A stretch of DNA of 34,041 bases, taken from contig DATKAB010000002.1 in assembly GCA_035498555.1 (NCBI GenBank), positions 1 to 34,041 of the forward strand, given 5' to 3'. The position numbers were made by a program, and so were the translations under genes. Below, piece after piece: positions 1 through 34,041 of this stretch. This DNA comes from Candidatus Sulfotelmatobacter sp. Lineage in GTDB: Bacteria > Eisenbacteria > RBG-16-71-46. The notes beneath the pieces were generated by a model. It saw only the letters and a list, made by a program, of their open reading frames with translations, searched no databases and had not been told where the DNA came from. How positions within the stretch are numbered: position 1 is the stretch's first letter; each line of letters begins with the position of its first letter.

Positions 1-18
1 CCGGGGCCTGGTCCGCGC

Positions 19-552
19 TCAATTCCCGTTGCGGGCGAGCGCCGCCTTGATGCGCACGATCTGCAGCCGATGCCGCTCCTCGTGGTACGCGAGGAAGCGA
101 AGCATCTCCGGCATCGAGAGCAGTCCGAAGATCGGATGGCGCAGCCGGTAGCTCCACAGATTTCGGCGCTCGCCCTCTTCGATGGCGCACAGCAACCGCG
201 CGCGGCTCGCCGCCAGCAGCGCCATGGATTCGTCGCGCGGCAGCGCCCGTTCGGGATCGAAGGCCGGCCGGGTCTTGAACGGCACCACCTTGTAGAGATT
301 GCTGGAGTAGAGCAGGCGTCGCAGCGAGTCGGAGCCGAGCTTCTTCGCCCGGAGCCTTCCGGCGTTGCCGGCCTCGATGCCGCGCGCGATGCCCTCTTCG
401 GAGGCGGCGAGATGCTGGATCGCCTGCGACACCGACCAGCCGCCGCCCCGCGGAACTTCGCCGAATCGTGGATCCTGCAGGCCCTCGACCTCGGCGAGCA
501 GCCGCCGCCGCGCCGAGTCCAGCTCGGCCAGCACCGACTCCACGCGCTTCAT
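19..552 (-). CDS. DinB-fold protein, putative metal-dependent hydrolase or transferase
   Basis: A 177-residue four-helix-bundle protein of the DinB/YfiT type; its substrate cannot be told from sequence. Three histidines fit the usual metal site: H47 in the AIQHLAASEEG helix, and an HxxxH pair near 157 and 161 (AYHEERHRLQ). The MKRVESVLAEL start at the ATG (552) is preferred. A GTG at 594 would add 14 residues and overlap the end of murB by about 23 bases, while the ATG lies 19 bases after the murB stop and has GGAG about 14 bases upstream. It is probably co-transcribed with murB. The family includes thiol-dependent transferases and stress proteins, so only the fold is claimed. Confidence 0.75.
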   Translation of the reverse strand: MKRVESVLAELDSARRRLLAEVEGLQDPRFGEVPRGGGWSVSQAIQHLAASEEGIARGIEAGNAGRLRAKKLGSDSLRRLLYSSNLYKVVPFKTRPAFDPERALPRDESMALLAASRARLLCAIEEGERRNLWSYRLRHPIFGLLSMPEMLRFLAYHEERHRLQIVRIKAALARNGN

Positions 553-571
553 GCCCGTGTGGATCGCTCCT

Positions 572-1573
572 TCATCTCGCAACCTCGGCGCCACCCACGC
601 GGACCTCGGGCCGCTCGCCCAGGAACATGACCTCTTCCTCCAGCTCGACGCCGAATCTCTCGCGCACCCGGCGCTTCATCTCCGCCGCCAGCTCGAGCAC
701 GTCGCCGGCGGTGGCGTGGCCGACGTTCACGATGATGTTGGCGTGCTTCGCGAATACCTGCGCGTCGCCCATGCGCAGGCCGCGGCAGTCGCATTCATCG
801 AGCAGCTGCCCCGCCGCGACGCGGCGCGTTCCGGGAGACAGCTTGCCGCCCGGCATCTGCCAATCGGGCGGCAGGTTCTTGAAGTAGGAGCCGGCGGTGG
901 GCTCGATCCGCCACTGCGGGTGCTTCTGGCGGCGGATTTCGAGCTTCTCCTCGATCTCCCTTCCGATCGCCGCGCGATCGCCCTCGCGGAACTGGAGCAG
1001 CACGGTGAGCAGAACCTTCGGCTCGCGCTTGAGGCGCGAGTCGCGATAGGCGAACTCGTACCATCCGGCCGGTCGCGTCTCGACCAGCGTGCCGCCCGGA
1101 TCCACATGCGTGCACTCGAGCGTGTAGTGGCCGATGTCGTCGCCGTAGCAGCCGGCGTTACCGTACAGCGCACCACCCACCGAGCCCGGAATCCCGGCCG
1201 CGAACTCGAGCCCCGCGAGCGAGCGGTCGCGGCACTGATAGATCAGCTCGAGAAAATCGGTGCCACAGCCCACCTGCGCCACCGTCCCGTCGAACTCCAC
1301 GTCGGTGCAGGAATTCTTGAGAACCAGCCCGCGGAATCCCTCATCGGAAACCAGGAGGTTGCTGCCGCCGCCAAGCAGGAAAACGGGCACGCCGCTCTCG
1401 CGGGCGGTGCGGAGCGCCGTGACCACCAGATCGGGAGTCCGTGCCGCGAAGAAGAAATCGGCCGGCCCTCCGATGCGGAAGGTGGTGTGGTGCTTCATGG
1501 GCTCTTCGGTGAGAAGCCCGTCGCCGAGGGCGCGGCGCAGCCGATCGAGAGTCGAGGCAGCTGGCTTGAGCAT
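572..1573 (-). CDS. murB: UDP-N-acetylmuramate dehydrogenase (MurB)
   Basis: Reduces UDP-GlcNAc-enolpyruvate to UDP-MurNAc with NADPH and FAD in the cytoplasm, the second committed step of peptidoglycan synthesis. The 333-residue protein shows the FAD-binding stretches TFRIGGPADF (31-40), LLGGGSNLLVSDEGF (66-80) and GLEFAAGIPGSVGGALYGNAG (121-141). The YRDS motif holds the active-site Arg (R177), AGSYFKN the catalytic Ser (S229), and the C-terminal LEEEV the conserved Glu. An insertion of about 15 residues separates FKN from AGQLLDE, compared with the usual FKNP-x-AGxLIE spacing. The ATG at 1573 is chosen over a GTG four codons upstream. murB stands apart from the usual mur/ftsZ cluster here and is followed by a DinB-like gene. 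Confidence 0.95.
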   Translation of the reverse strand: MLKPAASTLDRLRRALGDGLLTEEPMKHHTTFRIGGPADFFFAARTPDLVVTALRTARESGVPVFLLGGGSNLLVSDEGFRGLVLKNSCTDVEFDGTVAQVGCGTDFLELIYQCRDRSLAGLEFAAGIPGSVGGALYGNAGCYGDDIGHYTLECTHVDPGGTLVETRPAGWYEFAYRDSRLKREPKVLLTVLLQFREGDRAAIGREIEEKLEIRRQKHPQWRIEPTAGSYFKNLPPDWQMPGGKLSPGTRRVAAGQLLDECDCRGLRMGDAQVFAKHANIIVNVGHATAGDVLELAAEMKRRVRERFGVELEEEVMFLGERPEVRVGGAEVAR

Positions 1574-1617
1574 CGAGTGGCGCACGTTCGCTCAAGGGCG
1601 AGCGCGCGTCAAACCTG

Positions 1618-1646
1618 TTGGAGCGCCGGCCGGCGACCGATACAAT
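1618..1646 (+). promoter_or_regulatory. Sigma70-type promoter of the selenoprotein gene
   Basis: TTGGAG (1618-1623) and TACAAT (1641-1646) are separated by exactly 17 bases. The -10 box matches 5 of 6 consensus positions. The predicted transcript would start near 1653, about 29 bases before the ATG at 1682, and includes GGAGG at 1673-1677. It lies in the short region between murB and this gene, which diverge. Confidence 0.55.
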
Positions 1647-1681
1647 CCGTGCGGGCGCGCGCTCACACTTTCGGAGGCGCA

Positions 1682-1900
1682 ATGAAACTCGAGATCACCT
1701 ACTGCGGTCAGTGAGGCTATTTACCCCGCGCCGCCAGTCTGGCGGCGGAGATCAGGAAGGTTCGGGACCTCGAACCTTCACTCATCAAAGGCAGCGGCGG
1801 CGTTTTCGAGGTGGTGCTCGACGGCCGGCTGATCTTCTCGAAGAAGCAGCTGGGGCGTTTTCCGGAGTTGAGCGAGCTGCTCGAGAAGATTCCGGCCTGA
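1682..1900 (+). CDS. SelW/Rdx-family selenoprotein (CGQU redox motif, UGA decoded as selenocysteine)
   Basis: Reading from the ATG at 1682 gives 10 residues ending in YCGQ, then an in-frame TGA at 1712-1714, then 61 more residues in the same frame to a TGA at 1898-1900 (72 residues in all). The continuous product starts MKLEITYCGQ-U-GYLPRAAS and contains SGGVFEVVLDGRLIFSKK followed by GRFPEL. That is the Rdx (SelW/SelT/SelH) thioredoxin-like fold: a beta strand, CxxU/CxxC loop, helix, GGxFEVxxDG hairpin and FPE. C8 and U11 form the redox pair. A promoter, a GGAGG ribosome site 4 bases before the ATG, a SECIS-like hairpin after the TGA and a terminator after the second stop all bracket the 72-codon frame. 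The family is thought to act as a thiol redox protein; its partner is unknown. The genes selA, selB, selC and selD are not in the window. A normal gene caller would split or miss this gene. Confidence 0.87.
1729..1747 (+). promoter_or_regulatory. Bacterial SECIS-like hairpin for UGA recoding
   Basis: Bases 1729-1736 pair perfectly with 1740-1747 (8 base pairs, mostly G-C) around a 3-base loop, or 7 pairs around AGTCT. The loop lies about 22 bases after the UGA at 1712-1714, inside the reading frame. Bacterial SECIS elements are known as a short stem-loop downstream of the UGA with a G near the start of the loop. The AGUCU loop resembles the AGGUCU loop of Escherichia coli fdhF. Function as a SelB-binding site is inferred. 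Confidence 0.6.
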
Positions 1901-1904
1901 GGCG

Positions 1905-1935
1905 GCGGAGCGCCGGCGACTCGGGGGCGCTCCGC
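1905..1935. terminator. Bidirectional terminator hairpin between convergent genes
   Basis: A perfect 10-bp inverted repeat (1905-1914 with 1926-1935) around an 11-base loop fills the gap between the selenoprotein stop and the stop of the convergent membrane-protein gene at 1936. There is no long T tract, which is common in GC-rich genomes. Confidence 0.6.
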
Positions 1936-3156
1936 TCACCTGCCGATCAGCTGCAGCAGCTTCTCCAGGATCTGAACCACCGGCACGACGGCGGACAGCG
2001 GCGCCAGCATCGGACCGAGCGCCGCGACCACCAGCAGCGCTGCGATGCGGGGCGTGACCAGGATGACCCTCATCTGCGCCACGCGCTGGAAGCTGCCACC
2101 GATGTCGGCAAGCGACTGGACGTCTCCACTCCCGAGCAGCATTTCGCCGGATGCCTGCACGCGGTCGCCTTCCGAATTCCGGCTCGCCGATCGCCCGAGC
2201 CACTTGTGATCGAACGCCCGGACGTAGTCGTCGGCGAGATCGCCGTAGTCGAGCAATCCCTTGAAGCGCGCGCGACCGAGGGCCGGCGAAAACACCATCA
2301 ACGGCCCCAGGAACAACAGCGCCGCGATCACGACGAACGCGCCGATCGCCCACTGGCTGGTCTCGAGCGTTTCGCCGAAATACAGCATGCGGGTGGCGAC
2401 CGCGCCTCCCAGCGTGATGGAAAACGCCGCCACCACCAGATTCAAGCCGATCGCGGCCTCTGACAACACGCCGAGCCCTCCCACTCCGTCGGGGTGGGTC
2501 GGGATCAGCTCGAGATCCAGGCCGGCGATCCGTCTGAGGAACCTCCCCCACAGGAAGATTCGCCACAGCCATCGCATCGCCAGCACCAGGAAGATCGGGA
2601 GGCTCACCAGCGTGTACCACCAGCCCGCGGCGGTGAGATGAGACTGCTCGGCGCCGCCCAGCCAGCCGGTGACCACGCTGGGCACCCCCTGAGTCACCTC
2701 GAGCCAGGCGAGCGCGACCACGAGGGTCAGAATCACCAGCTCCGGTAGCCACGAATCGCGCGAACGATTGAGGCGGGAGAGCGCGCGGTCGAACTCGCTT
2801 CGCTTGCCGGCGGGGATCACTCCCCCCTCCACGAGCCGGGAGATCGCAGCGCCGAGGCGAGCGTCGATCGCCGGACCCGCGAGGATGAGCAGAGGCACCG
2901 CCACCAGGAACCGGCAATAGGCACGCACGTCCTTCAGGAATGGAATCGTGACGTGATCGCCGATCGCGAGATGATCCTTGAGCGACAGCAGCAGAAGCGG
3001 CAGCCAGCCGATCAGAGGCAACAGGAATGCAGCGATCACCGCGCGCCGGCCCTCGGGCTCGAGGCCGATCTTCTTCAGAACCCAGAACACGGCGCCGCCT
3101 CGCGACAGAGCGAATTGGATGGGCGCTCCAGCCTGCTGCGCGCGCGTCTCACTCAT
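1936..3156 (-). CDS. Multi-pass inner-membrane protein of unknown function
   Basis: A 406-residue protein that I do not recognise. About seven hydrophobic segments are visible, near residues 36-57, 78-95, 136-155, 178-200, 236-256, 268-292 and 374-396. A short conserved-looking loop LIPTHPDGVGGLGVL (around 215-230) precedes the fifth segment and may be a family signature. A soluble stretch (roughly 300-370) precedes the last segment. The ATG at 3156 (MSETRAQQ) with GGAG 11 bases upstream is preferred to a GTG at 3183. It ends at the shared terminator with the selenoprotein gene. There is no signal peptide and no transporter or enzyme motif I can name. Confidence 0.7.
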   Translation of the reverse strand: MSETRAQQAGAPIQFALSRGGAVFWVLKKIGLEPEGRRAVIAAFLLPLIGWLPLLLLSLKDHLAIGDHVTIPFLKDVRAYCRFLVAVPLLILAGPAIDARLGAAISRLVEGGVIPAGKRSEFDRALSRLNRSRDSWLPELVILTLVVALAWLEVTQGVPSVVTGWLGGAEQSHLTAAGWWYTLVSLPIFLVLAMRWLWRIFLWGRFLRRIAGLDLELIPTHPDGVGGLGVLSEAAIGLNLVVAAFSITLGGAVATRMLYFGETLETSQWAIGAFVVIAALLFLGPLMVFSPALGRARFKGLLDYGDLADDYVRAFDHKWLGRSASRNSEGDRVQASGEMLLGSGDVQSLADIGGSFQRVAQMRVILVTPRIAALLVVAALGPMLAPLSAVVPVVQILEKLLQLIGR

Positions 3157-3246
3157 GGCGGCGGTCGCTCCGGGGTCGAACACGAACCGAGCCTGCGTTC
3201 AGGAACCTCCGATGGCGCGGGATGGTGGAATCGGAACCGCGGAGTG

Positions 3247-3657
3247 TCAAGGGCCGACTGGCGTGCCGGGACGCTTCTCGAGCCGCAGCGCGTAGCGACG
3301 AGGCTCGAGCTTCTCGAACACGATCGTGTCCCCGATCTCGAGCCCGCGCTCGCGGCACCACTTCATCATGCCGGGGAGCTTCGGCGACTTCGGCCGGAAC
3401 ACCCACGAGCCATATTGAATGTCGGTCTCGAAGCTGAAGCCGAGATCGGTCTCGATCGTGATCGGCTTCACCAGGTACGGTCTCGGCGCATCGCCCGGCC
3501 CTCGCGCGCCGATGGCGTCATTCGGAAAGAAGTCGAGCACGTCCCACAGCGGCAGGTTCCGCTGGGTGAAGGTCCACAGCTCTTCCTTGGAACGAATCGG
3601 AATCCGCACGCTGGTCACGACGGCTACGGAATCAGCGCGAGACGCTCGCGCTCCCAT
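3247..3657 (-). CDS. Small protein of unknown function
   Basis: Up to 136 residues, with no signal peptide or membrane segment. The C-terminal half reads SWVFRPKSPKLP, then MMKWCRERGLEIGDTIVFEKL, then RRYALRLEKR. A tryptophan/phenylalanine strand followed by GLxxGDxxVFE resembles the pseudobarrel of B3-like or AbrB-like DNA-binding folds; this is a resemblance only. The ATG at 3657 overlaps the end of the upstream S9 peptidase gene by 26 bases in another frame. A GTG at 3618, 13 bases after the peptidase stop, would give 124 residues and remove the overlap. It is probably translated from the same transcript as the peptidase. Confidence 0.6.
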   Translation of the reverse strand: MGARASRADSVAVVTSVRIPIRSKEELWTFTQRNLPLWDVLDFFPNDAIGARGPGDAPRPYLVKPITIETDLGFSFETDIQYGSWVFRPKSPKLPGMMKWCRERGLEIGDTIVFEKLEPRRYALRLEKRPGTPVGP

Positions 3658-5908
3658 TGTCGGGTTGCACCGCCAGCTCGCGCTCGAAGAATTCGGCGAT
3701 CCGCGTATAAAGCTGCTTCGTGACCAGCGGGTCCGCGACCATGTGCGTGAAGCCGGAGAGCGGCAGGAACTCGAACGGCTTGCCGGCCTTGAACAGCGCG
3801 TCGGTCAGTTTGAGGCTGTTGAGGAAGTGCACGTTGTCGTCGGTGGTGCCGTGCACGATCAACAGCGGCCGCTCGAGCTGTTTCGCGTAGGTCAGCACCG
3901 AGCTGGCCTCGTAGCCGCGCGGATTGTTCTGCGGCAGATTCAGGTAGCGTTCGGTGTAGAAGGTGTCGTAGTCGCGCCAGTCCACCACCGGCGCCCCGGC
4001 GACGCCGGCGCGGAACACGTCGGGACGCCGCATCACGGCCATGGCCGTGAAGTAGCCGCCAAACGACCAGCCGAAGATCCCGACCCGGCTCATGTCCATC
4101 TCGGGGTGGGCCGCGCCCAGCTTCTTGAGCGCCGCGACCTGATCGCCGAGCGGGACGTCGATGAGATTCCCGGAGATCGCGCGCTCCCACGTCCGGCCGC
4201 GCGCCGGGGTGCCGCGGCCGTCGATCGACACCACCACGAAGCCGCGATCCGCCAGCCATTGCGCCAGCAGATAGCGCGAGGGTTGCGCCGTCACCATCTG
4301 CGAATGCGGTCCGCCGTAGACGTTGACGATCACGGGGTAGCGGCGGTCGGAGCGGAAATCGCGCGGGCGGATGATCGCGGCGCGGCACGAAAGCGAATCG
4401 CCGGCGTCCACCAGCTCGAGTCGCGGCGTGATGCGCGGCTGCTCGGCCAGCGAGCGAACGTCGCCGAGCAGCTCGCCGCCGCGCCGGTGCACCGTGTAAC
4501 GGATCTGTCCGTCGAGCCCCTCATAGGATTCGACGTAGACCAACGTGGTGTGTCCAAATGTCGCCCCGTGAACTCCGGTGGCGCTGGTGGCGCGAATCGC
4601 CTCGCCCGCACCCGAGAGCGGCAGCCAGAACAGCTGGGTCTGCGTGGGATCGGCTCCGCCGCTCACCCACACCGTTCCCGCCTCTTCATCCACCGCCAGC
4701 AACTCGCGCAGGTTGAGATCCGGCGCGTGGAGTGGCCGCACCAGCTTCCCGTCCGGCGCGTGCAGCTCGAGCTGCGGCCAGCCGCTGCGCTCCGAGATCC
4801 ACAGGAATCCGCTGCCGTCCTCGAGCCAGCGCGGCACCTGCTGGCGCAGGTTGAGCCAGGCGCGATCCTTCTCGACCCACAACGTGCTGGTGCCGCCATT
4901 CTCGGGGTCGGCCCTGAGAATCGCGAGCTCGGTCTGCTCGCGATTCATCACCACCAGCGTGAGCGGCGCGTTCTTCGACCACTTCACGGTGCACAGGTAG
5001 GGATACCGTTTGACGTCCCACTGCACCCAGGTCGTGTGCCCGCCCTGGGCGGGAATCAAACCGAGCTTCACCTCGGCGTTGGCCTCGCCGGGCCGCGGAT
5101 AGGGCGTGCCTTCCGCCTCACGCTCGGGATGCGAGGGATCGGCGACGTAGAGCTTCTCGACCCCGCCGAAGCGAGCCTCTTCGTATGCGATCGTCTTGCT
5201 GTCGGGCGACCACCAGTAGCCCTCCTGACGCGCCATCTCCTCCTGTGCGACGAACTCGGCGAGACCGTGCGTCACGCTGTCGCAGCCGCCGCTGGTCAGG
5301 CGCCAGCCGTTGTCGCTGGCGATGTCGGTCACCCATAGGTCGGCGTTGCGCACGCACGCCACCAGGCGGCCGTCGGGCGAGAAGCGCGCGTCCACCGGCG
5401 CGCCGGCCGCGTCGGGCAGGGGCCGAGTCGCGCCCGACGAACGTTCGACCAGATAGAGATGTCGGTCGAGCGGCACCAGCACGCGAGCGCCGTCCTCCGA
5501 GAGCTGATAGCTGGTGATGCCGCGCGCGCTCTGTCGCTGGCGCTCGCGGCGCGCGCGCTCCTCCGGCGAGATGCTCTCTTCTCCGCCGCGCAGGATCTTC
5601 TCGGACGAGGCCAGCACGCGCTCGCTCGCGTTCTTCGGGTCCCAGGTCCACAGGTCCTGCACGAAGCTGCGCGGTGCCGAGCGCAGGAACAGCACCGCAT
5701 CGCCGCTCGGCGTGATCTTGAAATCGCTCGGCCGGCCGAGCCGGAAGCGATTGGTGGCGGCATACTGTTCGAGCAGCGACGTATCCGCCGGCGATGTCGC
5801 CGCCGGCGGCGCCGCCTTCTTCGGCTTGGCGTGACTCACGCCCGCGATTGGAACGGCTGCAAGCGCGGCGATGGCCACGCCGGCGATCGCTCGCGCGCGC
5901 CCCTTCAC
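3632..5908 (-). CDS. Secreted S9 family dipeptidyl peptidase (DPP IV type)
   Basis: A 758-residue serine exopeptidase predicted to remove N-terminal dipeptides outside the cytoplasm. An N-terminal signal peptide (about 1-27, ending VSHA) precedes a beta-propeller domain and a C-terminal alpha/beta-hydrolase. The propeller carries EFVAQEEMAR with E223-E224, the double-Glu motif that binds the substrate amino group in DPP IV. The nucleophile is S615 in GWSFGGY (Phe replaces the usual Tyr). D690 (HGTTDDNVH) and H722 (SGFTHM) complete the triad, and their 32-residue spacing equals human DPP IV D708-H740. The start is the GTG at 5908, which overlaps the stop of the flavin-reductase gene as GTGA. 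An upstream extension to 6118 would only translate the neighbour out of frame. Proline at P1 is likely but not proven. Confidence 0.9.
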   Translation of the reverse strand: MKGRARAIAGVAIAALAAVPIAGVSHAKPKKAAPPAATSPADTSLLEQYAATNRFRLGRPSDFKITPSGDAVLFLRSAPRSFVQDLWTWDPKNASERVLASSEKILRGGEESISPEERARRERQRQSARGITSYQLSEDGARVLVPLDRHLYLVERSSGATRPLPDAAGAPVDARFSPDGRLVACVRNADLWVTDIASDNGWRLTSGGCDSVTHGLAEFVAQEEMARQEGYWWSPDSKTIAYEEARFGGVEKLYVADPSHPEREAEGTPYPRPGEANAEVKLGLIPAQGGHTTWVQWDVKRYPYLCTVKWSKNAPLTLVVMNREQTELAILRADPENGGTSTLWVEKDRAWLNLRQQVPRWLEDGSGFLWISERSGWPQLELHAPDGKLVRPLHAPDLNLRELLAVDEEAGTVWVSGGADPTQTQLFWLPLSGAGEAIRATSATGVHGATFGHTTLVYVESYEGLDGQIRYTVHRRGGELLGDVRSLAEQPRITPRLELVDAGDSLSCRAAIIRPRDFRSDRRYPVIVNVYGGPHSQMVTAQPSRYLLAQWLADRGFVVVSIDGRGTPARGRTWERAISGNLIDVPLGDQVAALKKLGAAHPEMDMSRVGIFGWSFGGYFTAMAVMRRPDVFRAGVAGAPVVDWRDYDTFYTERYLNLPQNNPRGYEASSVLTYAKQLERPLLIVHGTTDDNVHFLNSLKLTDALFKAGKPFEFLPLSGFTHMVADPLVTKQLYTRIAEFFERELAVQPDNGSASVSR

Positions 5909-6516
5909 GCCGCGCTCCCGCGCTGTACTTTCGGACGCGCTTCGCGCACCACCCCGCGCACGATGCTGTAGGCGTCGCCCCCCAGGCGGCCCACGGCGCG
6001 AAGCCTTTCCGGGTCCACTCGACCTTCCACCAGCATCGCGTCGTCGACGTGCAGGCGCAGAATCTCCCCGACAACGAACGCCGAGCTCCCGAGCTCCACC
6101 TCGCGATAAGTCCGGCATTCCATCGAGGCCGGCGACAGCGCGACCCGTGGCGGTTTCACGATGGTCGACGGGGCCGATTCGATCCCGGAGACATCGAACT
6201 CATCCACGTCCGCCGGCCACTCCCCCGAAGTCCGCACCATCGGCGAGAGCAGCGGCTCGTTGACCAGGTTCACCACGAATTCGCCGGTCTCGCGGATGTT
6301 GCGGAGCGTGTCCTTGGGATCGTTGGCGCGATCCTGAATCGCGATGCCGATGAGCGGCGGGGCGCTGCTGATCGGGACGAAGTACGAGAACGGCGCGACG
6401 TTCCGCTGTCCGGCGCGGCTCAGGGTGGAGACGAACGCGATCGGCCGCGGCACGATCACCGCGATCATCCAGTGATACATGGCGTTCGGGGAGAGGCTCT
6501 GAGGGTCGATGATCAC
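5905..6516 (-). CDS. Flavin-reductase-like FMN-binding split-barrel protein
   Basis: A 203-residue protein of the flavin-reductase-like (DIM6/NTAB) family, which binds FMN in a split beta-barrel and often serves as a reductase partner. RPIAFVSTLSRAGQRNVAPF (24-43) is the typical nucleotide-binding stretch, followed by SYF and an APPLIGIAI strand. KDTLRNIRETGEFVVNLV (about 68-85) is also family-typical, as is the later MECRTYREVELGSSAFVVGE region. The start is a GTG at 6516. No Shine-Dalgarno sequence is seen, and a TAGACT box ends 6 bases before it, so the message may be leaderless. Its stop overlaps the start of the S9 peptidase gene, so the two are translationally coupled. The oxidoreductase partner is not evident here. 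Confidence 0.85.
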   Translation of the reverse strand: MIIDPQSLSPNAMYHWMIAVIVPRPIAFVSTLSRAGQRNVAPFSYFVPISSAPPLIGIAIQDRANDPKDTLRNIRETGEFVVNLVNEPLLSPMVRTSGEWPADVDEFDVSGIESAPSTIVKPPRVALSPASMECRTYREVELGSSAFVVGEILRLHVDDAMLVEGRVDPERLRAVGRLGGDAYSIVRGVVREARPKVQRGSAA

Positions 6517-6522
6517 GCTCGC

Positions 6523-6528
6523 AGTCTA
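6523..6528 (-). promoter_or_regulatory. -10 box of a probably leaderless promoter (flavin-reductase gene)
   Basis: On the minus strand CGCTAGACT is followed by 6 bases and then the GTG start at 6516. A -10 hexamer at this distance would start transcription at the start codon itself. No convincing -35 hexamer is visible; the upstream position falls in the adjacent inverted repeat. Confidence 0.4.
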
Positions 6529-6538
6529 GCGAAGATCG

Positions 6539-6568
6539 GGCGATTCCGTGAGCGGACGCGGAATCGCC
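6539..6568. repeat. Inverted repeat in the divergent promoter region
   Basis: A perfect 10-bp inverted repeat (6539-6548 with 6559-6568) is separated by 10 bases. It sits between two divergent genes, just upstream of the putative -10 box of the minus-strand gene, where a regulator could bind. Confidence 0.5.
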
Positions 6569-6573
6569 GGGAT

Positions 6574-6591
6574 TGTCACCCCGGGGTGACA
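6574..6591. promoter_or_regulatory. 18-bp perfect palindrome, candidate operator
   Basis: TGTCACCCC joined to GGGGTGACA forms a gapless dyad typical of a dimeric repressor site. It lies 5 bases after the preceding inverted repeat. The regulator is unknown. Confidence 0.45.
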
Positions 6592-6782
6592 CCCGGTAAC
6601 GGTCGGTGAAACCAGTTCCGTGATGCGCTCGTTGCAGCGCCCGAACTTGGCGAACCCGCCGACCGGGTACGAGGCTTGCATTGAATTTCAACCGCTTCTT
6701 GTGAGGTTCCCCGGCCCTTCACGGGCGCATCGGGCCGCGCCGCCGTCGGGGAAGATCGCCTCGCGCGATCGGGGAGCCTCAC

Positions 6783-7511
6783 ATGAAATCCGCTCGATAC
6801 CTCCATCTCCCCCGCGGTTGGCTGGCGGTCGCCGCGGCGTTGGCGGCCAGCCTCGCGCGTCCGGCGCACGGGCAGGTGGCGTGTGCGCGCAACGACACGC
6901 TGATCTGGAACGTCGAAGACGTGGCGGCGGTGTCGCCGCTCGAGGACTTCGCGGATCAACGCGAGGTCTGGGACAGCCTCGACGCCTCCGACAGCCCGCG
7001 CGGAGCGGTGCGCCGATTGCTGGGCGCCTACGCTCACGGCTGGTCGAGAGAATACCGGCTGGTGCTGAGCGCCGATTTCTGTTTCGAATTCGGGGAGGCG
7101 GGGCTCATCATTCAGCACCCGATGGGATTCACCGCCGAAGACGAGCGGCTCTCGTTACGACACCTTGCCCGGGGATTCGTGAACCGCGAGGGCGTGCAGA
7201 TGCCACCCGCGCGCGCCATGCACCTGATGGCCACCGGCTGGACTGTCTCGGCCGACCCCGCGCACCTCGACGACCCCGCGCGCTTCCAAGTCGTGCTCAT
7301 CGAGCACGCCCTGCTGCAGACCATGATCGGCGACGGCGACGTGTTCCCGATATTCGACGGCATGCAGCGGTTGGCGCTGGTTCGCGGCGATGCCGCATGG
7401 CTCGAAGCGGGCCAGCCCGCCGACGCGGATCACTGGTACGTACGGAGCTGGATCGAGAACCCGGTGCTCTCGCCACAGGCGGGCAACACCTGGGGAGTGA
7501 TCTACCGCTGA
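6783..7511 (+). CDS. Exported protein of unknown function
   Basis: A 242-residue protein with a clear signal peptide (1-30: positive start, hydrophobic core, then PAHGQ). I do not recognise a domain. The mature part is acidic and tryptophan-rich; recognisable stretches are NDTLIWNVEDVAAVSPLEDF (37-56), LSADFCFEFGEAG and HLMATGWTVSADPAHLDD. C34 and the Cys of DFCFEF are the only mature cysteines and could form a disulfide. The ATG has GGGGAG about 6 bases upstream. A 6-bp hairpin (6754-6770) sits just before that ribosome site. It converges on the phospholipase D gene, with only 21 bases between the stops. The rest of the upstream region holds the two inverted repeats described separately. Confidence 0.7.
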   Translation: MKSARYLHLPRGWLAVAAALAASLARPAHGQVACARNDTLIWNVEDVAAVSPLEDFADQREVWDSLDASDSPRGAVRRLLGAYAHGWSREYRLVLSADFCFEFGEAGLIIQHPMGFTAEDERLSLRHLARGFVNREGVQMPPARAMHLMATGWTVSADPAHLDDPARFQVVLIEHALLQTMIGDGDVFPIFDGMQRLALVRGDAAWLEAGQPADADHWYVRSWIENPVLSPQAGNTWGVIYR

Positions 7512-7532
7512 GAGCCGCGTGGGGCGGCGCGC

Positions 7533-8855
7533 TCAGCCGCCGTACTTCACGCGTCCGGCCGGCGGTTGATCGCCGTGGATGCGCGGCGCATAGGTGGCCT
7601 TCGGGTCGAGGGGCGAGGTGCTGGGCGCCGTCCAGCTCGACTCGAAGATCGCCCGCGCCTGTCGAGCGAGGCGGCGGTTCTTCATGGTCACCGAGAGATT
7701 CCGCGCGTTGAAGAAATAGCTCGGCTCCCAGTTGTCGGTGCCCACCCAGGTCACGAGCGAATCCACCACCATGTACTTGCAGTGCTCGACGCGCGCGAAC
7801 GGAATGTAGCCACCGCTCCATTCCGGCACGCTCGACAGTCGCACCTCGACATTGGGAACGGTGGCGAGATCTTGAATCGACTTGAATCCGCCGCCACCCA
7901 CCGTCCAGTCAGGCACGATCATCTTCACGCGCACGCCGCGGGCTGCGGCGCGGCGCAGCGCGGCATCGAACGGCAGGGTGTTGGCATCGCGGCCGGTGGG
8001 CGAGTAGGCGTAGATCTGGATCGCGATTTCACCACGCGCGTCATCGAGCGTCTTCACGATGCGAGTCAGATCCCACAACGCGGTGTCGGGCACGAAGCCC
8101 CTGGGGCTCCAGCCGGGCCACAGCTCGACCGTGTCGCCCGGCGCCTGGGCGATCCGATAGGGCAGCGCCCCGGACGAGCGATACGCGGGCGGCACGAACG
8201 CCTGGCGCGTGGTGTCGGGCGGCGCGGAGGGCGCGCGCCCCACCGCCCAGTCCATCTCGAACACCTGCTCGAAGTCGCTGGCGACGCGCTCGTCGCGAAT
8301 CGCGACGCCCAGCTCGTGAATGTGCTCGAGCGATCGCCAGTCGAAGTTCTGGCTGCCGACGTACGCGATGCGGCCGTCCACCAGAAAGAACTTCGCGTGC
8401 TGAATGCCGCCCGAGATGCGGCCAAAGTCCACCAGCCGCACCTGCCAGCCCGGCACGTTGGACAGCGAATCGGCGTCGCGCGGATAGGTCCTGTACATCC
8501 GCGAATCGAGCAGCAGCCGGATCTTGACGCCACGCCTCGCCGCTTCGCCGAGCGCCCGCAGCACGGGATCCATCGGCTCGCCCGGCCAGGTGGATAGATA
8601 GAACTCCTCGATGTCGAGCGTTCGACGCGCGTCGGCGATGAGCGCGAGCCACGCGGGTAGCGCGGCCTGCAGCGCGGGATTGCCGATCGCGGTTTCGACC
8701 GGCCGTGTCTCGACCAGCTCGACCGGCATGGGCTTCGCGCTCACCGGGCTTGCCGCCGGCGGCGCGGCGTGGCTGTGGGTGGCGAGCGTGACCGCGAGCA
8801 GCGCGAGAGCCGCCGGGGCCACGCCCCGGCTCAGGAAGCGGTCGAACGAGGGCAT
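7533..8855 (-). CDS. Exported phospholipase D superfamily protein (two HKD motifs)
   Basis: A 440-residue protein with a signal peptide (about 1-30, ending HSHA) and two PLD catalytic motifs: H153-K155-D160 (HAKFFLVD, followed by GSQNFDW) and H358-K360-D365 (HCKYMVVD, followed by GTDNWEP). Both have the full HxKxxxxD residues, so the enzyme should be active. The C-terminal motif region (VGTDNWEPSYFFNARNLSV) resembles the PLD3/PLD4 and poxvirus K4-type branch more than cardiolipin synthases. That suggests a periplasmic phosphodiesterase or nuclease, but a phospholipid substrate cannot be excluded. Transcription probably starts at a TAGACT box (8866-8871) only 10 bases before the ATG. Confidence 0.88.
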   Translation of the reverse strand: MPSFDRFLSRGVAPAALALLAVTLATHSHAAPPAASPVSAKPMPVELVETRPVETAIGNPALQAALPAWLALIADARRTLDIEEFYLSTWPGEPMDPVLRALGEAARRGVKIRLLLDSRMYRTYPRDADSLSNVPGWQVRLVDFGRISGGIQHAKFFLVDGRIAYVGSQNFDWRSLEHIHELGVAIRDERVASDFEQVFEMDWAVGRAPSAPPDTTRQAFVPPAYRSSGALPYRIAQAPGDTVELWPGWSPRGFVPDTALWDLTRIVKTLDDARGEIAIQIYAYSPTGRDANTLPFDAALRRAAARGVRVKMIVPDWTVGGGGFKSIQDLATVPNVEVRLSSVPEWSGGYIPFARVEHCKYMVVDSLVTWVGTDNWEPSYFFNARNLSVTMKNRRLARQARAIFESSWTAPSTSPLDPKATYAPRIHGDQPPAGRVKYGG

Positions 8856-8884
8856 GAGGCGCGTGAGTCTAGCGAGCTCGTCCC

Positions 8885-8900
8885 GCCGGCGCTAGCCGGC
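8885..8900. repeat. Small hairpin in the divergent intergenic region
   Basis: GCCGGC, four bases, GCCGGC lies between the divergent phospholipase D and TlpA-like genes, about 15 bases upstream of the phospholipase -10 candidate. It could be an operator or just a GC-rich dyad. A TTGACG at 8921-8926 is the only other promoter-like element seen there for the plus-strand gene. Confidence 0.3.
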
Positions 8901-8969
8901 CCGAGTCATTTTCGCGCTGTTTGACGCGGGCGGGACACCTTCCAGCAACCACGGCATCAAACTCTTGCC

Positions 8970-9527
8970 ATGACTTCCCGCCGCCTGCTCCTCTGGCTTG
9001 GTGTCGCGATCGCGGCCGTCTCGATCGGCTGCTCCAAGTCCAATCAGGAGATGGGCGACACGTCTGCGGCCCGCGCCACCGATAGCGACATGCAGCTCTA
9101 CCCGCCGGTGACGCCCACCACCGCCGAGCAGGTGCTGGCGCGCGCCAGGCGCGGCGATGCCACCATCGTCAACCTCTGGGCGACCTGGTGCCCGCCCTGT
9201 CGCGACGAGATGCCGGCGCTGATTCGCGTGGCGCGCGTGCACAAGGAAGATCGCGTGCGGCTGGTGCTGGTGTCGGTGGACTTCGAAGATCAGCTCCCGG
9301 CGGTGCGCAAGTTCTTGGCCACCCAGGGCTACACCGACACCAGCTATCTCAAGACCGGCGACGACCAGAAATTCATCAACGCCATCTACCCGCAGTGGAC
9401 CGGCGCGCTTCCGGCAACGCTGGTGTTCGACCGCTCCGGCCGGCAGGTGGCATTCTGGGAAGGTCGCGCCGACGAGAGCAAGTTCGAGCATGCCGTGATC
9501 GAAGCGCTCGCCGCCAACACCCACTAG
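8970..9527 (+). CDS. TlpA-like thioredoxin-fold lipoprotein
   Basis: A 185-residue membrane-anchored thiol-disulfide protein. The signal sequence ends in the lipobox VSIGC, with lipidation predicted at C21. A thioredoxin domain follows with the active site WATWCPPCRDE (C74, C77) and the cis-proline loop GALPATLVF. The CPPC motif and short linker fit TlpA/ResA-type reductants that keep periplasmic cysteines reduced, often for cytochrome c maturation. No cytochrome maturation gene is adjacent. It is followed 37 bases later by a second thioredoxin-fold gene on the same strand, so the two probably form an operon. Confidence 0.88.
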   Translation: MTSRRLLLWLGVAIAAVSIGCSKSNQEMGDTSAARATDSDMQLYPPVTPTTAEQVLARARRGDATIVNLWATWCPPCRDEMPALIRVARVHKEDRVRLVLVSVDFEDQLPAVRKFLATQGYTDTSYLKTGDDQKFINAIYPQWTGALPATLVFDRSGRQVAFWEGRADESKFEHAVIEALAANTH

Positions 9528-9564
9528 ATCGATTCCCGCAACCCTCCACCCTCGGAGACGCGCC

Positions 9565-10194
9565 ATGCGCCTGTCACGACTCAGCTGGCTTCCCGTCGTT
9601 CCACTGCTCTTCGCAGCCGCGGTCCACGCGCAGGATCAGCCGCGACCGCTCGCCATCGGCGCTACCGCGCCGATGAAGGACGTGAAGATGAAGTCGGTGG
9701 ACGGCAAGGACGTCACGCTCACCGGGGTCGCCGGCAAGAAGGGCACGCTGGTGGTTTTCACCTGCAATCACTGCCCGTGGGCGCAGGCCTGGCAGACGCG
9801 CGTCGCCGCGATCGGCAACGGCGCCTCGGCCAAAGGCATTGGCGTGGTGGCGATCAACCCGAACGATCCGGTCGCCTATCCCGAGGATGACTTCGCCGGC
9901 ATGCAGGCGCGCGCGAAAATGCTCGGGCTCAAGTTCCCCTACGTCGTGGACGCCACTTCAGACATGGCGCGTGCGTTCGGCGCAACCCGCACGCCCGAGG
10001 CGTTCCTGTTCGACGCGAGCGGCAAGCTGGTCTACCACGGCACCGTGGACGACAACGCGCGCGATCAGAGCGCGGTGACCCAGCACTGGCTGCAGGACGC
10101 GGTCGACGCGGTGATCGCCGGCAAGGACGTCACCACCGCGGAGACCAAGGCGTTTGGCTGCGGCATCAAGTTCCGGGAGAAGAAGACGAGCTGA
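9565..10194 (+). CDS. Exported redoxin / AhpC-TSA-like thioredoxin-fold protein
   Basis: A 209-residue protein with a signal peptide (about 1-22, VHAQ). The redox motif FTCNHCPWAQAW has C67 and C70. It belongs to the peroxiredoxin-like thioredoxin group that uses CNHC. The family-typical tail FGCGIKFR (near the C-terminus) and the cis-proline loop TRTPEAFLFD are both present. The ATG follows GGAG by 7 bases. Together with the TlpA-like lipoprotein upstream it suggests a periplasmic thiol-redox pair. The substrate is unknown. Confidence 0.85.
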   Translation: MRLSRLSWLPVVPLLFAAAVHAQDQPRPLAIGATAPMKDVKMKSVDGKDVTLTGVAGKKGTLVVFTCNHCPWAQAWQTRVAAIGNGASAKGIGVVAINPNDPVAYPEDDFAGMQARAKMLGLKFPYVVDATSDMARAFGATRTPEAFLFDASGKLVYHGTVDDNARDQSAVTQHWLQDAVDAVIAGKDVTTAETKAFGCGIKFREKKTS

Positions 10195-10221
10195 GTCGGC
10201 TGCGCGGGGATCCCCGGCCAC

Positions 10222-10250
10222 TTGACCGGCAGCGCGCCACACCGAACAAT
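10222..10250 (+). promoter_or_regulatory. Sigma70-type promoter of the pfp-aceK-icd operon
   Basis: TTGACC (10222-10227), a 17-base spacer and AACAAT (10245-10250) precede the ATG at 10277, giving a leader of about 20 bases. The -35 box matches 5 of 6 positions and the -10 box 4 of 6. No clear Shine-Dalgarno sequence is seen before the ATG. Confidence 0.45.
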
Positions 10251-10276
10251 CGCGGCGTGAACCCCGGATCCACTCG

Positions 10277-11590
10277 ATGACGCAACCGCGCAAGCTCGCG
10301 ATTCTGGTGGGCGGCGGCCCCGCGCCCGGCATCAACGCGGTGATCGGCGCCGCCACCATTCGCACCGCGCTGGAAGGCGTCGAGGTGCTCGGCGTCGAGG
10401 ACGGCTTCGAGCGCATCATGCACGGCGACATCGAGCACGTGCGCCCGCTCTCGATCGACAACGTCAGCCGCATCCACTTCCGCGGCGGCTCTTACATCGG
10501 CATCTCGCGGGCCAATCCCACCATCAACGTCGAGCACCTCGAGAACACGATCCTCGCGCTGCTGCGACTTGGCGTCACCGACCTGATCACCATCGGCGGC
10601 GACGACACCGCGTTCTCGGCGCTGCGCCTGCATCAGCACGCCGATGGCCGCCTGCGCGTGGTGCACGTGCCGAAATCGATCGACAACGACCTCGATCTGC
10701 CGCCCCACGTCGACACCTTCGGCTTCCAGACCGCGCGCCACATCGGCGTCGAGATCCTGAAGAACCTGCTGGTGGACGCCAAGACCACGTCGCGGTGGTA
10801 TTTCGTAATCGCGATGGGTCGCAAGGCCGGCCACCTGGCGCTCGGAATGGGCAAGGCCGCCGGCGCCACGCTCACCCTGATCCCGGAAGAATTCCGCATG
10901 AGGCCGATCCGCCTGAAGACGCTGGTCGACACGCTGGTGGGCGCGATCCTCAAGCGCCTGAATGGCGACCGGCGCGACGGGCTGGCGGTGATCGCCGAGG
11001 GCGTGGTGCTCGATATCGACCCCCAGGATCTCTCGGCGATCGAATCGGCCGAACGCGACGCGCACGGCCATCTCCGCATCGCCGAGGTCAACATCGGTGA
11101 GGCGCTCAAGCACTCGGTGGAACGGCGGCTGCGTGAGTTCGGGCTCAAGTCCACCATCGTCGCCAAGAACATCGGTTACGAGCTGCGCTGCGCCGACCCG
11201 ATCGCGTTCGACATGGAATACGCCCGCGACCTCGGCTACTGTGCCGCCAAGTATCTGCTGCAGGGCGGCTCGGGGGTCGTCGTCACTATGCAAGCCGGCC
11301 ACTTCGTGCCGGTGCCGTTTGCTTCACTGGTGGATCCGGTCACCGGGCGGCCGCGCGTGCGGCTGGTGGACGTCGCCTCCGAGCGCTACGCAATCGCGCG
11401 CCGTTACATGATCCGGCTGCGGCGCGACGACTTCGACAATGCCCAGGAGACCGCCAGGTTCGCCACCACCGCCGGGCTCACCCTGGATGAATTTCGCGAT
11501 CAGTTCTTCTATCTGACCGACGATGAGCCGCCGGCCGTGAACTTCTCCATGCCGGACACGCCCGCCACGTCGCCGGCGGGCCCGAGGTAG
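10277..11590 (+). CDS. 6-phosphofructokinase, PPi-dependent type by its residues
   Basis: Phosphorylates fructose 6-phosphate to fructose 1,6-bisphosphate. In the PPi form the reaction is reversible and serves glycolysis and gluconeogenesis. The 437-residue protein opens with LAILVGGGPAPGINAVI. It has GGDD at 108-111 (D110 where ATP enzymes have Gly) and PKSIDND at 132-138 (K133 where the E. coli enzyme has Gly), the two substitutions established as markers of pyrophosphate specificity. D136 is the expected catalytic base, and the AMGRKAGHLAL motif follows. The length is longer than the 320-residue bacterial ATP enzyme. aceK begins 11 bases after its stop and icd follows, so it leads a three-gene operon. 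Phosphoryl donor is inferred from residues, not shown. Confidence 0.88.
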   Translation: MTQPRKLAILVGGGPAPGINAVIGAATIRTALEGVEVLGVEDGFERIMHGDIEHVRPLSIDNVSRIHFRGGSYIGISRANPTINVEHLENTILALLRLGVTDLITIGGDDTAFSALRLHQHADGRLRVVHVPKSIDNDLDLPPHVDTFGFQTARHIGVEILKNLLVDAKTTSRWYFVIAMGRKAGHLALGMGKAAGATLTLIPEEFRMRPIRLKTLVDTLVGAILKRLNGDRRDGLAVIAEGVVLDIDPQDLSAIESAERDAHGHLRIAEVNIGEALKHSVERRLREFGLKSTIVAKNIGYELRCADPIAFDMEYARDLGYCAAKYLLQGGSGVVVTMQAGHFVPVPFASLVDPVTGRPRVRLVDVASERYAIARRYMIRLRRDDFDNAQETARFATTAGLTLDEFRDQFFYLTDDEPPAVNFSMPDTPATSPAGPR

Positions 11591-11601
11591 CGCCGGGGCG
11601 C

Positions 11602-13395
11602 GTGGCCAAGCCGCTCGAGGACGAGCCCATCGCCCAGGGCGCCGAGATCATCGACGCCACCTTTCACCGCTACTTCCTGCACCAGCGCGAGATCGTTCGC
11701 TGCGCGCGCGCCAACTTCGAGCGGCGCGACTGGCATGCGACCCAGCGCGATTCGGCCGCGCGGCTCGATCTCTACAACGAATCGGTGCGCGAGGGGCTCG
11801 ATCTGCTCCATGGTCTGCTCGGGCCGCGCTTCGCCGACGCCGACACCTGGATCGAGCTGCGGAACGCCTATGCCGATCGCATTGCCGGGCGCGGCGATCG
11901 CGAGGTGGCGGAGACCTTCTTCAACAGTTTCACGCGCCGGATCTTCCACACCGTCGGCGTCAATGGCGAAATGGAGTTCGTCTCTCCTCCCGCCGAGCAT
12001 CGCGGGGCTCCAGGTGCTTCCGGCGCGGCCGCCGGTGATTCGGCGCTGGTCGCGCGCTTCGATCGCCGCGGCTCGCTGGCGCAGCTGTTCGCCGAGGTGT
12101 TCGCCCACTACGAGTTTCGCGTGCCGTGGGATGACGCCGCGGGCGACGCGGGTCGCATTGCCGACGAGATCGCGCGCGGCCTCGGCGACGTCGCGCCCGA
12201 GGCGATCCGCGGGCTGACGCTGGCGGAGCCGGTGTTCTTTCGCGGCAAGGGCGCCTATCTGGTCGGCGAGCTCCTCACCGAGGGCGAGTCGCTGCCGCTG
12301 GTGCTCGCCCTGACCAACCCCGAAGGTCGCGTGGTGGTGGACGCCGTGCTGGTCTCGCGCGACGAGGTCAGCATCGTGTTCAGTTTCGCGCGCGCCTACT
12401 TCTTCGTGGACGTGGATCGGCCGCACGAGCTGGTCGAGTTCTTGCACGCGATCATGCCGCACAAGCCGATCGCCGAGCTCTACAACGCGATTGGCTGGAA
12501 CAAGCATGGCAAGACCGAGCTGTATCGCTCGATCCTCCACCATCTCGCCACGACCGACGACCGCTTCGAGATCGCTCCCGGCCAGCGCGGCATGGTGATG
12601 TGCGTGTTTACGCTGCCCGGCTTCGACGTGGTGTTCAAGGTGATCCGCGACCGTTTCGAGCCACCCAAGACCGTCACCGCCGAGGAGGTGAGACGCAAGT
12701 ACCGCCTGGTCTTCCGCCACGATCGCGCCGGCCGGCTGGTGGACGCGCAGGAGTTCGAGCACCTCGAGTTCGATCGCTCGCGCTTCGATCCCGTGTTGCT
12801 CGAAGAATTGCTGGCGCTCTGCTCCGAGCGCGTGCGCCTCGACGGCGATCAGGTGGTGATCGCGCACCTCTACACCGAGCGCCGGCTGCGCCCGCTCGAC
12901 GTCTACCTGCGCGAGGCCTCGCCGGCCGCGGCGCGCGAAGCGGTGGTGGACTACGGGCAGGTGATGCGCGACCTCGCCGCCACCAACATCTTTCCCGGCG
13001 ACATGCTCACCAAGAACTTCGGCGTGTCGCGCAACGGGCGCCTGATCTTCTACGACTACGACGAGCTGTGCCGGCTCGACGAATGCCGCTTCCGGGCGCT
13101 GCCGCCGCCGCGCAACGAGGACGACGAGTCCTCCGGTGAGCCCTGGTTCTACGTGAGCGAGAGGGATATCTTCCCGGAGGAATTCCGGAACTTCCTGGGG
13201 CTCCAGGAGGAACTGCTCGCGGTTTTCATGCAGCATCACGCGGAGCTGCTCGGCCCGGCGTTCTGGCTGCGCATGCAGGAGCTGCATGCGCGTGGCGAAG
13301 TGCTCGACGTCTATCCCTATCGATCCGCGCGCCGTTTGCGCTGGCGGGCGAGGTCCGCCGAACGGCGAGCCGACCCGATGCTACCGAGGAGCTGA
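11602..13395 (+). CDS. aceK: Isocitrate dehydrogenase kinase/phosphatase (AceK)
   Basis: A bifunctional enzyme that phosphorylates and dephosphorylates isocitrate dehydrogenase, so switching isocitrate between the Krebs cycle and the glyoxylate bypass. The 597-residue length is typical. The N-terminal regulatory half contains the family-like [16 protein letters not shown] and [19 protein letters not shown]. The kinase half has the ATP-binding Lys in [13 protein letters not shown] and the catalytic loop [14 protein letters not shown], then LIFYDYDE with the metal-binding Asp. The start is GTG at 11602, 11 bases after the phosphofructokinase stop. Its own substrate gene begins 4 bases after its stop, whereas in enterobacteria aceK follows aceBA. 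Malate synthase and isocitrate lyase are not in the window. Confidence 0.95.
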
Positions 13396-13399
13396 GAAC

Positions 13400-14683
13400 A
13401 TGAGCGTCATCCAGGGCGAGGCGATCACGCTGAAGAACGGCAGGCTCAACGTGCCGAGCCATCCGGTGATTCCGTTTATCGAGGGCGACGGCACCGGCCC
13501 CGACATCTGGCGCGCCTCGGTGCGCGTGTTCGACGCCGCGGTCGAGAAGGCCTACGGCGGCCAGCGGAAGATCGCCTGGCACGAGGTGCTCGCGGGGCAA
13601 AAATCTTTCGACCGGACCGGCAGCTGGCTGCCCGACGAGACCCTGGACGCGTTCCGCTCGTACCTGGTCGGAATCAAGGGCCCGCTCACTACGCCGGTCG
13701 GCGGCGGCATCCGATCGCTCAACGTGGCGCTGCGCCAGATCCTCGATCTCTACGTGTGCCTGCGCCCGGTGCGCTGGTTCCAGGGCGTGCCCTCGCCCGT
13801 CAAGCATCCCGAGCGGGTCGACATGGTGATCTTCCGCGAGAACACCGAAGACATCTACGCCGGCATCGAGTACGCGGCTGGGAGCGAAGAAGTGAAGAAG
13901 GTGCTCGCGTTCCTGCAGGAGAGCTTTCCTTCGTCGTTCAAGAAAGTGCGCTTCCCGGCCAGCTCGGCGATCGGCTTGAAGCCGGTGTCGCAGGAAGGGA
14001 GCGAGCGGTTGATCCGCGCGGCGGTCGAGTACGCGGTGCGCCACCAGCGGAAGAGCGTGACGTTCGTGCATAAGGGCAACATCATGAAGTTCACCGAAGG
14101 CGCGTTCCGCAACTGGGGCTACGCGCTGGCCGAGAAGGAATTCGCGGCGCAGACCTACACCTGGGAGCAATGGGAGCGCACGCGAACTGCCAAAGGCGAG
14201 GACGCCGCCAACGCCGAGCAGAAAGCCGCGCTGGCCGGCGGCAGGCTACTGGTAAAGGACGCGATCGCCGACATCGCGTTGCAGCAGGTACTGACGCGGC
14301 CCGACGAGTTCGACGTGATCGCCACGCTCAACCTGAACGGCGACTACTTGAGCGACGCGCTGGCCGCTCAGGTGGGCGGCATCGGCATCGCACCCGGCGG
14401 CAACATCAACTACCTCACCGGCCACGCGGTGTTCGAGGCCACGCACGGCACCGCGCCCAAGTACGCCAATCTCGATCGGGTGAATCCCGGCTCCGTGGTG
14501 CTGTCGGGCGAGATGATGCTGCGTTACATGGGCTGGGACGAGGCCGCCGACCTGATCATCAGGGGTATGGATGGGGCGATCGCCTCGAAACGCGTGACCT
14601 ATGATTTCGCGCGACTGATGGAAGGCGCCACCGAGATCAAGTGCAGCGAGTTCGGCGAGAACATCGTCGCGCACATGAAGTAG
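13400..14683 (+). CDS. icd: NADP-dependent isocitrate dehydrogenase
   Basis: Oxidatively decarboxylates isocitrate to 2-oxoglutarate in the cytoplasm. The 427-residue protein starts [14 protein letters not shown] at the ATG after a GAGGAG site. The substrate and phosphorylation loop [17 protein letters not shown] contains S106, the equivalent of E. coli S113 modified by AceK, in an identical context. [17 protein letters not shown] carries the Lys-Tyr pair that selects NADP, and [11 protein letters not shown] supplies the later Tyr and Arg of the same pocket. The gene follows aceK by 4 bases, so kinase and target are translated together. A hairpin begins at the stop codon. Confidence 0.96.
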
Positions 14684-14704
14684 CGGACCGCTCGCCGGTC
14701 CACT
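14680..14704 (+). terminator. Hairpin at the end of the icd operon
   Basis: GGACCG pairs with CGGTCC around CTCGC, and an outer GTAG pairs with CTAC across one C-A mismatch. It begins in the icd stop codon and has no T tract. Confidence 0.45.
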
Positions 14705-14707
14705 ACT

Positions 14708-14875
14708 TCAGCATCACCACCCGCCGTGAGGAATTCGCTCCCGGTGCGCGCGATGCAGTTCCAGGCGTCCACGACGATCGGGACCAGCTTGCCGTCGAAG
14801 TCGCTGGTGAACGCAGCGATCAGATGCTTGACGGGATTGAATGGATCGGGCAAGTCGGTCGATGCGCATTCCATG
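14708..14875 (-). pseudogene. Possible decayed FlgD/Por-type C-terminal tail
   Basis: On the minus strand one frame reads LPDPFNPVKHL, like the NPFNP opening of FlgD-type or Por-secretion tails. About 40 codons later, in a different frame, it reads SSRRVVMLK and then a TAG stop, the usual end of such tails. The two parts need a frameshift and the spacing is about 35 residues short of a whole domain. No start codon or signal peptide precedes them. It could be a remnant of a secreted-protein gene, or coincidence in otherwise non-coding DNA. Confidence 0.25.
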
Positions 14876-14898
14876 ACTCCGCGGTGAACCACCGAACG

Positions 14899-14925
14899 GG
14901 CCGCCCTCCTCTGCGGAGGGCGGCC
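14899..14925 (-). terminator. Strong terminator hairpin after the NIDO-domain gene
   Basis: An 11-bp perfect stem (14899-14909 with 14915-14925) with a 5-base loop lies 28 bases beyond the stop of the minus-strand gene. It would also serve the icd transcript arriving from the other side. Confidence 0.7.
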
Positions 14926-14953
14926 GTCCGGCTTACGGCGCAACGCTGACCGA

Positions 14954-16156
14954 TTAGCGGTAGCGGACCTTCAGCTTGCCCCAGGAGTCATGCCGCGTCG
15001 GAGTGTCGCAGCGCGAGACCTGGATGACGAGATTGACCGTGGTCGAGGCCGGCGGGACGCCGTCGTCGGTCGCGGTGTAAATGACGACGTAGGTGTTGCC
15101 CGCGTCCGCGAGGCTCGGCGTGAAGCGCAGAATCTGCGTGGACGGATTGCCCGGCGAGTTGATCAGCGACGATTCGCTCGGCGGCAGCGTGCCGAGATTC
15201 ACGACCGTCGTTGTGGTCTGACCCAGCTCCGGCGAGGTGAACGCGGTGGCGAGGTCAAGACTGTCGCCCACGCACAGGCCCACGAAATCCCCCGACGGGA
15301 AGCCGGTCGGTACCGGCGGCTGATTGTTCTCGCCGCCGCTGACGTTGAAGCAGAACGTGCGGCTGTCCAGATAATCCACGCCGTCGGTCGCGCCACCGGG
15401 GCCGTCGTAGAACGGCCCGGGAATTCCGAACCGCCCGATCTGGAAGAAGTTGACGCCGTCGCCCTTGTTGACGCCGACCGTCGCGGGCGTTCCGCCGAAG
15501 CCGCCGGCGCCACCCGACGCGTCACCCGTCGTCCACTGCATGTCGTCGTAGCAGAAACACACGTTGTTGCCCACGCCCACCACCGGATCAAGACCATCCG
15601 AGATGATCACTTCCATGGTGTTGAGCTTGTCGTCGTGCGCGCCGTAGTAGCCGACGTGATCCCAGATGACGACCAGCTTGTGCGCGTCGAGCCGATAGTG
15701 AACCACGCCGCTCAGCTGACCGCGCGAATCGTAGTCGGCCCAGAACGGCGCCACCATCGGAAAGCCCGCGACCGGGAAGCCGGTCGAAGTGAACACGCTG
15801 AATCCAGTTCCAAACGACAGGTTGCCGTTGTTGTTCACGAACACCGAGTTGTAGGGGGTGCCGTACATGGTGAACGTGAACGGCAGCGCGATCGGAATCG
15901 CGGTGAAATCGTCGTCGTTGCGCTGGCAGGGATCGGCGGGATTTGCCGGGCCGCTGCAGCCGGCGCATCCGCCCATGATCACGTTGGTGAACGTGGCGTC
16001 GAGCGGAACGCAGAGGGCGGTGGGACCGATGACGCAATTCGAGCTGATGGTCTTGATCGGCCTGAGCACCGGCGCGAACGGCTTCTGGGCCGCGGCGACG
16101 GTCGGCAGTGCGCAAAGCGCGATGAGTGAAGCGAACAGGTGGACACGACGCTTCAT
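14954..16156 (-). CDS. Exported NIDO-domain protein
   Basis: A 400-residue secreted protein. The signal peptide is residues 1-24 (VAAAQ). A nidogen-type (NIDO) domain spans about 100-275, seen in SVFVNNNGNLSFG (104-116), PMVAPFWADYDSRGQLSG (133-150), VVIWDHVGYY and DDKLNTMEVIISDG. NNVCFCYDDMQWTTGDASGG (197-216) and VDYLDSRTFCFNVSGG complete it. An Ig- or cadherin-like domain (about 285-382) ends in IYTATDDG and TTVNLVIQVSRC. The protein ends SWGKLKVRYR with no NPFNP tail. Such proteins are usually on the cell surface or outside and bind other proteins or glycans. The ATG is preceded by GAGGAG. Cysteines are numerous and probably oxidised. Confidence 0.85.
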   Translation of the reverse strand: MKRRVHLFASLIALCALPTVAAAQKPFAPVLRPIKTISSNCVIGPTALCVPLDATFTNVIMGGCAGCSGPANPADPCQRNDDDFTAIPIALPFTFTMYGTPYNSVFVNNNGNLSFGTGFSVFTSTGFPVAGFPMVAPFWADYDSRGQLSGVVHYRLDAHKLVVIWDHVGYYGAHDDKLNTMEVIISDGLDPVVGVGNNVCFCYDDMQWTTGDASGGAGGFGGTPATVGVNKGDGVNFFQIGRFGIPGPFYDGPGGATDGVDYLDSRTFCFNVSGGENNQPPVPTGFPSGDFVGLCVGDSLDLATAFTSPELGQTTTTVVNLGTLPPSESSLINSPGNPSTQILRFTPSLADAGNTYVVIYTATDDGVPPASTTVNLVIQVSRCDTPTRHDSWGKLKVRYR

Positions 16157-16506
16157 GGGCGGACTCCTCACCAGGGGCAGAATGGTCGTGGCGCGCGGGA
16201 TCGGCGTGAATGCAGCGCGGGCCGCGGTCGAACGGTGAACGCAGTGCGAACCAGCGGGAGTGAGAGCCTCCTTCTGACTGCGAGACCAGGTGCTCTCTGG
16301 GAAAAGCGCCCTGTGGGGTACGGAGCGCAATTCGCCGGTCGCGCGAGCGAAGGATGCGGCCTTCAGGGGCGCGAAGCGGACGATTCGCTGCCGCCGATAC
16401 TAGGCAGGCCAAGAGGGGCGGGAAAGGCCATTTTTCGGGCCTCTTCCCGCCCCTGGTGGTTGCCGGAGTCGCTGGGCCTTGCGGCGCTTCTCGATGCAGC
16501 CGGGTG
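16157..16506. other. 350-base intergenic region
   Basis: No convincing reading frame is seen. It should hold the promoter of the NIDO gene, which I could not resolve to clear -35/-10 boxes. It also contains the terminator hairpin of the SRPBCC gene at 16414-16454. Confidence 0.5.
16414..16454 (-). terminator. Long terminator hairpin after the SRPBCC gene
   Basis: Bases 16414-16429 pair with 16438-16454 (16 base pairs with one bulged C at 16443) around an 8-base loop. It lies 52 bases past the stop of the minus-strand gene at 16507 and is the strongest hairpin I found in the window. Confidence 0.7.
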
Positions 16507-17079
16507 TCAGCTCTTCGCGGTCGAGTCGGTCGCGGCCGAAGACTTCTCTGCGAGATTCTTCAGGGCACCCAGGCCTCGTTCGAAGTCGGGACCGATCATC
16601 TTGTCCATGCTGGTGAACACGCACATCACCTTGGAGACAATATTGTGGTCGCCGGTCATGCTCCAGGTCACCTCGGTTCCAGCGCCACTCGGCTGGATGT
16701 CGAAAATAACGTGATCCGAAGATGCGAACGGCTTGATGAAGTCCAGCCGCACGTCGACCTTGGAATCCGGGACGCTCTCGTTGATCGTCATCTTGCCTTC
16801 GCCGACCTTGTCGTTGCCCACCCAGGCGTAGGTGGCGCCGACTCCCGCCGACGGCGTGCCGATGGTGCGCTTCATCGCAGGGTCGAGATGCTCCCACGGT
16901 GACCAGTCGGGCCAGCGCTGGAAATCATTGATGAGCGAGTAGACGGTGGCCGGCGAGGCCGCGATCTCGGTCTTGCGTTCGACGTGATACGTGTTCGGCT
17001 TGGTCATCGCCAAAGCCAGCACCACGCCGGCGCAGACGACGACCAGAAGCACCAGAGTCAGCAGGATCTTCTTGACCAC
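16507..17079 (-). CDS. Membrane-anchored SRPBCC (polyketide cyclase-like) protein
   Basis: A 190-residue protein with an N-terminal hydrophobic anchor (about 4-25) and an SRPBCC/START-like lipid- or ligand-binding domain. TEIAASPATVYSLINDFQRW followed by PDWSPWEHLDPAMK (about 37-70) is the hallmark opening of the polyketide-cyclase-type group. The later GTEVTWSMTGDHN strand and C-terminal helix GPDFERGLGALKNLAEK are also typical. The ligand is unknown. The start is a GTG at 17079 with GGGAGG 8 bases upstream. It is followed by a strong terminator, so it is likely its own transcription unit or the end of the HIT-gene transcript 88 bases upstream. Confidence 0.85.
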   Translation of the reverse strand: MVKKILLTLVLLVVVCAGVVLALAMTKPNTYHVERKTEIAASPATVYSLINDFQRWPDWSPWEHLDPAMKRTIGTPSAGVGATYAWVGNDKVGEGKMTINESVPDSKVDVRLDFIKPFASSDHVIFDIQPSGAGTEVTWSMTGDHNIVSKVMCVFTSMDKMIGPDFERGLGALKNLAEKSSAATDSTAKS

Positions 17080-17167
17080 GGGGCATTCCTCCCGGCAGCG
17101 GGCCGATTACGGGACGACGGAACCGCGGAGACCATAGCGGAGATCGGAGGCTCGCGCGTGAGCGGCG

Positions 17168-17512
17168 TCATCCCGGCGGCCAGGCCATCGCGCGGCCGCC
17201 CAGCAGGTGAAAGTGAAGGTGCGGCACCGTCTGCCCGGCGTGCATGCCGACGTTGGTCACCAGCCTCCAGCCATGCTCGAGCTTTTCTCTGCGCGCGACC
17301 TCGGCCGCCAGCGCCAGCATCGCGCCGAGGGCCGTGCCATGCGCGGCGCCCAACTCGGCCGCCGAATCCGCGATGTGCTCGCGCGGGATCACCAGCACGT
17401 GAGTCGGAGCCTGCGGGTTGATATCACGAAATGCGATCGCCTGCTCGTTCTCGGCGACCTTTTGCGCGGGAATCTCGCCGCGCGCGATTCGACAGAACAG
17501 GCAGTCGGGCAT
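17168..17512 (-). CDS. HIT family (histidine triad) nucleotide-binding protein
   Basis: A 114-residue Hint-type protein that hydrolyses nucleoside phosphoramidates and related adducts in the cytoplasm. The triad VPHLHFHLLGG has H98, H100 and H102. The N-terminal CLFC pair (C4, C7) and FRDINPQAPTHVLVIPREHI (28-47) are also family-typical. The start is the ATG at 17512 after GAGGGA. A TAGACT box at 17547-17552 overlaps the stop codon of the upstream gene and could give the HIT gene its own promoter with a leader of about 28 bases. Confidence 0.94.
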   Translation of the reverse strand: MPDCLFCRIARGEIPAQKVAENEQAIAFRDINPQAPTHVLVIPREHIADSAAELGAAHGTALGAMLALAAEVARREKLEHGWRLVTNVGMHAGQTVPHLHFHLLGGRAMAWPPG

Positions 17513-17546
17513 CTCGTTTCCCTCGGTTCGATGGAGCGGCGCGCTC

Positions 17547-17552
17547 AGTCTA
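17547..17552 (-). promoter_or_regulatory. -10 candidate for the HIT gene, overlapping the preceding stop codon
   Basis: TAGACT on the minus strand begins with the TAG stop of the upstream gene (17550-17552). It lies 34 bases before the HIT start. No clear -35 box was found. Confidence 0.3.
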
Positions 17553-18095
17553 TCGCGGGCCGCGCGTTCCGCCGCCGCCCATCACCCCGACCTGCGCCAC
17601 CACCGCGAAATGCCGGCTCTGGTAATTGGGATCGTTGCTCTCGAGCACCACCGGTCCCAGCTCGGCGAAGAACGGTTCGGCATTCCAATCGAGCGCCGCG
17701 CCCACGTAGTTCCAATGCGTGTCGTACTCGCGATGCGTCCCGCCGACGGCCGCGATGGCGACGCGGCTGTGCGGACCACGCCGGGTGGTAACGCAGAGGT
17801 TGCCCTGAAGGCCCCAGAACGCCTGCCCGAAGTACATGCCCGAGGCCCGCGCTCCGAACACGCGATTCGACCAGTAGCCCGCCTCCAGATTCATCGCGCC
17901 GGGTGTGCCGAGCAGGATTCCAAACTCGCGCTTCACGACCTCCATCGAATTGCTCTCGTCGAGGTCGGCTCGCGCCCGGCGCGGATCTCCCACGTCGGCC
18001 CCCGCGCATGCCAGGCGCGGCAGGAGCGACGCCGCGAGCAGCACGCTGAGCGCGGTCCGGCTCCAGGCGCGTGTGCGAATCGGCCTCGGGATCAC
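17550..18095 (-). CDS. Small exported protein, possibly outer-membrane associated
   Basis: A 181-residue protein with a signal peptide (about 1-31, ending ACA). The mature part looks like alternating beta strands with many aromatics and glycines (MNLEAGYWSNRVFGARASG, GMYFGQAFWGLQGNLCV, HFAVVAQVGVMGGGG), as in small beta-barrels. I do not recognise a family. The start is a GTG at 18095, 14 bases after the phosphofructokinase stop, so it is probably in the same transcript. A metabolic link to phosphofructokinase is not implied by the sequence. Confidence 0.65.
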   Translation of the reverse strand: MIPRPIRTRAWSRTALSVLLAASLLPRLACAGADVGDPRRARADLDESNSMEVVKREFGILLGTPGAMNLEAGYWSNRVFGARASGMYFGQAFWGLQGNLCVTTRRGPHSRVAIAAVGGTHREYDTHWNYVGAALDWNAEPFFAELGPVVLESNDPNYQSRHFAVVAQVGVMGGGGTRGPR

Positions 18096-18109
18096 GGTTC
18101 GCCGCCGCC

Positions 18110-19273
18110 CTACTCCGCGGGCGGCAGGCCCCCGCCCACCGAGGTCGCGGGCAGCGCGGCCGGATCGTCGCCGAAGCAGATGCCGAGATCGCGCGCGGTG
18201 GCGAGCGTGTCAGTTGAGAGCGGCACGACCTTTACGCGCCTCACCACTTCGCTGAGCGGAACGTACTGCACGCTGGGCGGCGCGAGCGCCACCATCACGG
18301 CGTTTTCGCCCTGCTCCAGCGCGCGCACCGCCGCCGCGCCGAATCGCAGCGCCATCAGGCGGTCGAAGCTGGTCGGCGAGCCGCCGCGCAGCAGATGGCC
18401 GAGCACCACCAGTCGCGTGTCCTTGCCGGTGAGCTTCTCGAGCGAGTGTGCGACCTTTTCGCCGACCCCTCCCAACCGTTCGGCTTCGCCCGGCGCCCTG
18501 CCAAGCACCGAGATCGCCCCACCCACGGGCCGCGCGCCTTCGGCCACGACCACCATGCTGCTCATGCGCCCTTCGTGCTCGCGCCGGGTGATCCAGTCGG
18601 CAACGCGCTGGATCTCGAAAGGAATCTCGGGAATCAGAATGACGTTGGCGCCGCCGGCGATGCCAGCGTGGAGCGCGATCCAGCCGGCGTAGCGGCCCAT
18701 GACCTCGACCACCATCAGCCGGCGGTGCGCGGTGGCGGTCGAGTGCAGTCGATCGAGGCACTCGGTGGCGAACGATACCGCCGAGTCGAAACCGAACGTC
18801 ATGAACGTGCGGTCGAGATCGTTGTCGATGGTCTTGGGAACGCCGATCACGCGCAGGCCGAGCTGGGCGAGACGATTGCCGATCGCCAGCGATCCGTCGC
18901 CGCCGACCGTGATCAGCGCGTCGAGCCCGGCGGCGCGGATGCGCTCGACCAGGTCGCCAGTCCGATCGCGCTCGATCACGGTTCCGTCGGGCTGGCGCAC
19001 AGGATAGCAGGATGGATTGCCGTGATTGGTGGTGCCGAGGATGGTGCCACCGAGATGGCTGATGCCCGCCACCGACTCGCGCGTGAGCGGCATCAGCCCG
19101 CCATGAGGAAAGTCTTCGGGCGTCAGGAGCCCATTGAAGCCGTCGCGGATGCCGACGCACTCCCATCCCCGCCGCAACGCGGCAAGCGTCGCGGCACGAA
19201 TGACGGCGTTCAGTCCCGGCGCGTCGCCGCCGCCGGTGTTGATGGCGATTCTTCGAATCGGTTGAACAGTCAT
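18110..19273 (-). CDS. pfkA: 6-phosphofructokinase, ATP-type with Lys at the mixed-clade site
   Basis: A 387-residue phosphofructokinase. It opens with RIAINTGGGDAPGLNAVIRA and has GGTILGTTNHGNP (75-87). VGGDGS retains Gly at 127, as in ATP enzymes. PKTIDNDLD has K147 and the catalytic D150. Gly at the first site with Lys at the second is the pattern of the Streptomyces-type mixed clade, whose characterised member uses ATP; the donor here is inferred. The MGRYAGWIAL motif is also present. It lies 32 bases after the S46 peptidase gene and 14 bases before the small exported protein. This is the second phosphofructokinase in the window, differing from the PPi type at 10277 in the donor-selecting residue. 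Confidence 0.92.
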   Translation of the reverse strand: MTVQPIRRIAINTGGGDAPGLNAVIRAATLAALRRGWECVGIRDGFNGLLTPEDFPHGGLMPLTRESVAGISHLGGTILGTTNHGNPSCYPVRQPDGTVIERDRTGDLVERIRAAGLDALITVGGDGSLAIGNRLAQLGLRVIGVPKTIDNDLDRTFMTFGFDSAVSFATECLDRLHSTATAHRRLMVVEVMGRYAGWIALHAGIAGGANVILIPEIPFEIQRVADWITRREHEGRMSSMVVVAEGARPVGGAISVLGRAPGEAERLGGVGEKVAHSLEKLTGKDTRLVVLGHLLRGGSPTSFDRLMALRFGAAAVRALEQGENAVMVALAPPSVQYVPLSEVVRRVKVVPLSTDTLATARDLGICFGDDPAALPATSVGGGLPPAE

Positions 19274-19305
19274 CGGCTCATTTCACGACCGACGACCGCT
19301 TCTCG

Positions 19306-21456
19306 TCAATGCGCCGATCCGGACGCGTCCGCCGAGGTCGCCGGTACCGAGGCGGTCCGGCCGGACTGGAGCTCGTCGGCGAGATTGTTCATGTCGTAAA
19401 TCTTGCGCAGCGATTGCAGGATCGCGGCCGAGCTGACCGCCACCGCGCGCCCCTGCGCGTCGTCGTATGCGAACTCCCAGCCGAACGCCTGCACGTTGCC
19501 GTCGAAGATCAGCCCGACCAGGCTCAGATCCTTGCCCAGCACCGGGGACCCAGAATTGCCGCCGATGATGTCGGTGGTGCAGACGAAGTTGAGCGGGCCG
19601 GCGAGGTCGAGCTTGCCGCGAGCGGCCGCGACCCGCGCTGGAATGTCGTAGGGATGGCGGCCGTCGAAGCTGGTCGAGCGATCGAAGAGCCCGAACCACG
19701 TGGTCTTCCACGGCACGTCGGTGGTGAGCTGCTTGTAGCCGGCGACCTTGCCGGGCGATAGCCGCAGCGAGCCGGTCGCGTCGGGGTAGGTCGAATGGCC
19801 GTCGAGCGCGAAGCGCGCGCGCGCGATGCGGCCGCCTTCGAGACTCTCGACGGTCTCGACATGATCCTCGTACCAGGTGCGCAGCTCGCGATAGATCGGA
19901 TCGAGGCCACGCACCCACACGATCATCGGGTCGGCCGAGGCCGCGATCGCCTCGGCACCGCCTTCCATCAGCTGCTTGCGCACCGTCGGGTCGCCGATCC
20001 TGGTTCCTTGCGTGAGCGATTTCGCCACGTCCATCGGCTCCTTGCCGCCCAGCGCCTGCTTGACCCACGGATCGTTGGGCCCGAGCGTGGCGCGCGCCTG
20101 CTCGAGCGAGTTGGCCAGGATCACCGCGTCGAGATCGGGGAAGACCGGCGCCTTCGAGTAGATCTGGAATTTCATGGTGGGCAGATTCGAGTCGCGATAC
20201 TCGCGGAAGCGCTTCTCGTTCGGCTTCTGCACCTCAGCGGTGTAGCGCACGATGTTCTCGGCCAGGTTCACGAGCCTCGCGCTGCGATCGAGATCGCGAT
20301 AGAGACGCTGCTTGTAGCGCCCGCGCAGCTCCTTTTCGGCGCTGGCGATCTTGTCCCACGAGCCCGAGCAATCGGCGGCGATCTTGGGATCCTTGGCGAC
20401 GCGCGCGCGCAGCGCGGACTCGGCGTCGCGCTTCTGCGCGAGCAGCGGGCCGTCCTTGAGGATCTCGAGGAAGGCGCGTTCGCGCTTGAGATTGTTCTCG
20501 ATGCCGCGATCGCGATCGACGGCGCGCCGCGTGTTCTCGGGGCTCTCGGCGGCGTAGGCGCGGATCGCCTTCAAGCGGCTCTCCTGCTGCGTAATGCGGG
20601 TGGGGCGCAGGCAATCGCGCTCGTACTCGAGCTGCGAAACGGTCTTGAGCCGGCTGGTGGCGCCGGGATGGCCGGCCACGAACACCAGTTCGTTCTCGGA
20701 CGGACCCGCGTCGCTCAGCCTGAACCAGCTATCGGGATGCACCGGCCTGCCGTTCTCGTAGACACGGAAGAACGCCATGTCGAGATCATGCCTGGGGTAC
20801 GAGAAATTGTCGGGATCGCCGCCATAGAATGCGATCTGCTCTTCGGGCGCCATCACCAGGCGCACGTCGTTGTACTTCTTGTACCGATAGAGCCAGTACT
20901 CAGCGCCGTGATAGAGCTCGATCACCTCGCACTTGAGCCCGGTGGATTGCGAGGCCTCGGTCTCGAGCCTGGCCATCGCGGCCTTGCGCTGGCTCGACTG
21001 CACCGCGATCGTCGCCCTGGGATCGACCGCCGCTAGCACTTGTTTGGTGACTTCATCCATGGACTGCAGGACCTTCAGCTCGAGATCCGGGCAGGGCATT
21101 TCTTCCGAGCCGGTCTTCGCGAAAAAGCCGTCGCGCACGTAGTTGTGCTCGGCCGTCGACATCTTCTGGAGCTGGTTGAGCGCCACGTGATGGTTGGTCA
21201 GCACCAGGCCGTTCGGCGAGACGAACGAGCCCGAGCCGCCGCCAAAGTTCACGCAGCCGTGCTGGATGCGCTCGAGCCATTCTTTCGTGGGAGCAAAGCC
21301 GTATCTTTCCTGAAGAATCTTGCTCGGCGGGTTGTCGAGCGTCCACATGCCTTCGTCGGCGCGAATCGTGTTTGGGGCGAAGGCTGCGATGACGAAGCCG
21401 GACGCGGCGGCCAGGAAAGCGAACGCGGCGAAGCGCGCGATCTTCGAGCGTGGCAT
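19306..21456 (-). CDS. S46 family dipeptidyl peptidase (DPP7-like specificity by its residues)
   Basis: A 716-residue exported serine peptidase that takes dipeptides from peptide N-termini, known from periplasmic enzymes of Gram-negative bacteria. The signal sequence (about 1-33) is followed by GMWTLDNPPSK, the typical mature start. The triad lies in LTNHHV (H89-H90), the RHDLDMAFFRVYE loop with the Asp, and GGNSGSPV with S635. Residue 653 in GLIFDGN is Gly, 18 residues after the Ser. In PgDPP11 the equivalent residue is Arg (acidic P1), and in DPP7 it is Gly (hydrophobic P1). The start codon is the ATG preceded by AAGGAG. It heads a probable transcript with phosphofructokinase. Confidence 0.93.
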   Translation of the reverse strand: MPRSKIARFAAFAFLAAASGFVIAAFAPNTIRADEGMWTLDNPPSKILQERYGFAPTKEWLERIQHGCVNFGGGSGSFVSPNGLVLTNHHVALNQLQKMSTAEHNYVRDGFFAKTGSEEMPCPDLELKVLQSMDEVTKQVLAAVDPRATIAVQSSQRKAAMARLETEASQSTGLKCEVIELYHGAEYWLYRYKKYNDVRLVMAPEEQIAFYGGDPDNFSYPRHDLDMAFFRVYENGRPVHPDSWFRLSDAGPSENELVFVAGHPGATSRLKTVSQLEYERDCLRPTRITQQESRLKAIRAYAAESPENTRRAVDRDRGIENNLKRERAFLEILKDGPLLAQKRDAESALRARVAKDPKIAADCSGSWDKIASAEKELRGRYKQRLYRDLDRSARLVNLAENIVRYTAEVQKPNEKRFREYRDSNLPTMKFQIYSKAPVFPDLDAVILANSLEQARATLGPNDPWVKQALGGKEPMDVAKSLTQGTRIGDPTVRKQLMEGGAEAIAASADPMIVWVRGLDPIYRELRTWYEDHVETVESLEGGRIARARFALDGHSTYPDATGSLRLSPGKVAGYKQLTTDVPWKTTWFGLFDRSTSFDGRHPYDIPARVAAARGKLDLAGPLNFVCTTDIIGGNSGSPVLGKDLSLVGLIFDGNVQAFGWEFAYDDAQGRAVAVSSAAILQSLRKIYDMNNLADELQSGRTASVPATSADASGSAH

Positions 21457-21670
21457 GCGGGCTCCTTGAGGATGGGGGTGACCGCTGAAAGACTACGCCA
21501 TCCCGGCCCCAGCGGACAGGGTGCGTTGGGCCCGGCCGCCGGCTGGCGCGCCCCGGCCGCTGCCTCGCGTTTGCCCTTGATGAACCCCGGCCCGAAGGCT
21601 CGTTCGGCCTCGAGCTGCGGCGGAATGTGCCGGGGGTCGTGCGATGACTCGGTTGCGCGCGAAGCTGCCG

Positions 21671-22165
21671 TCAAGAGCTGTTTGTTGGACGCCTCGGAAT
21701 CCAGCGCCTCACCGAGCGCTTGTACGCTCGATAGCTTTCGCCAAATTGCTTTTCGAGAGACGGCTCTTCAACCGAAATCACAAACAAATGCGCGGCCATG
21801 AGTCCAACCGCCGCCAGCACGAGAATTCCCGGCGACTGGAGCCATAGTCCTGCGCCGGCCAGCGTCAGCGCCGCGCCGATGTACATCGGGTTGCGCACGA
21901 ATCGGTAGGGGCCGCTCGCGACAAATTCGCGCGGCGGATCGAACGGCGCTGGAGTGCCTCGGCCGTGAAGTCCAAACGTGATCACGCACAGGAACGCGAG
22001 AACCGCGCCGGCCCCGATCAGCTCGGGGGCAAAGGCGCGCAGCCAGACCGGCAATGGGCCGCCGAGCGCGTGATCGAAGCCGCGCGCGAGTGAAGCCAGC
22101 CACCACCAGAGCGTGACGAACAGCGCCGCCCACAAGAGCGAGCGAAGGATCGCCGTATGGGTCAC
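21671..22165 (-). CDS. Isoprenylcysteine carboxyl methyltransferase-like membrane protein
   Basis: A 164-residue integral membrane protein with four or five hydrophobic segments. The family motifs are SGPYRFVRNPMYIG (about 88-101) and the C-terminal EEPSLEKQFGESYRAYKRSV followed by RRWIPR, which bind S-adenosylmethionine in ICMT-like enzymes. The bacterial substrate is unknown. Starting at a GTG (22165), it lies 12 bases after the acs stop and is presumably co-transcribed with it. The 214 bases between its stop and the S46 gene hold no gene I can support; the S46 promoter must lie there, with TAGTCT in it as a weak -10 candidate. Confidence 0.85.
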   Translation of the reverse strand: MTHTAILRSLLWAALFVTLWWWLASLARGFDHALGGPLPVWLRAFAPELIGAGAVLAFLCVITFGLHGRGTPAPFDPPREFVASGPYRFVRNPMYIGAALTLAGAGLWLQSPGILVLAAVGLMAAHLFVISVEEPSLEKQFGESYRAYKRSVRRWIPRRPTNSS

Positions 22166-22177
22166 GGGGGCCTCGAC

Positions 22178-24133
22178 CTATCTCGCCGCCCGCCCCCGAT
22201 GCTGCTCGATCAGCTTCTCGACCACCTCGGGCTCGGCGAGCGTGGTTACGTCGCCCAGGCCTTCGTACTCGCCAGAGGCGATCTTGCGCAGGATGCGGCG
22301 CATGATCTTTCCGCTGCGCGTCTTCGGCAGCCCGGTCGCGATGTGCACGATATCGGGCGCGGCGAATCCGCCGATCACTTGCTTCACCTGCTCCTTGAGC
22401 GCGCCCTCCAGTTCGCCGCGATCGCGCCTCGCGTAGTCGGCGCCGACAATCACGTAGGCATAGATGCCCTGACCCTTGATGCGGTGGGGATAGCCCACCA
22501 CCGCCGCTTCGGCCACCGCCTCGTGCGCCACCAGCGCGCTTTCGACCTCGGCGGTCCCGAGCCGATGCCCCGAGACGTTCAGCACGTCGTCGATGCGCCC
22601 CGTGATCCAGTAGTAGCCGTCTTGATCGCGCCGGCAGCCGTCGCCGGTGAAGTAGAAGCCCTTGTATTGTGAAAAGTAGGTCTCTCGAAATCTCTGATGA
22701 TCGCCCCACACGGTGCGCGCCTGCCCCGGCCACGGCGAGGCGAGACACAGCGCGCCGGTGACGCCGTTCCCGTCCTGGATCACGCCATTCTCGGGATTCA
22801 CCACGATTGGCCGCACGCCGAAGAACGGCAGCGTCGCCGAGCCGGGCTTGGTCGGCGTGACGCCGGGAAGCGGCGTGATGAGGATCCCGCCGGTCTCGGT
22901 CTGCCACCAGGTGTCCACCACCGCGCAGCGCTTCTCTCCCACCACGTCGTGATACCAGCGCCAGATCTCGGGATTGATCGGTTCTCCGACGCTGCCCAGG
23001 ATGCGCAGCGACTTGCGCGAGCTCTGCGTCACGAATTCGTCGCCGGCCTGAGCGATCGCGCGCAGAGCAGTGGGTGCGGTGTAGAAGATATTGATGCCGA
23101 GGTCGTCCACCATCCGCCAGTAGCGGCCGGCATCCGGGTACACCGGCGTGCTCTCGAACATCACCGTGGTCGCGCCATTCGCCAGCGGCCCATAGACGAT
23201 ATAGCTGTGCCCGGTGATCCAGCCGACGTCGGCGGCGCAGCAATAGACATCGCCCGGGTGGTAGTCGAAGATGAGTTTGTGGGTGTGCGCGGCGAACACG
23301 AGATAGCCGCCGGTGGTGTGCATCAGGCCCTTCGGCTTCCCGGTGCTGCCCGACGTGTAGAGAATGAACAGCGGATCTTCAGCTCCCATCCACTCGATGC
23401 TGCAGGTCGAGCGCTGGCGGTGCATCTCTTCGTGCAGCCACAGGTCGCGCCCCGGCTTCATCGGCACGTCGGCCTCGGTGCGACGCGCCACCAGCACGGT
23501 CTGCACCATGTCCATGCCTTCGATCGCGCGATCGGCGATCGCCTTGAGCGGAATCTTGCGCCCGCCGCGCAGCCCTTCGTTGGCGGTGATCAGCACCCTG
23601 CAGCCGGCGTCCACGATCCGATCGCGCAGCGAATCGGCGCTGAAGCCGCCGAACACCACCGAATGGATCGCGCCGATTCGCGCGCACGCCAGCATTGCGT
23701 AGGCGGTCTCCGGGATCATCGGCATGTAGATGCAGACACGGTCGCCCTTCTTCACCCCGTGCGCGATCAACGCGTTCGCGAGCCGGCAGACGTTGTGCTT
23801 GAGCTCGCGATAGGTGACGTGCTTGTAGACGCCGGGCTCGTCGGCCGCCCACAGGATCGCGGTCTGGCCGCCGCGCGAATCGAGGTGCCGGTCCACGCAG
23901 TTGAAGCACGCGTTGAGTCGCCCGCCGGAGAACCACGCGAAGTCGATCTCCTCGTAATCGGCATCGAGCACCTGATTCCAGGGGTGGAACCAATCGAGGG
24001 ACTTCGCCTGCTCGGCCCAGTACGAGTCGGGATCCATGATGGATTGCCGGTAGAGGCGCAGGTATTCGTCCATCGACTGGATCCAGGCGCGCTCGCGGAT
24101 GTGCGGCTTGACCTCGACGATTTCGTCTGCCAC
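22178..24133 (-). CDS. acsA: Acetyl-CoA synthetase (AMP-forming)
   Basis: Activates acetate to acetyl-CoA with ATP through an acetyl-adenylate in the cytoplasm. The 651 residues are the standard length. Visible motifs are [20 protein letters not shown] near the N-terminus, the phosphate-binding loop [19 protein letters not shown], and the adenylate site [11 protein letters not shown]. They are followed by [20 protein letters not shown] and [15 protein letters not shown] at the domain hinge, and [15 protein letters not shown] with the Lys that is a known target of acetylation control. The start is a GTG at 24133 with GAGGAGGA 5 bases upstream. A longer frame to 24415 exists but its extra residues look non-coding. 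It pairs with aceK/icd as an acetate-use set. Confidence 0.95.
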
Positions 24134-24173
24134 GGCGTTCCTCCTCGGCCGGTCGCTCGACTGCGGACGCCGG

Positions 24174-24201
24174 AGGATAGCGCGCGGCCACGACGCGCCA
24201 A
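24174..24201 (-). promoter_or_regulatory. Promoter of the acetyl-CoA synthetase gene
   Basis: On the minus strand TTGGCG (24201-24196), 16 bases and TATCCT (24179-24174) lie upstream of the GTG at 24133. The leader of about 34 bases includes a strong Shine-Dalgarno sequence. Confidence 0.4.
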
Positions 24202-24223
24202 AGCCGCGAATGCGCCGGGCGAG

Positions 24224-24253
24224 TCGGCAAGCGGGTGGCGCTCGTCGTAGAAT
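24224..24253 (+). promoter_or_regulatory. Probably leaderless promoter for the gene at 24260
   Basis: TCGGCA (24224-24229), 18 bases and TAGAAT (24248-24253) end 6 bases before the ATG at 24260. No ribosome site lies between, so transcription would begin at the ATG. Confidence 0.45.
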
Positions 24254-24259
24254 GCCGGC

Positions 24260-24928
24260 ATGTCGTTGAGGAACGGCGTGATCATCGTGGTGGTGCTGGT
24301 GTTGGGATTCGCGCTGCTCACCTGGAAGCGCAGCACCACGCCAGCCGAGACGCCGGCGCCCGCGCCCGCCGCGGAGGCGCCGGATCAGTCGAGCGGCGCG
24401 CTCCCCCCCGGGCACCCTGACGTGAGTGGCGGCAATCCATCGGGCGGAAACCTGATGCCGCAGATCGCGCCGCCCGAGCCCGCCGATCCCGGCATCGCCT
24501 GGACACGGCCCAGGCGCTGGATGAACGAGATCGCGGGTTCGATGCGCTACGCCACCTACATCGTGCCCGGCGCCTCGGCCGACCTCGGCGCAGAATGCGC
24601 GGTCTACTACTTCGGACCGGGCAAGGGCGGACCGGTGGAGGACAATCTCGAGCGCTGGATCGGCGAGTTCTCAGAGCTCCAGCAGCACGACGTCACGACA
24701 CGCCAGGTGGCGGGCATGAAGATATCGGAGGTCGTGGCCAGCGGCTCCTACGCCGCGCACGGCATGCAGGGTGACGACGCCGGCGAGCACGCCAACTGGA
24801 CGCTGCTGGGCGCGATCGTCGAGGGACCGAGCGGAAACGTGTTCTTCAAGCTCACCGGGCCGACCAGCACGGTGACCGCGGCGCGCAAAGACTTCGATTC
24901 GATGCTGGGCTCGCTCCACAGGAAATAG
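24260..24928 (+). CDS. Membrane-anchored protein of unknown function
   Basis: A 222-residue protein with one N-terminal transmembrane anchor (about 7-23), a proline/alanine-rich linker (26-80) and a globular domain. The domain reads [20 protein letters not shown], then [20 protein letters not shown] (about 95-135). [16 protein letters not shown] and [19 protein letters not shown] follow towards the end. The pattern looks like a conserved family that I cannot name. There is no signal cleavage site, so the domain probably sits in the periplasm. It has no Shine-Dalgarno sequence. The SPFH gene follows after 59 bases, with a 6-bp hairpin (24931-24945) in between. Confidence 0.75.
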
Positions 24929-24987
24929 CTGCGGCGGGCCGCCGCCGCTCCCGCAACGGCGCCCGATCCGCGACAGGGAGGTCGCAT

Positions 24988-25950
24988 ATGGGCGGTCTTT
25001 TCTTCATCGGCATCGCTCTGGTCGTTGCCATCTTCATCATTCGCAATTTCGCCGGGCGCGCTCGCGCGCGAGTTCACGATTCCGGCGGACCGGTGTTCAC
25101 CGGCGGAGCCGAAGCCGTGCGCTGGGTGTTATCCGGCGTTGCGGCACTCTTCCTGTTCCTGATCCTCGTGACCTCGATCCGCGTCGTTCCGGTGGGTCAC
25201 GCGCTCGTGATCTTCAACACCATCACACGCAGCTTTCGCCTCGCCTCGCAGGGCATCACGTTCGTTCCGCCCTTCATCAGCAACACGCAGCTCTACGATC
25301 TGCGCCGGCTTGAGTACACCATGTCGGGCACCACCGGCGAAGGCCGCAAGGCCAATATCGATGACTCACTGTGGTCGCCGACGCAGGAGGGTCTCATGGT
25401 CGGAATCGATCTCACGCTCTGGCACCATCTCGACGCCGGCCACGTCGTATCCATCCACCAGAGGATCGGGCCCGACTACGAGGAGAAGATCATCCGCCCG
25501 GCGGTGCGATCGGTGATCCGCCTGGTGATCTCGGAATATCCGGTGATGGACGTCTACTCGGCCAAGCGCGCCATGATCCAGGACGAGATCAATCGCAAGG
25601 TGAAGGACCTGATCGAGAAGGACGGCTTCATGGTGGACGAGGTGGTGCTGCGCGACGTGCGCTTCACCCCCGAGTTCACCAAGGCGATCGAGGCCAAGCA
25701 GATTGCGCAGCAGGCCGCCGAGCAGATGAAGTACACGCTCGAAAAGGAAGAGAAGGAGGCGGAGCGCAAGGTGATCGAGGCCAAAGGTCGCGCCAACGCG
25801 ATTGAAGTGATCAACAAGGCGCTGGCCCAGAATCCCAATTACATCAAGTATCTCTACGTCGACAAGCTGTCGGACAAGGTGTCGGTGATCGTGTCGGATC
25901 AGAACACCATCATGGACCTGAAGGGGATTCTCGGCGCGAAAGAGAAGTGA
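24988..25950 (+). CDS. SPFH/Band 7 (prohibitin-like) membrane protein
   Basis: A 320-residue membrane scaffold protein. It has two hydrophobic segments (about 4-20 and 46-65), then an SPFH domain starting SIRVVPVGHALVIFNTITR (64-82) and running to about 240. A long charged helix follows (EQMKYTLEKEEKEAERKVIE) with the typical AKGRANAIEVINKAL. SPFH proteins oligomerise on membranes and often hold proteases or other partners. No FtsH- or NfeD-like partner is adjacent; the gene before it is an anchored unknown. GGGAGG lies 8 bases before the ATG. It converges with pepT 18 bases later, over a weak 5-bp hairpin. Confidence 0.9.
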   Translation: MGGLFFIGIALVVAIFIIRNFAGRARARVHDSGGPVFTGGAEAVRWVLSGVAALFLFLILVTSIRVVPVGHALVIFNTITRSFRLASQGITFVPPFISNTQLYDLRRLEYTMSGTTGEGRKANIDDSLWSPTQEGLMVGIDLTLWHHLDAGHVVSIHQRIGPDYEEKIIRPAVRSVIRLVISEYPVMDVYSAKRAMIQDEINRKVKDLIEKDGFMVDEVVLRDVRFTPEFTKAIEAKQIAQQAAEQMKYTLEKEEKEAERKVIEAKGRANAIEVINKALAQNPNYIKYLYVDKLSDKVSVIVSDQNTIMDLKGILGAKEK

Positions 25951-25968
25951 GCGGGCGCCTGGCCGCGC

Positions 25969-27222
<1,254 letters not shown>

Positions 27223-27262
27223 GGTGGGCTCCGAGTCGAGGGGCGAGTCGGTCGCGGCCAAG

Positions 27263-29170
27263 CTAAGGCCGGGCCCGGGGTTCCTGCAAATCGAGCCGAT
27301 TGCCGGGCAGGTCGGCCACCGCGAGGCGCCCGTCCTGCAGCGTCAGCACCGGCGCGTAAGGCCCGCGCGGCATTCGCGTCCACCACGCGCCGGTCGCTCG
27401 GCGTTCGGCCGCAGTGGTGAAGTGATAGAGATAGACGGTGGCGCGCAAGTAGCGCGGTGGGGCGTCGGGAAATGGATTCCTCGCCATCAGCTTGAGCACC
27501 GGCTTCGAGCCCTGCAGCAGGCGTTCGCAGAAATAGAGCAGCCACGAGTTCTGGCGCAGATCGCCGAGCGCCGCGAACCACATCTGCCAGTCGAGGCGTG
27601 GCATGTGCGGCGCCACGAACTCCGGACGGCGATCGAGTGCGCCCGGCTTCCAGCGGAACTCGTACGAGCGCCAGATCTCGCCGTCGTTGCTGCCCTCGAT
27701 CACGATCTCGGGGCGCTCGGTGGTCATCACCGCGAACAGGCCGTACGAATTGACGACGCGGAACGGCGCCGTGATTTCGTACGCCGAGGGCAGTGGCCCC
27801 AGCAGCTTCATCGGCCAGCGCAACGCTCCCCATAGCGGCACCAGCCCGAGCAGCGCGAGCGCGAGCGCGAGCGGGCGCCGGATCCAGCGGCTGGCAACCG
27901 TGGGTTCGCCCGCCCCGCTTTCGGGGAGCGAGATGCCGAGCGCGCGCCGCAGCCATGCCGGCCACACACCGTCATCGAACATCGGGATCACCAGCGCCAT
28001 CGCCAGCGGATTGAAGAAGCCGTAGTTGCCGGTGATCACGATCAGCGCCTGGAGCGAGAGCATCGCAATGGCGCCCGCGAAGCGGATCCGGCGCGGCGCC
28101 AGGATCAGGAACGGCGCCAGCCCTTCGATCGCGAACATGACACCGGTCGAAAAGGTCTGGAACGCGTCCGGCAGATGATGCGCCCACCACGCCGTCCACG
28201 GCGGAAGCGGCTGCGTCTGGTAGTGGAAACGCAGCGCGGTGAGATGGCGCCAGTTGGGATCGTGGCTGGTGAGCTTCACCACCGCGGAGGAGAACATGAG
28301 CCGGAAGAGGAGCCAGCGCAGCAGCCACAGTCCGCTCTTCGCCGGCGCGGGATCGGCGGCGGGGAGCGCGAGTGGGCGCCAGCGCCCGATGAACAGCGAG
28401 GCCACCACGGTCTCGATCAGCAGGCCGTCCCACTGAAACCACAGGAACTCGCGCGCCACCGAGGCCAGCGACAGGTAGCAGGCCGCGATCGCCAGCAGCG
28501 CCGGAATCTCGAACACGCCGAGCATCAGCGCGAGCGACGCCGCCGTGCCGATCGCGCACAGCGCATGGAGCGCGCGATCGCTCGCATCGAGCCAGCAGAG
28601 CGACGGCACCGCCAGCGCGATGCCCGCTCCGTAGCGCTGGCGCAGCTGCCCGATGAATTCGGCCGTGGGGAGGATGCCCTGCCTCCCGATCAGGCCGATT
28701 ACCTGGACCCAGAGCGACAGAAACGCCGACACCGAGATCGCTCCCAGCGCGCGCAGGAAGATCCACGCCGTGAGCCGCTGTCCGGGCGGCACGAGATACT
28801 TCCCCCACACCCGCGAAGTGACGCTGGTGAAGAACGGACGATTGCGAGCGATCACGCCGTAGACGGCGTCGCTCGCCAGCTTGAACGGCAGGAAGTAGCG
28901 ATAGAGCCACCACCACGCGGCGCGCCCGGGCGAATAAGCCAGCGTTCGGAACACCGCCGCCGCGCCGCCGCGCCAGGTGCCGTCGGCCTCCCGCAGCTGC
29001 ACCGCTTCGGCAAAGCGCGAAAGCGGCACCTCGGGGAAGCGCGACGACACCGATTGCGCCGGCGCGTAATCCACGGTGTCGCCGGTGACGCGCTGCCAGC
29101 GCTCGATCCAGCGCTTGCAGAAGCCACAGTTGCCGTCGAAGAGCATCAGCGGCCGTTCGGGAGCGCCCAT
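27263..29170 (-). CDS. DCC thiol-disulfide domain fused to a lipase-maturation-factor-like membrane protein
   Basis: A 635-residue fusion. Residues 7-120 are a DCC (DUF393) thioredoxin-like domain, with LMLFDGNCGFCKRW giving D12, C15 and C18. The rest is a lipase maturation factor (LMF) domain with about ten membrane segments. KLTSHDPNWRHLTALRFHYQ and TQPLPPW are the family's hallmark. The later soluble part has FRVVNSYGLFAVMTTERPEI and RLDWQMWFAALGD. In animals LMF1 is an ER protein needed for folding of lipases. A bacterial role in disulfide or folding of exported proteins is inferred. No lipase is adjacent. No Shine-Dalgarno sequence precedes the ATG; a TAGAAT box ends 6 bases upstream. 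Confidence 0.88.
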   Translation of the reverse strand: MGAPERPLMLFDGNCGFCKRWIERWQRVTGDTVDYAPAQSVSSRFPEVPLSRFAEAVQLREADGTWRGGAAAVFRTLAYSPGRAAWWWLYRYFLPFKLASDAVYGVIARNRPFFTSVTSRVWGKYLVPPGQRLTAWIFLRALGAISVSAFLSLWVQVIGLIGRQGILPTAEFIGQLRQRYGAGIALAVPSLCWLDASDRALHALCAIGTAASLALMLGVFEIPALLAIAACYLSLASVAREFLWFQWDGLLIETVVASLFIGRWRPLALPAADPAPAKSGLWLLRWLLFRLMFSSAVVKLTSHDPNWRHLTALRFHYQTQPLPPWTAWWAHHLPDAFQTFSTGVMFAIEGLAPFLILAPRRIRFAGAIAMLSLQALIVITGNYGFFNPLAMALVIPMFDDGVWPAWLRRALGISLPESGAGEPTVASRWIRRPLALALALLGLVPLWGALRWPMKLLGPLPSAYEITAPFRVVNSYGLFAVMTTERPEIVIEGSNDGEIWRSYEFRWKPGALDRRPEFVAPHMPRLDWQMWFAALGDLRQNSWLLYFCERLLQGSKPVLKLMARNPFPDAPPRYLRATVYLYHFTTAAERRATGAWWTRMPRGPYAPVLTLQDGRLAVADLPGNRLDLQEPRARP

Positions 29171-29176
29171 GCGTCC

Positions 29177-29182
29177 ATTCTA
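29177..29182 (-). promoter_or_regulatory. -10 box of a probably leaderless promoter (DCC/LMF gene)
   Basis: CGCTAGAAT on the minus strand is followed by 6 bases and the ATG at 29170. The spacing matches the boxes before 6516 and 24260. No -35 hexamer is convincing. Confidence 0.45.
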
Positions 29183-29236
29183 GCGGCGCGCGGCTCGGTG
29201 CGCGTATGCTCTCGGCCCTCCGAAAGGATCCCCCGC

Positions 29237-30211
<975 letters not shown>

Positions 30212-30219
30212 ACCGACGC

Positions 30220-31257
30220 TCAGCGGGTGCCGCTCTTGGCCCGATACTCGTCGCGCGCCTTGCGTGCCATGGCCAGGATGTCGGGCGGCACCTTTTCACC
30301 CACCATCATCTTGGCGAACTCGTCGGCGACCAGGCGGAACTGCGTCGCCTCGGCTGGGCTCACCGGCACCACCTTGAGCCCGCGCTTCTGCATCTCTTCG
30401 ACGGCGGTGGTGTCCTGCCTCGGCACGCCGGTCTGGAGCGTGGATTCCATCTGCTTGCACGCGGTCAGCAGCTGATTGCGATCGGCCTCGGAGATCTTCA
30501 TCCACGCCTGCTTGGTGATCACCAGCCCGCCGACGAGCGGCGCGAGGCCCAGCCCGATCATGTTGGGCGTCATCTTGTACCACTGGAGCGTGAGCCCGAG
30601 CAGCGGCGTGGTGGGATAGGCCTCGATCATGCCGGTCTGAAGCCCGGTCATGATGTCGGTGGCGGCGAGCGCCACCGGCTGGAAGCCGAGCGTCTTCCAT
30701 TCCTGCGCGATCTGATCGTCCCCGGCCCACACGAAGAATTTGGCCTTCTTGAGCCCGTCCACGGTCGAGATCGGGTTCTTGGTGAAGAAATAAACCCAGC
30801 CGCCGTGGCCCCAGCCGAGCAGCACGAAGCCCTTGGCCTCGAGGCGCTGCTTCAAGACCGGCTCCATCACGTCGAGCGTGTGATACAGCTCGGGATAAGA
30901 GTTGAAGAACATCGGAATGTTGAACATGTGGAACGACGGATCGATCGAGGCGAGCCCGGCGGTGGTGACGGCCGCGGCCTGCAGTTGCCCGATCCGCATC
31001 TTGCGCACGATGTCCGGCTCATCGCCGGCGACGCCACTCGGGTAGACGCGCAGCGCCACGCGATTCTGGGTGCTGGTGCTCCACTGCGAGCCCATCTCGC
31101 GCAACGCCTTGTCCCACACCGAGCCTTCGGGCACCAGCGTCGCCAGCTTGACCACGTTGGCTTGCGCGAGCGCTCGCCGCGGCGCGGCGGCAACGAGCGC
31201 GAGCATCCCGGCGAGCGCGAGCAGCGCGGCCTTCGGACGTTTCATGCGAATCATCAT
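30220..31257 (-). CDS. dctP: TRAP transporter solute-binding protein (DctP/TatP type)
   Basis: A 345-residue periplasmic binding protein that would deliver organic anions or other ligands to a TRAP permease. The signal peptide (about 1-31, ending ALAQ) precedes VVKLATLVPEGSVWDKALRE (34-53). The NRVALRVYPSGVAGDEPDIV region and the GLQTGMIEAYPTTPL stretch are typical of DctP proteins, whose conserved Arg contacts ligand carboxylates. The ATG at 31257 overlaps the TatT stop by one base (ATGA) after AAGGAG. An alternative start is 31254 or 31245. No DctQ or DctM is in the window, and the downstream neighbour is an aldo/keto reductase on the other strand. Confidence 0.9.
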   Translation of the reverse strand: MMIRMKRPKAALLALAGMLALVAAAPRRALAQANVVKLATLVPEGSVWDKALREMGSQWSTSTQNRVALRVYPSGVAGDEPDIVRKMRIGQLQAAAVTTAGLASIDPSFHMFNIPMFFNSYPELYHTLDVMEPVLKQRLEAKGFVLLGWGHGGWVYFFTKNPISTVDGLKKAKFFVWAGDDQIAQEWKTLGFQPVALAATDIMTGLQTGMIEAYPTTPLLGLTLQWYKMTPNMIGLGLAPLVGGLVITKQAWMKISEADRNQLLTACKQMESTLQTGVPRQDTTAVEEMQKRGLKVVPVSPAEATQFRLVADEFAKMMVGEKVPPDILAMARKARDEYRAKSGTR

Positions 31258-32285
31258 CACTTCTCCTTGGACTTGGTGGAATCGGGAGCCGACGAATCGT
31301 CGACGAAAAATTCGTCCTGTCGATCGAGCAGCGAGCGCGCCTTGCGCTGCGTGACCACGGTTTCGAGACGGTTGGCGGGATCCTTGTCGGGATCGACGGC
31401 CAGCGCCTTGCCGAGCAGGTCGCGAAACTCGGCACGGTCCTGATTCATGACCGAAACGCTCAACGCCATGGTGACGTAGGGCGAGGCCTTGCCGCCGTGG
31501 CTCAACTCGACGGCGCGATTGAACTGCTGGCGCGCGCGGTCCACCGAGCCGCCCATCGCGGCCGGCAGCGCTTCGAGCACGATCATGGCCTCGTGGAGCG
31601 CCCCTTCCTCGTAGCTCTCGTCGAGCACGAGGCCGCGCTCGATCAAAGCGCGTACCGCCGGGAGATCGGCGAGCATCTCGGGCTTGTCCTTGCCCATCGA
31701 GATCGCCGAGCCCCACGCCGCCGCCGTCCAGAACAGCATCGGCACGTCCCGTGATTCGATGCGCGCCGCGGCCTTGGCCGGATCGGTCTGGAGTCCCGAG
31801 CTGATGCCCTTGTAGCGAACCTCGAGCCCGCGCAGGCCGTAGTTGCGGGCGCGCAGGTAGAGCTTGTAGGCGCGCTGGTGGAGCTGCTCGGACCGCGCGT
31901 AGTCGCTGTTGACCAGCAAATCGCCCTCTGACTGAACGAACGCGTAAGAGTAGGCCGCGTAGCCCTTGCACAGATTGAGCAGCAGGCCCTGGTGCTCGGG
32001 CAGCGTCGAGAGCATCGACTCCATGGTCTTCAAGCCGAAGGGCAGCGCCGCCTCGATCAGATCGGGATCGTCGTCGGTGCCGAAGACGTCCGGACCCTTG
32101 GTGAGCGAGTTGGCCACGCTCTTGGTGGCGAACTTGTTGATCGAGCAGGAAGCGAGGGCCAGCGGCAACGAGAGGAGAATCGCCAGCGCGAGCACGTGAA
32201 ATGCGGCGCGGAAACGTGCGGGGAGCGCGGTGTCCGGTCGAGCGCGCAAGGTCAGGGGTCCATCCCTGGGGGAATCCGCCGCCAC
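31257..32285 (-). CDS. tatT: TatT-like TPR lipoprotein associated with TRAP transporters
   Basis: A roughly 340-residue helical lipoprotein of the TatT (TP0956) family, which forms a complex with a TRAP solute-binding protein in Treponema. The signal ends in the lipobox LALASC. The helical repeats include AALPFGLKTMESMLSTLPEH, LLLNLCKGYAAYSYAFVQSE and SYEEGALHEAMIVLEALPAA. Further on, VDRARQQFNRAVELSHGGKA is TPR-like. It immediately precedes and overlaps the DctP gene, as in the known pair. The start is unsure: GTG at 32285 is used, with TTG at 32306 or 32249 possible. A promoter candidate lies just upstream. Confidence 0.85.
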   Translation of the reverse strand: MAADSPRDGPLTLRARPDTALPARFRAAFHVLALAILLSLPLALASCSINKFATKSVANSLTKGPDVFGTDDDPDLIEAALPFGLKTMESMLSTLPEHQGLLLNLCKGYAAYSYAFVQSEGDLLVNSDYARSEQLHQRAYKLYLRARNYGLRGLEVRYKGISSGLQTDPAKAAARIESRDVPMLFWTAAAWGSAISMGKDKPEMLADLPAVRALIERGLVLDESYEEGALHEAMIVLEALPAAMGGSVDRARQQFNRAVELSHGGKASPYVTMALSVSVMNQDRAEFRDLLGKALAVDPDKDPANRLETVVTQRKARSLLDRQDEFFVDDSSAPDSTKSKEK

Positions 32286-32321
32286 GCATGAGCGTGGAGA
32301 TGCCAAGGGGAAACGCGGCGA

Positions 32322-32350
32322 ACGCTAGCGGCGCGGGCCGGAGCGGTCAA
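32322..32350 (-). promoter_or_regulatory. Promoter candidate for tatT-dctP
   Basis: On the minus strand TTGACC (32350-32345), a 17-base spacer and TAGCGT (32327-32322) precede the possible tatT starts at 32306, 32285 and 32249. The -35 box is good and the -10 box weak. Confidence 0.4.
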
Positions 32351-32397
32351 GGAGCGCGGAGCCGTCGCCCCAGGTGAGGGATCACCCGTATACCGCC

Positions 32398-33489
32398 TCA
32401 GTGTAGCCGCTTTCTCCGATTTTTCACGAAGTCTCGAAACACGTAGGCGCCGACGTTCTGCGGATCGGTCTCGTAGATCCTTCCATGATTCAACTCGGTC
32501 AGCCGCCGCACGAAATCGAGCAGCGGCCCGTCGGTGGCGAGCATGAAGGTGGTGATGGTGATGCGCTTGCGGCGGCAGAACGCTGCCTCCTCGAGCGTCT
32601 TGTTGACGATCTTCGGATCCAGCCCGAACGGGTTCTTGTAGAGGCGGCCGAACTCGTGGATCGCCGAGGGCTTGCCGTCGGTGATCATGAAGATCTGCTT
32701 GTTGACGCCCTTCCGGCTCTCGAGGATTCGCCGCGCCATCTGGAGACCGGCGCGGGTGTTGGTGTGGAACGGTCCGGCCTGGATCTTCATCAGGTCCTTG
32801 AGCTGCACCTGGCGGGCGTCGTCGCCGAACAGCACCACGTCGAGCGTGTCCTTCGGGTAGCGGCTCTGGATCAGCTGCGCCAGCGCGAGCGCGATCTTCT
32901 TGGCCGGCGTGATGCGATCCTCGCCGTACAGGATCATGCTGTGGCTCACGTCCACCATCAACACCGTGGCGCACGACGAAAGATGCTCGGTCTCGAAGAC
33001 TTCGAGATCCTCTTCCGAGAGGGTCAGGTCGTCGATGCCGCCGCGCTTGACCGCGTTGCTCACGCTGCCCAGCGGGTCGAGATTGCCGAGGTCGTCGCCG
33101 AACTGCCAGGCGCGCGTCTCGCTCAGGCGTTCGCCGCCCTTGCCGGCCTGCGGCGTGCGGTGGTCGCCGGCGCCGCCGGCCTGGAGCGCGTTGAAGATCT
33201 CGTTGAGCGAATCCTGGCGGATGCGGCGCTCGCCGCGCGGCGTGACCTGGTAGCCGCGCGTGGTCTTCTCGGCTTCGCCCGATTCCTCGAGCATCTTCTT
33301 GAAGTCGTCGATGCCGAACTTGTCGTTGAAGAATCCGTACTGCTCGCCAAAGTGCTCCATCCAGCGCAGCGCTTCGTCGACGTCGCCGCCGGTCTGGAGC
33401 AGCAGATTGCGATAGATCTCCATCAGCTGGCGCTGGAATTCGAGATCTTCGGGCCGCGGCCCCTTCCACTTCGAATAGTCGAAACGCAT
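32398..33489 (-). CDS. VWA-domain protein, partner of the Mg-chelatase-type ATPase
   Basis: A 363-residue soluble protein. The C-terminal half is a von Willebrand factor A domain with the MIDAS motif DVSHS (D180, S182, S184), followed by ILYGEDRITPAKKIALALA. An ITDGKPSAIHEF segment supplies the later Asp of the site. The N-terminal half is charged and helical. Mg-chelatase-type AAA+ ATPases commonly pair with a VWA protein that acts as adaptor, and this one starts 29 bases after the ATPase gene stop. The cargo or target is unknown. The ATG at 33489 (MRFDYSKWKG) has no clear Shine-Dalgarno sequence; longer frames upstream antisense-read the ATPase. Confidence 0.88.
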   Translation of the reverse strand: MRFDYSKWKGPRPEDLEFQRQLMEIYRNLLLQTGGDVDEALRWMEHFGEQYGFFNDKFGIDDFKKMLEESGEAEKTTRGYQVTPRGERRIRQDSLNEIFNALQAGGAGDHRTPQAGKGGERLSETRAWQFGDDLGNLDPLGSVSNAVKRGGIDDLTLSEEDLEVFETEHLSSCATVLMVDVSHSMILYGEDRITPAKKIALALAQLIQSRYPKDTLDVVLFGDDARQVQLKDLMKIQAGPFHTNTRAGLQMARRILESRKGVNKQIFMITDGKPSAIHEFGRLYKNPFGLDPKIVNKTLEEAAFCRRKRITITTFMLATDGPLLDFVRRLTELNHGRIYETDPQNVGAYVFRDFVKNRRKRLH

Positions 33490-33518
33490 GGTTGCAGCGA
33501 TCCGCCGCGCGGATCCGG

Positions 33519-34041
33519 CTAGTCCCCGAGCCCGCTCAGCATGCTCTTCAGCATGTCCTTGTACGACGTGGTCGATTCGCCGGTCCGCTCGCGCGACAGC
33601 ATCGAGTGCTGGTGCAGACCTTCGAGCACCAGCTCCATCGCCACCGCGGCCTCGTCGGCATTCTTCGGCGACATGTACTTCGCGGCCAGCTCGCGCAGGC
33701 CCTTCACTTCGTTCAGGCGCTTTGCGAACTCGACCTGCGACATGTCGTCCGCGACCTCGAGGTGATTGCCGCCCGCGAACCATTCGAGCACCGGGCGATA
33801 CTCCGCCGACGCCCCCGGCTCCGACTCGCCGCTCTCCGCGGCCGCCGCTCGTGCCGAGCGCCGGCGCGGCTTGAACGCGTCGGGAAAGCGCTGACTGAAC
33901 ACCGCTTTCACTCCGCGGCCGAGCAGCGCGCGCGACACGTTGAGCGTCCCCTCCTGTTCTCCTTCCAGCACCAGCTCGACCTTCCCGCTCACCGACGCCA
34001 CCGCCTGCTGCAAGTCGCACACCCGCGTCACCACGCGCGAT
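33519..34041 (-). CDS. C-terminal part of a Mg-chelatase-type AAA+ ATPase (5' end beyond the window)
   Basis: The reading frame runs off the right edge. What remains (about 173 residues) is the C-terminal helical region of a magnesium-chelatase-I-like ATPase. VSGKVELVLEGEQEGTLNV leads into YRPVLEWFAGGNHLEVADDM, then LNEVKGLRELAAKY and AMELVLEGLHQHSMLSR. The last stretch matches the EFILEGLHL helix of this group. The Walker motifs would lie outside the window. Since the neighbouring gene encodes a VWA protein, this is likely a MoxR/chelatase-like remodelling pair rather than a chlorophyll enzyme; no pigment genes are present. Confidence 0.65.
   Translation of the reverse strand, partial: SRVVTRVCDLQQAVASVSGKVELVLEGEQEGTLNVSRALLGRGVKAVFSQRFPDAFKPRRRSARAAAAESGESEPGASAEYRPVLEWFAGGNHLEVADDMSQVEFAKRLNEVKGLRELAAKYMSPKNADEAAVAMELVLEGLHQHSMLSRERTGESTTSYKDMLKSMLSGLGD

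Follow-up and report, generated by a model that had tools for sequence, protein, structure and literature searches.

SelW-like selenoproteins in prokaryotes

SELENOW-like proteins with a CxxU motif (pfam10262) are listed among the prokaryotic selenoprotein families (PMC9312934), and in the Global Ocean Sampling data the SelW-like proteins formed the most abundant selenoprotein family, with 427 selenocysteine (Sec) versus 56 cysteine forms (PMC2398784). In Epsilonproteobacteria, the SelW genes were completely missed in annotation (PMC4607533). The locus described here shares with the prokaryotic SelW-like selenoproteins the CxxU motif, the Rdx domain and a UGA at the second redox position, and differs from them in its host alone, Candidatus Eisenbacteria. 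SelW-like CxxU (Rdx) selenoproteins are thus an established prokaryotic family, and what is new here is the host group. A literature search returned no paper linking Eisenbacteria with selenoproteins or selenocysteine.

A SelW-like reading frame continues across an in-frame TGA

Within the window, i.e. the whole stretch of 34,041 nt that was analysed, the ATG (1682-1684), the internal TGA (1712-1714) and the genuine stop TGA (1898-1900) share one reading frame on the forward strand. The features of this region are:

1682..1900, + strand: gene for a SelW-like selenoprotein of the Rdx family, 72 codons and a stop, with the CGQU redox motif (profile scores, homologues, model)
1712..1714, + strand: in-frame TGA, predicted Sec codon, residue 11 (aligned column TGA in 77 and TGT in 1; Cys in the solved 2fa8 and 2oka)
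365..1714, + strand: spurious ORF of 449 aa with a TTG start, ending at the Sec TGA and antisense to murB

The first-pass annotation had proposed a hidden SelW/Rdx selenoprotein gene with an in-frame UGA at this position, a proposal that is supported by profiles, homologues, sel genes and fold. We hold it close to certain that 1682-1900 encodes a 72-residue bacterial SelW-like (Rdx) selenoprotein. UGA at codon 11 would be decoded as selenocysteine by SelB and tRNA-Sec(UCA), directed by a SECIS hairpin that lies in the coding region itself, 22 nt past the UGA, and Cys8/Sec11 (CxxU) would be the likely redox centre of a thiol/selenol oxidoreductase. The gene is a real gene of a type often overlooked by ordinary gene finders, and the long spurious frame expected from a standard caller does exist as the TTG ORF listed above.

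On readthrough the 72-residue product reads MKLEITYCGQUGYLPRAASLAAEIRKVRDLEPSLIKGSGGVFEVVLDGRLIFSKKQLGRFPELSELLEKIPA. It scored 71.2 bits against Pfam Rdx (PF10262; cut-off 22.6, E = 8.7e-20, positions 1-72 of 74) and 62.3 bits against TIGR02174 (curated cut-off 34.2). When the whole genome was searched in six frames, the Rdx match spanned the TGA at E = 1.2e-16 and was the only Rdx match. These two profile scores and the match across the TGA indicate that the gene is not due to chance. The profile NF041051 (SelTWH_Campy, SelT/SelW/SelH family (seleno)protein) aligned over residues 4-70 with 86 bits (E = 1.6e-24), just under its equivalog cut-off of 88 bits, and the product was therefore not filed under this equivalog.

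As had been claimed, the TGA occupies the second redox position of the CxxU/CxxC motif (C8-G-Q-U11). In the Cys-containing SelW-related proteins 2fa8 and 2oka, aligned residue by residue, CxxC stands at the place of CxxU, with Cys for Sec.

The internal TGA is conserved among homologues

Of the 99 genomes searched, which include the one under study, 36 carry the gene, with one internal TGA in 35 of these and none in G095. Since the query carried Cys at the Sec position, the homologue search was not biased towards TGA. Together with contig loci, the genome set yielded 78 distinct sequences from many phyla, among them Candidatus Eisenbacteria, Planctomycetes, Gemmatimonadetes, Acidobacteria, Nitrospinota, Cyanobacteria, Actinomycetota, Anaerolineae, Proteobacteria and others. 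All four of the closest named relatives belong to Candidatus Eisenbacteria, which puts the organism of the window in that group by inference. The aligned codon was TGA in 77 of the 78 sequences and TGT (Cys) in the remaining one (L101). Homologues with Cys at position 11 had been named as a check on the selenoprotein reading, and Cys or TGA was indeed found there. Relatives with an ordinary stop and no coding conservation beyond it, named as the refuting case, were not seen among the homologues. The terminal stops of the 78 sequences were mixed (TGA 39, TAG 31, TAA 8).

Past the TGA, differences to 14 relatives fell on codon positions 1/2/3 in the numbers 254/172/377, as in coding DNA, and the flanks of the same relatives diverged without a codon-position pattern. 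Two genomes with a clear gene of the TGA type also have another, weak Rdx-like match containing one TGA (G007:C139:6225-6374 and G027:C16:48823-48981), which is a candidate only.

Selenocysteine machinery of the genome

The search for selA, selB, selC and selD suggested by the first-pass annotation detected all four in the same assembly, a 219-contig draft (100% complete, 0.58% contamination): selA with 540 bits, selB with 339 bits in a 649-aa ORF whose C-terminal part was also matched, the tRNA-Sec gene (selC) with a UCA anticodon with 66.8 bits, and selD with 354 bits. The latter is located at L020:3954-5009 (G000:C81), with the adjoining tRNA-Sec gene just downstream on the same strand. The sel genes are spread over contigs C77, C81 and C140 and are joined to the SelW-like gene on C2 by assembly membership alone. 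Moreover, selD has its own single in-frame TGA, in the motif SCAGUASKVGP, aligned to the catalytic Cys of the solved structure 3u0o. The genome therefore encodes at least two UGA-containing selenoprotein genes plus a full bacterial decoding set. It is very probable that selenocysteine occurs in at least two proteins of Candidatus Eisenbacteria, the SelW-like protein and SelD, and annotation may miss or truncate both, as it did SelW in Epsilonproteobacteria.

Across the genome set, selA was found in 31 of the 35 genomes with the TGA form versus 35 of the 64 others (Fisher p = 7e-4), and the four TGA-form genomes lacking it are 65-86% complete. No selA was found in the genome carrying the Cys form.

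Sequence alone cannot tell which residue is inserted at a UGA, which leaves room for another decoding, either because the codon is reassigned genome-wide, for instance to Trp or Gly, or through non-specific read-through that inserts a standard amino acid. We consider this very improbable, as TGA also serves as the terminal stop of this gene and of half its homologues, selD likewise has a single TGA at a catalytic Cys position, the residue found in homologues is Cys and not Trp or Gly, and tRNA-Sec and selB are present. On these grounds, genome-wide reassignment was rejected. The apparent stop at 1712-1714 is almost certainly read as selenocysteine.

A predicted SECIS hairpin lies within the coding sequence

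Bacterial SECIS elements are described by a loop of 3-9 nt, an upper stem of 4-16 bp, a G in the first two loop positions, a loop 16-37 nt after the UGA and an MFE of at most -7.5 kcal/mol (PMC13188914). All of these rules apply to the following element, which has G first and then U in its loop and folds with -14.4 kcal/mol as the hairpin alone:

1729..1747, + strand: bacterial SECIS hairpin (predicted) with a stem of 8 bp, CGCCGCCA/UGGCGGCG, and the apical loop GUC (1737-1739) beginning 22 nt past the UGA

For the present gene, the hairpin geometry stood out against synonymous-codon shuffles (p = 0.013), which keep the protein and draw the codons from the homologues. For this single GC-rich sequence, total MFE was uninformative against the same shuffles, and the hairpin was not unusual compared with dinucleotide shuffles (z about -0.8). 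Support for the SECIS comes instead from the codon bias in the loop and from hairpin geometry over the homologue set, the former being the strongest sign. At gathering thresholds, the window gave no match to any Rfam family. Among the homologues, 59 of 77 reached the bSECIS rule versus 15.7 expected from synonymous-codon shuffles; some close relatives (L024, L027 and L030) gave no unbroken hairpin that reaches -7.5 kcal/mol.

Where the residue at +8, specified by the loop codon, is Ser, its codon was AGT in 56 of 57 cases, compared to 13 of 255 later Ser codons of the same genes (Fisher p = 6e-48, a value inflated by shared ancestry, with the bias spanning many phyla). This demonstrates an RNA-level constraint at the SECIS that is independent of the protein. 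The homologue set thus provides a protein-neutral SECIS test, with one Ser codon being AGT in 98% versus 5% elsewhere. The remaining loop codons in Eisenbacteria, GGT (Gly) and AGG (Arg), change the residue but retain the loop G; the second position of the loop codons AGU, GGU and AGG is always G. Stem positions where wobble base faces wobble base still pair in 55 of 57 and about 50 of 57 sequences (the two upper pairs) and in about 40 of 57 (the lowest pair). As these pairs vary too little, we make no strong claim of covariation.

The SECIS-bearing segment of the product, RAASLAAE, corresponds to RAGWMAQE and RAAWLAQE in 2fa8 and 2oka. Because the aligned Cys forms drop the motif, this highly conserved peptide and the near-exclusive AGU Ser may owe their conservation to the hairpin rather than to catalysis, so that the SECIS would dictate part of the SelW-like protein; we regard this as an evenly balanced proposition.

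Cys homologues such as L101 exist and TGA is one base away from TGC or TGT, so that a Cys-type Rdx gene turned into a pseudogene, or an assembly error, might be envisaged. This explanation was rejected and retains only a minimal probability: the conservation of TGA at the same codon in 77 of the 78 distinct sequences, drawn from many phyla, already refutes it, and both the conserved reading frame after the TGA and the SECIS-like constraint on the loop codons speak against it as well.

Predicted fold and proposed function

An AlphaFold2 model of the SelW-like selenoprotein, computed on 26 of the family proteins with Cys for Sec, reached a pLDDT of 94.4 and displays the thioredoxin-like order beta-alpha-beta-beta-beta-alpha, in which CxxU sits between the first strand (3-8) and the first helix (14-28). 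The best matches among solved structures were bacterial SelW-related proteins (TM 0.82-0.88), followed by MIEN1 and mouse SelW (2npb, TM 0.72). The Cys-containing bacterial SelW-related proteins 2fa8, 2oka, 2obk, 2ojl, 2p0g and 3dex have the same fold as the product. Invariant in the alignment are Y7, C8, Sec11, Y13, A17, L20 and K54. The product is likely a small thiol/selenol oxidoreductase with a Cys8/Sec11 redox pair; selenium insertion itself, the redox activity and the partner are steps that we infer. To our knowledge, the bacterial SelW-like family has no established physiological substrate.

Plain termination at the TGA, with the short peptide MKLEITYCGQ as product and the downstream frame untranslated, is where a standard gene caller would stop (1712), but this was rejected as having virtually no likelihood, since divergence over the 60 codons that follow is biased to the third position and the confidently predicted Rdx fold depends on the downstream part.

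Flanking signals and neighbouring genes

The SelW-like gene stands alone, divergent from murB, and is flanked by:

1673..1677, + strand: GGAGG ribosome-binding motif situated 4 nt upstream of the ATG (sequence itself)
1900..1941, + strand: GC-rich hairpin past the stop that lacks a T-tract and might be a terminator or a processing structure (folding energy -28.3 kcal/mol, z -2.4)
572..1585, - strand: murB, divergent neighbour (Pfam MurB_C, 94 bits)

Regarding the expression signals assigned to the gene by the first-pass annotation, the ribosome-binding site was recovered as the GGAGG motif. The promoter was not: no sigma-70-type match was present in 1400-2200, a consensus that may not be that of this phylum. 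The terminator stayed unsupported as well: the strong hairpin at about 1900-1941 has no T run and was not called by the terminator scan.

The gene downstream in the window was not found near the homologues in the flanks examined. In tblastn searches of MurB against the flanks, murB adjoined the SelW-like gene as a divergent neighbour in most family members with flank available. Elsewhere in the window, positions 11602-14683 (+) encode AceK (isocitrate dehydrogenase kinase/phosphatase) followed by an overlapping gene of the isocitrate/isopropylmalate dehydrogenase family, and positions 27263-29170 (-) encode a bacterial protein in which lipase maturation factor (LMF1) domains are joined to a thiol-disulfide oxidoreductase domain of the DCC1-like type.
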